Of a DNA stretch of 64,000 nucleotides, positions 1-64,000 are shown one piece after another (within the stretch, counting starts at the first letter, position 1; each line of letters opens with the position of its first letter). The DNA is from Syntrophomonas sp. (GTDB lineage: Bacteria; Bacillota; Syntrophomonadia; Syntrophomonadales; Syntrophomonadaceae): contig JAENZN010000019.1 in assembly GCA_016841245.1 (NCBI GenBank), positions 1 through 64,000 of the forward strand, written 5' to 3'. Below the pieces are notes generated by a model. That model searched no databases and was not told the DNA's origin. It saw only the letters and a program-made list of their open reading frames with translations. The translations under genes and the position numbers were made by a program.

Positions 1-64
1 GAAATACTGTGAAAACAAGAGCTTTTGGAAGTAATAATTAGTTTATTAAGGGAGGAGGAATATA

Positions 65-946
65 ATGAAGAGACTTTCGGATAATGTTATGCTCCTGGGA
101 AACGGCTATTTCAACTATTATGTAGTTGGACAAAAAGAAGCGGCCCTGGTGGAATGTGGGACCAGCGCTGGGGCAGCGATTTTGGCCCGGCAGTGGGCAG
201 AATTGGAGAACCAGCCGGACATAAAATACTTGATTGCACTGCATTCGCATTTTGATCATGCCTGCGGTATTCCAGCCCTGAAGAGGATGTTCCCGGAGGC
301 CTTGGTGGCAGCCAGCAAAACTGGGCAAAAATTACTGGGGAAAGACCGGATTGTGAAGGGATTGTTCGATTATGATCAGGTTGTGAGCGATAATTACATC
401 CAAAGTGGTCTGTTGGATGAAAAGCCGGAACCGCCAGGAGTTGAAATAATTGCAGTAGATATAGCTGTAGGGAATGGAGACATCATAGAGCTGGGTGAGG
501 GACTGAAATTGGAGGTTATAGATGCCCCCGGACACAGCATCTGCTCAATAGCTGCCTATCTGGGAAAGGACCAGCTTATGTTTATTTCAGATGCAGCTGG
601 TATTCAAGGCGCTGATAAGCAGATCTCACCGGTGTTTTTCCAGGATTATGATCTCTATGTGAATACTATAAAGAAGTTGATGTTATACCCGACCCGGGCA
701 GCCGGGGTGGCACACGGGGATATTCCGGTGGGAGCAGAAGTGAAACCGTTCTACAATGAAAGCCTGGCAGCAGCAGTTTACTGTTTTGATTTAATCAAGA
801 ATAAATTGGATGAAGGTATTGAAGAAAAAGTAATAGCCGCTGAGCTCTATGATAGGTTTATAAAGGATGGATTATCTTATTATCCGGTAGATATGATGAC
901 AGGAGCTATGTCTCTCTTAATAGAGAGTGTTAAACGAAAACTCTAG
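65..946 (+). CDS. Metallo-beta-lactamase-fold hydrolase (copy 1)
   Basis: A 293-residue protein with the zinc-binding HxHxDH motif (HSHFDH, H60/H62/D64/H65), a second metal histidine in the PGHS motif (H157), an Asp in FISDAAG (D176) and a late His (AHGD, H217). This order is typical of the metallo-beta-lactamase hydrolase superfamily; the substrate cannot be read from sequence. The ATG follows a strong GGGAGGAGG site. No signal peptide is visible, so it should be cytoplasmic. It is a clear paralogue of the gene at 1843-2727, sharing the opening RxxSDNVxxxGNxxFNYxVVG and the C-terminal layout. A TetR gene lies between them, so both may belong to one regulated response, for example hydrolysis of a thioester, lactone or xenobiotic; that is inference. 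Confidence 0.85.
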   Translation: MKRLSDNVMLLGNGYFNYYVVGQKEAALVECGTSAGAAILARQWAELENQPDIKYLIALHSHFDHACGIPALKRMFPEALVAASKTGQKLLGKDRIVKGLFDYDQVVSDNYIQSGLLDEKPEPPGVEIIAVDIAVGNGDIIELGEGLKLEVIDAPGHSICSIAAYLGKDQLMFISDAAGIQGADKQISPVFFQDYDLYVNTIKKLMLYPTRAAGVAHGDIPVGAEVKPFYNESLAAAVYCFDLIKNKLDEGIEEKVIAAELYDRFIKDGLSYYPVDMMTGAMSLLIESVKRKL

Positions 947-972
947 ATAACGATCCTAATGATGTTTAGTAT

Positions 973-1009
973 AAAAACCCTGCGTTGATTTAATCTTGGC
1001 AGGGTTTTT
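973..1009 (+). terminator. Rho-independent terminator after first MBL gene
   Basis: AAAACCCTGC pairs with GCAGGGTTTT around a 15-nt loop and ends in a T run. It lies about 30 bp after the stop of the first MBL gene and separates it from the TetR gene. Confidence 0.85.
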
Positions 1010-1085
1010 GCGTCCTGGAGCAGGAATGGTAATAATGCAAATATGTAGTTATTTTATAAAAAATATATTAATATAATAATCATAA

Positions 1086-1099
1086 GGAACGACCGTTCC
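1086..1099. promoter_or_regulatory. Inverted-repeat operator candidate before TetR gene
   Basis: GGAACG-AC-CGTTCC is a perfect 6-bp inverted repeat with a 2-bp spacer, 20 bp before the TetR start and just after an AT-rich stretch that could hold the promoter. Size and position fit an autoregulatory TetR operator; binding is inferred. Confidence 0.55.
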
Positions 1100-1118
1100 G
1101 TTTTGGGAGTGGTGCCAT

Positions 1119-1712
1119 ATGCCTGGGAAAATTGAAAAGATGCAGGTTAAACGGGAGCGTATCCTGGACTGTTCTATGCAGCTGTTTCTGGAAAAAGGGT
1201 ACATCAACACCAGTGTAAGGGATATTATAGAATCTTCCGGTTATGGTGCCAGTACTTTTTATCGTTACTTCCAAAGCCGGGAGGAGATATTAAAAACTCT
1301 TTTAGCAGACTTCCTGGATACTATCGTCAGACTGGTGAATGATTTTTATGGTACCCAGGAGAATCTCGCTTTACGCTTTATTGAAAGTAAACGAGTAGTA
1401 CTGGAAGTATTTATCGAAAATCGGCCAATGGCTGAAATATACAGCCGGTCGGCAGGCATAAGTGCTGAGATAGACAGTTTTTTACACTGCTTTGATCAGC
1501 GTTATATCGAGTACAGCTCCGATAACATCAGATATGGAATCGAAAAGGGTATTTTTAAGGATCAGCCGGTACTTCCTATAGCACATGCCATTCTGGGGAC
1601 CATAAAATACGCAGTATATAGATGGATCGTATTAAACGAAATAGATACCGAAGAAATGATAGAGTTAGTCTTATCCTTTCACGAATCTCTGGCAGCAGGT
1701 ATGTTGAGATAA
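1119..1712 (+). CDS. TetR/AcrR family transcriptional regulator
   Basis: A 197-residue protein with a TetR-type DNA-binding domain at about residues 10-56: a helix starting RERILDCSMQLFLEKG, then the helix-turn-helix SVRDIIESSGYGASTFYRYF and the usual REEIL. The rest is the variable, helical ligand-binding domain, so the inducer cannot be predicted. It sits between two MBL-fold hydrolase paralogues on the same strand and has a perfect inverted repeat directly upstream. The likely role is a repressor of itself and possibly the neighbouring hydrolases. Start: ATG with GGGAG about 10 bp upstream. Confidence 0.9.
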   Translation: MPGKIEKMQVKRERILDCSMQLFLEKGYINTSVRDIIESSGYGASTFYRYFQSREEILKTLLADFLDTIVRLVNDFYGTQENLALRFIESKRVVLEVFIENRPMAEIYSRSAGISAEIDSFLHCFDQRYIEYSSDNIRYGIEKGIFKDQPVLPIAHAILGTIKYAVYRWIVLNEIDTEEMIELVLSFHESLAAGMLR

Positions 1713-1842
1713 ACAGGAGTATATATTGCAGACCATTAAACAGGCTGCTGAGTTCAGCCGCCGGCAGGATATACCACCCGAATTCATGGTGGACTAAATA
1801 CAGAGTTGTCTATATGTATTTACAGGGGAGGAGTTATTTCGT

Positions 1843-2727
1843 ATGATACGAAAGATTTCAGATAATGTCCTGATGATGGGTAACCGGCACTTCAATTATT
1901 TCGTAGTGGGAAGGGAACGGGCAGTTCTCGTAGAATGTGGTGTTTCGGGAGGGGTGGTAAGCTTTCAGCAGGAATGGCAGAAGTTGCAGAGACCGCCTGA
2001 GATTCACCGTATACTAGCTATGCATGAACACTTTGACCATGTCTGCGGCATACCAGGGTTAAGAGAGATGTTCCCCCAGGTGCCGGTTTTAGCTCATTCT
2101 CAAACAGGAAAGGTGCTAAAAAAAACTGCGGTTATCAAAGATTTTTTTCAGCAGGATGATAAGATGTCCATGGTCTTAAAAAACCGGGGGCTTATAAACG
2201 ATAAACCGGTTTCCCCTCAAGTTGACGCTATCCAAATAGACGAGTATGTCGGTGAGGGCGATATTATAGAAATTGATCGTGGTGCAGCTCTGAAAGTAAT
2301 GGAGACGCCGGGGCACAGCCCGGGCTCTATAGCTGTTTATCTCCAACAAGAACAGCTGATGTGTCTTTCTGATGCCGGAGGATACCAGATCAGAGACGAT
2401 TGTATTTTTCCTATATTTTTTCAGAACTATGAAATGTATTTAGAGAGTATAGAGAGAATGAGCACTTATCCCACCCGTATTCTGGCTTTGCCCCATGGAG
2501 AGATATGGACTGGAGTATCAGTTCATCTTTTCTATCGACGGGCTCTGGAAGCTGCCCGGAAAGCTTTTAAATACATCAGACGTATGCTGGAGGACGGAGT
2601 GGACGAAGCGGAGATGGAGGCAAGATTGTATAAACGTTACTATCGGGATGATCTGATGATTTATACCCCAGAAAACATTCGTCTTTGTGTTAAGCTGCTG
2701 GTACTAAGGGTAAAAGAATGCCTTTAG
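1843..2727 (+). CDS. Metallo-beta-lactamase-fold hydrolase (copy 2)
   Basis: A 294-residue paralogue of the gene at 65-946. Zinc motif HEHFDH (H61/H63/D65/H66), PGHS histidine H158, D177 in CLSDAGG and H218 in PHGE are all present, so it should be catalytically competent. The ATG follows AGGGGAGGAG. It lies 130 bp downstream of the TetR gene on the same strand with no obvious terminator between, so it may be co-transcribed with the regulator. Predicted cytoplasmic; substrate unknown. Confidence 0.85.
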   Translation: MIRKISDNVLMMGNRHFNYFVVGRERAVLVECGVSGGVVSFQQEWQKLQRPPEIHRILAMHEHFDHVCGIPGLREMFPQVPVLAHSQTGKVLKKTAVIKDFFQQDDKMSMVLKNRGLINDKPVSPQVDAIQIDEYVGEGDIIEIDRGAALKVMETPGHSPGSIAVYLQQEQLMCLSDAGGYQIRDDCIFPIFFQNYEMYLESIERMSTYPTRILALPHGEIWTGVSVHLFYRRALEAARKAFKYIRRMLEDGVDEAEMEARLYKRYYRDDLMIYTPENIRLCVKLLVLRVKECL

Positions 2728-2870
2728 CAAATAAGCTTTAATATCGGGGACGATCCTTATCAAAAGACTGTCGTTAGAGACTTTATTTTCCAGGATTGAT
2801 CTCATAATCTTGGGATAATCGACGTATTCTGAGGAGGAGGAGAGATTCAGGAAACGGTTCAAGATGAGTA

Positions 2871-3518
2871 TCAGGATGCCAACCGGAGCGTCGCGGTAGA
2901 GAACTGGTCGGCAACGTAACCGAAAAAGGGAACCAGTATTACCATGAAAACTGTGGTGAACATGCTGTTCACAGACATAGCGGTAGCACGTTCGTCTTTA
3001 TTCATATTATCTGCACATACATCCAGAAATAACGGTCTCCGGGCGTCTTTGGCCACATAGAGTATAAAGAAGATGATTACCACCAGGGTGGCCAGGCTGC
3101 AATTAATAGCCAGATGCAGTATTAAGACCGTAACTCCCATAATATCAAAAAAAGAGGGACATAAGAGCACCAGAAGTGGCCCGGTTATTCAAACGGTAAA
3201 CATTTTTAGATGCGATGGAACTGAAGATATAAAAAATTCCATAAATAATACCCAGATAAATTTTTACCCGGTCTTCCTGGCATAACATCAATTCCTGCTT
3301 TTTGCCATAAGCATCACCGATAATACCCGATGGTATACTACCGCTTCCCGGTTAGCATACAACAAACCCACATCAAATAGGTTCATCCCGATGTTTATCA
3401 GATAAATGAGTAAATAGGGTTCAAAGAACTTAAGATTTTTTAATAATCCATAAAAACAAAATTTCCAGATTTGTTTATCGTGTCTTATCTGTTTATATGT
3501 TTCAAAGGCAGGATTATA
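2871..3518 (-). pseudogene. Decayed MFS transporter
   Basis: Three minus-strand frames each carry a piece of one major facilitator transporter, in the right order. About 3518-3290 encodes a typical MFS amino end (KNLKFFEPYLLIYLINIG, then a GLLYANRE loop). About 3333-3160, in a second frame, carries the loop motif PSGIIGDAYGKK. About 3170-2871, in a third frame, carries a membrane segment followed by KDERATAMSVNSMF. At least two frameshifts and a large internal deletion (about 200 codons left of the usual 400) make it non-functional. No ATG, GTG or TTG opens the first frame. Confidence 0.8.
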
Positions 3519-3705
3519 TTATAAGCCTCTTTTCACTGTATGACTAGTAGAAAATCAGATTATCCTCTATATAAAATTTACTCTTATCCGCGGCAGGTGG
3601 CAAATAAATATTTGTGTGGGCTCAAGCTAAACTTAATTTACCCAGAAGTATTTGGAGCTAAGGCGGATTCACCTTATAATGCCCAACTTGGTACGATAGC
3701 GAATA

Positions 3706-3744
3706 AGTATACCCGGAAATTCTGTATTTCCGGGTATACTTTTA
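3706..3744 (-). terminator. Perfect hairpin downstream of glnA
   Basis: A 15-bp perfect stem (left arm AGTATACCCGGAAAT) with a 5-nt loop lies about 30 bp beyond the glnA stop. The T-run is short on either strand (TTTT on plus), but the strength and position fit the glnA transcript end. Confidence 0.7.
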
Positions 3745-3771
3745 ATCATATATATAAGTCCTATTTAATTC

Positions 3772-5205
3772 TTACAGGTCATAATAAAGTTCGAATTCTA
3801 TAGGATGAGGAATACCGTTGACCTTATTAGCTTCCGCTCGCTTGGCCGCGACCCATATTTCTATCAGCCTGGGAGGGAATACTCCACCTGCCAGTAAAAA
3901 TTCGTGATCTTTTTCCAGAGCATCCAGAGCCTCATTCAGGGATTTCGGTAGGGACTTGATTTTGGATTGCTCTTCGGGAGAAAGCTTGTATAGATTTACA
4001 TCATAAGGACCGAATCCTTCCGCTATAGGATCTACCTGGTTCTTAATCCCGTCCAAACCCGCCATCAGGATAGCAGCAAAACCTAGATACGGATTACAGG
4101 TGGCATCCGAGGAACGGAATTCAAAGCGTTTTTGATCGGGAGCCTTGGCATAGGCAGGAATTCTGATTACCGCACTACGATTGGAAGTAGCAAAACAGAT
4201 GCTTACCGGAGCCTCATAGCCTGGTACCAGTCTTTTATAGGAATTGGTGCTGGGATTGGTGAATGCCAGCACAGCAGGTGCGTGTTTTAACAAACCGCCT
4301 ATAAAATATAGTGCTTCTTTACTGAGTGCGGCATAACCATTTTCATCGTAAAACAAGGGCTGATTGTTTTTGAAGAGGTGCATATGTACATGCATACCGT
4401 TGCCGGCTTCACCATATAGAGGTTTGGGCATGAAGGTAGCTGTTTTTCCTTCCTGGAAAGCAAGGTTTTGAATAAGGTATTTAGCCAGCATAGTTTTATC
4501 AGCCATTTCCCGCATAGGACCAAATTCAACTTCGATTTCCACCTGCCCCGGGCCTCCCACTTCATGATGGTGGTATTTAACTGGGATATCGTTTTCTTCC
4601 ATGAGAATACACATGCGAGACCTCAGATCATACAGGATGTCCTGGGGCGGAGCAATGTGGTAGCCGCCTTTAAGGGGTATCTTATAACCAAGGTTTTGAT
4701 ATTCTTCATTACCGCTGTTCCAGATGGCCTGATCAGCATCTATTGAAAAGCCCGTTCTTTGTGGTTCACAAGTATAAGTTACATTATCAAAAATGTTAAA
4801 TTCATACTCGGGACCAATTCTCATCTCATCTGCAATACCGGTAGAGACCATGTATTCCTCTGCCTTAATAGCAATGGCCCGTGGATCCTGCTCGAATCTG
4901 TAGTTATCAGGTTCAGCGATAACAAAAACATCTCCGATCATGCTCAAGGTTGGTACTTCAGTAAAGGGATCAAAAACTGCTGTGGCGATATTGGGAATGA
5001 AGACCATATCGCTTTTCTCTATTGGAGCGAAACCATAGTTGGAGCCGTCAAATCCGATTCCGTATCTGAGAGTATCAGGTGTGAAACGACCGATAGGGAT
5101 ACCGAGGTGACGCCATCTGCCTAATAGATCGATCATCTTGAAGTCGATCATCTGGATTTTTTTTTGGCTGCAAAATGCAGTTACTTCATCGTAACTTTTA
5201 AACAT
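3772..5205 (-). CDS. glnA: Glutamine synthetase, type I
   Basis: Makes glutamine from glutamate, ammonia and ATP. The 477-residue protein has normal GSI length. Visible motifs: IDFKMIDLLGRWRH and the GFDGSNYGF segment in the beta-grasp domain, metal-binding GPEYEFN (about 131-137), NGMHVHMHL (269-277), and the C-terminal PHPIEFELYY. NLYKLSPEE includes a tyrosine (Y406) at the place adenylylated in GSI-beta enzymes; whether it is modified here is unknown. Start: ATG after AAGGAGG. It is monocistronic, with a hairpin downstream and a promoter at 5244-5272. An upstream motif is shared with gdhA (see findings). A second GS-like protein at 53420-54796 is much more divergent, so this is the likely housekeeping enzyme. 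Confidence 0.95.
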   Translation of the reverse strand: MFKSYDEVTAFCSQKKIQMIDFKMIDLLGRWRHLGIPIGRFTPDTLRYGIGFDGSNYGFAPIEKSDMVFIPNIATAVFDPFTEVPTLSMIGDVFVIAEPDNYRFEQDPRAIAIKAEEYMVSTGIADEMRIGPEYEFNIFDNVTYTCEPQRTGFSIDADQAIWNSGNEEYQNLGYKIPLKGGYHIAPPQDILYDLRSRMCILMEENDIPVKYHHHEVGGPGQVEIEVEFGPMREMADKTMLAKYLIQNLAFQEGKTATFMPKPLYGEAGNGMHVHMHLFKNNQPLFYDENGYAALSKEALYFIGGLLKHAPAVLAFTNPSTNSYKRLVPGYEAPVSICFATSNRSAVIRIPAYAKAPDQKRFEFRSSDATCNPYLGFAAILMAGLDGIKNQVDPIAEGFGPYDVNLYKLSPEEQSKIKSLPKSLNEALDALEKDHEFLLAGGVFPPRLIEIWVAAKRAEANKVNGIPHPIEFELYYDL

Positions 5206-5243
5206 ATATAAGCCTCCTTTGCCTCATATATAAATACTCCGAA

Positions 5244-5272
5244 ATTATACCAAACGCAGCATGTATTGGTAA
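5244..5272 (-). promoter_or_regulatory. glnA promoter candidate
   Basis: On the minus strand, TTACCA and TATAAT are 17 bp apart, 40-70 bp before the glnA start. The -35 is a poor match while the -10 is perfect, as expected for an activated promoter. Confidence 0.5.
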
Positions 5273-5281
5273 AGTATTTTA

Positions 5282-5293
5282 TATACAGTATGC
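5282..5293 (-). promoter_or_regulatory. GCATACTGTATA motif shared with gdhA
   Basis: Minus-strand GCATACTGTATA lies about 10 bp upstream of the predicted glnA -35. The same 12-mer occurs at 40395-40406, and a one-base variant at 40604-40615, upstream of gdhA. A shared nitrogen-regulator site is inferred. Confidence 0.4.
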
Positions 5294-5405
5294 AGTATTT
5301 AAAATACAGGATGGAATAATATTCTTGCTGCTGTCCAGGCATATCTCATAAATCAGCCTAATAAAATGTAATACATGTAAGGCTCCAATATTCTATCTAC
5401 AGATC

Positions 5406-6125
5406 TTGGAGGTGGGTTTAATAAATAAAAAATGGATCAAGATAATAACGCCAATAATAGTTCTGCTATTAGCTTTTGGGCTGGCTTTTAACACCCTGCG
5501 GGATATGTATGTAAAATCCCGGCTGGAAGCTCAGGTGGAACTAAGCAAAGCGCTTAGCAATATGGAGAAAATATCTGAATACAGATATAACCTGAAATCA
5601 GGTTTTGCAGTTGAAGGTCGGGAGGAGGTGATAAGTCAGGTAGACGGAGAGAAAAGTGAAGGAAAAACTCATATAAAGGGGGAGATGGTTAACACACCTG
5701 TAGATATCTTTTATATCGACCGTACCATCTATAATTACGATTCTCTCTCAGACAAATGGCTGATCATTAAAAGTGATACTACTAATTCGGAAGAATTGCT
5801 TATATCAGAACTTAATCCCATGAGCAACTTTCGAATCAGAGCACCGGATGTGGTTGAAAAAATAGGCTTTGAAAAGACTGATGGTACGGAGTGTTTGGTG
5901 GCAGCTTGTAAAACTGGGGTTCAAAGTGAATTGTTGGAAACGTTCTGGCAGGATTTCGAGTACCGGTTCTGGATTGACTATAATAAAGGGCTGGTGAAAA
6001 AAGCCTGCGTGGAAGCTAAAAACAAAGATTCTTTTGAGACGATGTTGAAAATTGAGGTTGTTTTTAAGGATGTGAATAAGAAAATAGCCATAGAAGCACC
6101 GGATGTTACAAAGAAGAAGGAGTAA
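5406..6125 (+). CDS. Membrane-anchored extracytoplasmic protein, LppX/LolA-like
   Basis: A 239-residue protein with one amino-terminal hydrophobic segment (ITPIIVLLLAFGLAFN, about 14-30) preceded by lysines, then a hydrophilic domain without further membrane segments. This is a signal anchor with most of the protein outside. The outer domain has alternating beta-type phrases (VDIFYIDRTIYNYDSLSDKW; YRFWIDYNKGLV) that resemble the beta-sheet lipoprotein families LppX/LprG and LolA; this is a weak fold-level impression. Start uncertain: TTG at 5406 overlaps the GGAGG ribosome site, and no ATG occurs before the hydrophobic segment. It is followed by its own terminator, with no operon partners. 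Confidence 0.7.
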   Translation: MEVGLINKKWIKIITPIIVLLLAFGLAFNTLRDMYVKSRLEAQVELSKALSNMEKISEYRYNLKSGFAVEGREEVISQVDGEKSEGKTHIKGEMVNTPVDIFYIDRTIYNYDSLSDKWLIIKSDTTNSEELLISELNPMSNFRIRAPDVVEKIGFEKTDGTECLVAACKTGVQSELLETFWQDFEYRFWIDYNKGLVKKACVEAKNKDSFETMLKIEVVFKDVNKKIAIEAPDVTKKKE

Positions 6126-6130
6126 TTATT

Positions 6131-6174
6131 AGCAGGGGCCTTCATACCAGGTCCCTGCTATTCTATTTTGTTTT
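6131..6174 (+). terminator. Terminator after membrane-anchored protein
   Basis: AGCAGGGGCC pairs with GGTCCCTGCT (one mismatch) around a 9-nt loop, followed by a T-rich tail. Confidence 0.8.
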
Positions 6175-6244
6175 AAGTCTGCTTAATAAAAAAAGACTAG
6201 TAGTATTTCATGAAAAAGTCGCTTAATGTATTATTGCATGTATA

Positions 6245-6425
6245 AATATACCGTCTCCAAAGATCCGCATGGGCAACACGACCACTTATCTCCTGGCTTA
6301 AGGGGGACATTGCAGATTCGCATCCGTGCTCAACTGCGGCCTCGCGCCGTCCGTGGCGCTCGTCCCCTTGACTTCGCCGGGTGTTGCTCATGCTCCACAA
6401 ACAGTCACTGGCAGACATATACTCT
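6245..6425. repeat. GC-rich intergenic segment, possible dispersed repeat
   Basis: Part of a gene-free stretch of about 400 bp. Roughly 6260-6400 is clearly richer in GC than its surroundings and includes CGTCCCCTTGAC, a string also found in the palindromic repeat at 18578-18651. GCAACAC near 6271 and GTGTTGC near 6381 form short inverted ends. The open frames here look like artefacts. It reads as a mobile-type intergenic element, but only one copy lies in the window. Confidence 0.35.
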
Positions 6426-6530
6426 TGAGCAGTTTTTTAGAGTTTTTTAGGTGGAACTAAGTAATAATCTGAAGACTTGCACTGGAAACGGGTGGTGGGC
6501 GAAATATATTACCAACATTTAACAGCTCCG

Positions 6531-6560
6531 TTGCGTCATGCGCTAGGAGTTTGTTATAAT
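6531..6560 (+). promoter_or_regulatory. hpt-guaA promoter candidate
   Basis: TTGCGT, an 18-bp spacer and a perfect TATAAT, 26 bp before the hpt start. No purine riboswitch was recognised between this promoter and hpt. Confidence 0.55.
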
Positions 6561-6585
6561 CTCCTTATATAAGGGGGGATTGTTT

Positions 6586-7128
6586 TTGAATCTCAAGGAA
6601 GTCGACGTGTTATATACAGCAGAAGAAATTCGGGGAAAAGTGAAGGAACTGGGGAGTAAAATTTCTGCTGATTATGAGGGTGATAGCTTGCTGGTAGTGG
6701 GGATATTAAAAGGCGCCTTTGTTTTTATGGCTGATTTGATCCGAGAAATCGATATTCCGATGGAAATTGATTTTATGAGTGTTTCCAGCTACGGGACATC
6801 TTCGGAAACATCAGGTGAAGTAAGGATTATGAAGGATTTGGATTTTTCTATCGAAGGGAAAAATGTACTGGTCGTGGAAGATATTGTAGACACCGGTTTA
6901 ACCCTGAATTATATCAGCAAGATATTGAAACAAAGAGGATGCAGCAGCGTTAAAATATGCTGCCTGTTGGATAAGCCTTCGCGGCGGCGCAGCCCGGTTA
7001 TACCTGATTATATAGGTTATACCATACCAGATAATTATGTGGTTGGATATGGGTTGGATTATTCTGGGCGTTATCGTAATTATCCGGCGGTATGCATTTT
7101 AAAACCATCAGTATATGAAAATGATTAG
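6586..7128 (+). CDS. hpt: Hypoxanthine phosphoribosyltransferase
   Basis: Purine salvage: converts hypoxanthine (and guanine) with PRPP to IMP (GMP). The 180-residue protein has the PRPP-binding signature [14 protein letters not shown] (about 94-107), the flexible-loop SSYG region, and LLDKPSRR. I place the start at TTG 6586, because the GGGGGG ribosome site at 6573-6578 is too close to the upstream TTG at 6580. It is followed after 10 bp by guaA, so salvage and GMP synthesis form a two-gene operon. Confidence 0.93.
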
Positions 7129-7138
7129 GGGTGCAGCA

Positions 7139-8674
7139 ATGAATAAAGAACTTGTACTGGTACTTGATTTCGGAGGTCAGTATAATCAGTTGATTGCCAG
7201 ACGAGTCCGGGAATTATCCGTATATAGCGAAATGGTTCCCTTTAATATAGACTATAAAGAGGTAGTGCAGAAAAAGCCCGGCGGTATAATATTAACCGGT
7301 GGGCCCGAGAGTGTACACGTAGAAAACGCACCTGCCTGTGATCCCCGGATCTTTGAAATGGGCGTTCCGGTGTTAGGTATCTGTTATGGAATGCAGTTAA
7401 TAGCTCAGCATTACGGGGGAAGTGTCACCGGAGGACATGTTAGAGAGTACGGGCGCAGTATGCTGCAGGTTACTGAGCCGGATGATCTATTATTCACCGG
7501 TCTTGAAAAGGACATGCAGGTATGGATGAGTCATGGTGATTCCATCGAAGAGCTTCCACCTGGATTCAAAGGTACTGCCACTACCAATAACTGTAAGTTT
7601 GCGGCTATGAGCAATCCTGAGCTCGGATTGTATGGGGTTCAGTTTCATCCCGAGGTAAAACACACGATTTTTGGTATGGATATACTGAAGAAATTCCTGT
7701 TTGATGTCTGTGGTTTAAAAGGTGAATGGGATTTAGGTGATTTTATCGGGGAAACGGTGGAAGATATTCGCCAGAAAGTAGGCGAAAAAAAAATACTTTG
7801 TGGATTAAGCGGTGGAGTAGATTCATCTGTTGCTGCAACCCTGGTGCATAAAGCAGTTGGCGATCAGCTGGTTTGCGTTTTTGTTGATAATGGTTTGCTT
7901 AGAAAAGATGAACCGGAACAGGTTGTGAAGACCTTCCGGGACCAAATGAAGATGAATCTTATTGTTGTAGAGGCAGAGGAACGTTTTCTTAATAAGCTGG
8001 CCGGGGTCAACGATCCAGAGCAGAAACGCAAGATAATTGGGGAAGAATTTATCCGGGTTTTCGAAGAAGAAAAAAATAAACTTGGTGATATAGACTATCT
8101 GGTACAGGGGACTATTTATCCCGATATCATTGAGAGTGGGACGAGTACCGCCCATACCATAAAAAGCCACCATAATGTAGGCGGATTACCAGAAGATATG
8201 GATTTTAAGTTAATAGAGCCCCTCAGATTGCTGTTTAAAGATGAAGTAAGACACATGGGAGAGAAACTGGGTATTCCCCATGAACTATTATGGAGACAGC
8301 CTTTCCCCGGCCCAGGACTGGGAGTAAGAGTATTAGAAGAGATAACAGCAGAAAAATTAGATCTTTTGAAAGAAGCAGATGCTATCGTAAGAGAAGAGAT
8401 AAAAAAAGCCGGACTTGAACATGAGATATGGCAGGCCTTTGCGGTACTGCCCCCGGTAAGAAGTGTAGGAGTTATGGGTGATGCCCGTACTTATGCTTAC
8501 CCGGCAATAATCCGGGCGGTAGTCAGTGATGACGCCATGACTGCCGAATGGGCTCGGCTGCCTTATGAATTATTAGATATTATAGCTCGCAGAATTGTAA
8601 ATGAAGTTAACGGAATAAACCGGGTGGCCTATGACATAACCAGCAAACCCCCTGGAACCATAGAGTGGGAATAA
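7139..8674 (+). CDS. guaA: GMP synthase (glutamine-hydrolysing)
   Basis: Converts XMP to GMP using glutamine and ATP. The 511-residue protein has the class I amidotransferase domain (nucleophile C82 in GICYGMQ, H170/E172 in QFHPEV), the ATP-pyrophosphatase P-loop LSGGVDSS (223-230) and the C-terminal dimerisation domain ending in KPPGTIEWE. An in-frame ATG exists at 7115 inside hpt, but the start at 7139 follows AGGGGTG and matches the usual GuaA amino end. A terminator lies at 8835-8881. Confidence 0.97.
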
Positions 8675-8834
8675 GTAATTTGTATCCAAAACCCAAATCT
8701 GGTAGTAGAATCGGGAAAATAGCGGTGTTCGCGGCAACATTCACTTGATTGATAGCAGATGTAAAACCGGATTTACTTTGTTTTGTTCCCAATTATAATG
8801 GGATTGTAGGTAATCCAAATCCTATATAAGAGCT

Positions 8835-8881
8835 AAACGGCTCTGATGATTTTCTGTGAGAAGTCAGCAGAGTCGTTTTTT
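8835..8881 (+). terminator. Terminator of hpt-guaA
   Basis: AAACGGCTCTG pairs with CAGAGTCGTTT (one G-U pair), followed by a run of T. It overlaps the end of a decayed minus-strand gene. Confidence 0.8.
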
Positions 8882-9240
8882 ATTTATTCAGTTCTTTTAC
8901 TAACATATCGATCAATTCCTGAGAAGAAACTTTTACCTATTTTTGCATGGTATCAAATTTGGGGTATCTGTAGCGCTACTGAGACTCATAGATTATCAAG
9001 CCGAAGATACGTTTTCCAGCGATCTTGCTGCTCTTAAGACCATAGATGTCTCAAGAGCAAACAGGGTGTGCATTGGGTCGATGTAGCTGTCAATGTTGGC
9101 AGATCAAGAGCTTTCGGCGAGACTTCCGGAATCTGAGCTAGCTTGTTGGTCAGATCGGCTTGTGGTACTCGGGTGCCGGATTCATACTGCGCCATACTAT
9201 GCAAATTACGGAGGAAACGGATTCTCTCACCGATAGCCAT
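8880..9240 (-). pseudogene. Decayed XRE-family helix-turn-helix regulator
   Basis: The minus strand begins MAIGERIRFLRNL and then jumps to MAQYESGTRVPQADLTNKLA. In this Firmicutes XRE family a second HTH helix and linker normally lie between, so about 25-30 codons are deleted. After ALDLP the reading moves to another frame (NIDSYIDPMHTLFALE), then past a stop to RYPKFDTMQK and SQELIDMLVKELNK. The order of conserved pieces is intact, but the gene is broken by a deletion, a frameshift and stops. Family recognition is from memory of the conserved phrases. Confidence 0.75.
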
Positions 9241-9296
9241 TAACAGCAAACTCTAATCAGATTTGTGGTTACAGAAAGTATAGCATAGTAAAAGTA

Positions 9297-9325
9297 TTGA
9301 CAAACCTAATTAGGTAATATATCAT
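9297..9325 (+). promoter_or_regulatory. MarR gene promoter with overlapping palindrome
   Basis: TTGACA (9297-9302) and TATCAT (9320-9325) are 17 bp apart. The spacer contains the perfect palindrome ACCTAATTAGGT (9304-9315), ideally placed for repression. Confidence 0.75.
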
Positions 9326-9336
9326 CAAATTAGATA

Positions 9337-9347
9337 AGGTATTACCT
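9337..9347 (+). promoter_or_regulatory. Second MarR operator candidate
   Basis: AGGTATTACCT is an 11-bp palindrome just after the promoter, with AGGT/ACCT ends like those of the palindrome inside the promoter. Confidence 0.5.
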
Positions 9348-9383
9348 ATCTTGATAATGCGCTATTTAAAGGTGGTATCAATT

Positions 9384-9875
9384 ATGAACCGTAAGAAGAA
9401 AAATTTCATTTCTGATGAACCAATGATTTTTGCTTTGCTGCTGATAATTTCAAACAAGATGAATACCCTTCTTGAAAGGGAATTTAAGGAATTTAATGTG
9501 ACAACAAAGCAATGGTTTTTATTCGATACTATTAATAGTTTATTTGATTCCCCGCCGACCATGAAAGAGTTAGCCAGCGAAATGGGAAGCTCTCATCAGA
9601 ATATCAAACAAGTAGCTTTGAAGCTTCAGCAGAAAGGTTTATTAAAGTTAGAGAAAGATAAAAAAGATGCAAGGGTGACCAGGTTGAGATTGACAGAGCA
9701 GAGCTACGATTTCTGGGAAAAAACAGATCCCAAAGGCACGGGTTTTAGAGAAAAAATGTTTAAAGAAATAAATAAAAAGGACATCGCGAGGACAAGAGTG
9801 CTACTTGAAAAAATGCTATTAAATCTATCTGAAATTGAAAACGCGACCATGGAAGAGGCAGAGAATAATACTTAA
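9384..9875 (+). CDS. MarR family transcriptional regulator
   Basis: A 163-residue protein with the MarR winged helix at about 50-115: TMKELASEMGSSHQNIKQVALKLQQKGLL as recognition region (split: TMKELASEMGSSHQNI, then KQVALKLQQKGLL) and a wing KDKKDARVTRLRLT. I choose the ATG at 9384 behind GGTGG rather than the TTG at 9351. The promoter contains two short palindromes, so self-repression is likely. The next gene, 68 bp downstream, is a membrane protein and the probable co-regulated target. Confidence 0.88.
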   Translation: MNRKKKNFISDEPMIFALLLIISNKMNTLLEREFKEFNVTTKQWFLFDTINSLFDSPPTMKELASEMGSSHQNIKQVALKLQQKGLLKLEKDKKDARVTRLRLTEQSYDFWEKTDPKGTGFREKMFKEINKKDIARTRVLLEKMLLNLSEIENATMEEAENNT

Positions 9876-9942
9876 GCAACAGGTGACGGCTATGCCCCAT
9901 TTTGAGTAATAACAGATTGCTTAAAAAAGGAGCAATATTAAA

Positions 9943-10749
9943 ATGAGAATTCATAAATGGATAAAAATCGTAGCTATTATACTGGTTTGTGTGTTATTTG
10001 CTATTGTCCTTCATCTGGTTACGAGCGCATACAGCACCATGCCTGAGAATCCAAGCTATAACATAGCGGCGAAGCTGCTTGGGATGGAAATCACCGCCTC
10101 GCTTTGGACGGTACTTTCTTTTTCCGGTGCTGCTTATGTATATTTCCAGATCAGAAATATGATTCCAGGAGAGGGTGTGCAAAAGGGGTTGCGGTATGGG
10201 TCGGCAATAGCCCTACTTTGGCTTTTTGCCATGCTAGAGGGTGTACCCCTTTTTGGAAATCCAATAATTAAAGAATTTATTGTTGGCCTCAGCGATGCGA
10301 TACCTGTTTTTTTAATGGGGATTCTATTAAGTTTGGTGAAAGTTGAGGAAGCGGAGAATGCTGTGTTAGAGCCATTTTCTCTTAGATAGAAGATGACTGC
10401 CGTAGCCATAATCACGGGGGTATTTTTAATTGGACGATATATTGCATATTTCATAGGTGTTATCCAATCAGGGTACCAAACAAGAAAGTTTTTTACATTT
10501 ATTTGGACGCTGCTGATCGGTGTCTGTATTGGAAGAACATGTATTATTTTGGGAAATTACGAAAATGTGTTGTCCTTGAAACATAGAGCTGTAAAAATCG
10601 GATTCTTAATTTTTGGAGTTAACTGGGCTACGTTCCTTGTTTTTATGCCTTTATTGTTTTCCGGCTATTTAATCGATGTGTTGTTTAGAATCATTATAGA
10701 CACCCTGCTTGTAACGATTGGATACTATTTGACATTCAGCCTAAACTGA
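9943..10749 (+). pseudogene. Integral membrane protein interrupted by an in-frame TAG
   Basis: Two adjacent open frames, 9943-10389 (148 residues) and 10393-10749 (118 residues), lie in the same reading frame and are separated only by TAG AAG before the second ATG. The first half has four likely membrane segments (e.g. IVAIILVCVLFAIVLHLV), the second three or four (e.g. FIWTLLIGVCIG). Neither half has a known catalytic motif. Removing the single stop gives one protein of about 268 residues with 7-8 membrane segments. The second ATG has no good ribosome site. The first starts with ATG after AAGGAGCAA. A recent nonsense mutation, readthrough or a sequencing error are all possible. It follows the MarR gene. 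Confidence 0.6.
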
Positions 10750-10799
10750 AAAGTTTAGAATGGATATTCATTTGGCGAGTGGGAGTAATAATAGTGAGA

Positions 10800-10837
10800 T
10801 CAGGCACTAACTTACTTATCATTAATTTAGTGCCTGA
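10800..10837. repeat. GTGCCTGACCCC-type palindrome
   Basis: TCAGGCACTAA and TTAGTGCCTGA form an 11-bp perfect inverted repeat with a 16-nt loop, just beyond the end of the actin-like gene. There is no T-tail, so it resembles REP-like dispersed palindromes more than a terminator. Confidence 0.5.
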
Positions 10838-10846
10838 CCCCATAAT

Positions 10847-11731
10847 CTAAGCCTGGTGTTTGGAAGCACACATTTTGTAAAAGCCACGGGCATTAGCAAA
10901 CACCGGGTCATTGCTTACTATTACTACCGGAAAATACTGGCGCAGATATTTTTGCAGGAGAATTGCTCCTCCACCGGTTAATAAAACAATATTTTTTTTA
11001 AGGTTGCGGCTTAACCACTTTCTGGATAAATCGCCTATGATTCTGCGGGTAAATTCTGCAAACATCTCATCTTTAATATCTTCTATGGTCATATCTTCGT
11101 CATCCATGGCGTTAGTAAGTTCCAAAATGCCATAAGGCAGGGTCCCTGAATCCCGGTCTAAAATCTTTTCACCTGCTACGGTACAGAAATTTATGGTCCG
11201 AGAGCCGATGTCTATGACCCGGACAATATCTTTCTTAGAGAAATTACGGTTGTTGACCAGTTCACCAACATCATTCAAGACGTAATCCCAGTAGGCTCCT
11301 TCGCCTTCAGCAGCAATATTGATGTTTTGAACATTAACCTGACGATATTCCCCATTAATTTTTACCTGGGAGCTGCCGCTGAGGAAGGTAAGCATTTCAC
11401 TTATATTCTCAGGCGTATACTGCTGTATCGGTATACCAGTGTTAACTGTAAAATTATCATTATTTTCAATCGACAGGGCCAGGGCTGATAGAAACAACAC
11501 TCTGGTTTCAGGCTGTACTTTACTGCTTAAGAGCATCTGTCGGCCAAAAAAGCTTTCCTCCACTAGATCCGCAATAAAATACTTTTCTCCATCTATTTCA
11601 ACTTCGTAGCTGCCCCCGGAAGTTATTTTGCGGTCTCTCCATTCACCTACCCGGGCTTTGAATTCCAATTTGCTTCTGGCTGTTATTACTTTTACAGAAT
11701 CTCGCCCTACATCAATGCCTATACATTTCAT
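10847..11731 (-). CDS. Actin-like ATPase, ParM/StbA type
   Basis: A 294-residue member of the actin/Hsp70 ATPase fold: phosphate-1 motif GIDVGRDSVKV at residues 4-14, phosphate-2 VIDIGSRTINF at about 190, and adenosine motif LLTGGGAILL at about 255. Length and motif spacing fit plasmid/phage ParM-like or Alp filament proteins rather than MreB or FtsA. Start: ATG after AAGGGGGG. It is the last gene of a minus-strand group of two glycosyltransferases and a disordered small protein; a ParR-like partner is not recognisable. Why an actin-like protein goes with glycosyltransferases is unclear (see findings). Confidence 0.75.
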   Translation of the reverse strand: MKCIGIDVGRDSVKVITARSKLEFKARVGEWRDRKITSGGSYEVEIDGEKYFIADLVEESFFGRQMLLSSKVQPETRVLFLSALALSIENNDNFTVNTGIPIQQYTPENISEMLTFLSGSSQVKINGEYRQVNVQNINIAAEGEGAYWDYVLNDVGELVNNRNFSKKDIVRVIDIGSRTINFCTVAGEKILDRDSGTLPYGILELTNAMDDEDMTIEDIKDEMFAEFTRRIIGDLSRKWLSRNLKKNIVLLTGGGAILLQKYLRQYFPVVIVSNDPVFANARGFYKMCASKHQA

Positions 11732-11762
11732 TTCTCAAAATTCCCCCCTTGTTTGCTGTTAA

Positions 11763-12647
11763 TCAATCCATGTTGAAATATGCGAAAAACCAGTCATCAT
11801 TGTATTTGCATTTCTTATTCAAGACCAGCCGCTGTTCCCAGACATCACTGCCGATAATATCTACCATAACCCGGCCAAAATTGGCAACTGCCTTGGTAGC
11901 TTCAATAGTTCGGGCGATTCGTTCTTCGCTAAATAACTTAAATGCTAATCTTAAATAGTTATATACGATATTTTCGTACAGCACCGGGTAGGGTTTGCTA
12001 TTCCTGAATTTGTGCAAAATACGAACTTCAGGATTCAAGTATATTCTGTAGCCGCTCAGCCATAACCTCATACACAGGTCTATATCTTCCAAACCCATTA
12101 TTTTGAACCCGCCATCAAAACCTTCAATTTCCTTGAAGGTTTGAGCACGGATGGTTAATCCTGCGGCCCCTACCAGCGGCACTGGACTGAACTCTTCCAT
12201 TGCCTGCGTAACCCAGCGTGGCTGCAGCCTGTTATCCAAATGCAAACCGTACACATCAGGATGGGACGGATTAAATCCACCAATAACAGGTGCTACCACC
12301 GTAACATCAGGGTCTTCAAAGCAGCGAATAAGTTTTTCCAGCCAGTATTTACAGGGTATCATGTGAGCATCCAGGAATACCAGGATATCTCCCTTAGCTG
12401 ATTTTACCGCCAGATTTCTTGAAGCGGCTGGCCCCAATCCGTTAGTAGTAATAAGACTTATTTGACTATCATAAACATCCTGCAGAAAATTGGCAGAATG
12501 ATCAGTGGAACCATCATCAACAACTATAATCTCGTAGGGGATATTTGTTTTGGTTATTTGGATATGTTCAATGGTCTGTTTCAGATTATGGCCTTCATTT
12601 TTAGAGGTTATTATAAGAGATGCAACGGTTTCTTTACTGATATTCAA
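11763..12647 (-). CDS. Family 2-like glycosyltransferase (A)
   Basis: A 294-residue GT-A glycosyltransferase: nucleotide-binding start SLIITSKNE and VVDDGSTD (about 42-49), metal motif FLDAHMI (DxH rather than DxD), acceptor-side GAAGLTIR, and GLEDIDLCMRLWLSGY as the catalytic ED block. DxH plus the ED-x-LxxRLW layout recalls GalNAc-transferase-type enzymes (GT27) within the GT2 fold. No membrane segment, so it acts in the cytoplasm, probably on a protein or soluble acceptor. Its first codon overlaps the end of the small protein upstream by 4 bp. A paralogue lies at 13046-13930. Confidence 0.85.
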   Translation of the reverse strand: MNISKETVASLIITSKNEGHNLKQTIEHIQITKTNIPYEIIVVDDGSTDHSANFLQDVYDSQISLITTNGLGPAASRNLAVKSAKGDILVFLDAHMIPCKYWLEKLIRCFEDPDVTVVAPVIGGFNPSHPDVYGLHLDNRLQPRWVTQAMEEFSPVPLVGAAGLTIRAQTFKEIEGFDGGFKIMGLEDIDLCMRLWLSGYRIYLNPEVRILHKFRNSKPYPVLYENIVYNYLRLAFKLFSEERIARTIEATKAVANFGRVMVDIIGSDVWEQRLVLNKKCKYNDDWFFAYFNMD

Positions 12648-13033
12648 GAATTATCATCTCCCTGAATTCCTGTCATTGAGCGGCTGATGGCCTGGCTGCC
12701 AATGACTATATCCAGGCTTTGATTTCTAGTTGTGTTATAAACCCTGAAGCGATTAGGATCTATTTCTTGCTGTTTCCCTTCACTAGTTTGAATTACCTGA
12801 GTGATCTGCACCTCTGTTAATTCATCGGAATTACTAGATGTGGTGGTTGGGGACAGCACAGCAGGGGCTGGAACCGGTTGATGCTGTCGAACAGTCTCTG
12901 TTCCACTAAAATTATCAATTTTCGGATTAGCAGGTCCATCTTCTTTGGGTAGAGGCGTAGGATCATCGGCGGCAGCATCTGCAGTATGCAGTCTGCTCTT
13001 TACCGAGGTAAGAAGTTCTTCTAAAAAACTCAT
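12644..13033 (-). CDS. Pro/Ser/Thr-rich small protein of unknown function
   Basis: A 129-residue protein. Residues about 15-80 are rich in Pro, Ala, Ser and Thr (e.g. PVPAPAVLSPTTTSSNSDE) and look disordered. A more ordered carboxy part contains RFRVYNTTRNQSLDIVIG. No signal peptide and no family recognised. It lies between two glycosyltransferase genes and overlaps the downstream one by 4 bp, so translation is coupled. It could be a glycosylation substrate or an adaptor for the transferases or the actin-like protein; this is inference. Start: ATG after GGGAGGG. Confidence 0.75.
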   Translation of the reverse strand: MSFLEELLTSVKSRLHTADAAADDPTPLPKEDGPANPKIDNFSGTETVRQHQPVPAPAVLSPTTTSSNSDELTEVQITQVIQTSEGKQQEIDPNRFRVYNTTRNQSLDIVIGSQAISRSMTGIQGDDNS

Positions 13034-13045
13034 CGTTTCCCTCCC

Positions 13046-13930
13046 TTAAAAAGGTATATCGAATCTGGAAAAAAACCAGTTATCATCATAGATACGCCGT
13101 TGGAAATAATCTTTCCGCTGTTCCATAGAATCACTTACGATAATCTTAGCCAGAATTTGAGCGGTATGACTCTTATTGCCTAAATTCTCAATAATCCGGG
13201 TAATTCTTGCTTCATTAAAATGGCTTACGGCAAGACGTACGCGATTGTAATGGAAATCAACCGGGTTTACTTCATAAGGAGGTATTTTTCGAAAGAAGTG
13301 TCCGATTTTCACAAAAGGATTAATAAAAATTTTATAGCCAAACAGCCATAATTTTAATGATAGCTCTACGTCTTCATAACCCCAGGAATTGAATCCCCGG
13401 TCGAACCCATTTACTGCTTCAAAAACACTTTTGCGTACAGCTAAGCAGGCTCCTGGTGCCAGGGGTACTTCTTGAATACGAGATGGGGTTTCCAACCACT
13501 TTATTTCCAGCTCACTATCCCAGGTCTGCCCATAACCTACCCGGCGATGGGGATCAAAAGGGCCAATGCCAGGGCAGACGGCATCTACTTCGAGATTGCT
13601 GAAGGTTTCCAGAAGAGTATCCAGCCATCCCTTCTGCATGATGATATGAGCATCACAGAATACCAGTATTTGCGCTTTGCCGGCTGAATCTGCTCCCATG
13701 TTGCGTGCATGGGATGCACCAATCCCTTTTGTTGTAATAAGGGTTATATTTCGGTATTCAGGATTGTTTTTGCGAAGGAAGCTGCAGGATTGGTCTTTAG
13801 AGCCATCATCAATAACAATAATAGAAGCTTTATCTCGTGCTTCTGTCCTGAGCATGAAATCAAGCGTTTGTTTGGGTCTTATATTCTCGTTTCTGCAGGG
13901 TATGATTATAGCTGCTCTTTTGTTTTTCAA
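13046..13930 (-). CDS. Family 2-like glycosyltransferase (B)
   Basis: Paralogue of the enzyme at 11763-12647 with the same 294-residue length. Motifs: AAIIIPCRNE, VIDDGSKDQS, FCDAHIIM (again DxH), APGACLAVRK, and WGYEDVELSLKLWLFGY. The carboxy ends also match (YDDNWFFSRFD against YNDDWFFAYFN). Start: TTG preceded by GGAAGG. It is the first gene of a tight minus-strand group: this gene, the small Pro/Ser/Thr-rich protein, transferase A, the actin-like ATPase. Predicted cytoplasmic; the sugar donor is unknown. Confidence 0.85.
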   Translation of the reverse strand: MKNKRAAIIIPCRNENIRPKQTLDFMLRTEARDKASIIVIDDGSKDQSCSFLRKNNPEYRNITLITTKGIGASHARNMGADSAGKAQILVFCDAHIIMQKGWLDTLLETFSNLEVDAVCPGIGPFDPHRRVGYGQTWDSELEIKWLETPSRIQEVPLAPGACLAVRKSVFEAVNGFDRGFNSWGYEDVELSLKLWLFGYKIFINPFVKIGHFFRKIPPYEVNPVDFHYNRVRLAVSHFNEARITRIIENLGNKSHTAQILAKIIVSDSMEQRKDYFQRRIYDDNWFFSRFDIPF

Positions 13931-14085
13931 GATACTTCCTTCCTTTTGCCTCTATCAATCCGACTGCCGATACAAATACTGCACCCGCAGTTCTAAGACT
14001 ATTAAGGATCGATTGAGTCCTTCTTTCCGGCTCAGGGCATAAGATAAATGTATAATATAGATTTTTTAAAAATTAAGCTACTGAA

Positions 14086-14116
14086 ATAACGGGTATGAAA
14101 TAATCATACCCGTTAT
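14086..14116 (-). terminator. Perfect hairpin after the 125-residue protein
   Basis: A 13-bp perfect stem (ATAACGGGTATGA arm) with a 5-nt loop, 9 bp past the stop of the minus-strand gene, followed on that strand by a T-rich stretch. Confidence 0.75.
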
Positions 14117-14124
14117 ATAGTATA

Positions 14125-14502
14125 TTAAGGGTCAACCGGAGTAGCTGTACCAATATAAGGAGAAGCTGTACCTATTACAGCAGCATTCTGCAGGAAGAAT
14201 ATCTTCATGATTACATTTACATCCGCCGGCAATGGCCCTAGAATAAACTGACCACAATCATCGGTGATAGCGTGCCCGATTGATTCCAGATCACAGGTAG
14301 TGGTTGGATCATCCAGGGGATCAAGCATCTTAAAGAATTTTACTACGGCAGCAGGAACCGGAGTACCATCCGGGAAGCGGACGATACCGTGAATAACCTT
14401 TCTTTCATCAGGGACCAGGAAAAAATCAGCGTCAAACTGCTGGGCATCATCAGGGAAATCACTGGTTGTATTAACAACGAAACGGGTTAAACGGTAGCCC
14501 AT
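14125..14502 (-). CDS. Stand-alone copy of the SBBP protein C-terminal domain
   Basis: A 125-residue protein, start ATG at 14502 after AAAGGAGG (a longer frame upstream lacks a ribosome site). It is almost entirely one domain, also found at the end of the large neighbour upstream: shared phrases FPDDAQQFDADFFLVPD, VRFPDGTP, AAVVKFFKMLDP, CDLESIGHAITDDCGQF and PYIGTATP. The VRFPDGTPVPAAVVKFF part recalls Ig-like/carboxypeptidase-regulatory beta domains. No signal peptide. The duplication suggests a self-associating or scaffold domain displayed in a larger assembly; the family is not known to me. Confidence 0.75.
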   Translation of the reverse strand: MGYRLTRFVVNTTSDFPDDAQQFDADFFLVPDERKVIHGIVRFPDGTPVPAAVVKFFKMLDPLDDPTTTCDLESIGHAITDDCGQFILGPLPADVNVIMKIFFLQNAAVIGTASPYIGTATPVDP

Positions 14503-14644
14503 ATGAAACCTCCTTTCAAAAACATTCGATATTAATCTATGAGGAGTCGTCACAATCCGTTACCAATTAGGATAAAAATTTTTATTTTTAGCTAGAAATA
14601 CTGTGATTTTTGAGTTAAATATATCTATTTCGTAAATAAAATAC

Positions 14645-17164
14645 TTATGGGTTAATAGGTGTTGCAGTACCTATATATGGTATCGGAGTACCCATAGCAG
14701 AAGCATTCTGCAGGAAGAAAATTTTTATAATCACGTTTACATCCGGCGGTAATGGCCCTAAGAGGAACTGTCCGCAGTCATCGGTGATAGCGTGCCCGAT
14801 TGACTCCAGATCGCAGGTGGTTTCCGGGTCATCCGTCGGATTTAACATCTTGAAGAATTTAACAACGGCAGCAGGTGCGGGAGTCCCATCCGGGAAGCGC
14901 ACGGTGCCGTTAATGATCTTCCTGTCATCAGGTACCAGGAAGAAGTCAGCATCAAACTGCTGGGCATCATCCGGGAAGTCGTCGGTGGTATTGATGACAT
15001 AGCGTACCAGGCGGAATACTCCACCAGAGGGAGGAGGTGGCGGCTGGAAGTCGAATTTGGTTACGAAACCGTCTGAAAAACCCATAAAACCGGGCATTGT
15101 TTCTTGAAAAGCTCCAGCGGTTACGGGGAAATTCTCGGAGAAAGTTATTCCAGTTAGATAAACGTTCCCCTGATCGTCGAGTGCCATGCCCTGGGCAATA
15201 TCCTGATTAAGTCCGCCCAGGAAGGTTGAATAAAGCAGTGATGAACCAGTGGAATTGAGTTTTGAAAGAAAGGCATCAGTATTCCCCGCATAAAAACTCT
15301 GGTAGGCATCAGGAGTAACCGGGAAGTTAAGAGAATTAGTCGACCCGGCAACGTACACATTGCTGTATGCATCAAGAAGAATGCCCAGGCCCTGGTCATC
15401 TCCAGTACTGCCGCCGATAAATGTTGACCAGACCAGATTGGAACCATTCTGATTCAGTTTAGTTACCGTTGCATCGAAATAGCCCTGGAGTACGTCCTGA
15501 TAAACTCCTGGGGTTGTAGGAAAATCAGGAGAATTACTATAACCACAGATATAGGCGAAACGATTGGAATCAATAGTTATTGAAGTGGATTGATCATGAA
15601 TGCTGCCACCCAGATAGGTTGAATACAGTAAAGATGTAGCATCGACATTGATTTTTGTAACAAAACCACAGGTATCCCCGGCGATTACTGACTGGTATGC
15701 CCCGGCGGTTACCGGAAAGTCATTGGATAAGGTAAACCCACACAAATAAGCGTTTTTATCAGCATCGACAGCAAGAGATTTACACGCATCCACGTTGCTG
15801 CCGCCCAGATAAGTCCAGTAAACAATAGCAGATGCAGCACTATTTATTTTTATTATATAACCATCACTCATTCCGCCTAACGTAGGCTGCACAGCACCTG
15901 GCGTTACAGGAAGGTTGGTTGAGCTAGTCTCACCGGCTGCATAGATGTCTTCATCACTATCCAGTGCAAGACTATATAGATAGTCAAAGCCATCTCCCCC
16001 GAAGGCTAATGACCATATTAATGAATCCCCGGTAGAATTAATTTTGGTCAAGAACGCGCTGGTATTTACTAATGGCGGAGGAACTACGGTTACTGGAAAA
16101 TTTGTGGAAGTCGTCATACCGCCTACAATGACGTTTAAAGCTGTATCTAAAACCATGGCATTAGCCATATCGACTCCGCTTCCACCAAGGTAAGTTGACC
16201 ATACCAGAGAGCTGCCAGAAGTGTCCATTTTGGTGATAAATGCATCATAGGCTCCTGCATTAGCGGGTTGGAATGATCCGGGGGTAGTGGGGAAATTATC
16301 TGAGAAGGTTGCCCCGCTGATATAGGCATATCCTGAACTATCTACTGCTATGGCACGTCCCTGATCATTGTCAGTACCTCCCAGATAGGTAGAATAGTCC
16401 AGGCCTGGATCAATAACCAGGGAATAGGAAGGATCGTACTCCTGAGAAATACTGAATCCATAAACATACTCATTGTCGGATGTTTTTTCTAGAACGAACC
16501 GGCCTGTTAGTTCTACCTGCTTTCCATTAATAGTCTGATAACATATAGGTGCATAATCGGTTATAGTGCCAATGCAGCTATGGATCTGCAAATTGCCTTT
16601 TTCATCCAGTATAATATCGTCGGCTCCATTATAACTGAGACGTATATTGTTGATATCAGCTCCAGGTTTAGCAATGAATTCGTATTTTATTTGTCCTTTT
16701 CTTCCTATTAAAGTCATATTAATCCCTGGCCAGAGATCACGGTAGTTGATCTGCTGGTAGACAGGAATCCCGGTAAACCATTTGCTGGGATCCTGGCCGG
16801 AAAAAAAATTTACTCGGGTACCACATTCCTGTTCTGCTAGAATCGAGACACCCGGGTTGGCGTCAATGAAGCGCATTGAAAGTACCAAACCCATATCCTG
16901 AGCGGCAGAACTACTATTCGTTTTCGAATTCCAGGTTTGGGGCTGAAGTGAAGCATGCTGATGAGAAGGTTTAATAAATGCGAAAAATATTTCATCCTTA
17001 TTAAAATGAACTGCAGAGTTTGCCCCACGACTGTAATACAGTGAAGGAATTTTACTCTGGCCTTTATTGGGAATAAAGCTCATGGGGATATCTTTTGCTC
17101 CATTGGCAATAGTTGTGTTACATAATGATCCTTCCTGTACTGGCTCGAATTTGTTAGTGAACAA
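14645..17164 (-). CDS. Large SBBP beta-propeller repeat protein
   Basis: An 839-residue protein. I place the start at TTG 17164, right after AAGGAGGTGA; the upstream ATG overlaps that site. Layout: an amino domain (about 1-240; SFIPNKGQ, then YEFIAKPGADINNIRLSYNG) matching the domain that commonly precedes SBBP repeats; about seven SBBP repeats (about 245-700), each with a TYLGG core, a D/G-x-AYI-G segment and NFPVT; then a PPPPPSGG linker and the 125-residue domain also encoded next door. No signal peptide or anchor is visible, odd for this usually extracellular family. It may be assembled on a surface from inside the mother cell (spore) or exported by another route; inference. Confidence 0.85.
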   Translation of the reverse strand: MFTNKFEPVQEGSLCNTTIANGAKDIPMSFIPNKGQSKIPSLYYSRGANSAVHFNKDEIFFAFIKPSHQHASLQPQTWNSKTNSSSAAQDMGLVLSMRFIDANPGVSILAEQECGTRVNFFSGQDPSKWFTGIPVYQQINYRDLWPGINMTLIGRKGQIKYEFIAKPGADINNIRLSYNGADDIILDEKGNLQIHSCIGTITDYAPICYQTINGKQVELTGRFVLEKTSDNEYVYGFSISQEYDPSYSLVIDPGLDYSTYLGGTDNDQGRAIAVDSSGYAYISGATFSDNFPTTPGSFQPANAGAYDAFITKMDTSGSSLVWSTYLGGSGVDMANAMVLDTALNVIVGGMTTSTNFPVTVVPPPLVNTSAFLTKINSTGDSLIWSLAFGGDGFDYLYSLALDSDEDIYAAGETSSTNLPVTPGAVQPTLGGMSDGYIIKINSAASAIVYWTYLGGSNVDACKSLAVDADKNAYLCGFTLSNDFPVTAGAYQSVIAGDTCGFVTKINVDATSLLYSTYLGGSIHDQSTSITIDSNRFAYICGYSNSPDFPTTPGVYQDVLQGYFDATVTKLNQNGSNLVWSTFIGGSTGDDQGLGILLDAYSNVYVAGSTNSLNFPVTPDAYQSFYAGNTDAFLSKLNSTGSSLLYSTFLGGLNQDIAQGMALDDQGNVYLTGITFSENFPVTAGAFQETMPGFMGFSDGFVTKFDFQPPPPPSGGVFRLVRYVINTTDDFPDDAQQFDADFFLVPDDRKIINGTVRFPDGTPAPAAVVKFFKMLNPTDDPETTCDLESIGHAITDDCGQFLLGPLPPDVNVIIKIFFLQNASAMGTPIPYIGTATPINP

Positions 17165-17446
17165 TATTTCACCTCCTTGCATATATAAGCCATGATTTTG
17201 TTAATACCATGACTACAATAAGGTATTCAATAAATCTGTTATTTGCTACCAGTTTAAGCAAAGAAAAATGAATTAGCTGTAAAATATCGCGATGAATGAT
17301 CCCTGTATTGCAAGACAAATCCGGTGTTATCGAGTGTTAAAGGGTATGGCAATGAAAGTACTTGAGAAATTAGTGAATGCTGACAAAGAAGCCACTAATT
17401 GTAAATAACAAACAAAGGTATGGACGTAATTGTCATATATTGTCAT
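17165..17446. other. Gene-free stretch upstream of the SBBP gene
   Basis: Apart from the SBBP ribosome site and a likely promoter region, nothing is recognised. A short direct repeat ATTGTCATATATTGTCAT lies at about 17430-17447. Confidence 0.5.
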
Positions 17447-17489
17447 AAAAAAACATATACCGGGACATTATTGTGATGTCCCGGTATAT
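17447..17489 (-). terminator. Terminator of GerMN lipoprotein gene
   Basis: ATATACCGGGACAT pairs perfectly with ATGTCCCGGTATAT (14 bp) around a 7-nt loop. On the minus strand it is followed by a run of seven T. Confidence 0.9.
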
Positions 17490-17544
17490 TCCTGGTTTAT
17501 TATATTCAATTCAGACCTTTAAGAGCTTATATTTAGCTGTCTCT

Positions 17545-18099
17545 TTAAGACTGCGGCCGCAAGATAATACTCTCATTTCTTTCCAGTGGTTGGCTGGTAT
17601 CCCAGTGGCCCAGGAGCGAATCAATTTTTTCGCCTTCCACCAGGATTTGTACCCGGTCAATCTCGCTTAACTCGGTCAAGGAATCTACCAGCGACATAAG
17701 GGTCATGGTCTCGCCGGCACTTCCTCCCCAATGTTTGCTTATTATATCCTGGGAGAAATCAACCATAGCGGTACCTTCTTCCACTGCCAGCGATAAGAGC
17801 TGGGTCTCTGGAGGAATAGTAGGATACAGGTTGCTGTTTTTGGGGCCGACTATTAATTCCTTTACCACTACAGAAGGAAGTTCATCTAGGTTTTCAATTT
17901 CAACTGTGCGCTGTTCGGCGGACAAACCGGCAGCGCCTTCTTCTGCAAAATAAAGAGTCAGCTCTACCTGCTCAGCCGTTGGCAGAGGCTGGGTGCTATT
18001 CGAATCGTCTGTTTTCTCGGTTGGAGTACATCCGCTAATAAAAAGTCCTAAAAATAAAAGACCGCTTAAAAACAGGCCTATGAGTTTCTGGCGTTTCAT
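17545..18099 (-). CDS. GerMN-domain lipoprotein
   Basis: A 184-residue protein beginning MKRQKLIGLFLSGLLFLGLF with a lipobox FISGC, so it is exported and lipid-anchored. The mature part has a single GerMN domain (about 45-175): VELTLYFAE, VVKELIVGP, PTIPPETQLLSL, VDFSQDI, SLVDSLTEL. GerMN domains occur in spore germination protein GerM and other sporulation/peptidoglycan-associated lipoproteins of Firmicutes. Start: ATG 18099 after AAGGAAGG, in preference to an ATG 18 bp upstream. Monocistronic, with a strong terminator. It supports a spore-forming host. Confidence 0.85.
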   Translation of the reverse strand: MKRQKLIGLFLSGLLFLGLFISGCTPTEKTDDSNSTQPLPTAEQVELTLYFAEEGAAGLSAEQRTVEIENLDELPSVVVKELIVGPKNSNLYPTIPPETQLLSLAVEEGTAMVDFSQDIISKHWGGSAGETMTLMSLVDSLTELSEIDRVQILVEGEKIDSLLGHWDTSQPLERNESIILRPQS

Positions 18100-18263
18100 A
18101 ATAAACCTTCCTTTCAACTATTTCTCTTATCATTATATACGTTGATTGTCCAAATAATCATACACTTTGGAAAAAAATCTTGTTTTGACACCTAGAGGTA
18201 TAGCCCTTCTGATAGCGGGCAAGAATCTATTTATAAAAATTAGCATATTTTATAGGAAAGATA

Positions 18264-18291
18264 AAACGAGGCGAAAGATGTTCCCTCGTTT
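18264..18291 (+). promoter_or_regulatory. Small hairpin, role unknown
   Basis: AAACGAGG pairs with CCTCGTTT around a 12-nt loop, 42 bp before the small ORF at 18333. It could be a weak terminator or a leader structure. Confidence 0.3.
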
Positions 18292-18332
18292 CTTTAAGTG
18301 GTCGAGTTCCTATTAACAAAACAGGCGGTGGG

Positions 18333-18578
18333 TTGAAACAAGAAATGAGGGGTTTCATTGGCGGGTTTGCCAGGCAGGAACCCGGTAGTAGGAGGATAGC
18401 TGTGGAAGATATTATAAGGCAGCTGGCTGCCAGGGTTATTGGCAGATTGGATGATTTAGAAGCGGAAAGCAATTTTGATTATCTCTTAAACTTATCAGAC
18501 CCGGACTTGCGCAGTGAAGCAGTTGAGCTTTACGAGGGTATATGCAAACTCCGAGAGCGACTCCAGGATTTGAATTAG
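18333..18578 (+). CDS. Small hypothetical protein
   Basis: An 81-residue frame starting TTG after GGTGGG (an in-frame ATG follows at 18345). The carboxy half is strongly helical and charged (ARVIGRLDDLEAESNFDYLL, then AVELYEGICKLRERLQDL) and looks protein-like. No family recognised. Its stop overlaps the long palindrome at 18578-18651, which may terminate it. Confidence 0.45.
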   Translation: MKQEMRGFIGGFARQEPGSRRIAVEDIIRQLAARVIGRLDDLEAESNFDYLLNLSDPDLRSEAVELYEGICKLRERLQDLN

Positions 18579-18651
18579 GTGTCAAGGGGACGGGGTTGCT
18601 GACAACAATCCAAGGCCAAAATGTTGTCAGCAACCCCGTCCCCTTGACACC
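18578..18651. repeat. 30-bp perfect palindromic repeat
   Basis: Two 30-base arms, exact reverse complements, around a 14-nt centre. The outer part reads GGTGTCAAGGGGACGGGG. It shares the GGGGACGG / CCGTCCCC core with the REP-like palindromes at 48852, 61801 and 62685. There is no T-tail. Confidence 0.8.
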
Positions 18652-18667
18652 GAGTCCATGATATTGG

Positions 18668-18696
18668 TTGACACCCGATACATGCTTTGTTAATAT
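18668..18696 (+). promoter_or_regulatory. Promoter of the pur-his operon
   Basis: A consensus TTGACA (18668-18673), 17-bp spacer and TAATAT (18691-18696), immediately upstream of the riboswitch leader. Confidence 0.8.
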
Positions 18697-18732
18697 CAAA
18701 GTGTAACTAAATACACAGTTTAAAACGCGAAA

Positions 18733-18826
18733 GTGTGTCTAGGGTTCCGCATAAGTAGAAATGGACTGGTCCGAGTGACACAGGCGCTTGTGTAAGTGCT
18801 ACACCGTATAGGGATAAAAGCCCAGG
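18733..18826 (+). ncRNA. ykkC-family riboswitch, probably PRPP-sensing
   Basis: The leader contains the ykkC core in order: GTGTCTAGGGTTCCG, CTGGTCCGAGTGACAC (pairing with the first block through GTGTC/GACAC), ACACCG, and GGGATAAAAGCCC. These are hallmarks of the guanidine-I/ppGpp/PRPP riboswitch superfamily. Location before purE and the whole purine pathway points to subtype 2b (PRPP). No guanine aptamer is seen next to it, so it is not the tandem arrangement. The 3' aptamer strand (GCCC) is shared with the terminator stem at 18821, so ligand binding should block termination and switch genes on. The ligand is inferred from context. Confidence 0.85.
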
Positions 18827-18872
18827 CGGACAGGTTTCGGTTACGAAACGGCCCGCCTGGGTATTCTATTTT
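18821..18872 (+). terminator. Riboswitch-controlled intrinsic terminator
   Basis: CCCAGGCGG pairs with CCGCCTGGG, with an inner GTTTCG/CGAAAC stem, followed by TATTCTATTTT. The first strand is also aptamer sequence, giving mutually exclusive folds. Confidence 0.85.
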
Positions 18873-18917
18873 AGAGGGAGGTTAGGTTCTCTTAGATTTA
18901 AGGAAGGATGTGAATAA

Positions 18918-19433
18918 ATGCCTGATATAGGTATTATTATGGGCAGCGACTCTGACCTTGAGATAATGAAAGAAGCCGGAGAAATACTGAGGGAATTTGG
19001 TATCAGCTACGAATATACCATATGTTCAGCTCACCGGCTGCCTGAGGAAACTGCCGAGTATGCTAAAAATGCTGCTGATAGCGGTATCAAGGTTATTATA
19101 GCCGGTGCCGGAGGAGCAGCTCACTTACCTGGTGTTATCGCCGCATATACTGTCCTGCCAGTAGTTGGAGTTCCTATTAAAAGCAGCACTTTATCGGGAA
19201 TTGATTCGCTTTATTCGATAGTGCAGATGCCTAAAGGGATACCGGTAGCTACCGTGGCTATTAATGGCAGTGCCAATGCAGCTTTACTTGCGCTGCAGGT
19301 GATGGCCTTAAGCGATGAAGACATTAAACTGGCTCTTCTAAACTATCGCCACAAGATGGCTGAAGGAGTGCTGGAAAAAGATAAAAGACTTAAAGAAATT
19401 GGAGTCCAGGCTTACCTCAAAGACAATAAATAA
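18918..19433 (+). CDS. purE: N5-carboxyaminoimidazole ribonucleotide mutase
   Basis: Makes CAIR in purine synthesis. The 171-residue protein has MGSDSDLEIM, SAHRLPEE and AGAGGAAHLPGVIAA, the usual PurE substrate-binding blocks. First gene of the purine run behind the riboswitch. The class I mutase normally needs PurK to make N5-CAIR, but no purK follows; either purK is elsewhere or this PurE accepts AIR plus CO2. Start: ATG after AAGGAAGGATG. purB follows 20 bp later. Confidence 0.95.
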   Translation: MPDIGIIMGSDSDLEIMKEAGEILREFGISYEYTICSAHRLPEETAEYAKNAADSGIKVIIAGAGGAAHLPGVIAAYTVLPVVGVPIKSSTLSGIDSLYSIVQMPKGIPVATVAINGSANAALLALQVMALSDEDIKLALLNYRHKMAEGVLEKDKRLKEIGVQAYLKDNK

Positions 19434-19453
19434 GTTTTTCGGGAGGATCATCA

Positions 19454-20749
19454 ATGATAGATAGATATACACTGCCCCGCATGGGAGCTATATGGTCGGA
19501 AGAGAACAAGCTGCGTAACTGGCTGGAAATAGAAATAGCCGCCTGCGAAGGTCAGGCGCTTCTAGGACGTATTCCTGAAGAAGCAGTAGCAGTTATTCGC
19601 GAACGGGCTGATTTTGACATTAAAAGAGTTAAAGAAATAGAAGATGAAGTACATCATGATGTGATAGCTTTTTTGACCAATGTTGCTGAATATGTGGGGG
19701 ACGAGTCCAAGTACATACATTTTGGGATGACTTCTTCAGATATTCTGGATACCGGATTAGCTTTGCAGATAAGAGATTCTGCCGATCTTATTATGGAAAA
19801 ACTCTTTCGCTTAAAAGAACTGGTGGGAGAAAAGGCCAGGAAATATAAATACACATTAAACATAGGAAGAACTCATGGTATCCATGGAGAACCTACCACC
19901 TTTGGTCTGAAAATGGCTCTATGGTATACCGAGATAGAACGCAATATCAAGAGGCTGAAGGAAGCCCGAGAAGTAGTGTCCTGCGGTGCCATATCCGGTG
20001 CAGTGGGGAATTTTGCTCATCTAGATCCCCGGGTAGAAGAATACGTATGCCAGAAGCTGGAACTTAAGCCCTGTCTGGTTTCTACCCAGATCATTCAAAG
20101 GGATCGCCACGCTCAGTTTATGACCATCTTGGCGGTCATTGCCAGTTCTCTGGAGAAAATGGCTACTGAAATCAGAAATCTGCAGCGAACAGAAATACTG
20201 GAAGCAGAAGAACCTTTCCGCAAAGGACAGAAAGGCTCCTCAGCCATGCCCCATAAAAGAAACCCTATGATGAGTGAAAGAGTGGCCGGACTGTCCCGGG
20301 TCATAAGAGGAAATGCCATGGCAGCGCTGGAAAATGTAGCACTGTGGCACGAACGCGATCTAACGCATTCATCAGTAGAGAGGGTCATTATTCCGGACAG
20401 CTGTGTACTGCTGGACTATATGTTGGAAAAATTCTGCGCTATTGTATCTGGTCTGGTTATTTATGAAGATAATATGATGGAAAATATCAATCGGACCCGG
20501 GGGCTGATATTCTCCCAGGAACTGATGCTGACCCTGCTAAACAAGGGGATGCTGAGGGAAGACGCTTACCCTCTGGTGCAGAACCATGCCATGCAGAGCT
20601 GGGAAGAGAAGATTGATTTTAAAACATTGGTATTACAGGACGATGAGATTATGAATTACATGACCCCGCAGGAGATAGAAGTCACTTTTGATCTGACCAT
20701 TTATACAAATAATGTTGATTATATATTTAAACGCTGCGGTCTGGACTAG
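19454..20749 (+). CDS. purB: Adenylosuccinate lyase
   Basis: Catalyses two fumarate-releasing steps: SAICAR to AICAR and adenylosuccinate to AMP. The 431-residue protein carries the superfamily signature GSSAMPHKRNP (about 263-273), the TSSDILDT block and GRTHGIHGEPTTFG. Start: ATG after GGGAGGATC. Flanked closely by purE and purC. Confidence 0.97.
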   Translation: MIDRYTLPRMGAIWSEENKLRNWLEIEIAACEGQALLGRIPEEAVAVIRERADFDIKRVKEIEDEVHHDVIAFLTNVAEYVGDESKYIHFGMTSSDILDTGLALQIRDSADLIMEKLFRLKELVGEKARKYKYTLNIGRTHGIHGEPTTFGLKMALWYTEIERNIKRLKEAREVVSCGAISGAVGNFAHLDPRVEEYVCQKLELKPCLVSTQIIQRDRHAQFMTILAVIASSLEKMATEIRNLQRTEILEAEEPFRKGQKGSSAMPHKRNPMMSERVAGLSRVIRGNAMAALENVALWHERDLTHSSVERVIIPDSCVLLDYMLEKFCAIVSGLVIYEDNMMENINRTRGLIFSQELMLTLLNKGMLREDAYPLVQNHAMQSWEEKIDFKTLVLQDDEIMNYMTPQEIEVTFDLTIYTNNVDYIFKRCGLD

Positions 20750-20770
20750 CAGTATAAGGAGGGAACGGCA

Positions 20771-21484
20771 TTGGATAAAAGAGAGATGCTATATGAAGGT
20801 AAAGCCAAGCAGATATATGCGGTGGAAGATGAGCGCTATTTTATAATGACCTATAAGGATGAAGCTACCGCTTTTGACGGTGCTAAGAAAGGAATTATTA
20901 AAAATAAGGGGATAGTGAATAATCGGATATCCTGCCTGCTTTTTAAGATGCTTGAAGAACAGGGTGTGGAGACTCATCTGGTTAATCAAATTGATGAACG
21001 GAATGTGATTGTAAAACGACTGCAGATGCTGCCGGTGGAGGTAGTGGTCCGTAATGTGGCAGCCGGAAGTCTTTCCAAGCGGTTGGGGATAGAGGAGGGC
21101 AAAGAACTGCCGGTTCCCATAGTGGAATTGTTCTTAAAAAACGATGAGCTTCATGATCCTATGATCAATGAATGCCATGCCCGGGTTTTTGGCTGGGCTA
21201 CTAAAGAACAGCTGGAGGACATTCAGGCCCGGGGGCTGAAGATCAATGAAATCCTGACCCAATTTTTTGATAGTATTGGCATAATTCTGGTTGATTTCAA
21301 ACTGGAGTTTGGCATTTTTGAAGGAAGGATAGTTCTGGGAGATGAGATTTCCCCGGACAGCTGCCGATTATGGGATAAAGTAAGCCTGGAAAAGCTGGAC
21401 AAAGATCGTTTCCGCCGTAATATGGGAGGGGAAGCAGAAGCCTATCAGGAAGTTGTAAGAAGGATTGAAAAGGTCTTGGGCTAA
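20771..21484 (+). CDS. purC: SAICAR synthase
   Basis: Joins CAIR and aspartate using ATP. The 237-residue protein begins MLYEGKAKQIYAVED after a short lead and has VEVVVRNVAAGSLSKR, LVDFKLEFG and DEISPDSCRLWD, all standard PurC blocks. Start: TTG at 20771 behind AAGGAGGG. Lies 21 bp after purB. Confidence 0.96.
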   Translation: MDKREMLYEGKAKQIYAVEDERYFIMTYKDEATAFDGAKKGIIKNKGIVNNRISCLLFKMLEEQGVETHLVNQIDERNVIVKRLQMLPVEVVVRNVAAGSLSKRLGIEEGKELPVPIVELFLKNDELHDPMINECHARVFGWATKEQLEDIQARGLKINEILTQFFDSIGIILVDFKLEFGIFEGRIVLGDEISPDSCRLWDKVSLEKLDKDRFRRNMGGEAEAYQEVVRRIEKVLG

Positions 21485-21523
21485 ACAAACAATCTACTAT
21501 TTGGATATAAGGAGGCAGACAGG

Positions 21524-21775
21524 GTGTTAAAAGCCAATATTTATGTAACATTGAAAAATGGTGTATTAGACCCCCAGGGAGAAGCGGTGAAAAAGTCATT
21601 GAAGGTTCTGGATTACGGACAGGTCGAAGAAGTGCGTATCGGCAAATTTATTGAAGTATGGCTGGAAGGCGATGACCGTGAATCAGCTTTGAAGGAACTG
21701 GAAGAAATGAGTGATAAGCTGCTGGCTAATCCGGTCATTGAAGACTACCGAGTCGAAATAGTGGAGGTAAATTAG
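21524..21775 (+). CDS. purS: FGAM synthase subunit PurS
   Basis: Small structural subunit of the three-part formylglycinamidine ribonucleotide synthase. 83 residues, typical Pur[20 protein letters not shown], a VRIGKFIEV strand, and [13 protein letters not shown] start after AAGGAGG. It is followed by purQ with a 2-bp gap, and its presence agrees with the short (733-residue) PurL. Confidence 0.95.
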
Positions 21776-21777
21776 CC

Positions 21778-22479
21778 ATGAAATTTGGGGTAGTAGTATT
21801 TCCTGGTTCCAATTGTGACGCGGATTGTTATCATGTGGTAAAAGAAGTAATGAACCAGCAGGTTGAGTACATATGGCACAAAGAAAACACCGTGGATGGC
21901 TTTGACGCACTTATCCTGCCAGGGGGCTTCTCTTATGGGGATTATCTGCGGACAGGTTCCATCGCTCGTTTTTCACCGATAATGCCGTCGGTAATAGATT
22001 TTGCAGACCGAGGCGGACTGGTCATCGGTATATGTAACGGTTTTCAGATACTGCTGGAAGCCGGGTTGTTGCCTGGAGCCATGTTAAGAAACAGCAGCCT
22101 GAAGTTTATTTGTAAATCGGTTTACCTGAAGATAAACCGGGCGGATACTCCGTTCACTAACCGGCTGAAAGTTGATCACGTGATCAGGATACCGATAGCT
22201 CACGGGGAAGGAAATTATTTCTGTGACGAAAACACCCTGCAGAGTCTTAAAGACAATGGTCAGATTCTATTCAGCTACTGCGGTGCGGACGGAGAAGAAA
22301 GTCCGGAATTCAATCCCAACGGCTCACTGGCCAACATAGCCGGGATAAGTAACCTCAAGGGCAATATACTGGGAATGATGCCCCACCCGGAGAGGTGTTC
22401 GGAAGAAATACTGGGAGGCCGGGATGGCTTTTATATATTTGATTCGATGATTAATTGGCTTAAGGAGGTGGGGAAATAG
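21778..22479 (+). CDS. purQ: FGAM synthase glutaminase subunit PurQ
   Basis: Glutamine amidotransferase supplying ammonia to PurL. 233 residues: [12 protein letters not shown], the nucleophile in [19 protein letters not shown] (about C86), and the catalytic His/Glu in [11 protein letters not shown]. Overlaps the GTG of purL by one base. Confidence 0.96.
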
Positions 22480-24680
22480 TGAAAGAAATGAGCTATAAAG
22501 AGATGGGCCTTTTAGAGCAGGAATATGAGCAGATAATAGAGATATTGGGCCGCCAGCCTAATTATTTGGAACTGGGCATATTTGCCGTGATGTGGTCTGA
22601 GCACTGCGGTTATAAAAACTCTCGGCCGCTTTTAAGGAATTTCCCTACGGAAGGACCTCAGGTTATTCAGGGCCCGGGAGAAAATGCCGGGGTAGTTGAT
22701 ATTGGTGATGGTCAGGCCCTGGTGTTTAAAATTGAGAGCCACAACCATCCATCGGCCATAGAACCATATCAGGGTGCAGCCACCGGGGTAGGCGGGATTG
22801 TGCGTGATATTTTTACCATGGGTGCCAGGCCTATAGCTTCACTAAACTCCCTGCGGTTCGGAAACCTGGATGATGAACGGGTAAAACAGCTCTTTTCCGG
22901 GGTAGTAGCGGGAATAGGAGACTATGGCAACTGTCTGGGGATACCTACCGTAGGAGGGGAAGTCTATTTTAATCCCGCTTACCAGGGAAATCCATTGGTA
23001 AATGCTATGTGTGTGGGACTGGTAAATAAAGAGGAGATAGCTTATGCAACCGCCAGCGAAACCGGCAGTCCTCTCATGCTGGTGGGAGCCAGGACAGGCC
23101 GGGACGGTATTCATGGTGCCACCTTTGCTTCCGAAGAATTGAGCGAAACCTCCCAGGAGAAGAGACCATCAGTACAGGTAGGGGACCCGTTCATGGAAAA
23201 ACTGCTGATAGAAGCATGCCTGGAATTGATAAAGGAGGATCTGGTGGCAGGAATGCAGGATCTGGGAGCAGCGGGCCTAACCAGCTCCATTGCTGAAGCT
23301 GCCAGTAAAAAGGGACGCGGGGTAATAGTTGACGTATCCTGGGTGCCTCGCCGGGAAACAGGTATGATACCTTATGAAATTATGCTGTCAGAATCCCAGG
23401 AAAGGATGCTGATTGTACCTCGGGAAGGCCAGGAAGGCAGGATTAGTGAGATTTTCGATAAATGGGGACTGGATGCCACCGTTATCGGTGAAGTTACCGA
23501 TGATGGGATGTTCAAGGTTTTTGAAGGGGATGTTCTGGTGGGAGCGGTGCCGATAGAAGCTTTGACTGAAGGCTGCCCGGTATACGTGCGAGAAGGAATC
23601 GAACCGCCCTACTACAGAGAATACCGCGATTTTAATATAGATGACCTGCCCGAATGTGATGCCGGGGAGGCTTTGAGTAAGCTCTTGGCTTCACCTAATA
23701 TTGCCAGCAAAAAGTGGGTTTATACCCAGTACGATCACCAGGTTATGACCAACTCGTCCATAGTGCCTGGTGATGCAGATGCTGCGGTACTAAGGGTTAA
23801 AGGTCACCAAAAAGGTGTTGCCCTGGCCACCGACTGCAATGGCCGCATGGTTTACCTGGATCCATATCAGGGTGGGATGATGGCGGTATGTGAAGGTGCT
23901 CGCAATCTAGCCTGTGTAGGGGCCAGGCCTTTAGCGCTTACCAATTGCCTCAATTTTGGAAGTCCCGAAAATCCCCATATTTACTGGCAAATGCAGGAGG
24001 CTATCAAAGGCATGTCGAAAGCAGCTAAAGTACTGGGTACACCAGTAGTTAGCGGTAATGTGAGCTTGTATAATGAAACCGCGGATGGAGCTATTTTTCC
24101 TACTCCGGTAGTGGGAATGGTGGGAATATTAAAGGATATTGACCAAAGATGTCAGATGGCTTTCCAAGATGAAGGTGATCTGATTGTACTCCTGGGCAGG
24201 CCCAGAGAGGAACTAGGGGGTTCCGAATATCTGTTTGTATGTCATGGAATAGAAAAGGGGGCTGTACCGGAGCTTGATTTAGCAGAAGAGCATAATCTCA
24301 TTGAACTGCTGGTAAGTATTATCGAGGCCGGCCTGGTGAAATCCTGCCATGATATTTCGGATGGCGGCCTGGCGGCAACCCTGGCCGAATCATCTATTAA
24401 AGGTAGTACGGGTTTTAACGTGGATTTGGATTTTAAGGGGATCAGGAGGGATAAAATACTCTTTTCTGAAGCACCCAGCCGGGCGGTGATCAGCCTGGAT
24501 GAAAAAGATCTGGCGGCGGTGAAAAATGCATCAGTTCAGCAGGGAATTGAAATAAGTCTACTCGGCAGAGTAGGCGGAACGAGCATGATTATCAATGACC
24601 AGGGGATAGAATTGGTTAACCTGGCAGTACAGGATGCTGCCAAGACCTGGGGGGAGGCCATAGAATGCCATATGAAATAG
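22479..24680 (+). CDS. purL: FGAM synthase large subunit PurL
   Basis: ATP-dependent amidination of FGAR. 733 residues, the small PurL that works with PurS and PurQ. Visible: [11 protein letters not shown] and [20 protein letters not shown] near the amino end, [23 protein letters not shown], and the second half-site [20 protein letters not shown] start shared with the purQ stop; the gene end overlaps purF by 16 bp. Confidence 0.97.
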
Positions 24681-26056
24681 GAGATAAATTCAAAGATGAG
24701 TGTGGTGTTTTCGGCGTATTTTTAAACGAACCAGAAGATGAAACAGATGCAGCCAGTACCGCTTTTTATGGTCTTTATGCTTTGCAGCACCGGGGACAGG
24801 AAAGTGCCGGGATCGCAGTATCAAATGGCCATAAAATAAATCTGCACAAGGGTATGGGATTGGTTACTGATGTAATAAAACCAGATACTATTAAACAACT
24901 GAAGGGTAATATTGCCATAGCCCATGTTCGATATTCCACTACCGGAGAAAGCGGCATAGTCAATGCCCAGCCCATGGTTTTTCATTACCTGCAGGGAATG
25001 CTGGGGGTAGCTCATAACGGGAACCTCACCAATACGGTTGAATTAAGAAAACAGCTGGCTACCCATGGTTCGATATTTCAGACTACTACCGATACGGAAC
25101 TGGTAGCTAACCTGCTGGCCCGTTATTCTCAAGATAAGTTGGAAGACGGTCTTACTAAATGCATGATTGATCTGAAAGGTGCCTTTGCTCTGATTATCAT
25201 AACTGAAGAACGTATGGTGGGGGTGCGTGACCAGATGGGGATCAGACCCCTGTGCCTGGGAGACTATGAAGGCAGTTATGTGCTGGCTTCAGAATCTGCG
25301 GCCCTGGATACCATCGGGGCGAAATTCATCAGGGATATAAAACCGGGGGAAATCGTAATTATAGATAAAAATGGATTGAAGTCCAGCCAGGTAGTTAATT
25401 CGCGTCGCTGTGCCCACTGTGTTTTTGAATACATTTATTTCGCCCGGCCGGACAGCACCTTGGATGGTATAAATGTATACCAGGCTCGGCGGGAAATGGG
25501 CAAACAGCTGGCCCGGGAATCCAATATCGATGCCGACATGGTTATATCAGTTCCTGATTCCGGTACTGCTGCAGCGTTAGGTTATGCTGAGGAATCTGGC
25601 CTGCCCTTTCAGGATGGTCTGATGAAAAACCGCTATGTAGGCCGGACTTTTATACAACCAACCCAGAGCATGCGGGAGTTAAGTGTTCGTTTAAAACTAA
25701 ATGCGGTAGGTAAAATTGTATCTGGTAAAAGGCTGATCATGGTGGATGATTCCATAGTAAGAGGAACCACCAGTAAACAGATTATGCAGATGCTGAGGGA
25801 TGCCGGGGCCCAAGAGGTGCACATGGCAGTATCTTCACCACCTACCTGCTACCCCTGTTATTATGGTATAGATACCTCCCGCCGGGAAGAATTGATCGCC
25901 AGCAAGCTGGGGGTGGAAGAAATACGGCAGTTTATTGGGGCTGACAGCTTAAATTACCTGAGCCGGGAAGGAATGTTCGAGGCTTTGGGAGGCAATTCGG
26001 AGAAATACTGTGATGCCTGCTTCAGCGGATTTTATCCGGTAGGAGTGGAAAGTTAG
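24665..26056 (+). CDS. purF: Amidophosphoribosyltransferase
   Basis: First committed step: PRPP plus glutamine to phosphoribosylamine. 463 residues. A 12-residue propeptide precedes the nucleophilic Cys (DE/CGVFGVF), and [14 protein letters not shown] is the Ntn-amidotransferase block. PRPP site: [18 protein letters not shown]. Cysteines in [17 protein letters not shown] and [12 protein letters not shown] indicate the Fe-S-cluster form of Bacillus-type PurF. As a PRPP consumer, it fits PRPP-riboswitch control. Confidence 0.97.
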
Positions 26057-26138
26057 ACCATAAAAATTTTAGTTAATACATCAGGAATCTGGAAACCTGA
26101 AAAGGTGCAACGCTTATCATTGGGTTGGGAGGTTTAAT

Positions 26139-27176
26139 ATGGAAAAGGAAGGGCTTAGTTATAAAGATGCCGGGGTTGATATAGATGCCGCCAGCCAGTC
26201 AGTAGATATGATCAAGAAATGGGTAGGTATGACCCGCAGACCGGAGGTGCTGACTGAGATTGGTTCATTTGGCGGACTTTTTGCTCTGGATACCGCCCGG
26301 TATAAAGAACCGGTTCTAGTCTCGGGGACTGACGGGGTAGGGACCAAGTTGAAAATAGCTCAGATGACCGGGATCAGTGATACGGTTGGTATAGACCTGG
26401 TGGCTATGTGTGTCAATGACATCCTGGTACATGGAGCGGAACCCTTATTCTTTTTGGATTATATAGCTGTAGGCCAGTTAAAACCACTGGTTATTGAATC
26501 CCTGGTAAAAGGCGTGAGTCAGGGCTGCCTGCAGGCAGGATGCGCCTTGATCGGCGGCGAAACAGCAGAGATGCCAGGACTTTATGATGAAGACGAGTAT
26601 GATCTGGCTGGTTTTGCAGTAGGAGTTGCAGAACGTTCCAAAATAATAGACGGTAAAAAGATAAATGATGAAGATGTAATAATTGCTCTTCCCTCATCCG
26701 GGATACACTCCAACGGCTATTCGCTGGTGCGAAAAGTGCTTTTTGAAAAGGCGGGTTTAAAAATAGAAGATTATTCAAAGGAACTGGGCAAAACCCTGGG
26801 GGAAGAACTCTTGACTCCTACTCGCATTTATGTAAAAACGGTTCTGGCCCTGTTGGAGGAAGTCGAAGTAAACGGAATGGCTCATATAACCGGGGGAGGG
26901 ATCGTGGAAAATATGCAGCGTATTCTCCCGAACGGAATGGGGGCAGTAATTGAGACTTCCCAGGTAGCGATCCCGCCGATTTTCAACCTTTTGCAAACTT
27001 TGGGGCAGATACCCAAAGAAGAAATGTATCGGACCTTCAATATGGGTATAGGTTACGTCCTGGTGATATCCCCGAATAAATTCAGCGCAGCCCTAAAGCA
27101 CTTGCGTGATAACGGGGAAAAGCCGATAATTATAGGGAGAATTAGTTCCCAGGAAAGAGGGGTCGTAGTAAAATGA
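26139..27176 (+). CDS. purM: AIR synthase
   Basis: Closes the imidazole ring: FGAM plus ATP to AIR. 345 residues with [43 protein letters not shown] and [14 protein letters not shown]. Start: ATG after GGGAGG, 82 bp after purF. Its end overlaps purN by 4 bp. Confidence 0.97.
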
Positions 27177-27814
27177 AGCAGATCATGGAAGCCCGGCACC
27201 TCAAATTGGCAGTATTAGCGTCTGGAAGAGGAAGTAATTTTGACGCTATCTGCCAGGCCATAGGTCAGAAGGATCTTGATGCAGAAATAGCTGTTCTAAT
27301 AAGTGACAAGCCTAATGCCCCGGTGCTGCAAAAAGCAGCTGCCAGAGGTATAGAGACTTTACATATCAACCCCCGGGAGTTTCCCGGCCGGGATTCCTAT
27401 GAGGCAGTACTGGTTAATGAATTAAAGGTAAGAAACGTAGACCTGGTGGTACTGGCCGGTTATATGAGGCTGGTGGGAAGTGTGTTTCTCGCCGCTTATG
27501 AAAACCGGGTATTAAATATTCATCCCGCCCTCTTGCCTTCCTTCCAGGGCCTGCATGCTCAGCAACAAGCCCTGGACTATGGGGTCCGAATCAGTGGTTG
27601 TACCGTACATATTGTTGACGAAGGAATGGATACCGGACCTATTATAATGCAGAAGGCAGTGCCGGTTTATGATACAGATGATGAGGACACTCTTGCGGAA
27701 AGGATACTGCTGGAAGAGCACCAGGCTTACTGGCAGTCCCTGCAGCTGATAGCTGAAGGACGGATATGGATCGAAGGCCGAAGAGTAGTCATAAAAAACC
27801 ATCCGGAGGACTAA
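27173..27814 (+). CDS. purN: GAR transformylase (10-formyl-THF dependent)
   Basis: Transfers formyl to glycinamide ribonucleotide. 213 residues: [33 protein letters not shown] (catalytic Asn/His), and [11 protein letters not shown] (catalytic Asp). Overlaps purM (ATGA). The folate-dependent PurN is present rather than formate-dependent PurT. Confidence 0.96.
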
Positions 27815-27905
27815 GTAGTTAAGCGCTTATCATAAAGCGAGGGACTATGATGTGAGTATTATTATCTAAACCGATAAAGTTTTATCATGAAGGGGGATCT
27901 AGCTT

Positions 27906-29426
27906 ATGAAGAGAGCCTTAATAAGTGTTTCCAACAAGGACGGAATTGTGGACTTTGCCCGAGGCCTTAATGAATTAGGCTACGAGATAATATCTACCGG
28001 TGGAACTTATAAAACCCTGCAGGATGCAGGCGTGAATGTTATCCAAGTTTCTGAAATTACAGGTTTTCCAGAAATACTGGATGGAAGAGTAAAGACCCTG
28101 CATCCCAAGGTGCACGGCGGTATTCTGGCCCGGCGCACGGATAATCACCTGCAGCAGCTGCAGGATCATGAAATCAGCACTATAGATATAGTATGTGTTA
28201 ATCTATATCCTTTTCGGGAAACGGTCAGTAAAGAAAATGTGACCCTGGCTGAGGCCATTGAAAACATTGATATCGGCGGTCCTACCATGGTCAGGTCGGC
28301 AGCCAAGAATTATCAGAATGTAATTATAGTAGTTAAACCGGAATTTTATGAATCGGTATTAAAGACCTTACAGGAACATGGAAATATCGGACCAGAAATG
28401 CGTCTGAAGCTGGCCCTGGAGGCCTTCAGCCATACCGCCTCCTATGATGCCATGATTACTGCCTATCTTTCCCAAATCACGGGCAGCGTTTTCAACGATA
28501 ATTTTGTGCTGGCCGGGGAGAAGGTGTATGAACTGCGCTATGGGGAAAACCCTCACCAGAAAGCATGTTTTTATCGTAATATGACTCCGGGAACAGGTCT
28601 GCCCGATGCCAGACAATTAAATGGAAAAGAATTATCATATAACAATGTTATTGACCTTCAGGCTGCTTGGGCTCTGGTAAAGGAGTTTGCAGATCCGGCC
28701 TGTGTGATCATTAAACATACCAATCCCTGCGGCACAGCAGTAGGGAAAGAACTGGCTGAAGTGTATGACCGGGCTTTCGCGGGTGATCCGGTTTCAGCCT
28801 TTGGCGGCATTATTGCTTTTAATAGACGGCTAGATGTGAAAACAGCAGAAAAGGCGGCCGGTCCTTTTATGGAGGCTATTATAGCTCCTGGCTATGATGA
28901 AGTAGCTCTATCGGTACTGCAGACCAAGAAAAACTTACGGGTTTTGGAACTGCCCATTAATGATGGAGAAGGTTTACAGCTTCGAACGGTAGAAGGAGGA
29001 TTTGTGCTGCAAGATCCTGATGCGGATGCCATTGGAGCTGACGATCTTAGAATAGTAACTGATGCTGCTCCCACCGATGAACAGGTTAAGGAATTACTCT
29101 TTGCCTGGAAAGTAGTTAAGCATGTTAAGTCCAATGCCATTGTAGTAGCCAAAGATTATATGACCCTGGGAGTAGGTGCGGGACAGATGAATCGGGTCGG
29201 TTCTGCTTTAATTGCCCTGGGGCAGGGCGGTGAAAAATGTCAGGGAGCAGTCCTGGCTTCAGATGCCTTTTTCCCGTTTAAAGATACGGTGGAAATGGCT
29301 GCTCGTTATGGGATTAAGGCTATCATCCAGCCAGGTGGTTCGATTCGAGATCAAGAAAGTATTGATGAATGCAATCGCCATGGAATTGCTATGGTGTTTA
29401 CAGATATACGACATTTTAAACACTAA
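27906..29426 (+). CDS. purH: AICAR transformylase / IMP cyclohydrolase
   Basis: Last two steps to IMP. 506 residues: amino MGS-like cyclohydrolase domain (about 1-190; [40 protein letters not shown]) and carboxy transformylase domain ([36 protein letters not shown]). Start: ATG after AAGGGGGA. The 91-bp gap after purN holds no recognised terminator. Confidence 0.97.
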
Positions 29427-29468
29427 AATATAAAATACCAGCTGAGTGAAGAACAGGGAGGTTTAAAT

Positions 29469-30746
29469 TTGGGTAAGAAAGTACTGCTTATTGGGCAAGG
29501 AGGCAGGGAACACGCCCTGGCCTGGAAAATTGCGCAGAGCCCGGAACTGGAAACATTGTATGCCGCTCCTGGAAACCCGGGTATGGCAGAACTGTGCGAG
29601 TGTATTAATATTGAAGTCAAGGACGTGGAAAAACTGCTGCAATTTGCACTGGCAGAAAAGATCGATCTCACGGTAGTGGGGCCGGAGGTACCACTGATGG
29701 CCGGGATTGTAGATCGGTTTGATGAAAACGGTCTTACCATCTTTGGACCTACTGCAGCTGCGGCCAAGTTAGAAGGAAGTAAAGTCTTTACCAAGAACCT
29801 TTTTAAAAAATATGGTATTCCGACTGCTAAATATGATATCTTCAATGATATGGAACTGGCCCGGGAGCATGTCAAAACCTATACCGATATAAAAAAATCG
29901 GTGGTAATTAAAGCCGACGGGTTAGCTGCAGGTAAAGGGGTAGTTGTTGCCGCTGACTATCAGGAAGCCAGTCAGGCAATTGATTCCATAATGAAAGATA
30001 AAGAATTCGGTACAGCAGGAGATCAGGTAGTTATAGAAGAATGTCTTTTTGGGCAGGAAGTTAGCTTTTTTGCCATAAGCGATGGGAAGAGTTTTGTGCC
30101 CCTGGTCTCAGCCCAGGACCATAAGCAAGTTTTTGATAATGATGAAGGTCCCAATACCGGAGGAATGGGTGCATACTGTAATCCTCCCATATATACTCCG
30201 GAGCTGCATCAGCTGGTCTTAGATACCATAATTGCTCCGGTAATTGACGCTATGGCAGCCGAAGGCACTCCTTACCGGGGTGTATTGTATGCCGGTCTCA
30301 TGATTACTGAAGATGGTCCCAAGGTACTGGAGTTTAATGCCCGCTTTGGTGACCCGGAAACTCAGGCCATAATGCCCTTGATAAAAAGTGATATCCTGCC
30401 GCTGTTGGAAGCAGCAGCCCAGGGCCGCTTGGAAAATTACCAGGTGGAAATCAACACTGGAACTTGTATATGTGTGGTTCTGGCCTCAGGAGGTTATCCG
30501 GGCAGTTATGAAAAAGATAAAGAGATTAAAGGGATTGATGAGGTAGATACTGATACTCTGATTTTCCATGCTGGGACCGTAAAAAGAGCAGGTGCTTATT
30601 ACACCAATGGCGGTCGGGTCTTGGCCGTGGTCAGCCGGGGAGAAAACATTAAAAACGCTATTGATAAAGTATATAAGGAAGTCCAGAAAATATATTTTGA
30701 CAAAATGCATTATCGAAGTGACATAGGGAGTAAAGCCCTCATATAG
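29469..30746 (+). CDS. purD: GAR synthetase
   Basis: Joins phosphoribosylamine and glycine with ATP. 425-residue ATP-grasp enzyme: GQGGREHALAWKIAQSP at the start, VIKADGLAAGKGVVVA, ECLFGQEVSF, GPNTGGMGAYC and LEFNARFGDPETQA. TTG start at 29469 behind GGGAGG. Completes the purine set except purK. Confidence 0.97.
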   Translation: MGKKVLLIGQGGREHALAWKIAQSPELETLYAAPGNPGMAELCECINIEVKDVEKLLQFALAEKIDLTVVGPEVPLMAGIVDRFDENGLTIFGPTAAAAKLEGSKVFTKNLFKKYGIPTAKYDIFNDMELAREHVKTYTDIKKSVVIKADGLAAGKGVVVAADYQEASQAIDSIMKDKEFGTAGDQVVIEECLFGQEVSFFAISDGKSFVPLVSAQDHKQVFDNDEGPNTGGMGAYCNPPIYTPELHQLVLDTIIAPVIDAMAAEGTPYRGVLYAGLMITEDGPKVLEFNARFGDPETQAIMPLIKSDILPLLEAAAQGRLENYQVEINTGTCICVVLASGGYPGSYEKDKEIKGIDEVDTDTLIFHAGTVKRAGAYYTNGGRVLAVVSRGENIKNAIDKVYKEVQKIYFDKMHYRSDIGSKALI

Positions 30747-30756
30747 GAGTGGAAAT

Positions 30757-31290
30757 ATGAATCCTAAGCTAGCTCCGTTTATAAGGGTAGGAGGGTTCAT
30801 AGCCCTGGCAGCTATGCTGTTATACCTGCCCACCCGTGAATTTTTAAAAACAACTTTTATGCTGGGAATACCTTTTATTTTTATCCTGGCTTTTATGCGG
30901 AAGCAAAGCAGATACTCCCTGCCCTGGATAATAGCCATAATATTAACCGCTATTACTGTGGGGGGGTACATATATATGCTGACCGATTTGCCGGAGCGAA
31001 TAGCCACCCATCAGATTGTCATCGATGGGACTTCATTACTGACTGAGGGTAAGTATGAAGATGCGGCAGAAAAGTTTAGTGAACTTGAGCAGTATGGTGA
31101 CCTGAATACTATGGAGAAAAAATTAGCGTTGGTAGAAAAGGAAAAAGAAGCGTCCCGTCTGCTGGAACAGGCTAAGGTGCTGATATATGCCGGAGAAAAG
31201 GATGAAGCCTTAGTGCTGCTGAAATCTATATCATCAGGGACCAGAGCCTCTAATGAGACCGCCCGGCTGATCAAAACTTTGAAAGAGTAG
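30757..31290 (+). CDS. Small membrane protein with helical repeat-like tail
   Basis: 177 residues: three likely membrane segments in the first 80 (GGFIALAAMLLYL, TFMLGIPFIFILAFM, PWIIAIILTAITVGGYIYML), then a charged helical tail that resembles TPR-type helical pairs (LTEGKYEDAAEKFSELEQYG; LIYAGEKDEALVLLKSI). No named family. It sits 10 bp after purD and 9 bp before the HD gene, so it is co-transcribed with the purine and histidine genes; the reason is unknown. Confidence 0.75.
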   Translation: MNPKLAPFIRVGGFIALAAMLLYLPTREFLKTTFMLGIPFIFILAFMRKQSRYSLPWIIAIILTAITVGGYIYMLTDLPERIATHQIVIDGTSLLTEGKYEDAAEKFSELEQYGDLNTMEKKLALVEKEKEASRLLEQAKVLIYAGEKDEALVLLKSISSGTRASNETARLIKTLKE

Positions 31291-31299
31291 GAGAACAAG

Positions 31300-31962
31300 A
31301 TGGTTACACTGGAACAGGTTAAAGCGAGTGCTATGGTACAGGCCTACATGAGACTGGGTAATGAATTCATCGGAACCATGGGAGCCATTGAACATAATCT
31401 TAACCATGCAGAATATGTTTCCATGCTGTGTTATGAAATACTTGAAAAACTCGGTTATTCTGAACGACAGGCAGAATTGGGAGCCATTGCCGGGTATCTG
31501 CATGATATCGGTAATCTGGTTAATCGGTATGGACACGGCATGTCAGGGGCCCTGTTAGCATTTGACACCCTGATGGAAATGGGAATGGACCCGGCGGAAC
31601 TTGCTGCCATTATGGGAGCAATTGGCAATCATGAGGAACACGCAGGCGGTAACAGCATTAATGTTATCGGAGCGGCTCTAATACTTGCTGATAAGTCGGA
31701 TGTACACCGCTCCCGGGTCAGAAAACAGGAGATGTCTGCGTTCACTCCCAGGGATCGGGTAAACTACGCAGTAACTGATACCAACCTGCTGATTGATACA
31801 CAAAATAAAATGATCTCTTTGGAGATTGATATAGATACTGAAGTATGTTCGGTTATGGAATATTTTGAAATATTTTTAACCAAAATGCTTATGTGCAGAC
31901 GTGCTGCCCAATATCTGGGCTGTGAATTTGCACTGCTGGTAAATAAAAACCGATTGCTGTAA
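31300..31962 (+). CDS. HD-domain phosphohydrolase
   Basis: 220 residues. HD-superfamily metal residues in order: H in EHNLNHAEYV, the HD pair in YLHDIGN, H in GHG, HE-H in IGNHEEHAGG, and D in ADKSDVHRSRV. Probably a nucleotide or phosphate-ester hydrolase in the cytoplasm; substrate unknown. The position between the purine and histidine blocks suggests a link to nucleotide turnover, but the HD fold is not that of known histidinol-phosphatases. Confidence 0.8.
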   Translation: MVTLEQVKASAMVQAYMRLGNEFIGTMGAIEHNLNHAEYVSMLCYEILEKLGYSERQAELGAIAGYLHDIGNLVNRYGHGMSGALLAFDTLMEMGMDPAELAAIMGAIGNHEEHAGGNSINVIGAALILADKSDVHRSRVRKQEMSAFTPRDRVNYAVTDTNLLIDTQNKMISLEIDIDTEVCSVMEYFEIFLTKMLMCRRAAQYLGCEFALLVNKNRLL

Positions 31963-31974
31963 GGAGCGGATAAG

Positions 31975-33126
31975 ATGAGAAACAGGCAAATTCCAAGAGG
32001 ATTGCGTGATTTACTTCCAGAAGAAGTTAAAGTGATGAGAAGTATGGAAAAAAAGGCCGCCCGGCTTTTTTCCAGTTATGCTTATGAAGAAGTTATGACA
32101 CCAACTTTCGAGTTTCTGGAAGTGATTGAAGCAGGGAGAGGCAGCAGACGGGAAGACCTATTTCTGTTTATGGACCGGGAGGGGGGTATCCTGTCCCTGC
32201 GTCCGGAAGTTACCGGGTCCATCGCTCGTATGGCATCTACGCATATGCACGATGCAGATTTTCCCCGCCGGCTCTTTTATACGGCTAATGTATTTCGCCA
32301 TGTACAGCCTCAGCTGGCTCAGTATAGAGAATTCAGGCAGACCGGAGTGGAATTGCTGGGAGCAGCAGGGGTATGGGCCGATGCTGAAGTAGTGAATATA
32401 GCGGTTAAGCTGCTGGCTCGTATGGGTTTGGAAAGATTTAAGATCAGTATTAACCAGCTGCCTATTTTTAACAGTATTCTGGATGACAGCGGCCTGGATG
32501 CGGAGGACCGTTCACTGGTGCGCAAACTGGTGGAAGATAAAGACCTGGTTGAACTGTCCCGGTTGTTGGAAGGGCTTCATATAGAAGATGATTTGAAAGA
32601 TACTATTGCCGCCCTGCCGGTTTTGCACGGGGGGCTGGATGTGATTCATCGCATACCTTATGTGGAAAAAAATCGCAATGCGTCAGCAGCAGTGGAAGAG
32701 CTTATCAAAATCTATGATGCGTTAAAGATATATGGGGTTACCTCCAATATCGTTGTGGATATGGGGGTATTAAGAAATTTGGATTATTATACCGGACTAG
32801 TATTCGAGGGGTATTCCTCCGATCTGGGCTACGGTCTCCTGGGAGGCGGGCGCTATGATAATCTGCTCGGACAATTCGGATTGACCTGTCCGGCTACAGG
32901 TTTTGCTCTGCACATGGATAGGCTGGCCTTGGTACTAAAATGTCGGGATGAAGAACCAGATCATTATCTGGTGGGAGGAAGCAATTGTCAAGCTATGATA
33001 GAAAAATCAGAACAGCTTCGAGAACAGGGATACATAGTCGAAATGGATCTGGGAAGACATAGTCGAGTAGAGCTGAAAAAGAAGATTAACGGAAAAAATA
33101 ATTGGACCCTATTATATGTAGAATAA
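31975..33126 (+). CDS. hisZ: ATP phosphoribosyltransferase regulatory subunit
   Basis: Histidyl-tRNA-synthetase-like protein needed by the short HisG. 383 residues: QIPRGLRDLLPEE at the start, then class II synthetase-like motifs (LSLRPEVTGSIARM, FRHVQPQLAQYREFRQTGVE, LDYYTGLVFEGY). The short HisG directly downstream, and the truncated carboxy region relative to HisS, support HisZ. Confidence 0.92.
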   Translation: MRNRQIPRGLRDLLPEEVKVMRSMEKKAARLFSSYAYEEVMTPTFEFLEVIEAGRGSRREDLFLFMDREGGILSLRPEVTGSIARMASTHMHDADFPRRLFYTANVFRHVQPQLAQYREFRQTGVELLGAAGVWADAEVVNIAVKLLARMGLERFKISINQLPIFNSILDDSGLDAEDRSLVRKLVEDKDLVELSRLLEGLHIEDDLKDTIAALPVLHGGLDVIHRIPYVEKNRNASAAVEELIKIYDALKIYGVTSNIVVDMGVLRNLDYYTGLVFEGYSSDLGYGLLGGGRYDNLLGQFGLTCPATGFALHMDRLALVLKCRDEEPDHYLVGGSNCQAMIEKSEQLREQGYIVEMDLGRHSRVELKKKINGKNNWTLLYVE

Positions 33127-33138
33127 TGGAGGAGAAAG

Positions 33139-33795
33139 ATGCAGCAGGAATATTTAACTATTGCTTTATCAAAAGGGACCCTTTTAAAACCTACGGTGGG
33201 ATTGCTTCAAAAGTCTGGTCTGCCGGTTAGTGGATTGAGCGAAGACAGCCGCAATATGGTTTTTACTTATGAAGATGAGGGTATTAAATATCTGATGTGC
33301 CGACCCACCGATGTTCCTACTTATGTAGAACAGGGCGCGGCTGATCTGGGGATAGTGGGCAAAGATGTAATTGTAGAACAGGCTAAAGATGTTTTCGAAA
33401 TGGTGGACTTAAAGTACGGTTATTGTCGATTTGTGGTGGCCGTACCGGCCGGCATGAAAGACAAGCCTATCCGGGAACTCAATTATCGCAGAGTTGCCAG
33501 TAAGTTCCCTCTGATCGCGGAGAAATTCTTCCGGGAACAGGGATTGCAGGTAGATGTTATCAAGCTGCATGGTAACGTAGAACTGGCACCCTTGATGGGG
33601 CTCGCGGATATGATTGTTGACCTGGTTTCTACCGGGCGGACTCTAAAGGAGAATAACCTGGTAGAGCTGGTGAAAATAATGGACTCTACCACCAGACTCA
33701 TTTGCAATCGGGTTAGTTACCGAACCAAACACGAGAACATTCAGCCTCTGATTGAAAATATGCAGGAAATAGTGAAAGGTGGAGACGGCATATGA
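33139..33795 (+). CDS. hisG: ATP phosphoribosyltransferase, short form
   Basis: First histidine step: ATP plus PRPP. 218 residues, so it lacks the carboxy regulatory domain and depends on HisZ. Motifs: LSKGTLLKPT, DLGIVGKDVI, and PRPP site DLVSTGRTLKENNLVE. A second PRPP-using first step in the same run as purF. Overlaps hisD by 4 bp. Confidence 0.96.
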   Translation: MQQEYLTIALSKGTLLKPTVGLLQKSGLPVSGLSEDSRNMVFTYEDEGIKYLMCRPTDVPTYVEQGAADLGIVGKDVIVEQAKDVFEMVDLKYGYCRFVVAVPAGMKDKPIRELNYRRVASKFPLIAEKFFREQGLQVDVIKLHGNVELAPLMGLADMIVDLVSTGRTLKENNLVELVKIMDSTTRLICNRVSYRTKHENIQPLIENMQEIVKGGDGI

Positions 33796-35084
33796 AATTG
33801 CGCAGAATCAAAGCCTCAAGTGCGGAATTAAACACTTTTCTACAGTCCAATTATGATGATATGAAACAGTATGAAGATAGTGTGAAAGAGATTGGCCGGG
33901 AAGTTAAACAAAGGGGCAATCAGGCTGTATTTGACTTCAACTTGAAATTTGACGGTGCAACAATAAATGAAGACAATTTCATGGTTAGCGAGGCAGAATT
34001 TGACGAAGCCTACGATGCCGTAGATGATGAATATATATTTGCCCTGCGGGCAGCTATCGATAACATAGCAGCCTTTCATTCCCGCCAGTTAAAAAATTCA
34101 TGGATGGAACCGGATGAAAGAGGCTGTATACTGGGCCAGATTTTTCGCCCCCTGGAAAGAGTGGGGATTTATGTTCCGGGAGGTACGGCGGCTTATCCTT
34201 CTTCGGTATTGATGAATGCCATACCGGCCCAGGTAGCAGGAGTAGAAGAAATTGTAATGGTAAGCCCCCCGGGGCAAGACGGTAAGATGAATCCTTATAC
34301 CCTGGTAGCAGCTAATGAATTGGGTCTGCAGGAAGTGTATAAGATGGGCGGTGCGCATGCAATATTCGCTCTGGCCTGGGGAACCGGGACCATAAAAAAA
34401 GTAGACTTGATAAGCGGACCCGGAAATATATATGTGACCCTGGCTAAGAAAATGGTTTATGGAGACGTAAATATAGATATGCTGGCTGGTCCCAGTGAAA
34501 TATTAATCCTGGCAGATGACCATGCTGATCCGGTTTATACGGCAGCGGATATGATGTCCCAGGCCGAACACGATGTGCTGGCTCGCAGTATTCTGGTAAG
34601 TACTAATCCGGAATTATTGGACCGGGTGGAAGAGGAACTAAACAGGCAGATTCAGAATCTTTCCCGCCGGGATATTATTGAGCAAGCTCTTAACAGCTAC
34701 GGGGCTTTGATACTGGCAGATAATATGAAAGAGGCGTGTGAGGTTGCCAATCTAATCGCTCCGGAACATTTAGAATTAATAGTTGAACATCCTTTTGATC
34801 TGCTCAGTAATATAAAAAACGCCGGAGCAATTTTTATGGGCCGCTATACACCAGAACCAGTCGGAGATTACTTTGCCGGACCCAATCATATCCTGCCTAC
34901 CGGAGGAACCGCCCGGTTTTATTCGCCCGTAAGTGTTGATACTTTTACCAGGTCTTCCAGTTTAATTTACTTTTCGGAACAAGGGATTAAAGAGGATGCG
35001 GATCAAATTATTAAACTGGCTCAGGTGGAAGGACTTAGTGCTCATGCTAATTCGATTAGAGTTAGAAAGGATAGTGATAATTGA
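33792..35084 (+). CDS. hisD: Histidinol dehydrogenase
   Basis: Two-step oxidation of histidinol to histidine. 430 residues: PGGTAAYPSSVLMNAIPA, LISGPGNIYVTLAKK, AGPSEILILAD, zinc-site MSQAEHD, and FAGPNHILPTGGTARF. Translationally coupled to hisG upstream and hisB downstream. Confidence 0.97.
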   Translation: MKLRRIKASSAELNTFLQSNYDDMKQYEDSVKEIGREVKQRGNQAVFDFNLKFDGATINEDNFMVSEAEFDEAYDAVDDEYIFALRAAIDNIAAFHSRQLKNSWMEPDERGCILGQIFRPLERVGIYVPGGTAAYPSSVLMNAIPAQVAGVEEIVMVSPPGQDGKMNPYTLVAANELGLQEVYKMGGAHAIFALAWGTGTIKKVDLISGPGNIYVTLAKKMVYGDVNIDMLAGPSEILILADDHADPVYTAADMMSQAEHDVLARSILVSTNPELLDRVEEELNRQIQNLSRRDIIEQALNSYGALILADNMKEACEVANLIAPEHLELIVEHPFDLLSNIKNAGAIFMGRYTPEPVGDYFAGPNHILPTGGTARFYSPVSVDTFTRSSSLIYFSEQGIKEDADQIIKLAQVEGLSAHANSIRVRKDSDN

Positions 35085-35677
35085 TGGAAAGAATGAGAAC
35101 AGCAGAAGTGCAGAGGAAAACCAATGAAACCGAAGTTCTGCTGCAGTTGAACCTGGATGGGACTGGCAGCCATCAAATCGACACCGAGATTCCATTCTTA
35201 AGCCATATGCTGACCTTGCTATCACTGCACAGTCTCTGTGATTTAAAGGTAACTGCCCGGGGAGATATTGAAGTAGATGATCACCACACTGTAGAGGATA
35301 TTGGGATATGCTTGGGGCAGGCCTTGGACCAGGCTCTGGGGGAAAAAAGAGGTATTCGCAGGTATGGGGAAGCCACTATCCCGATGGATGAAGCCCTGAG
35401 CAGGGTAGTGCTGGATCTTTCCGGACGTTCACTGCTGATTTTTAATGCCGAATTTGATAGAAGCTTAATCGGTAATTTTGCCACGGAAAATGCCCGGGAG
35501 TTCTTCAGAGCAGTGGCCAACAGCTCTCGGATGGGGATTCATATCGATGTTTTAAGGGGAAGCAACTCTCATCATGTACTGGAATCGATCTTTAAAGCGT
35601 TTGCCCGCGCTTTAAAAGCAGCTATTGAAATAGAACCACGCATGGAAGGGATATGGTCTTCCAAGGGCAAGCTTTAA
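35084..35677 (+). CDS. hisB: Imidazoleglycerol-phosphate dehydratase
   Basis: 197 residues, the single-domain dehydratase without a phosphatase fusion. Metal-binding DDHHTVEDIGICLGQAL and SNSHHVLESIFKAFARAL are both present. Start at ATG 35084 overlaps the hisD TGA (TGATG); a TTG three bases earlier is an alternative. A histidinol-phosphatase must be encoded elsewhere. Confidence 0.96.
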   Translation: MERMRTAEVQRKTNETEVLLQLNLDGTGSHQIDTEIPFLSHMLTLLSLHSLCDLKVTARGDIEVDDHHTVEDIGICLGQALDQALGEKRGIRRYGEATIPMDEALSRVVLDLSGRSLLIFNAEFDRSLIGNFATENAREFFRAVANSSRMGIHIDVLRGSNSHHVLESIFKAFARALKAAIEIEPRMEGIWSSKGKL

Positions 35678-35726
35678 AAAGAACAGCAGCAAGTGCGATA
35701 AGGTTTAAAGTCCGGGGGGAGTAAAT

Positions 35727-36332
35727 TTGATAGCTATAATAGACTATGGAGTGGGCAACCTGGCCAGCGTCAGGAATGCCTTTATTAAACTTGGTTATGA
35801 AGCAGTTATTAGCAGCAGCAGCGAACAGATACTGCAGGCAGACCGGGTAGTGCTGCCGGGGGTAGGCGCTTTTGCTGATGCCATGGATAACCTTCGCAAC
35901 TACGGGCTTGATGGTACGGTTAAGGAAGTAGTACGGCAGGGTACACCATTTCTGGGTGTATGCCTGGGTCTGCACCTGCTTTTTACTCATGGTGAAGAAC
36001 ATGGTATACACCAGGGTCTGGATATAATAAAAGGCCGGGTGGTGAAATTTCAACTTCCTCGAGAATATAAGGTTCCGCACATGGGTTGGAATCAGGTCTA
36101 TCCCCGTGAGAACAGCCGACTGTTTAAAGGCCTGCCAGCGGGCAGCTATTTCTACTTCGTACATTCTTATTATGTGTTTCCCGATGATGATGGAGTCATA
36201 GCTGCACACAGCGATTATGGAATTGATTTCGTATGCGCGGTGGAGCAGAATAATATATTTGCTACCCAGTTTCATCCTGAGAAATCAGGCCGGGTAGGGC
36301 TGCAGGTGCTGCAGAACTTCGCCAGCCTTTAA
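35727..36332 (+). CDS. hisH: Imidazole glycerol phosphate synthase, glutaminase subunit
   Basis: Supplies ammonia to HisF. 201 residues: DYGVGNLASV, PGVGAF, nucleophile in GVCLGLHLLF (about C81), VPHMGWNQ, and ATQFHPEKSG. TTG start at 35727 behind GGGGGGA. Confidence 0.95.
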   Translation: MIAIIDYGVGNLASVRNAFIKLGYEAVISSSSEQILQADRVVLPGVGAFADAMDNLRNYGLDGTVKEVVRQGTPFLGVCLGLHLLFTHGEEHGIHQGLDIIKGRVVKFQLPREYKVPHMGWNQVYPRENSRLFKGLPAGSYFYFVHSYYVFPDDDGVIAAHSDYGIDFVCAVEQNNIFATQFHPEKSGRVGLQVLQNFASL

Positions 36333-36557
36333 TGATTCTGGAGGGAGTTTTCTGGATGGCGAGAATCTATTAAAACCCGTTAGCGGTTCAAGAGAACTCA
36401 TAGCTGGAGGTGTTGCGGTGTTTATGTTGAATAAAGCTATACCGTGCCATCGTTGAATCGCTTTACCCGCTGCACGCTGTTTGAACCCGGATTTTCAGTG
36501 ATTAGATACAGTTTTTTACAGGTCCCTTAGATTAAAGAATATAACGAGGTGTAATCG

Positions 36558-37286
36558 ATGATAATATATCCCGCTATTGACCTTAAAGATGGCCAGTGTG
36601 TTAGACTGGTACAGGGTCGGGCCGATGCCAAAACAGTATATTCCAATACTCCTGCCCAGGTGGCAGCTTCCTTTGAAAAGTTGGGAGCTGGCTATCTGCA
36701 TGTTGTGGATCTGGATGGAGCATTTACCGGCAGTCCCCAAAATGCCGCCGCCATTGAAGCAATTGCAGCGGGTATCAATATTCCTTTTCAGGTAGGAGGA
36801 GGACTGCGCAGTATAGATGATGTTCAGCGGGTGTTGAAACTTGGGGCTGCCCGGGCTATTGTGGGAACCAGGGCAGTTAAAAGTTCTGCTTTTGTAAAAG
36901 AACTGCTGGACCGTTTTGGACCTGATAAAATAGTACTGGGTATAGATGCCCGGGAAGGTATGGTAGCGGTGGAAGGATGGGTAGAGACCTCTGCCTTGAG
37001 TGCGCTGGAATTCGGGTATAGCATGAAAAGCATGGGGGTTATCACTTGCGTTTTTACCGATATAAGCAGAGATGGGCTTATGACCGGGCCTAATCTGGAA
37101 TCGACCCGTCAGATGGCGGAAAAAACAGGTCTGGAAATCATTGCCTCGGGAGGGGTATCCAGCCCGCAAAATATTAGAGATCTTAAAGCTATCGAACCTT
37201 TTGGAGTGGTAGGAGCGATTATCGGTAAAGCATTATACGATGGCAAAATAAATCTTCCTGAAGCATTACAAGCTGCAGAAGATTGA
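36558..37286 (+). CDS. hisA: ProFAR isomerase
   Basis: Amadori-type isomerase in a (beta/alpha)8 barrel. 242 residues: [17 protein letters not shown] (catalytic Asp 8), [34 protein letters not shown] and [13 protein letters not shown]. It follows a 225-bp gap after hisH that contains no recognised gene or terminator. Confidence 0.95.
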
Positions 37287-37323
37287 TCAAGACAGAAGCA
37301 AAGAGCTGGGAGGAGGGGAGTAT

Positions 37324-38079
37324 ATGCTGGCCAAGAGAATTATTCCCTGTTTGGATGTTCATGAGGGAAGAGTGGTTAAAGGAATTAATTTTGTAAACCT
37401 GCAGGATGCCGGAGACCCGGTTGAACTGGCCGCATTCTATGATAGAGAAGGCGCTGATGAACTGGTTTTTCTGGATATCAGCGCATCCCACGAAGGCAGA
37501 AAAACCATGATTGAGGTGGTGCGAGAGACTGCCCGTCAGGTATTTATACCTTTTGCAGTAGGCGGTGGAATTGGTAACATAGATGATATACGCAGTATAC
37601 TAGTAGCCGGAGCAGACAAAGTATCGATTAACTCCGCAGCCGTAAAAAATCCTGACCTGATTGGAGAAGGGGCTAGAAAATTCGGCAGCCAGTGCATAGT
37701 GGTAGCCATCGATGCTCGTATGAAGGACGAAAGCAGTTGGGAAGTATATATAAACGGGGGGAGAGTACCGACGGGGCTGGATGCTGTAGAGTGGGCCCAA
37801 AAAGCTGAAAAGCTGGGGGCGGGTGAAATTTTGCTCACCAGTATGGATAAGGATGGCACCAAAGATGGCTATGATATAAAATTGACTCATGCTATCAGCG
37901 ACTCAGTAGGCATACCAGTTATAGCTTCAGGGGGAGCAGGAAACTTGCAGCACCTCTATGAAGGGATAGAGTACGGCCGTGCAGATGCGGTTTTATGTGC
38001 ATCTATTTTTCATTACCGTGAATATACCATAGCTGAAGCTAAAAAATATTTAGAAGAAAAAGGAGTACCAGTCAGATAA
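37324..38079 (+). CDS. hisF: Imidazole glycerol phosphate synthase, cyclase subunit
   Basis: 251-residue barrel: [19 protein letters not shown] (catalytic D11), [33 protein letters not shown] (second Asp near 130), and [13 protein letters not shown]. Its last base is shared with hisIE. Confidence 0.96.
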
Positions 38080-38732
38080 TGATAGAAAAAATTGATTTTG
38101 AAAAACAGGGGGGACTTATTCCAGCCATTATCCAGGACTGTGTAAGCGGTCAGGTTCTTATGCTGGCTTACATGAATAAAGAAGCTCTGGCTAAAACCAT
38201 CGAAACAGGTAAGACCTGGTTCTATTCCCGCAGCCGGCAGCAACTGTGGATGAAAGGGGAAAGTTCCGGCCACATACAGAAAGTAAAAGAGATACTGTAT
38301 GACTGCGATGAAGATTCCGTTTTGATAAAAGTGGAGCAGACCGGGGTGGCATGCCATACTGGACATTATTCTTGCTTTTTCAGAAATATTGATGGTCAGG
38401 AAGTAGAAAAACAGGTTTTTGATCTGAATCGGGTTTATGAGTCTGCCCAAAATAGCCCGGCTATTTTATATGAGCTGTATGAAGTTATTAAGGATCGCCA
38501 GATTAAGATGCCGGAAGGATCTTATACCACCTACCTGTTCCAAAAGGGACTGGACAAGATTCTTAAAAAGGTGGGTGAGGAGAATGCGGAAGTTATCATA
38601 GCCGCCAAGAACCGTGAGAAATCGGAAGTGATATATGAAACCTCGGATTTGCTGTATCATCTCCTGGTACTCCTGGTAGAACAGGGAGTTGATTTGGGTG
38701 AGATCTTTGCCGAATTGAAATCGCGTCGCTAA
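38079..38732 (+). CDS. hisI: PR-AMP cyclohydrolase / PR-ATP pyrophosphatase (HisIE)
   Basis: 217-residue fusion. Amino cyclohydrolase (about 1-110): [28 protein letters not shown] and zinc ligands in YDCDEDS and [12 protein letters not shown]. Carboxy pyrophosphatase (about 120-217): [21 protein letters not shown] and [14 protein letters not shown]. Last gene of the run, 16 bp before the terminator hairpin. Confidence 0.96.
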
Positions 38733-38748
38733 ATTATTCTCAGAACCA

Positions 38749-38776
38749 GCCGCCGGTTATTAGCGGGCGGCTTTTT
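38749..38776 (+). terminator. Terminator of the pur-his run
   Basis: GCCGCC pairs with GGCGGC, followed by TTTTT. First clear intrinsic terminator after the riboswitch one at 18821. Confidence 0.8.
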
Positions 38777-38850
38777 GCTGTTGCAGCTGGCAGTGGGAAC
38801 TCTAATAACTCTTAACCAGGCCTAAGCTGCTTTAATCAGATTACATGCCA

Positions 38851-40173
38851 CTAGGTTAAATCATTATAAAGCTGTTCAGCTGGGTGAACCCGGATACGGT
38901 CAATTCGCATACCTTTCATTTTCACTACTTCCAGCTTGGTGCCGTCCACATATACCACATCTCCTTGATGGGGTTTCTTGCCGATTTTCTCTAAAACCAG
39001 ACCCGCTAGAGTGTTGTATTCTTCATTGTCTGATACGTTTAACTCCAGCTTTTCTATAACATCATCTATAATCATCCGACCGCTTACCAGCAGAGACCCA
39101 TCCTCTTCCAGCTCTAAGTCCGGGTCTTCGTTATCGAATTCATCTTGTATTTCTCCCACCAGTTCTTCCAGTACGTTTTCCAGGGTTACTATGCCGGCGA
39201 TATCCCCGTATTCGTCTATAACCAAGGCTAAATGTTGGTGATGGCGCTGGAACTCGGTCAGCATACGATCCAAAGTCATGCTTTCCGGTATAAAAAGGGC
39301 TTCACGTTTAATGTCACCGATGTTAGATACCTGATCTATATCCATATAGATCAGGTCTTTTATATTTACTACTCCTATTATCTGGTCCGGGTTGCCTTCA
39401 CAGAGGGGAAAGCGAGTATGGCCTGCTTCCCGGGCCCGTTGGATATTATCATGAACACTGACGGTGGTATCCAGGTATACCACTTCCGGGCGGGGCACCA
39501 TAATATCATAAGCCACCAGCCTTTCAAAGCGGAAAACATTCTGCAGCAGATCTTTTTCAACCTGTCTGATCTGCCCGTCATTGTAGCTGTCAGTAATGAT
39601 CATGCTTATTTCTTCTTCGGTATGGGTTAAAGACCCTTCGGTGTTGGGTTGAAAACCCATCCAGGTAACTACCCGGTTGGCAGAATTATTTAAAAGTGCT
39701 ACCAAAGGGTAAAAGATACGATAAAAAATTCGCATGGTAGGGGCGAGCTTAAGAGATACTGACTCTGCTCTCTGAATAGAAAACGTTTTTGGTGCCTGTT
39801 CCCCGAAGACCACATGCAAAAAGGTTATAAAGCTGAAAGCGATCACAAATGAAATAGAATTTACCAGGGTAGCTGATGTCAGGCCCCAGCTGAAAAACAG
39901 GGGCCGGATCAGGTCTGCTACGGCCGGCTCACCCAGCCATCCCAAGCCCAGGCTGGCCAGGGTTATTCCTAGCTGACTGACAGAGAGATAAGCATCTATA
40001 TTTTCTATGCATTCCTTTACCGCAAGGGCTTTTTTATTACCTTCCGCTATCAGCTGCGATATTCGGGTAGGCCGTACTTTTACAAATGCAAACTCTGCTG
40101 CCACAAACACCCCATTAAAAAGAATCAGGAGGAGGGCTCCTGATATTTTTATTATACTCATTAATAATTCCAT
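38851..40173 (-). CDS. CNNM/CorC-family membrane protein with CBS pair
   Basis: 440 residues: amino CNNM (DUF21) domain with about four membrane helices (LLLILFNGVFVAAEFAFVKVRP, then LAKSLGLGWLGEP-like region), two CBS domains (about 205-330; MVPRPEVVYLD, FPLCEGNPDQIIGVVNIKDL, HLALVIDEYGDIAGIVTLENVLEELVG in part), and the carboxy CorC/HlyC transporter-associated domain. This family is linked to Mg2+/Co2+ efflux or membrane homeostasis. Start: ATG after GGAAGGATG. Confidence 0.88.
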   Translation of the reverse strand: MELLMSIIKISGALLLILFNGVFVAAEFAFVKVRPTRISQLIAEGNKKALAVKECIENIDAYLSVSQLGITLASLGLGWLGEPAVADLIRPLFFSWGLTSATLVNSISFVIAFSFITFLHVVFGEQAPKTFSIQRAESVSLKLAPTMRIFYRIFYPLVALLNNSANRVVTWMGFQPNTEGSLTHTEEEISMIITDSYNDGQIRQVEKDLLQNVFRFERLVAYDIMVPRPEVVYLDTTVSVHDNIQRAREAGHTRFPLCEGNPDQIIGVVNIKDLIYMDIDQVSNIGDIKREALFIPESMTLDRMLTEFQRHHQHLALVIDEYGDIAGIVTLENVLEELVGEIQDEFDNEDPDLELEEDGSLLVSGRMIIDDVIEKLELNVSDNEEYNTLAGLVLEKIGKKPHQGDVVYVDGTKLEVVKMKGMRIDRIRVHPAEQLYNDLT

Positions 40174-40381
40174 TAAACTTCATCCTTCCAGGTTAACTTA
40201 ATGGCTAAGAGGCTGGATAAGCATAGTCTGCCCTTTGATGTTTAGAGTGATAACTAAGTTTAATATGTACCAGCTTAAAGGCTTGTAATCATAATATCAG
40301 ATTTTATGGGCTTATTTAACTATTTTCTCAATGAGTCAAGCATTCCTGTAAGCTAATTCTCAAATTAGTGAGATAGGGACT

Positions 40382-40457
40382 GCTTATGTTCTGGGCATAC
40401 TGTATACACAAAAACAATATATAAAAATCATGTTTTCCTGAGTTATAATTGTTGAAT
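40382..40457 (+). repeat. gdhA upstream direct repeat, copy 1
   Basis: 76 bases matching 40591-40666 at about 70 positions. Contains GCATACTGTATAC (40395-40407) and TTATAATTG near the end. No gene start follows this copy. Confidence 0.85.
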
Positions 40458-40590
40458 CATGATTTTTGTATGCCGCATTTTACTTTCCTAAACGTAAAAA
40501 TGATTAAATATCAAAAAAATATGCCCTCAAAGCATTTAGCAGCAAGGGCTTCGGGGTTTTCATTTTTAATTAAGGTGCAAAACTAACGGG

Positions 40591-40666
40591 GCTTATGTTC
40601 TGAGTATACTGTATACACAAAAACAATATACAAAAACCATGTTTTTCTGAGTTATAATTGTAGAAT
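40591..40666 (+). repeat. gdhA upstream direct repeat, copy 2 (probable active promoter)
   Basis: Second copy, 209 bp after the first. Contains GTATACTGTATAC (40604-40616) and a TATAAT (40653-40658) 41 bp before the gdhA ATG. No good -35 at 17 bp, suggesting activator dependence; the GTATAC pair is the candidate site. Confidence 0.7.
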
Positions 40667-40698
40667 AATAAATGATAATGACGAGGAGGCAGTTGTTA

Positions 40699-41985
40699 AT
40701 GGCAAGTAATTCTTACAATCCTTACGAAAACGCCCAGGCCCAATTTGATCGGGTAGCCAATATTATTGGTCTTGATGATGCGACCAGGTCTTTTCTCCGT
40801 CAACCTATGAAGGAGTATCACTTTACAATTCCTATCAAGATGGATGACGGAAGCACCAATGTTTATAATGGATATCGCATCCAACACAATGATGCCCGCG
40901 GGCCAGCCAAAGGGGGTATTCGCTTCCATCCGCAGGAGACCGTGGATACCATCAGGGCCTTATCCATGTGGATGACCTGGAAGTGCGCGGTGGTAGATAT
41001 TCCGCTAGGGGGCGGCAAAGGTGGCATAATATGTGACCCGCGTAATATGACCGATAATGAACAGGAAAGATTATGCCGTGGTTGGGTAAGAAAACTGGCT
41101 AAGGATGTCGGTCCATTAATAGATGTACCTGCTCCAGACGTCATGACTAACAGTAAACATATGCTGTGGATGCTGGATGAATTTGAACAGATTCACGGTG
41201 GTCGGTTCCCTGGGTTTATTACCGGCAAACCAGTAGGCATGGGAGGATCCCTGGGCCGGACCGAGGCGACCGGCTATGGATTGATTTATACCGTAAGGGA
41301 AGCTTTAAAGAGCCTAGGCATGAAAATCAAAGGTACCTCAGCCAGCATTCAGGGGTTTGGCAATGTTGCTCAGTATGCGGGTAGACTATATGAAGAACTG
41401 GGCGGAACTGTAGTATCTGTCTGTTGCTGGGATAATAAAGACAAAAAAGCATATACTTTCCTTAAGAAAAATGGGCTAGATATTGCTGCCCTGTTCAAGA
41501 TGACTGATTCATTTGGCAGCATTGATAAAGAGCAGGCACTTGATTTGGGAATGGAAATTCTTCCTCCAGATGCCTGGCTGGAACAGGATGTAGATATACT
41601 AATGCCTTCAGCCTTGGAAAATCAGATTACTCTGGAAAATGTGGACAAGATTAGCAAACAGGTTCTATTGATTGCAGAAGGCGCTAATGGTCCTATCAAT
41701 ACCGATGCTGACGAAAAACTCCGGAAAAGCGGCATGTTTGTTATTCCCGATTTTCTAGCTAATGCGGGTGGGGTAACCTGCAGCTATTTTGAACAGGTAC
41801 AATCCAATGCCAACTACTATTGGGAAAAGGAAGAAGTATTGAGAAAACTTGATTATCAGATGACTACCGCTTATAAAGCAGTTGAGGACACTGCCAAAAA
41901 GAATAAATTGTATATGCGCGATGCAGCCTATGTTATTTCCATAAATCGAGTAGCCCAGGCAGTCAAAATGAGAGGCTGGGTATAA
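40699..41985 (+). CDS. gdhA: Glutamate dehydrogenase
   Basis: Glu/Leu/Phe/Val dehydrogenase family; interconverts glutamate and 2-oxoglutarate plus ammonia. 428 residues: KGGIRFHP, the catalytic-lysine block PLGGGKGGIICDP, DVPAPDVMTN, nucleotide-binding IQGFGNVAQ (about 217), and PDFLANAGGVTCSYFE. The set matches GDH rather than leucine dehydrogenase. Start: ATG 40699 behind GAGGAGG. Upstream motifs are shared with glnA. The next gene starts 47 bp downstream on the same strand. Confidence 0.93.
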   Translation: MASNSYNPYENAQAQFDRVANIIGLDDATRSFLRQPMKEYHFTIPIKMDDGSTNVYNGYRIQHNDARGPAKGGIRFHPQETVDTIRALSMWMTWKCAVVDIPLGGGKGGIICDPRNMTDNEQERLCRGWVRKLAKDVGPLIDVPAPDVMTNSKHMLWMLDEFEQIHGGRFPGFITGKPVGMGGSLGRTEATGYGLIYTVREALKSLGMKIKGTSASIQGFGNVAQYAGRLYEELGGTVVSVCCWDNKDKKAYTFLKKNGLDIAALFKMTDSFGSIDKEQALDLGMEILPPDAWLEQDVDILMPSALENQITLENVDKISKQVLLIAEGANGPINTDADEKLRKSGMFVIPDFLANAGGVTCSYFEQVQSNANYYWEKEEVLRKLDYQMTTAYKAVEDTAKKNKLYMRDAAYVISINRVAQAVKMRGWV

Positions 41986-42032
41986 CGTTGGTTGGTGGAT
42001 ATACTCATTCGAAGCAATGATAGGGGTTTAAT

Positions 42033-45000
42033 ATGAACGATAAGGACTTATCCAATGAATATTTGCTTGACAGTCTAAAGGAAAGAGCCAAGGAGCTTAA
42101 TTGTCTTTACAAGGTTGATGAAATCTTAAATAATCGAAGATTGTCTCTTCCGGATATATTCAGGGAACTGGTGCGAATTATTCCTTCTGGTTGGCAGTTC
42201 CCTGAGGTATGTAAAGCAAGAATAATATATGACCACCAGAGTTATCAAACTAACGGCTTTCAAAGCTCGCCCTATTCAATTTACGCCAATATTAAGCGGG
42301 ATGACAAAGAGATAGGGCAAGTTGAGGTTGTCTATATTAGCGAAGTTGCCCGCAGCGCAGAAGGCTATTTTCTGGAGAAAGAGCTGAAGCTCATCAAGAC
42401 TATTGCAGATCGTATCGGACATACCATACTTCAGCGTGATGTTGAACCGGTTTTACGTGAATGGACGCTTAATAAAAGCCAAGGGCGAAGTACTGTCACT
42501 GAATGGATGTTGATTATTGACCTGGTCAGCAGAACCAATCAGCGCATGCTCCTGCACCTTTGCCGTAAAATGATAAATTATCTTTGTATGAGCGGAGTTA
42601 AGGAAGCGGAAGAAGTGCTCTGGGCTTTCAGCAATGACTCAAATAATTTCTTCGAACCAGGAGAGACCAACAGCCCCAGCGAAAGATTTGTTTTGGGGAA
42701 TATTGCTAGCATTCAGGAAAAAACGTATAAGATAGCATCTCATCACTTAAGCGACACTGAAATTTCGATTCGCTTGAAAAACTGGATTCAAGAAGAAAAG
42801 GTTTATCCGCTTATAAAGGCGGTAGATCGTTTGGACGCCTCAGTAAAAGAAATTGTCAAAGTAATTACACGCCGGAATTATTCCATCGGGGATACCAGCA
42901 TGAGCTACTCCCCGATGGGACACTGGCTGGTAGTTGCTTTGATTCAGCGTTTTCTATCCGATAATTATGATTATATTAATGTGGGTCGCCATCATATTGA
43001 GATTAGTGATTTCTACAAAATTGCCAGCCGTTTAATCTTTCCCGAAGGAAGTCATGGCAAAATCGGGGGGAAGGGCGCGGGACTATTTTTAGCGCAGCAG
43101 ATACTAGCCCGTGCCAGCGAAGATATACCTGCTCTACAAAATATCAAAGTCCCCAAAACCTGGTACATAACTACCGACGAGATTAAAGAATTCCTGTATT
43201 ACAATAATCTTGAGGAATTAAACACTCAGAAATATAAAGAAATGTTTGAAATACGAATAGACTACCCTAACATTATTCAGCTTCTAAAGAATTGTGATTT
43301 TCCGGAAGGAATTGTTAAGAGCCTTTCAATGGCACTGGATGATTTTGGGGATTCTCCGTTAATCGTAAGAAGTTCAAGCATTCTAGAAGATCAAATGGGA
43401 TCAGCATTCTCAGGCAAATATAAGAGCCTGTTTCTGCTTAATCAGGGTAGCAAACAACAGCGCTTGGAAGCACTTATGGATGCAATTGGAGAAGTATATG
43501 CTTCCCTCTATAGTCCTGACTCAATTCAATATCGTTCCGAGAGAAATATGTTGGATTCTAAGGAAGAAATGGGAATAATGATACAGGAAGTTGTCGGAAG
43601 CAAAATAGGACCTTATTTCATGCCACTTTTTGCCGGGGTAGCCTTCAGTAGCAATGAATTTCGCTGGTCACCACGGATTAAACGCGAAGATGGCCTGGTG
43701 CGACTAGTTATGGGGTTGGGAACCCGAGCAGTTGACCGGGTAGGAGATGATTTCCCAATATTGGTTTCTCCTGGGCAACCAGGTTTGCGGGTTAATATGA
43801 TTCCAGAGGAGGTTAAACGTTATTCTCCAAAGAAAATGGATGTACTGAATTTTGATCAGAATAGCTTTGATACCATTGATATTGCGGGCTTCCTCAGACA
43901 ATACGGACATGAAATTCCCAATATTCAACAAGTTGTATCTATTTATTGTTCGGACTATATTAAGAAACCTCTCGCCTTTGATATTGATTTTGAAAAAGAT
44001 GATCTGCTGGTCACTTTTGATGGGCTGTTTAACGATACGACCTTTATCAAGCAAATCAATATGATACAATCTATACTGGAAGATAAAATGGGAACGCCTG
44101 TCGATATAGAATTCGCTGTAGACGGGAATGACTTTTATCTGCTCCAATGCCGGCCTCAGAGTTTTCGTCCTGAAACCAGCCCAGCCGCTATTCCCAAAGA
44201 CCTGCCATCCAGCGACATTTTATTTTCTGCCCGGCGCTATATAATGAATGGCACGATTAATGATATCTCCCACATAGTCTATGTAAATCCCGAGGCTTAC
44301 GATGAATTGGATAAGCTGGATGACCTGCTCAAAGTTGGTAAAGCAATAGGTCTGCTTAATTTGATACTTCCCCGACAGCGCTTCGTACTGCTAGGACCTG
44401 GCCGTTGGGGTAGCCGAGGAGATATTAAACTGGGGGTACAGGTAAGTTATTCAGATATATACAATACCGCCGCTTTAATTGAGATTGCTCGCAAAAAATC
44501 GAATTATGTGCCGGAGCTTTCGTTCGGAACACATTTTTTTCAGGATCTGGTGGAATCAAATATTCGGTATCTGCCACTTTATCCAGATGACAAGGATGTC
44601 ATTTTTAATGAGATCTTTCTAAAGAAATCGCTCAATATATTGGAAATGCTACTCCCTGACCTGGCTTACTTGCAAGATGTCATCCGAGTTATAGACATTC
44701 CCGGAGTCCGTGGGGGAGACGTTATGCAAATATCTATGAACGCCGATTTAGATGAAGCTCTGGCCTATTTAACCAAGCCTTCGGGGGAAAACAGACTGGA
44801 CCACCTGAAGCCCAAGCAAATCGAGCAGGAACTTCAGCCTGGCAAGGTCTATGATGACCGATTTTGGCGCTGGCGGTATTATATGGCAGAACGGATTGCA
44901 GAAAGACTTGATATGGAATATTACGGTATCAATGGGATATATGTTTTCGGCAGCACTAATAACGGTTTGGCAGGACCCGGCAGCGACATTGATTTGCTTG

Positions 45001-45221
45001 TCCACTTCCATGGAAATGAGCAGCAACGCCAGGAATTACTGAGCTTCTTAAACGGCTGGAGTTCAAGTCTGGCAGAGATGAATTACTTGAAAACCGGTTA
45101 TGTATCAGAAGGCTTGCTGGATATCCACATAGTAACGGATGAAGATATTGCTCAAAACAATTCATTTGCTATGAAAATTGGCGCTATAACCGACCCCGCC
45201 GAGCCACTGAGACTGAAATAA
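42033..45221 (+). CDS. PEP/pyruvate-binding protein fused to a nucleotidyltransferase
   Basis: 1062 residues. Amino part (about 10-130) resembles a GAF sensor (LNCLYKVDEIL, IPSGWQFPEV, EKELKLIKTIADRIG). The middle (about 340-700) resembles the ATP-grasp domain of PEP synthase/PPDK (GKIGGKGAGLFLAQ, VRSSSILEDQMGSAFSGKY, then IEFAVDGNDFYLLQCRPQ). Next comes FVLLGPGRWGSRGDIKLG and ELSFGTHFFQDLVES. The carboxy end (about 963-1062) is a Pol-beta-type nucleotidyltransferase with FGSTNNGLAGPGSDIDLLV. The phosphohistidine and PEP domains of true PPDK are absent, so it is probably not a standard PEP synthase. Follows gdhA; may be co-expressed. Role unknown. Confidence 0.75.
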   Translation: MNDKDLSNEYLLDSLKERAKELNCLYKVDEILNNRRLSLPDIFRELVRIIPSGWQFPEVCKARIIYDHQSYQTNGFQSSPYSIYANIKRDDKEIGQVEVVYISEVARSAEGYFLEKELKLIKTIADRIGHTILQRDVEPVLREWTLNKSQGRSTVTEWMLIIDLVSRTNQRMLLHLCRKMINYLCMSGVKEAEEVLWAFSNDSNNFFEPGETNSPSERFVLGNIASIQEKTYKIASHHLSDTEISIRLKNWIQEEKVYPLIKAVDRLDASVKEIVKVITRRNYSIGDTSMSYSPMGHWLVVALIQRFLSDNYDYINVGRHHIEISDFYKIASRLIFPEGSHGKIGGKGAGLFLAQQILARASEDIPALQNIKVPKTWYITTDEIKEFLYYNNLEELNTQKYKEMFEIRIDYPNIIQLLKNCDFPEGIVKSLSMALDDFGDSPLIVRSSSILEDQMGSAFSGKYKSLFLLNQGSKQQRLEALMDAIGEVYASLYSPDSIQYRSERNMLDSKEEMGIMIQEVVGSKIGPYFMPLFAGVAFSSNEFRWSPRIKREDGLVRLVMGLGTRAVDRVGDDFPILVSPGQPGLRVNMIPEEVKRYSPKKMDVLNFDQNSFDTIDIAGFLRQYGHEIPNIQQVVSIYCSDYIKKPLAFDIDFEKDDLLVTFDGLFNDTTFIKQINMIQSILEDKMGTPVDIEFAVDGNDFYLLQCRPQSFRPETSPAAIPKDLPSSDILFSARRYIMNGTINDISHIVYVNPEAYDELDKLDDLLKVGKAIGLLNLILPRQRFVLLGPGRWGSRGDIKLGVQVSYSDIYNTAALIEIARKKSNYVPELSFGTHFFQDLVESNIRYLPLYPDDKDVIFNEIFLKKSLNILEMLLPDLAYLQDVIRVIDIPGVRGGDVMQISMNADLDEALAYLTKPSGENRLDHLKPKQIEQELQPGKVYDDRFWRWRYYMAERIAERLDMEYYGINGIYVFGSTNNGLAGPGSDIDLLVHFHGNEQQRQELLSFLNGWSSSLAEMNYLKTGYVSEGLLDIHIVTDEDIAQNNSFAMKIGAITDPAEPLRLK

Positions 45222-45364
45222 ACCAATAAACCAAGCATTCCTGTAATGAAGTAGAAGGGCTTTGAAAGAGAATAAAAATCCTGGTATAAAGAAGTAGCTG
45301 TCCTAGAGCAGATAAGTTGCACAAATGGGATCGTACTAAATCTAAATACCAGAAGGTCTGACCG

Positions 45365-45553
45365 ATGAAAAAGAAAACCATTAAAAAGCCGGTTACTGCC
45401 AAAACTCTAGTTGTAGGTATTGCCAAGTATACTCACTGGGTACAAATAATGCTAAATGGTGAGTTAGCAGGCAAAGCCTTCTCAGTTCATAATAGCAAAG
45501 AGAGTTTTGAAAACCTAGTAGAAACTATTAATATTTCGGACGCAGTCTGTTAA
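45365..45553 (+). pseudogene. IS110-family transposase amino-terminal remnant
   Basis: 62 residues matching the start of IS110 DEDD transposases: TLVVGI..AKYTHWVQIM and GKAFSVHNSKESFENLVE. The usual GIDIAK is shortened to GIAK, removing the first catalytic Asp. The rest of the roughly 400-residue protein is missing. Confidence 0.7.
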
Positions 45554-45856
45554 TCAGCTAATGAATGACCGGCTATAACATAAATCACGACCAACGGGAG
45601 TATAAATTGTCCCCCGGAGGGTTTCGAGGTGACAAAGTACTGTGCTCGCCTTCTCCCAAGCAATTAATATTATGTCAACAGTGAAAGTGGATTTAATTAT
45701 ATTATGCGCTGCGGAGCTATTTACCAAGAGATAATTGGCAGATATAGGAACCTTTCTCTGATTGCGGGTATATACATATATTACATATTAAATAACAAAG
45801 CGGTAGATATAGATAATATTACAAGTGATATATATTTTACCGGCAGGAGGGATGGC
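45554..45856. other. Gene-free stretch
   Basis: No credible gene. It includes CCCCCGGAGGG near 45613 and AT-rich sequence before the next gene; possibly more insertion-sequence debris. Reading continues in frame upstream of the next gene but without a ribosome site. Confidence 0.4.
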
Positions 45857-46207
45857 ATGAATTCGCTTATCAAATATACGAAAAGACCCAGGATAAGTCC
45901 GGAATTCTATAATAGTCCCTATACCTTCAGCTTCAAAGACTTGTTAGCCATATTTTTTACCCTGGGGTTCTTCTACGCCTGTTACAAGGCATTAACTCAA
46001 TCTCAAGCGTTAGAACTGGTTAAAACCATTGCTTACCTGATGGCAATAATACTGGGCGGATATTTTGGACATGAGATAACTGCGGCAATAATTCAGGAAA
46101 AATATAAGACCAACACGTCGGCTTATAGCAGTAATTACATCTATGAAGGCCAGTTGACAAATAACAAGCAGGAAAGTGGAGAATCGGGCAGTGAAGCTCA
46201 CATTTAA
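45857..46207 (+). CDS. Small membrane protein
   Basis: 116 residues, start ATG 45857 behind AGGAGGG (a longer frame from 45704 lacks such a site). Two hydrophobic stretches: LLAIFFTLGFFYACY and TIAYLMAIILGGYFGHEI. The tail is polar (Asn/Gln/Glu). Family unknown. It is convergent with the antiporter gene and shares a terminator-like hairpin with it. Confidence 0.65.
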   Translation: MNSLIKYTKRPRISPEFYNSPYTFSFKDLLAIFFTLGFFYACYKALTQSQALELVKTIAYLMAIILGGYFGHEITAAIIQEKYKTNTSAYSSNYIYEGQLTNNKQESGESGSEAHI

Positions 46208-46232
46208 CTTATTTTTAAGGCCGGCAGCAGGT

Positions 46233-46256
46233 GAGTCGAGGAAAGTTCCTTGACTC
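46233..46256. terminator. Hairpin between convergent genes
   Basis: GAGTCGAGGAA pairs with TTCCTTGACTC (one G-T) with a 2-nt loop, between converging stops. Confidence 0.5.
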
Positions 46257-47766
46257 ATTCATCCCGGGTTTTCTGATGGAGGGCATCCAGCTTATCGTCT
46301 ATCCTGGCACTTAGTACCTGTAAATCTCGATCATCGATCATGCCCCGGCGCACAGCTTCCTGCAGGGCGCTTTTCTCGGTCTGCAAAGCCTGGATGCGGG
46401 CCTTATTTTCCAGGTTCATACTTAAAATTATTTCGTTCTGGTTCATGGTTTCCAGAAGCTGTTCGATATCGTCCAGCCGATCACTATATTCTTTATACAG
46501 AACATCATAGCTGCTGGAAGATATTGATTTATTATTTCTTAAGCGCTGCAGTTCCTTGACCGCTGCTTCACCGGCCAGCAACTGGCTGACCAGGCGGCCA
46601 TATTCAGCCATCAGGCTGCCCTGGTTAGCCAGACCCAGGCTTCTGATCAAAGGCTTAATACTTAGGCCCTGTATCAGCAGGGAGAATAAGACTACCCCAA
46701 AGGTAATCAACAGCAGTTCGGAACGATACGGAAAATTGGTTCCCAATCCCAGTACCAGAGCCATGGGAATCGCACCTCGCAGTCCGCCCCAGAACAGCAC
46801 ATGCTGCCAGTTGAAAGGAATATCTCCTTTAAGTCTGTTTACCAGTGGGGACAAAAGGTATACAGCGGCTGCCCTTCCGACCAAAACCGCAAGGATAGCC
46901 AGTAATATGTCTGTTCCCCGTATAGACAAATCTATCAGGGCAACCTCAAAACCAACCAGTAAAAACACAACTGAATTGACCGCAAAAGCCAGATACTCCC
47001 AGAAAGAATTAACTGCCAGCCGGGTGGATGGTGACATACCGGTTCTCATACCATAGCTGCCCATCACCAGCCCGGCGGACACCACTGCTATTACTCCTGA
47101 TACATGCAGAGTCTCTGCGCTCAAGTATGCGCCAAACGCTGCTACGGTGGTCAGCATGATTTCAAACAAATGGTCGTTAAATTCCCGGGTCAATCGAGAG
47201 GCTGCAAAACCGATACCTCCGCCTACCAGTACTCCGCCCAAAACCACCATAAGAAACGATTGAATCCCACCCAACATGGAGATTTCCTGGCCGGAAGCAT
47301 AATTTACCAGCAGAGTAAATAGTACTATAGCCACCCCATCGTTGAACAGGCTTTCAGATTCCATAATCAGGGATAAACGCTTACCTACTCCTAATTCCCT
47401 GAAAATTGCAATGACCGATATTGGGTCGGTGGGAGATATCAACGCTCCAAATACCAGACCTACAGCCAGTGGGAGGTTAAGCAGCCAGGATACGGCATAC
47501 CCTACTACCAGAGCAGAGATCAGAGTTCCAGCCAGGGCAAAAATGCTAATAGGGAGAGCATTTTCTTTTAGAAGCCGGGCCCGAATGTTTATGGCCGATT
47601 CAAACAAAAGAGGGGGCAGAAAAACAGTAAACAAAATGTGCGGCTCCAGCTCTATTTGTGGCAGGACATGAAAAGGCGCGACGATTAAACCGGTAATAAC
47701 CAGGGCCAGAGCATAAGGTATTCTAATAAAACGTCCGATCATCGCCACCATAGTAGCTATGACCAT
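46255..47766 (-). CDS. Monovalent cation:proton antiporter, CPA1 (NhaP-like)
   Basis: 503 residues with about 11-12 membrane helices then a cytoplasmic helical tail (about 385-503). CPA1 hallmarks: RIPYALALVITGLIV, FLPPLLFESA, ISPTDPISVIAIFRELGVGKRLSLI, and ESESLFNDGVAIVLF with the ion-binding ND. Exchanges Na+ or K+ for H+. The start is uncertain: the frame stays open upstream to about 47833 (ATTFFWLM-like hydrophobic residues) without ATG/GTG/TTG, and CPA1 proteins usually have one more helix there. A rare start codon, a frameshift near 47835, or a truncated amino end are possible. Confidence 0.85.
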   Translation of the reverse strand: MVIATMVAMIGRFIRIPYALALVITGLIVAPFHVLPQIELEPHILFTVFLPPLLFESAINIRARLLKENALPISIFALAGTLISALVVGYAVSWLLNLPLAVGLVFGALISPTDPISVIAIFRELGVGKRLSLIMESESLFNDGVAIVLFTLLVNYASGQEISMLGGIQSFLMVVLGGVLVGGGIGFAASRLTREFNDHLFEIMLTTVAAFGAYLSAETLHVSGVIAVVSAGLVMGSYGMRTGMSPSTRLAVNSFWEYLAFAVNSVVFLLVGFEVALIDLSIRGTDILLAILAVLVGRAAAVYLLSPLVNRLKGDIPFNWQHVLFWGGLRGAIPMALVLGLGTNFPYRSELLLITFGVVLFSLLIQGLSIKPLIRSLGLANQGSLMAEYGRLVSQLLAGEAAVKELQRLRNNKSISSSSYDVLYKEYSDRLDDIEQLLETMNQNEIILSMNLENKARIQALQTEKSALQEAVRRGMIDDRDLQVLSARIDDKLDALHQKTRDE

Positions 47767-48024
47767 TAGCCAGAAGAAGGTTGTGAAATTAAAAGCACCA
47801 GTCTCAGCAATCGAGAAAATAAAAATATTGAGTCACTTCCCTATAATTTTGTATCGTTAATTATCCCATATCATTAATATACAGATAATACGGAAAAAAT
47901 GCGAGCATGGCAAGAGGCAGAGATGAAGCTTTGGTTTTATTGATTGGAAATAGAAAATACAGGTTTCTGCAATAATTAGAAAAAAGACGCGAGGTGCCAG
48001 TGTCCCGGTTGTGGAGAAATCAAA

Positions 48025-48246
48025 TTAGTTGTTCTTATTTTGGATATCATTAATTTTATTCAAATCTTTTTTTAAATCATTTATTGACTCCAAAATATAA
48101 AGTGTACAAGTTATGATTGTACCCAAAATAATGCATATAGCAATACAGGTGAAATCAGAAATACCTAGTAAATCTGTAATAACGCCCATAAAAATTAAAA
48201 AAACTAAGGATGCCAAAACTCCATATAAAAAATACGAGTACCGCAT
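48025..48246 (-). CDS. Small two-helix membrane protein
   Basis: 73 residues, start ATG 48246 behind a G-run ribosome site. Two hydrophobic segments (FLYGVLASLVFLIFMGVI and FTCIAICIILGTIITCTLYIL), then a short polar coiled tail (ESINDLKKDLNKIND). Unknown family. Confidence 0.55.
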   Translation of the reverse strand: MRYSYFLYGVLASLVFLIFMGVITDLLGISDFTCIAICIILGTIITCTLYILESINDLKKDLNKINDIQNKNN

Positions 48247-48377
48247 AGTTAGCCCCCCCCCTCTTGTAAAGCTATTACTCATCTTACCATATAAAAAGTC
48301 CTTTAAAAATATGGACTATTCATGAATAGTCATATTATTAATCTCACAAAATTCTACAAATGGTAAACGGAGGAGGG

Positions 48378-48600
48378 ATTGTTATAAATAAAATTTTGAA
48401 TTTTATGATTATTGGGCAAAAAAAGCAAGTGGCACATTTTAGGTGCAAGCGGTCAAGTTCCTGAATTTGCAGTTTGGGCTTCTTATGGACATACAACAAT
48501 AATAGGTTCACCTTCACTTTCTTTCCCTGGTGGTCTTTCCATAAGTTTTGGGCCACATACTTCCGAACAAGATTCTTTTTATGACTATGCGAATCTCTAA
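48378..48600 (+). pseudogene. Small ORF with a possible poly-A frameshift
   Basis: A GGAGGAGGG site at 48369-48377 precedes a frame reading KILNFMIIGQKK up to a run of seven A (about 48418-48424). The adjacent frame then continues SKWHILGASGQVPEFAVW and ends EQDSFYDYANL at 48600. A one-base slip would join them into a 70-residue protein. No family recognised. It could be a broken small gene, a slippage gene or chance. Confidence 0.3.
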
Positions 48601-48654
48601 ATAGAAAATTGAGATTAAGAATTATAGAACGAAGTGTTTCCTTAAGAAGTAATT

Positions 48655-48689
48655 TTTAATCTAACACAAAAAAGTTGTGTTAGATTAAA
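48655..48689. terminator. Hairpin, 15-bp stem
   Basis: TTTAATCTAACACAA pairs perfectly with TTGTGTTAGATTAAA around a 5-nt loop; no long T-tail. Lies after the small ORF above. Confidence 0.5.
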
Positions 48690-48694
48690 TGTAT

Positions 48695-48727
48695 AAAACA
48701 CCTGTAATTTGGAATTACAGGTGTTTT
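48695..48727 (+). terminator. Perfect intrinsic terminator hairpin
   Basis: AAAACACCTGTAATT and AATTACAGGTGTTTT pair perfectly with a 3-nt loop, followed by T. It directly precedes the group II intron remnant, as expected for a group IIC intron insertion site. Confidence 0.8.
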
Positions 48728-48731
48728 TGGG

Positions 48732-48851
48732 GTGCGCTCGGCATGGGCGCAGTCTAATGGGTGAAAGTTCCTGGCGCGGATTGATAGTGTCAAGCACCTA
48801 GCCAAGGCAAGGGCGTCCATCGTGAGGTACATCGTGAGGTGGAATCTGGAG
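48732..48851 (+). mobile_element. Group IIC intron 5' remnant
   Basis: Begins GTGCGCTCGGCATGGGCGCA, then GTCTAATGGGTGAAAGTTCC and, further on, CAAGGGCGTCCATCGTGAGG and GGTGGAATCTGG. This order matches domain I of bacterial class C group II introns as I remember it. It starts five bases after a terminator hairpin, the known target type. It is cut off after about 120 bases by a REP-like palindrome; no reverse transcriptase follows. TCGTGAGGT occurs twice, a small internal duplication. Confidence 0.6.
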
Positions 48852-48880
48852 GTGGACAAGAGAACCGTCCCCTTGTCCAT
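48852..48880. repeat. REP-like palindrome (copy of RAYT flanking repeat)
   Basis: GTGGACAAG, AGAACCGTCCC, CTTGTCCAT: nearly identical over about 33 bases to the palindrome at 62685-62713. Confidence 0.85.
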
Positions 48881-49125
48881 AAATGTAAGATTTTACCTGC
48901 AGGTATAATGAAGTAATGAGCATGTTAAAGAAATATAAAGAAAAATGATAATATTCACTTGTGCCAGGCATTTTTGATACTTGAATCGACTTGTAGTAAG
49001 AGAATAATTGTAACATAATAATACTTGGTAATTGCAAGAGCAAAATACAATTATTTGATTAATGAGTTAAGGTTGGCAAAGGAGCCGCAGGAAATAGTCC
49101 TGCGGATTTTGTATTTAAGGTGAAG

Positions 49126-49182
49126 ATGCCTGAAAAATCAGCTTTTGTTGTAGAGAATCTTGCTGCTGCGAAAGAAAAATAA
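49126..49182 (+). CDS. 18-residue peptide ORF, copy 1
   Basis: ATG-started 18-codon frame, MPEKSAFVVENLAAAKEK, with AAGGTG 3-8 bp upstream. Translation is not proven: of four differences from copy 2, three change the amino acid. The role could be leader peptide, regulatory or chance. Confidence 0.35.
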   Translation: MPEKSAFVVENLAAAKEK

Positions 49183-49204
49183 AAACAAAAAATAACGGCA
49201 ATGA

Positions 49205-49237
49205 AGCCTGTGGGGATTTCCCGACAGGCTTTTTTTA
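49205..49237 (+). terminator. Terminator of tandem unit 1
   Basis: AGCCTGT and ACAGGCT with an inner GGGA/TCCC stem, followed by seven T. Confidence 0.8.
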
Positions 49238-49295
49238 TTGAAGGCAAAGGAGCCCGCAGGAAAATAGTCCTGCGGATTTTGTATTTAAGGTGAAG

Positions 49296-49352
49296 ATGCC
49301 TGAAACATCAGCTTTTGTTGTAGAAAATCTTGCTGCTGAGAAAGATAAATAA
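49296..49352 (+). CDS. 18-residue peptide ORF, copy 2
   Basis: MPETSAFVVENLAAEKDK, same length and spacing from AAGGTG as copy 1. Differences: K4T, A15E, E17D and one silent change. Confidence 0.35.
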   Translation: MPETSAFVVENLAAEKDK

Positions 49353-49374
49353 AACCAAAAAATAATGGCAATGA

Positions 49375-49405
49375 AGCCTGTGGGGATTTCCCGACAGGCT
49401 TTTTA
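49375..49405 (+). terminator. Terminator of tandem unit 2
   Basis: Same hairpin as unit 1, shorter T-run. Confidence 0.75.
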
Positions 49406-49420
49406 TATTGAAGGCAAAGG

Positions 49421-49452
49421 AGCCTGCAGATAACAAACTGCAGGCTTTTATT
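49421..49452 (+). terminator. Terminator-like hairpin before the permease
   Basis: AGCCTGCAG pairs perfectly with CTGCAGGCT around an 8-nt loop, followed by TTTATTAAT. It is the third terminator in tandem upstream of the permease gene. Confidence 0.65.
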
Positions 49453-49511
49453 AATAAGGAGATAGCTAGCTCATAGCTGTTTTCAGATTCCAGTAATAAT
49501 AAACATTAGAG

Positions 49512-49625
49512 TTGGATAAGGAAGTGATTGATATTAATGATGACATAGTAGATAAACTTCAAAAACTAACATCAGCTCAGGAAGTAAAACTATTGAGGGG
49601 AGAAAGTCGTTATGGAACAAAGTAA
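49512..49625 (+). CDS. Possible 37-residue leader ORF overlapping the permease start
   Basis: A TTG-started frame (GTG alternative at 49524 after AAGGAA) reading DKEVIDINDDIVDKLQKLTS and ending inside the first codons of the permease. The overlap would allow translational coupling. Weak evidence. Confidence 0.25.
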   Translation: MDKEVIDINDDIVDKLQKLTSAQEVKLLRGESRYGTK

Positions 49626-50994
49626 GAAACTAGGTTTTTTATCTGCATTTTCAGTCGCGGTAGGGTTAGTGGTTGCCTCCAGTACCCTGGTTACTCTAGG
49701 TCAGGGAATGGGTATGGCCGGGGGCGGTTTCATATTTGCTATGATTGCTGCCTGGCTCTTGCAGTTGTTCTCGGCACAGAGTTTTGCAGAGTTAACCACA
49801 TCATTACCCAAGTCAGGCAGTTTAAATGTTTATGCACGTATGGCTTTTGGTCCGGTGGTAGGAATTATAAGTATTTTAGCCGGTTATGTATATATGAGCT
49901 TTTTGACTGTCCCGGCGGAGTTAGCAGTGGCCGGAGCGGTATTTAACGGGGTTTTTGCCCCCGAGTTTTCTCCGGCGGTTTTTGCCCTGATTTTATTGGC
50001 CATCTTTGCTATAGCTAATTTAATGGGGGTTGATGTCTTTGCCAAACTCCAAATTTTCTTAACGGTTACCATGATTATCTCAATGAGTCTGCTGGGTATA
50101 ATTGGCCTGGCTAACCTGGGACTGCCGACTCCCAGCATTCCGGAAATGCCTTTTAATCCATTGGGATTTTCAGTTTTGGGTCTTACGGCATTAGCTATCT
50201 GGCTGTACATAGGTATAGAATTTGTTTGCCCCCTGGTAGAAGAAATTGATCAACCAGCAAAAAATATTCCGATGGCCATGACTATAGGTTTGGTTGTAAT
50301 TGTTGTAGTCAACTTATTATATGGCTTTGCCTCAATCAAATATGTAGCTGCCGCTGCTTTAGCTTTCTCTGATATTCCGCATATTCTAGTGGCTCAAGCC
50401 ATTCTGGGCCGGACCGGAGAAATATGGATAGGGATTGTGTCTATCTTGGCTACCGCAAGTTCGGTCAATACTTTCATGGCGGTTATTCCCAGGATGCTAT
50501 ACAGCATGGCGAAAGAGGGGGAAGCACCAAAATTCTTAGCTCAAATTCACCCCCGCTTCAGAACACCCTGGTTGGGTATTGTTCTAGTGTTTGCTGTATA
50601 TGCCCTGCTCCTTTTAATGGGTATTGCCGGAATTGAGCAGATCATTATTCTTATCATGTCGGCCGCAACCTGCTGGTTGTTAGCTTATATATTAACCCAC
50701 ATTATTGTGATCGTTATGCGCAACCGGTATCCTACTCTGGAACGACCCTACAAAACTCCCTTTTACCCGATACCGCAGATTATTGGCAGTCTGGGTATGC
50801 TTTATGCCATATGGCAGATATGGGGAGATGTTGTTACTAAAATGATGATATACAAATACGCCGCCGTTGCGCTGATAATTTGTATAGTCTACGCATTGAT
50901 CTGGGTGAAGTTTGTAATGAAAAAAGAATTATTTAAACCGGTTTCTTTAGAAGAAGAAATGGGCAGTGATTTTGTAAAAGCCGCTCTGAATTGA
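49612..50994 (+). CDS. APC-superfamily amino acid/amine permease
   Basis: 460 residues with about 12 hydrophobic helices. The first reads SVAVGLVVASSTLVTLGQG, the broken-helix substrate site of the APC superfamily. Later features: LPKSGSLNVYARMAFGP, EEIDQPAKNIPMAM (cytoplasmic loop), SSVNTFMAVIPRMLYSMAKEG. Imports an amino acid or amine by proton or sodium symport or exchange. ATG after GAGGGGAG. First main gene of the 49.6-61.8 kb operon, so it likely imports that pathway's substrate. Role comparable to PuuP in putrescine use; inference. Confidence 0.88.
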   Translation: MEQSKKLGFLSAFSVAVGLVVASSTLVTLGQGMGMAGGGFIFAMIAAWLLQLFSAQSFAELTTSLPKSGSLNVYARMAFGPVVGIISILAGYVYMSFLTVPAELAVAGAVFNGVFAPEFSPAVFALILLAIFAIANLMGVDVFAKLQIFLTVTMIISMSLLGIIGLANLGLPTPSIPEMPFNPLGFSVLGLTALAIWLYIGIEFVCPLVEEIDQPAKNIPMAMTIGLVVIVVVNLLYGFASIKYVAAAALAFSDIPHILVAQAILGRTGEIWIGIVSILATASSVNTFMAVIPRMLYSMAKEGEAPKFLAQIHPRFRTPWLGIVLVFAVYALLLLMGIAGIEQIIILIMSAATCWLLAYILTHIIVIVMRNRYPTLERPYKTPFYPIPQIIGSLGMLYAIWQIWGDVVTKMMIYKYAAVALIICIVYALIWVKFVMKKELFKPVSLEEEMGSDFVKAALN

Positions 50995-51006
50995 GGTGGA
51001 TGAGCT

Positions 51007-51573
51007 ATGAAGCAAAAAATTGATAATGATGCCAAAACTAACCTGGAGTTTTTAGCAGCCCAATTTGCTCCTTATTGGGGTGAAATGGAGACACATAGGG
51101 ATGGAGTAGTTTTTACTGATCCTCCGCCTCCTTTATCGAAAGTAAAAATAAATATAAAAAAGAAAAAATCCCTGCTGGGTGGAGTATATGCCCTGCAAAT
51201 CATCGGTGAGATTGAGAAAGAAGGCCTGGTAAAAGATAGAATTCCAATTCGTCTTCATTATCAGGGGATGGTAAGCAAAGGAAAAGCATACTTCAAACAT
51301 CAGCAGGATATGCATGACGACCTTATAAAACAGTTGAACAATGATTCCAATTTGATAGATATGCTAAGCTGCCTGGATCTTGAAACCGGAGAAATATGGC
51401 TGGAGGATGAGAAATACACCATAATAATGTCTCCGATAAGTGGGTCTTTTATGTATATGGTATTTCCGCCCATGCGTTATTCAGGAACACTTCCCAAAGA
51501 GGAAATTGGTCAGCTTAATACCTCGTTATTCAGAACATCGGAGCTGTTGCAAAGCTGTATTGCGGCTGTATAA
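51007..51573 (+). CDS. Conserved-looking protein of unknown function
   Basis: 188 residues, cytoplasmic, no family recognised. Visible: a basic stretch (KVKINIKKKKSLLGG) after DPPPPLSK, alternating strand-like phrases (RIPIRLHYQGMV, EIWLEDEKYTIIMSP) and a hydrophobic GSFMYMVFPPMRYSG. It lies 12 bp after the permease and 34 bp before the WD40 gene, so it belongs to the operon. ATG after GAGGTGG. Confidence 0.7.
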   Translation: MKQKIDNDAKTNLEFLAAQFAPYWGEMETHRDGVVFTDPPPPLSKVKINIKKKKSLLGGVYALQIIGEIEKEGLVKDRIPIRLHYQGMVSKGKAYFKHQQDMHDDLIKQLNNDSNLIDMLSCLDLETGEIWLEDEKYTIIMSPISGSFMYMVFPPMRYSGTLPKEEIGQLNTSLFRTSELLQSCIAAV

Positions 51574-51607
51574 AAAGGACCGGCAATGAAAGAGAGGAGA
51601 AATAAAA

Positions 51608-52651
51608 ATGATAGCACTTAAGAGATATTGGATATTAATTGCAGTTTGTCTGGCATTAGGTACATTTCTTATAGCATCTAACCTGACCCGGGACAGCCTG
51701 GCTTCTTCCGGCGAGGAGGAAGCCAGCGTTAACGTCGAGTTGGGACAGCTAAATGAGGCTCTTGCCAATGATGAAGAACTGATGTTTTTCACGGGAAAGA
51801 ATGGCAACCTGTCAGCTTATTCTCTGGACCTGGAAAAGATCATGGACTTTCCAACTTTAGATGAAAATGAAAGCAATGCGGTAGCAGTTTCTCCAGATAA
51901 TAGTCTGCTGGTGAGTGGTGATGAAACAGGTAAAGTTGTGGTATGGGATGTGCAAAATCAAAAGGCCAGTACTCTTGATGATGCCCATTTAGGGGATATA
52001 TTAAGTGCTGCCTTTTCACCTGACGGTAAGTATTTTGCCACTGCCAGTAAAGATAGAACCATTAAAATATGGGATGCTGTTTCATTAACCGCTTTACAGA
52101 CCCTGAAGGGGCATGGCAGCTATGTTTTAGATATTGATTTCAGTCCTGACAGCAAATATCTTGCTTCAGTTGGTTCGGACAACCTGCTGGCAGTATGGGA
52201 TGTTGAAACGGGAGATAAGATCGATGAAAAAAAGAACAGCCATTTCAGAGCCGTAAATCAGGTTTCTTATTCACCGGATGGCAAGCATCTTTATACGGCT
52301 AGTTCAGATACCCTGATAAAGATTTGGGATTCTGAAAACCTGGAATGTTTAAATACTTTGAAGGGACATAACAGTGAAATCCTCAGTTTATGCATCAGCC
52401 CTGATGGAAAAACAATTTTATCAGCCGGCAGGGACAAAACTATGCTCTGTTTTGATGCTGCCAGCGGGGAAATGAAAGCCAGGGTAGACTTACCCAACAA
52501 TCTTTATGTGTCTGATATTCTGTTTGCAGGAAATGGGTCGTATGTATATGTAGCAGATATGTCCGGAAATATCCTCTGCATGGATTATCAGAGCAGAGAA
52601 ATTGTAAAAGAAACCACTATAGGTCCCATCTATGCTATGGGGATGATTTAG
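51608..52651 (+). CDS. Exported WD40-repeat protein
   Basis: 347 residues. A hydrophobic amino segment (YWILIAVCLALGTFLIA, about 7-23) acts as signal anchor. Then about seven WD40 repeats with SPDGK and IKIWD/VWD cores (e.g. AAFSPDGKYFATASKDRTIKI) forming a propeller outside the membrane. WD40 domains are scaffolds, so this may dock a partner or sense a ligand; no enzyme motif. Its place inside an amine/amino-acid operon is unusual. ATG after GAGAGGAG. Confidence 0.85.
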   Translation: MIALKRYWILIAVCLALGTFLIASNLTRDSLASSGEEEASVNVELGQLNEALANDEELMFFTGKNGNLSAYSLDLEKIMDFPTLDENESNAVAVSPDNSLLVSGDETGKVVVWDVQNQKASTLDDAHLGDILSAAFSPDGKYFATASKDRTIKIWDAVSLTALQTLKGHGSYVLDIDFSPDSKYLASVGSDNLLAVWDVETGDKIDEKKNSHFRAVNQVSYSPDGKHLYTASSDTLIKIWDSENLECLNTLKGHNSEILSLCISPDGKTILSAGRDKTMLCFDAASGEMKARVDLPNNLYVSDILFAGNGSYVYVADMSGNILCMDYQSREIVKETTIGPIYAMGMI

Positions 52652-52660
52652 GAGAAGTTA

Positions 52661-53380
52661 ATGAGAATTATGGAATTCTTTCATGATGAAGATCATCCTG
52701 AAGTTTCCAATATTGATTTGTGGATTCAGGAATATAATCATCAGTCTCAAAAAGTGCTGGTTTATAAGGGTGATAACTTTCCGGAGCTGGATACCTTTGA
52801 TCTTATTTTGCTGCATGGCGGGGGGCAGCACCTCTGGAACAAGGATGCCAATCCATGGCTTTATGCAGAAACAGATTATATAAGAAAAGTACTGATAAAG
52901 CATAAACCTGTTATTGGATTCTGCCTGGGCAGTCAGATTATTGCAGATGCCCTGGGGGCCAAGATATACCAGGATAAAGAAATTGAATTTGGCTGGATTA
53001 AAGTAAGAGTCAGACCAGAGGCCGAGGGACATGCAGTCCTGAAAGGACTGGAGGAAGGTTTTGTAAGCTTTATGTGGCACAGAGATCACTATGAACTCCC
53101 GGAAAATTGCGTATCCCTGGCATATACATCCACAGCCGCCAATCAGATTTTTGTCAGTAAGAATTGGCCGGCGGTAGGGTTTCAATTTCATCCGGAGTAT
53201 ACCAGGGAAATAGTAAAAACCTATTATCAAACTTACCGCGGTACAGAATATTTGCAACTGCCGCATAGTCTGCCGCTAGATGAATTTAATAAAAATACTG
53301 ATGCTGTACCGGATACTTATTTGTTATTCCGGCAGTTGTTAAACAATGCGGTGAGATTTCTCAGCCTGGAAAACGAATGA
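52661..53380 (+). CDS. Class I glutamine amidotransferase-like protein
   Basis: 239 residues. Nucleophile elbow GFCLGSQ (C88), oxyanion-side LLHGGGQHLW, MWHRDHYELP, and the His/Glu pair QFHPEYT (H177/E179): a full catalytic triad of the GuaA/COG0518 type, but with no synthetase domain. It probably hydrolyses a gamma-glutamyl amide. In this operon it could cleave gamma-glutamyl intermediates made by the GS-like ligase next door, analogous to PuuD; substrate inferred. ATG shortly after AGGAG. Confidence 0.82.
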   Translation: MRIMEFFHDEDHPEVSNIDLWIQEYNHQSQKVLVYKGDNFPELDTFDLILLHGGGQHLWNKDANPWLYAETDYIRKVLIKHKPVIGFCLGSQIIADALGAKIYQDKEIEFGWIKVRVRPEAEGHAVLKGLEEGFVSFMWHRDHYELPENCVSLAYTSTAANQIFVSKNWPAVGFQFHPEYTREIVKTYYQTYRGTEYLQLPHSLPLDEFNKNTDAVPDTYLLFRQLLNNAVRFLSLENE

Positions 53381-53419
53381 CAGTAATATTACTGCATTGA
53401 GTGAAAGGAGTGCCTGACC

Positions 53420-54796
53420 ATGGAACAAAGTAATGTAATCCAAATTGCAAATGAATATAAGCATACAAAGATAGAAGAAGTAAAAAGCTTGATCAAAGAC
53501 CAGGGAATAGAAATGATTCGCTTAGAATTTGTGGATCTGAATGGTATCAACCGAGGTAAGCTTCTGCCTGCTGATATGATTGATGTGGTCTTTGAGGAGG
53601 GGATAGCCTTTGCTGCTGCTATCATGGCTATAGGTATGGATAACAGCGTGGCTGAGGTTAAGGGGTTGTCAGAATATTATGATGATATGAAGGTGATCGG
53701 AGATCCAGCTACCTTTACCATATTGCCTTACCTGGAAAATACCGCCATGCTGCTGGGTGATATTTATTATCATAAAGAGCCGATGATGCAATCCCCGCGC
53801 TGGTTCTTGAAAAACATGATAAAAGCATATAACGATTTGGGGTTCAACCCAATTTCGGCTTCTGAAATTGAATTTTTCCTGTTTAATAAAACTAAGGGCG
53901 GCGACTATGAACCTTACACCAATCAAACGGGCAACTGCTATACCAGCAATATTCGGATTGATTCCAAGGGTTTTCTTAATAAACTAACTAAAACCCTGAG
54001 AGACATGGATTTTAAGGTTTTGTATATGAATCATGAATTTTATCCGGGTCAGTATGAGTACAACTGGAGTCATACCCCCAGTCTGCGCAGCGCTGATGAA
54101 GGCAGTCTGTTTAAAGGGATATGCAAAGACATAGCTGAACAAAATGATTTAGTTGCTACCTTTATGGCCAAACCAAGAAATGATACCGGCGGCAGCGGCT
54201 GCCATTTTCATATTTCTTTAAACGATATAAAAACCGGAAAAAATGTTTTTTTCGATGCTGATGATCCTGAACAGCTATCCCCGCTTATGCGAAACTTTGT
54301 AGCCGGAGTACTCAAGCATGCCAGGCCATTGACAGCATTTTTGGCCCCGACGGTCAACTGCTTTAAGCGTTATCAACCGGATACCTTTGCCCCTTACTAT
54401 ATTGGATGGGGATATGATAATCGTACCACCTATGTTCGCATACCGGAAGAACGTGAAAAGGGGACTAGAGTAGAGGTTAGAGCGGGTAGTGCAGCCTGCA
54501 ACCCTTATCTGGCCCTGGCCGGGATTTTGGCGGCAGGACTGGATGGGATAAAGAATAATTTACAGCCGCCGGAAATTATCAAGACTGACCTCTATCACGA
54601 TAGCGAAAAACAGAGTGAGATTGTACCCAAGAGCCTGTATCGAGCTTTAATAGAGCTGGAGCAAGATGAATGGTTATGCCAGTGTGCAGGCCAGGCCTTA
54701 ATTGATAATTTTATTGCTATCAAGAATATGGAAGTAAATAATTTCAGTAATTCCGTTACCGATTGGGAATGGAAACAATATTCCTACCATATTTAG
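53420..54796 (+). CDS. Glutamine-synthetase-like gamma-glutamyl-amine ligase
   Basis: 458 residues with the GS fold: beta-grasp start (IRLEFVDLNGINRGKLLP), metal-binding SEIEFFLF, MNHEFYPGQYEYN, ATP-side TGGSGCHFHISLND, CFKRYQP, and RIPEEREKGTRVEVR. It is shorter than the housekeeping GlnA at 3772 and ends without NLYxLxPEE and PHPxEFELYY, so the adenylylation site is absent. It resembles GlnT/GmaS/PuuA ligases that join glutamate to an amine. With split GltB-like genes directly downstream, a gamma-glutamylmethylamide synthetase-like role is my preferred reading. ATG after AAAGGAG. Confidence 0.8.
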   Translation: MEQSNVIQIANEYKHTKIEEVKSLIKDQGIEMIRLEFVDLNGINRGKLLPADMIDVVFEEGIAFAAAIMAIGMDNSVAEVKGLSEYYDDMKVIGDPATFTILPYLENTAMLLGDIYYHKEPMMQSPRWFLKNMIKAYNDLGFNPISASEIEFFLFNKTKGGDYEPYTNQTGNCYTSNIRIDSKGFLNKLTKTLRDMDFKVLYMNHEFYPGQYEYNWSHTPSLRSADEGSLFKGICKDIAEQNDLVATFMAKPRNDTGGSGCHFHISLNDIKTGKNVFFDADDPEQLSPLMRNFVAGVLKHARPLTAFLAPTVNCFKRYQPDTFAPYYIGWGYDNRTTYVRIPEEREKGTRVEVRAGSAACNPYLALAGILAAGLDGIKNNLQPPEIIKTDLYHDSEKQSEIVPKSLYRALIELEQDEWLCQCAGQALIDNFIAIKNMEVNNFSNSVTDWEWKQYSYHI

Positions 54797-54957
54797 GAGG
54801 CTGGGAAGCAAGTTTCGGAAATCAACTCTTATGAACTGAAGCGTTATTTATTGGCGTTTCAACAGCTAATTATCAGCAGGCAAATTAGTTCTGCAGCCCA
54901 AGGGGGAATTTTTATTAAAAAACAGCTCATTTTTCATATTTATAGGAGGAATTGATT

Positions 54958-55857
54958 ATGTGTGGAATTGCTGGATTAATTAATCGACAGGGTATGGATG
55001 TATCATCCAAGCTGATCGAAATGCTTTCCCTGATACAGCATCGCGGACCTGATGCGAGCGGAATATCGATTTATGGCAGTGCAGCAGATGAAGTGTCTTT
55101 GCGGGTATCTGTCAAAAGAAAAGATATGGAAGAAGTATTGCTGAATATTGTGGGGCAGTATGGAACCGTATTATCGCCGCCGGTATCCCAGTGGATTAAA
55201 AATGTTATATTTTCCGAGCTGCAGCTGGCTATTGATGATAATGATATACCTTTGCTGCATGCAGCTATCAACTCAATTGAAGGGCTATATGTGCATTCAC
55301 TGGGTAAGGGTATGAGAGTATACAAAGACGGTGGGACTATACTTGATCTAAATAACAACCATAAAATAATCAGCCCCATAGCGACTCATGGACTTGGTCA
55401 TGTGCGTATGGCAACTGAGAGTGCTGAAGATATTAATGCGGCGCATCCTTTTGTATCTCCCTTTTATCCGGATCTGTCTATAGTACATAACGGTCAATTT
55501 ACTAACTACTTCAATCTAAGGAGATATCTGGAGAGCAAAGGAGCTATTTTCAAGACTCTCAACGATTCCGAAGCTGCCAGCCATCTGATTGCTTATGCGA
55601 TGAGAGAAAATGGCGGGGATTTAGAGGATGCCTTAAGAATGGCCGGGGAAGAATTGGATGGTGTTTTCTGCATTATAGCAGCCACTGCCCAGCAGATAGG
55701 TTTTGTAAGGGACAAGCTGGGCATAAAACCTCTCTTGCTTTTTGAAAAAGATGGACTTACCATGTTAGGTTCAGAGCAAATAGAATTCACCGCCCTTTTT
55801 TCAGATGTATATGCCGAGGAAATAGAGCCCGGGGAGGTGAGAGTATGGAATATATAG
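54958..55857 (+). CDS. GltB-type class II amidotransferase subunit (GlxB/MgsA-like)
   Basis: 299 residues. ATG 54958 behind AGGAGG puts Cys at position 2 (M-CGIAGLI), the Ntn nucleophile after Met removal. Further: LIQHRGPDASG, GLGHVRMATES, VHNGQFTNYF and DKLGIKPLLLF. It is a free-standing glutaminase domain like the first domain of glutamate synthase. Together with the next two genes it makes the three-part enzyme seen as GlxBCD or N-methylglutamate synthase MgsABC. Its end overlaps the next gene by 13 bp. Confidence 0.87.
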   Translation: MCGIAGLINRQGMDVSSKLIEMLSLIQHRGPDASGISIYGSAADEVSLRVSVKRKDMEEVLLNIVGQYGTVLSPPVSQWIKNVIFSELQLAIDDNDIPLLHAAINSIEGLYVHSLGKGMRVYKDGGTILDLNNNHKIISPIATHGLGHVRMATESAEDINAAHPFVSPFYPDLSIVHNGQFTNYFNLRRYLESKGAIFKTLNDSEAASHLIAYAMRENGGDLEDALRMAGEELDGVFCIIAATAQQIGFVRDKLGIKPLLLFEKDGLTMLGSEQIEFTALFSDVYAEEIEPGEVRVWNI

Positions 55858-56558
55858 ATGCTGCCAATTTAAAAAGCATTGAACTTAATAAAGAAATCAT
55901 CAACAAACTTAAGCAATGTGGTGAAGTAACTATCCAAAACCCGCACTCTATGCACAATGTTGCCACGGGATTACCAGATCCAGGTAAGGTTATTATCCAG
56001 GGCAGTACCGGTTTCTATACCGGGGGCTTTATGGAAGGGACTGCTCTGCTGGTGGAAGGAAATGCAGGCTGGTACGCTGGCGACAACATGATGGAGGGGG
56101 AACTCTTGATCAGTAAGAATACTGGCTGCAATGCCGGCACTTATTTATACGGCGGGAATATCGTAGTCTACGGAAATACCGGCAGCCGGGTGGGATATGG
56201 CATGAAGGGCGGTACCATCATTGTTTGCGGTTCCGCCGGACCCTGGGCCGGACAGATGACTATGGGGGGCAAGCTTATAATCCTTGGAAAAGCAGGCAGC
56301 AAGGTTGGGGAGTCTATGTATAAAGGAGCCATATTCGTTCGTGATCCGGAGGCGGGAGACAAAATGGGCAGCAATGTTTTCCTGGACAGCATTAAAGCAG
56401 ATGAAGAACAGGAGCTGAAAGATCTTTTTGCCAGGTATGATATAACCGCTGATCCGGCGGAATTTAAGGTTGTTCGTCCTATGCAAACTGGCAGGCATAC
56501 CTATGTTTTATTTAATCCGGATTTAAAACCTGAATTATCCCGAAAAATGCCAGGGTAA
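55845..56558 (+). CDS. GltB-type GXGXG structural subunit (GlxC/MgsB-like)
   Basis: 237 residues dominated by a right-handed beta-helix with repeated G-x-G turns (GNAGWYAGDNMMEGELLI, GNTGSRVGYGMKGGTIIV, GSAGPWAGQMTMGGKLII), as in the GXGXG domain of glutamate synthase. It has a structural role between glutaminase and synthase subunits. Overlaps the amidotransferase gene, so the products are made together. Confidence 0.88.
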   Translation: MEYIDAANLKSIELNKEIINKLKQCGEVTIQNPHSMHNVATGLPDPGKVIIQGSTGFYTGGFMEGTALLVEGNAGWYAGDNMMEGELLISKNTGCNAGTYLYGGNIVVYGNTGSRVGYGMKGGTIIVCGSAGPWAGQMTMGGKLIILGKAGSKVGESMYKGAIFVRDPEAGDKMGSNVFLDSIKADEEQELKDLFARYDITADPAEFKVVRPMQTGRHTYVLFNPDLKPELSRKMPG

Positions 56559-56577
56559 AACTTAAGGAGAGAGCGCT

Positions 56578-57876
56578 ATGAGTAATGAAAAGAAAAAAGA
56601 TTTTGAACCTAAAGATATACAGCATGGTATCTGGAACAAGGAAACCATCTCCGAAATAGATTACAAAGCCCAGTACGGGCAGCATAGGATTCGAGGCTGT
56701 GGGGCAACTCGTTATATGCCCACTTTTAACGATATTATGATTCTGCCTTCTCAGCTTTCACGCTTGTCTTTAGATACCTACCGCGAAAGCTGTGAGACCA
56801 AAACCATTTTAGGGAAACGAGGTGCCAGTAAACCTTTAGAAATAGAAACACCGATTATGATAGCCGGGATGTCCTATGGTGCCCTGAGCAAAGAAGCTAA
56901 AATAGCACTGGCTAAAGCTACCGCTCTCACCGGGACAGTAATCAGCAATGGTGAAGGGGGATTGCTTCCAGAGGAAAGGCAATATTCTTACCGGCAGTCG
57001 ATACAAATTCTTCCCAGTCGCTTTGGATTTTCCAAGCGAAGCCTGGAAGCGGCAGATATGCTGGAATTCCTGGTGGGCATCGGAGCAAAACCCGGTTTGT
57101 CCGGCCATTTGATGGGCAGCAAAATCAGCGAAGAAATTGCCGAAGCCAGACAGCTTCCGGTAGGCATTGATCTCCACAGCCATCCCCGTCACGGCGATGC
57201 TTTTGGAGCAGACGATATGGTGGTTAAAATGGAACAGCTAAGAGAACTAACCAATGGAGAAGTACCCATATTTGCCAAGATTGCCGCAGGAAGAGTCAGA
57301 GACGATGTTAAAATCGCGGTGAAAGTCGGAGCAGATGGTATTATTCTGGATGGAGCCCAGGGGGGAACCGGAGCGGCTCCGGTAATGGCTACCAATCATT
57401 TGGGTATTCCCACTATGCCAGCCCTGGTGCAGGCGGTTAGAACCCTGGAAGAAATGGGTATGAAAAACGAAATCAGTATTATTGTTTCCGGTGGTATAAC
57501 TGATGGCTCGGATCTAGCCAAGGCCCTGGCTATAGGAGCAGACGCAGTAGCCATAGGGACAGGCGCCATGGTCGCCATGGGATGCCGGGTATGCTTGCGC
57601 TGTCATAATGGCAAATGTGCTTTTGGCATCGGCACTCAGGACCCGGAATTAAGACAAAGACTGGATATTGAAGAAGCTGCCGAAAGGGTAGCCAATTATA
57701 TAAAGGCTATGACTGCCGAAGCCGTTCTTCTGGCTAAAGCTGCCGGAAAAACCAAATTAAGAAATCTGGAGCGAGAAGATCTTAGAACGCTTACTCTGGA
57801 GGCCTGTGCTATGACCGGTATTCCACTGGTAGGCAGCAATTTTGTATTTGGAGAACGCTTTGGATTTGAGTGCTAA
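56578..57876 (+). CDS. GltB-type FMN/Fe-S synthase subunit (GlxD/MgsC-like)
   Basis: 432 residues, the FMN-binding synthase core: ETPIMIAGMSYGALS, SNGEGGLLPEER, QILPSRFG, DLHSHPRHGDAFG, KIAAGRVRDDVKIAVKVGAD, LDGAQGGTGAAP and SGGITDGSDLAKALAIGADAV (split across the FMN site). C336-x5-C342-x4-C347 (CRVCLRCHNGKC) is the 3Fe-4S motif of GltB. Transfers an amino or amine group to 2-oxoglutarate. No GltD (NADPH) partner lies next to it, which argues against ordinary glutamate synthase. ATG after AAGGAGAG. Confidence 0.9.
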   Translation: MSNEKKKDFEPKDIQHGIWNKETISEIDYKAQYGQHRIRGCGATRYMPTFNDIMILPSQLSRLSLDTYRESCETKTILGKRGASKPLEIETPIMIAGMSYGALSKEAKIALAKATALTGTVISNGEGGLLPEERQYSYRQSIQILPSRFGFSKRSLEAADMLEFLVGIGAKPGLSGHLMGSKISEEIAEARQLPVGIDLHSHPRHGDAFGADDMVVKMEQLRELTNGEVPIFAKIAAGRVRDDVKIAVKVGADGIILDGAQGGTGAAPVMATNHLGIPTMPALVQAVRTLEEMGMKNEISIIVSGGITDGSDLAKALAIGADAVAIGTGAMVAMGCRVCLRCHNGKCAFGIGTQDPELRQRLDIEEAAERVANYIKAMTAEAVLLAKAAGKTKLRNLEREDLRTLTLEACAMTGIPLVGSNFVFGERFGFEC

Positions 57877-57893
57877 AGGAAGGTAGTGAACTA

Positions 57894-58217
57894 ATGAGAA
57901 TAGATCATCATCCGATATTGAAAACCTTTGAAAAAGGTAAATTGGTTAAATTCCTGTATGACGGCGAAGTCATGGAGGGTTATGAAGGAGAACCTATCGC
58001 GGTTGCTTTAAGGGCCAATGGAGTAATGATTCATCGCTATACCTCCAAACATAATGATCCCCGCGGGGTGTTCTGCGCTATCGGCCGCTGTACTGATTGT
58101 GTAATGGTGGTCGATGGCGAACCGAATATACGTACCTGCATAACGCCGCTGCAGGAAGATATGAAGATCGAAACCCAACACGGAATATCAAATAATAAAG
58201 AGGATGAAAGCATATGA
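57894..58217 (+). CDS. [2Fe-2S] subunit of amine/imino-acid dehydrogenase (Fer2_4 type)
   Basis: 107 residues, ATG 57894 behind GGAAGG. Cysteines C61, C66, C69 and C82 (FCAIGRCTDC, then RTC) match the small ferredoxin domain found at the amino end of sarcosine oxidase alpha or as separate subunits (HcnA-like, proline and hydroxyproline dehydrogenases). Carries electrons from the flavin subunits. Overlaps the next gene by 4 bp (ATGA). Confidence 0.85.
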   Translation: MRIDHHPILKTFEKGKLVKFLYDGEVMEGYEGEPIAVALRANGVMIHRYTSKHNDPRGVFCAIGRCTDCVMVVDGEPNIRTCITPLQEDMKIETQHGISNNKEDESI

Positions 58218-59806
58218 AAAGATACGAATTAATTATTATCGGAGCGGGACCAGCGGGACTATCTGCAGCTATTGAAGCGGCATCCAATGGCATGCAGGTA
58301 ATGGTATTTGATGAAAATGAAAGACCCGGAGGTCAATTATTCAAGCAGATCCACAAGTTCTTTGGTTCCAAGGAACATAAAGCCAAGGAAAGAGGCTTTA
58401 GAATTGGGGAAAAACTGCTTAAGGAAGCTGAAGGCCTGGGAGTTGAAGTGCAATTGAAGGCTGCTGTAATGGGTATTTTTGATGATAAAGAAATATCGGT
58501 AATGCTGGATGGGAGAGTTGAACACTATCGTGCTAATAATATAGTAATTGCTACCGGTGCTTCAGAAAAAATGCTTCCTTTTCCCGGCTGGACCTTACCA
58601 GGAGTAATTGGTGCAGGTGCGGCTCAAACTATGATGAATCTGCATGGTTTAAAGCCTGGCAGCAGGGTGCTTATGGTGGGATCAGGCAATGTGGGATTGG
58701 TGGTCGGTTATCAACTGCTTCAGGCTGGGTGCAAGCTGGAAGCAGTTATTGATGCTGCTCCCCGGGTAGGCGGATATGGAGTACATGCCGCCAAATTAGC
58801 CCGGACAGGAGTTCCTTTTTATATGTCCCATACCATAAAAGAAGCTCATGGTGACAGCTGTGTTAAGGGAGCTGCCATATTAGCGGTAGACAGCAGCTGG
58901 CAGCCGATTCCCGGCAGTGAAAAATACCTGGAGGTAGATACCATCTGTATGGCAGTTGGTTTATCACCTATGTCGCAGTTAGCTCGAACTGCTCACTGTG
59001 AAATGGAAAATAACCCGCTAAAAGGCGGGCTGGTTTCGATATGCAATAAATATGGAGAAACGTCCACTCCGGGTGTTTATGCAGTTGGAGATGTGGCTGG
59101 TATTGAAGAAGCCAGTTCGGCTATGATCCAGGGTAGAATTGCCGGAGCAGCTATCTCATTTGATAAAGGATATATAAACGAAGCAGAATTTGCGACTCGC
59201 TATGAAGAATATCAGAATTCATTAATGCAGCTGCGGGAGGGTATGTTTGGTCATAAGGATAAAGAAGCAGCGGATATGGAGCATACTGAGGAAGGATATA
59301 TTCTTTCCCAGAGCCTCTTAAGCAAAGGTTATATGGATGCTGAAGAAATAGAGGAGTATCCGGGTGTATATCCGGTCGAACAAAGAGGGAAGGGAGTATT
59401 CCCAGTTATTGAATGTACCCAGAACATTCCCTGCAATCCCTGTCAGGATGCATGCAAGCGCGGTTGTATTAAAGTCAGCGGCAAAATCACCAATCTGCCC
59501 AGTGTAGATGCTTCGGTTGAATGTACTGCCTGTGGCATGTGTGTAGTATCCTGTCCTGGTCAGGCTATCTTTCTGGTAGACGAAACTTTGGCTCCAGGTT
59601 ATGCTTCAGTTGCTATACCGTATGAGTTTTATCCTTTGCCAGAACCCGGCAGTAAAGGGCTGGCTTTAGATCGTTCCGGAACATCGCTGGGAGAGGCAGA
59701 GGTATTAAAGGTTAAAAGTTCTAAAGCGATGGATGAGACTGCAGTTCTAACCATGAAGGTGCCAGTAGAATGGTCCATGCAGGCCAGATTTTTTCAGGTT
59801 TATTGA
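58214..59806 (+). CDS. FAD/NAD-binding and 4Fe-4S subunit of amine dehydrogenase (HcnB/SoxA-like)
   Basis: 530 residues. FAD site IIIGAGPAGLSAAI (7-20), GGQLFKQ, IVIATGASEKMLPFPGW, NAD site VLMVGSGNVGLVVGYQL, and GVYAVGDVAG. After about residue 390 comes a carboxy extension with two cysteine clusters, CTQNIPCNPCQDACKRGC (401-418) and CTACGMCVVSC (437-447), the second of ferredoxin 4Fe-4S type. This is the large subunit of dye-linked-type dehydrogenases (HcnB, PDH alpha). The extra Fe-S domain suits anaerobic electron transfer. No folate-binding GcvT domain. Confidence 0.87.
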   Translation: MKRYELIIIGAGPAGLSAAIEAASNGMQVMVFDENERPGGQLFKQIHKFFGSKEHKAKERGFRIGEKLLKEAEGLGVEVQLKAAVMGIFDDKEISVMLDGRVEHYRANNIVIATGASEKMLPFPGWTLPGVIGAGAAQTMMNLHGLKPGSRVLMVGSGNVGLVVGYQLLQAGCKLEAVIDAAPRVGGYGVHAAKLARTGVPFYMSHTIKEAHGDSCVKGAAILAVDSSWQPIPGSEKYLEVDTICMAVGLSPMSQLARTAHCEMENNPLKGGLVSICNKYGETSTPGVYAVGDVAGIEEASSAMIQGRIAGAAISFDKGYINEAEFATRYEEYQNSLMQLREGMFGHKDKEAADMEHTEEGYILSQSLLSKGYMDAEEIEEYPGVYPVEQRGKGVFPVIECTQNIPCNPCQDACKRGCIKVSGKITNLPSVDASVECTACGMCVVSCPGQAIFLVDETLAPGYASVAIPYEFYPLPEPGSKGLALDRSGTSLGEAEVLKVKSSKAMDETAVLTMKVPVEWSMQARFFQVY

Positions 59807-59905
59807 AAAAATATGACTTTATAAATTATTATCTTACAGCAAGCAATACTCCACCGAATGGGAAAACAGCATCCGTTACTGTTTTATAGATTAAGGAGGC
59901 TTACC

Positions 59906-60232
59906 ATGACGATGAAAATGGAAAGAAAATTAATCCAGGGTGATTTTATTCCCCGGGCAGATGATGAACTGATTGTCTGCCGCTGTGAGGAAATTACCCA
60001 GGGAGAAATTAGAAAAGCTGTTTATGATGGAATGTTCACCATGAATGAAGTTAAAAGGTACCTGCGGGCGGGAATGGGTCTGTGCCAGGGACAAACCTGC
60101 AGTGGGCTGGTGCAAAAGATAATTGCCCGAGAACTTGGGCTTGCCCCGGGTGAAGTAGAGATATCTACTTCCCGTTCCCCGGCTCGCCCTATTCAGATGA
60201 AGCAAATGGCCAGGGATGGGGTAAAAAAATAA
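59906..60232 (+). CDS. BFD-like [2Fe-2S] subunit
   Basis: 108 residues, ATG 59906 behind AAGGAGG. C25, C27, C60 and C65 (VCRCEE and GLCQGQTC) form the BFD-like [2Fe-2S] motif found in HcnB-type and nitrite reductase proteins, usually fused to the alpha subunit but separate here. Completes the electron path between the two flavin subunits. 16 bp before the DAO-type subunit. Confidence 0.85.
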   Translation: MTMKMERKLIQGDFIPRADDELIVCRCEEITQGEIRKAVYDGMFTMNEVKRYLRAGMGLCQGQTCSGLVQKIIARELGLAPGEVEISTSRSPARPIQMKQMARDGVKK

Positions 60233-60248
60233 AGAGGTGGCAAACGAT

Positions 60249-61370
60249 ATGCAGAAAAAAGAAGTGATTATAGTTGGCGGTGGGGTAATAGGCTGTGCTA
60301 TTGCCTATTACCTGGCCAGGTTAAATGTTAAAGCTTTAGTTATAGAAAGTGAAGAAATCGGTCATGGAGGTTCCAGCCGCAACGGCGGCGGGGTACGGCA
60401 ATCAGCTCGTGATCCGCGAGAACTGCCGTTGGCTATGCACGCTATTCGCTATATATGGCCAAATCTCTCTGATGAACTGGGAGTAGATGTAGAATACTGC
60501 CAGGAAGGTAATTTGCGTCTGGCCAAAACGGAAGAGCATATCAAAATCCTGGAAAGGGTTATTGCTCAGGGGATTTCACTCGGACTCGACCTTAGACTTA
60601 TTGATCAGAAGGAAGTGCGTGAAATATGTCCTTATGTATCCGACGAAGTCATAGCTGCCAGCTATTGTCCTACCGACGGACACGGCAATCCCATGGTAAC
60701 TACCCTGGCCTATTATAAAAGAGCCCGGGAGATGGGAGCCGAATTTATTACCGGTGAAATGGTTCAATCAATTTTAATACGTAAAGGTAAGGTGGGGGGA
60801 ATAAAAACTAATCTGGGTACTTATGAGTCAGATCAGGTAATATTGGCAGCTGGATATGAGTCAAGAGCAATTGCCAATACCGTAGGGATCGATATCCCCA
60901 TGCAGAGAACCCTGGTTGAAGCACTGGTAACTGATCAACAGCCCTATATGTTTCCGCAGATGATTGGAACCGCTGCTTCCGACTTTTACGGTCATCAGAC
61001 TAAACATGGGTCTTTTGTATTTGGTGGTATGACCGGGCTGGAGCCCTATGGTTCAGAAGTAGATAATCCAATTACCAGGAGTATTACTGCGCCTTCGATC
61101 TGCAGAGCAATACTGGGCTATTTCCCGGCTATTGGACAGTCTAATATAGTCAGGACCTGGTCAGGATGGCTGGACGTATGTGCTGATCATGTGCCCATAT
61201 TAAGTAAAGTCGATGAACTGCCGGGTTTAACCCTGGCCTGTGCCTTCAGCGGTCACGGCTATGGTATAGCGCCTGCAGTAGGGCAATCTATGGCAGAATT
61301 AGTTGTTAATGGAAGTCCGTCCTTATCACTGGATGCCTTCCGCTATGATCGTTTCCAGCCAAAATCATAA
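60249..61370 (+). CDS. FAD-dependent amine/imino-acid dehydrogenase, catalytic subunit (DAO family)
   Basis: 373 residues, ATG 60249 behind AGAGGTGG. DAO-family features: IIVGGGVIGCAIAYYLA (FAD), GGSSRNGGGVRQSARDP after the first loop, DGHGNPMVTTLAYYKRA, AAGYESRAIA, and GHGYGIAPAVGQSMAELV at the end. Equivalent to SoxB/HcnC/OoxB/MgdA. It should oxidise a secondary amine or amino acid to an imine and pass electrons to the Fe-S subunits. Substrate inferred as an N-alkylglutamate or a related imino acid. Confidence 0.87.
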   Translation: MQKKEVIIVGGGVIGCAIAYYLARLNVKALVIESEEIGHGGSSRNGGGVRQSARDPRELPLAMHAIRYIWPNLSDELGVDVEYCQEGNLRLAKTEEHIKILERVIAQGISLGLDLRLIDQKEVREICPYVSDEVIAASYCPTDGHGNPMVTTLAYYKRAREMGAEFITGEMVQSILIRKGKVGGIKTNLGTYESDQVILAAGYESRAIANTVGIDIPMQRTLVEALVTDQQPYMFPQMIGTAASDFYGHQTKHGSFVFGGMTGLEPYGSEVDNPITRSITAPSICRAILGYFPAIGQSNIVRTWSGWLDVCADHVPILSKVDELPGLTLACAFSGHGYGIAPAVGQSMAELVVNGSPSLSLDAFRYDRFQPKS

Positions 61371-61391
61371 TATGGAGAGGAGATTATTAAT

Positions 61392-61796
61392 ATGGATTTA
61401 AGCAGAACTAATTATTCATCAGGAGCGCCCCTGGAAGAAACAGCCGGCTACAGCCGGGTAGTCAAAGTAGGACCCTTTATATACGTTGGAGGAACCACCT
61501 CGGTTCAGCCCGATGGCAGTGTATATGGAGAAAATGACGGCTATGCTCAAACCAAATTTATTCTGGAGAAAATGATCAAACACCTGGCAGAAGCCGGAGG
61601 AAAACGCGAAGAAGTAATTCGGGTCAAAATGTATGCGACTGATATGAGCCGATCCAAAGAATATATCCAGGCTTACTCCGAATACTTTAAAGATGTAAAA
61701 CCCCTGTGCACCCTGGTGGGAATAAATGCCTTGAATCGTCCCTCTCAGCTGATTGAGATTGAGATCGATGCGATTGTGGGGAGTTCGGGAATATAG
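61392..61796 (+). CDS. Rid-family protein without the RidA arginine
   Basis: 134 residues, YjgF/YER057c/UK114 fold: VVKVGPFIYVGGTTSVQPDG, Q-T-KFILEKMIKHLAEAGG, VIRVKMYATDM, and RPSQLIEIEIDAIVG. The Arg of the RidA motif (PARSCVEV) aligns with Cys in PLCTLVGI, so it may belong to a Rid group without imine-hydrolysis activity. Its place after an imine-forming dehydrogenase makes an imine-handling role attractive. Last gene of the operon; the REP-like palindrome follows 4 bp after the stop. Confidence 0.83.
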   Translation: MDLSRTNYSSGAPLEETAGYSRVVKVGPFIYVGGTTSVQPDGSVYGENDGYAQTKFILEKMIKHLAEAGGKREEVIRVKMYATDMSRSKEYIQAYSEYFKDVKPLCTLVGINALNRPSQLIEIEIDAIVGSSGI

Positions 61797-61800
61797 TTTT

Positions 61801-61842
61801 GATAGGTTGGACAAAGGGGACGGTTCTCCTGTCCAACCTATC
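61801..61842. repeat. REP-like palindrome, RAYT 3' side
   Basis: GATAGGTTGGACA and TGTCCAACCTATC pair perfectly around AAGGGGACGGTTCTCC. It shares the core with 62685-62713 in opposite orientation. AACTTTTTATT on the plus strand lets it also end the amine operon. Confidence 0.85.
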
Positions 61843-61848
61843 AACTTT

Positions 61849-62646
61849 TTATTGTTCTTTACATACGTTATGAACAGTACTTTTACTCAATTTAAGCAGA
61901 TCTGCTATCTCTCGAATTGAAAAGTCGGATTGCTGTTTTATTGTTTTTATTAGGTTATCTCGAATTTCACGATTTTGCCTGGACTTAAGATCTTTAAGCA
62001 TTATTCCTTTTCGACTTATATAGTTTTCTATATAATCGGGGCTTATTGTATTATTAATCTCAATATTATCGCTACAATCCAGGAATGCCTCATTCGTTTC
62101 CTGTTCCATGAATTCAATGAACAAATTTTGTGCTGATATTATGGAATGATTAGAAAACATTTCTAGTATTCTATTCCTGTCAATAATTCTTGAATATTCT
62201 TCATTTGTATTAAGATAGGAATTAAAACTACTCCACCTGTAAGACTTTAAATCATTTATCACACCAGCTTTTAGTGGATTACGATGGATGTACCTCGTAG
62301 CAGCAAGCAAATAGGCGTCTGTTTCTACCGGTTCGCTTTTATATCTATCCTGGAAAAGGTGGCCGGTTCTTTCATATTTGTGGTTATAGTAATATGCATA
62401 GCTGGTATTTATTATCTTCATTATTTGCGAAAGTTCTTCATTCATCTCGTCTATCAATAAATGAACATGGTTATCCATTAGACAGAAAGCATAAATACGC
62501 CAGTTGTTGTTTGGATTTTTTTGCTCCAGGATGCTAATGAATTTTTCTCGATCTTCATCATCTGAAAAAATATTCTTCTTCTCATTTCCTCTTACCATAA
62601 CGTGGTATACACCAGTAGAACTCTTAACCCGCATAGTTCTCGGCAC
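61849..62646 (-). CDS. REP-associated tyrosine transposase (RAYT-like)
   Basis: 265 residues, GTG 62646 behind AAGGGGGTGA (a longer frame would read through the flanking palindrome). Y1 transposase fold: GVYHVMVRGNEKKNIF, the HUH pair H60/H62 in MDNHVHLLI, tyrosines in TSYAYYYNHKY (about 81-91), and GHLFQDRYKS. The carboxy 30 residues form a helix-turn-helix (SIREIADLLKLSKSTVHNV), a DNA-binding addition. Flanked on both sides by REP-like palindromes of the kind such enzymes mobilise; a third copy lies at 48852. Confidence 0.88.
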   Translation of the reverse strand: MPRTMRVKSSTGVYHVMVRGNEKKNIFSDDEDREKFISILEQKNPNNNWRIYAFCLMDNHVHLLIDEMNEELSQIMKIINTSYAYYYNHKYERTGHLFQDRYKSEPVETDAYLLAATRYIHRNPLKAGVINDLKSYRWSSFNSYLNTNEEYSRIIDRNRILEMFSNHSIISAQNLFIEFMEQETNEAFLDCSDNIEINNTISPDYIENYISRKGIMLKDLKSRQNREIRDNLIKTIKQQSDFSIREIADLLKLSKSTVHNVCKEQ

Positions 62647-62684
62647 AGCTATCACCCCCTTCAATGATATCAGATCCAAGAAAA

Positions 62685-62713
62685 GTGGACAAGAGAACCG
62701 TCCCCTTGTCCAC
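62685..62713. repeat. REP-like palindrome, RAYT 5' side
   Basis: GTGGACAAG, AGAACCGTCCC, CTTGTCCAC: perfect 9-bp arms. Nearly identical to 48852-48880; inverted relative to 61801-61842. Confidence 0.85.
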
Positions 62714-62720
62714 AAATGGT

Positions 62721-63701
62721 TCACATTAAAAGTTTTAAACTGGCATTTACTACATTGCCGTCATATAAAATATCTTTTTGGCGAGTAATCTCCATAACTG
62801 CCTCGTTAATATCTTTAGCTGGCCTATAGGGCCGGTGGGATAACATAGCATCTATGGTGTCTGCCACCGCAATAATTTTTGATTCAATAAGGAGGTCTTC
62901 ACCCGTTAAGCCGTTTGGATAGCCTGAACCATTTATCCTTTCATGATGCTGCAGTATAATCGTGGCAACGGGCCAAGGAAAATCTATTGGTTTAACAATC
63001 TCATTGCCTATCTGGACATGTTCTTTTACCAAACTAAATTCATTCTCAGATAGTTTACCAGGCTTATTGAGAATCCCCGAGGGGATACTGATTTTGCCAA
63101 TATCGTGAAGCATCCCCGCTACTTTTATCCCTTCGATTTGCTCTTCGGGCAGATGCATTTCTTTTGCGATAGCACAGGCCAGGGATGCAACTTTTTTTTG
63201 GTGTTCCGCTGTATAGGAATCTTTTTGTTTTATTGCTCCACATAAAGCGGAAATGGTTGAGCCTAACAGCCTATGTAATTTATCGTAGCTTTCCTTTAAA
63301 TTCTGTTCCGATTGTTTTATTTGAGTTATATCCAAGGCAGAAATAACTATATCCTGGGTCCCTGGAACCACAGCTAAATTGAGGTGTATAACTCGCAAAT
63401 TACCTTTTTTATCGATAAGATTAAATGTATTTTTGTCAATGTCTTTATTATTATATTTTGAAGCTATCGTACCCAAACTAGTAATGTTGTTCTGCAGCAA
63501 TCTGGCTCTATCTTTTTCAATTATAAAATCAAGCCAATTGTATGTAATATCCATGTCGGCTTCAGTAAGGCCAAGCAACCCTTTGGCAACATTGTTCTTT
63601 GCTAAAATGGTACCATCCTTTTCAATAATTAATATGGCAAAAGATGTTGTTTCAAAAATTGTTTGGTATAAAATTTCCGGTCTAATCAAGCATTGTTCCA
63701 T
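62721..63701 (-). CDS. PAS-HD-GYP protein, probable c-di-GMP phosphodiesterase
   Basis: 326 residues. Amino PAS domain (about 10-125; ILIIEKDGTILAKNNVAKGLLGL), a short coiled linker (ESYDKLHRLLGSTISAL), then an HD-GYP domain (about 150-320): AEHQKKVASLACAIA, MLHDIGKISIPSGILNKPG, ILQHHERINGSGYPNGLTGED, DTIDAMLSHRPYRPA. HDIGK and HHERxNGxGYP are intact, so it should be active. A cytoplasmic sensor lowering c-di-GMP. ATG after GGAAGGTG. Confidence 0.9.
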   Translation of the reverse strand: MEQCLIRPEILYQTIFETTSFAILIIEKDGTILAKNNVAKGLLGLTEADMDITYNWLDFIIEKDRARLLQNNITSLGTIASKYNNKDIDKNTFNLIDKKGNLRVIHLNLAVVPGTQDIVISALDITQIKQSEQNLKESYDKLHRLLGSTISALCGAIKQKDSYTAEHQKKVASLACAIAKEMHLPEEQIEGIKVAGMLHDIGKISIPSGILNKPGKLSENEFSLVKEHVQIGNEIVKPIDFPWPVATIILQHHERINGSGYPNGLTGEDLLIESKIIAVADTIDAMLSHRPYRPAKDINEAVMEITRQKDILYDGNVVNASLKLLM

Positions 63702-63739
63702 ATGTACACCTTCCGTTATATCACTTGAATATCATAATA

Positions 63740-64000
63740 TTATATGTTCGCAGATATGACTTCGAGTTCTTCAGCTGTTTGAGTAAGGGATTCGATAGAA
63801 GCAGTAATCTCTTGCAGAGCAGCTGAGATTTCCTGAGTGTTATCTCCAAATTTAGTTATCTCGTCTGTCATATCATCAATATTTTGACGAATTCCATGAA
63901 TGAATTTGCTAATATTTTTGGATGAATCTAAACTGGAAGTGGCCATATTTCGGATTTCTGTTGCAACTACTCCGAATCCCCTTCCCATTTCTCCGGCTCG
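63740..64000 (-). CDS. Chemoreceptor-like signalling protein, partial (3' end only)
   Basis: The minus strand enters the window reading RAGEMGRGFGVVATEIRNMA, the hairpin-tip motif of methyl-accepting chemotaxis proteins, then a coiled coil (SLDSSKNISKFIHGIRQNID). It ends 80 residues later. The amino part lies beyond 64000. It probably couples a signal to CheA/CheW or acts in the same sensory unit as the HD-GYP protein next to it. Confidence 0.85.
   Translation of the reverse strand, partial: RAGEMGRGFGVVATEIRNMATSSLDSSKNISKFIHGIRQNIDDMTDEITKFGDNTQEISAALQEITASIESLTQTAEELEVISANI

Follow-up and report, generated by a model that had tools for sequence, protein, structure and literature searches.

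Serial ANTAR-type attenuators as the probable identity of a tandem repeat array before an amine or nitrogen assimilation operon in Syntrophomonas

Tandem copies of a 170-bp unit precede a transporter operon in Syntrophomonas sp., and the question raised by this locus is what such an array does in front of a permease gene. The array lies in a 64,000-nucleotide stretch of contig JAENZN010000019.1 (the window), with upstream genes on the - strand and, as the next gene on the + strand, an APC permease gene at 49612. A first-pass annotation described the units as each having a hairpin, an 18-codon open reading frame (ORF) and a terminator, and proposed either a duplicated small-RNA or peptide gene or a tandem attenuator. 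Comparison with related genomes and with characterized antitermination systems indicates that the array is very probably a series of ANTAR-type attenuators, amplified by tandem duplication, which controls an operon for nitrogen or amine assimilation.

The permease is related to amino-acid and ethanolamine carriers, and the operon also encodes a DUF3156 protein, a WD40 protein, a class-I amidotransferase and a glutamine-synthetase-like ligase, with later genes for three split glutamate-synthase-like subunits, sarcosine-oxidase-like subunits and a Rid protein. The ligase scores below the cut-offs of the glutamine synthetase (GS) types and of gamma-glutamylputrescine synthetase. We take this gene set to suggest uptake of an amine, gamma-glutamylation and subsequent oxidation, and the operon (49612-61796) has the appearance of a pathway for amine assimilation, or of one of the N-methylglutamate type, in an anaerobic bacterium.

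Layout of the array and its surroundings

Two near-identical units and a partial third lie head to tail, as first described. Tandem Repeats Finder reports a period of 170 with 2.1 copies and 94% matches at 49075-49429, and a repeat search of the window returns two 168-bp copies that are 95% identical with a start-to-start distance of 170; the partial third unit, which opens with GGCAAAGGAGCC, extends from 49413 to ~49452. These two full copies are the sole full copies in the 3.9-Mb genome (genome-wide search), and the array is thus not part of an intergenic repeat spread over the genome, an outcome that the annotation had named as counting against its own reading. Relative to dinucleotide shuffles, the predicted folding is more stable both for a single unit (z -3.9) and for the whole array (z -7.0).

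The true repeat unit is A-spacer-B, in which hairpin A is the hairpin already noticed ahead of each ORF and is followed by a poor T-tract. The order of elements here is A-B-A-B-C, corresponding to five terminator-like hairpins (A1, B1, A2, B2 and C; Table 1). Serial terminators before the permease had been claimed and are indeed present, but their number had been put at three rather than five. By their predicted folding energies B1, B2 and C are firm terminators, while A1 and A2, with poor T-tracts, may cause only pausing of the polymerase.

Table 1. Positions in the window of the leader features and of the operon that follows
Feature	Position	Strand	Remarks
Candidate promoter TTGTAG-17-CATAAT	48991..49019	+	Weak consensus match; missed by the promoter scanner
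Element A1, hexaloop hairpin GGC[AAAGGA]GCC	49075..49086	+	ANTAR P2-like
Hairpin A1, CCGCAGG/CCTGCGG	49085..49116	+	Followed by poor T-tract; weak terminator or pause
18-codon ORF MPEKSAFVVENLAAAKEK	49126..49182	+	Judged a spacer; frame broken in sister species
Element B1, hexaloop hairpin GGC[AATGAA]GCC	49197..49208	+	
Terminator B1	49203..49239	+	-22 kcal/mol including hexaloop region; T-run 49230-49236
Element A2, hexaloop hairpin GGC[AAAGGA]GCC	49243..49254	+	
Hairpin A2	49254..49286	+	Poor T-tract
18-codon ORF MPETSAFVVENLAAEKDK	49296..49352	+	Judged a spacer
Element B2, hexaloop hairpin GGC[AATGAA]GCC	49367..49378	+	
Terminator B2	49373..49409	+	-22 kcal/mol
Element C (partial third unit), hexaloop hairpin AGGC[AAAGGA]GCCT	49412..49425	+	
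Terminator C, GAGCCTGCAG...CTGCAGGCTTTTATT	49420..49452	+	-19 kcal/mol
Likely regulated operon, permease to Rid protein	49612..61796	+	Extent judged from collinear genes

Among 100 related genomes the array is present in only one, that of the same-genus sister species Syntrophomonas sp. B5_bin.5 (GTDB; G003 of our genome set). At the same site this genome carries three full units and a partial one, giving the order A-B-A-B-A-B-C with seven elements. A 32-mer pattern of the unit had no match in a search of genome contigs, and sequences upstream of permease homologues elsewhere (67% for a Spirochaetaceae MAG; 43% or less for the others) contained no unit motifs. Positions 48935-49075 are nearly unchanged between the two species and the candidate promoter is unchanged, whereas the sequence before ~48881 is not in common.

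Several other features of these flanks were observed. The segment 49010-49026, TGTAACATAATAATACT, overlaps the candidate -10 box and resembles, with two mismatches, the Bacillus GlnR/TnrA box (TGTNANAWWWTMTNACA). Directly preceding the block common to both species, 48655-48880 contains GC-rich sequence and two perfect 15-bp inverted repeats, reminiscent of the remnant of a mobile element; in its place the sister species has a transposase gene upstream of the array. A second short frame of ~34 codons with a GTG start (VIDINDDIVDKLQKLTSAQEVK...) lies before the permease at 49526-49630 and overlaps the permease start, and a change of CAG to TAG in the sister species leaves 18 codons.

Hexaloop motif and ANTAR regulator

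Every terminator-like hairpin, five here and seven in the sister species, begins with a 12-mer of the form GGC-ANNGNN-GCC, and in all elements the last bases of this 12-mer are the start of the terminator 5' arm, the T-tract being poor for A1 and A2. The loop reads AAAGGA in A1, A2 and C, AATGAA in B1 and B2, and AGTGAG in one diverged sister copy. EutV-controlled terminators have a common 13-mer, AGCAANGRRGCUY, at their 5' side; this sequence forms the P2 hairpin, which requires loop bases A1 and G4 of its hexaloop and excludes the terminator (Ramesh et al. 2012, PMC3369931). The eut leaders also have a similar hairpin, P1, at a distance of 5-12 nt before P2, and with a 14-nt linker they lose most induction (PMC3369931). 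In the array, GGCAAAGGAGCCY and GGCAATGAAGCCT match the EutV 13-mer save for a compensating change of the outer pair, which is G-C here and A-U there. A hexaloop with the A1/G4 bases on a stem of at least 3 bp is found in 5/5 elements here and 7/7 in the sister species, and the 3' arm of this P2-like hairpin overlaps the 5' arm of an intrinsic terminator in all of them.

The loop of hairpin A itself was considered as the ANTAR loop and rejected, as its length varies and it is without A1/G4; the hexaloop is that of the 12-mer in front. Pairing of CCGCAGG with CCTGTGG, between hairpin A and the terminator arms, is possible on paper and follows from the CAGG/CCTG cores that they have in common.

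None of 500 dinucleotide shuffles of 48881-49611 had even one hexaloop-terminator site, compared with the five observed. Over 85 kb of the genome, the A1/G4 loop class gave 14 hexaloop-terminator overlaps against 0-5 for every other class, five of the 14 being the non-independent elements of the array and some others lying inside coding sequence. Two motifs at the array spacing occur, among 398 genomes of the phylum, in the array and in glnB leaders of the genus, with four single matches elsewhere. Terminators are often flanked on the 5' side by A-rich sequence, which makes the letters of the loop weak evidence by themselves and the A and C loops in part expected; the case rests on the paired stem that recurs, on the regulator and on the nitrogen context.

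The genome encodes one ANTAR protein of 194 aa, comprising a receiver-like part and an ANTAR domain (PF03861, 65.6 bits against a cut-off of 27.3), and its gene directly precedes glnA and split glutamate-synthase genes. The ANTAR-glnA leader contains GGAC[AAAGGC]GTCC overlapping a terminator, and a hexaloop-terminator is present in this leader in 5/5 genus genomes (this one and four congeners). On one contig with ANTAR-glnA, comparable elements are located at a carA-like gene, at glnB, in the glnB-amtB gap and at a second glnB. The first glnB leader has a full P1 (AAAGAGA[AAAGGA]TCTCTTT) 11 nt before P2, and a separate hexaloop-terminator, GGGC[AAAGGG]GCTC (read by eye), belongs to the second glnB-amtB pair. 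At least six leaders probably belong to the ANTAR regulon of this genome, which was sampled in targeted stretches and hence in part. Two hexaloop-terminators follow one another in the glnB leader of the congener G004, at a spacing similar to that of the array, so chaining is not confined to the array; the ANTAR-glnA leader of the same congener has a P1-like loop, CC[AAAGAC]GG, with a two-pair closing stem. A literature search on ANTAR and Syntrophomonas returned irrelevant matches only.

A P1 hairpin within 20 nt was found for 0/5 elements of the array. A2 and C have an upstream hexaloop (B1 and B2, respectively) at 33-34 nt, and no upstream hexaloop with a firm stem was found for A1, B1 or B2; several other nitrogen leaders of the genome are likewise lax on P1. 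Since none of the five elements has a P1 at 5-12 nt, we regard the array, on its sequence features, as ANTAR-like in action and variant in form rather than as a strict member of the class.

Short frames, copy divergence and alternative readings

Both 18-codon ORFs are open in the window, with AAGGTG before the ATG, and each ends ahead of a terminator; they differ, as stated in the first-pass annotation, by three amino-acid changes (K4T, A15E and E17D) and one silent change. These properties would suit a tandemly duplicated small gene, with a ribosome site and a terminator of its own, for an 18-residue peptide or for a small RNA that carries it. The frame is not kept between species, however, as two of the three sister copies read ATG-CCC-TGA and the third specifies a different 15-mer, with deletions of 2 nt and 7 nt. 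The 2-nt deletion is common to all three sister copies, which makes single assembly errors unlikely. The alteration of the ORF by indels in 3/3 sister units refutes a conserved peptide, and it is the hairpins and the 12-mer motif, not the ORF, that carry the conservation. No occurrence of the peptide outside the two arrays was found in a protein search of 101 genomes, and no promoter inside the unit stood out in a promoter scan. The proposed peptide or small-RNA gene is thus not supported, given the broken frames, and can be considered extremely improbable; judged from the two species, the ORF is best seen as a spacer between hairpin A and terminator B.

A tandem ligand-binding riboswitch, or a leader-peptide attenuator operated by the ribosome, would act without an ANTAR protein and is compatible with serial terminators before a transporter operon, with alternative pairing between similar hairpin arms and with a short ORF between hairpin A and terminator B. 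We consider either to be unlikely, because no Rfam family was found in the window at the gathering threshold (the best sub-threshold matches being at chance level), the ORF lacks both conservation and any run of a single amino acid, and the hexaloop motif also occurs in other nitrogen leaders that do not have such a unit.

The closest within-species copies of the unit are 95-100% alike, cross-species copies are less alike, and the partial C element is identical in both species. This pattern suggests that, since the two species separated, the A-B unit has been duplicated repeatedly or homogenised. The greater likeness of copies within a genome and the differing number of full units (two here, three in the sister species) could also reflect a neutral tandem duplication, in which ordinary terminators shield the permease operon from upstream transcription and the hexaloop match is incidental. 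That explanation is very unlikely given that no + strand gene ends just upstream, the neighbours being on the - strand, that the 140 bases ahead of the array hardly differ between the species, as expected for a promoter and leader, and that the hexaloops are kept in 12/12 elements. In the diverged sister terminator, three stem substitutions all keep pairing through G-U.

Proposed mechanism and relation to known ANTAR-type systems

The tandem attenuator of the original proposal is the reading that finds support, with an ANTAR antiterminator as the likely trans-acting factor. The region would be an untranslated leader transcribed from an upstream promoter, perhaps TTGTAG-17-CATAAT, in which tandem duplication of the A+B pair in front of the terminal element C would have produced five attenuators in series. 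RNA polymerase would by default meet terminator after terminator and would rarely reach the permease. The free GGC/GCC hairpin is only -2.8 kcal/mol, so termination is expected unless the hairpins are stabilised by the ANTAR protein. Once active, in response to a signal that is probably nitrogen status, this protein would bind the GGC-ANNGNN-GCC mini-hairpins, and each bound mini-hairpin would keep the first bases of the terminator 5' arm in the antiterminator and thereby allow read-through. With serial terminators, overall read-through would be obtained by multiplying the single probabilities, which predicts a tight shut-off and a steep response.

A speculative extension, which we consider possible but doubtful, is that the array is a cooperative platform in which chained single hexaloop-terminators replace private P1/P2 pairs and an ANTAR dimer spans the 32-34 nt from a B element to the A or C that follows it. 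Duplication of the unit would then tune the steepness of the nitrogen response, with copy number (five versus seven elements) still evolving.

With the ANTAR-type assignment, an anonymous repeat gains a named regulatory mechanism, and an uncharacterised amine or nitrogen operon of syntrophic bacteria gains a likely regulator. The natural copy-number series of five and seven elements offers a handle on the dose response of serial attenuators, and the array poses the question of whether ANTAR dimers need the EutV-type P1/P2 spacing.

Among known systems, the array is like the Enterococcus faecalis eutP, eutG, eutS and eutA leaders under EutV in its 13-nt motif at the terminator 5' base, in the A1/G4 hexaloop and in the overlap of the hairpin 3' arm with the terminator 5' arm, but those leaders have one attenuator each, with P1 5-12 nt before P2 and an A-U outer pair, whereas the array has five in series, no P1 at that position and a G-C outer pair (PMC3369931). 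The AmiR-amiE and NasR-nasF leaders share the mutually exclusive P2 antiterminator and terminator and the A1/G4 loops, and differ in having a single attenuator with a P1/P2 pair and in their signals, amides and nitrate (PMC3369936). Many predicted ANTAR targets lie at nitrogen genes, among them that for glutamate synthase in Desulfotomaculum reducens, and the predicted regulons of D. reducens and D. acetoxidans resemble the present case as nitrogen genes of Gram-positive anaerobes (PMC3369931). At least 13 attenuators are given for six transcription units of D. acetoxidans, and hence more than one per unit, but the text of that paper describes no tandem-duplicated unit with species-varying copy number (PMC3369931). 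The glnB-amtB and ANTAR-glnA leaders of the genus contain the same hexaloop-terminator element as the array; unlike the array, they have no duplicated 170-bp unit, and the glnB leaders of G000 and G003 have a full P1. We take the array to be a variant within a known kind of regulation, with a layout that is serial and variable in copy number.
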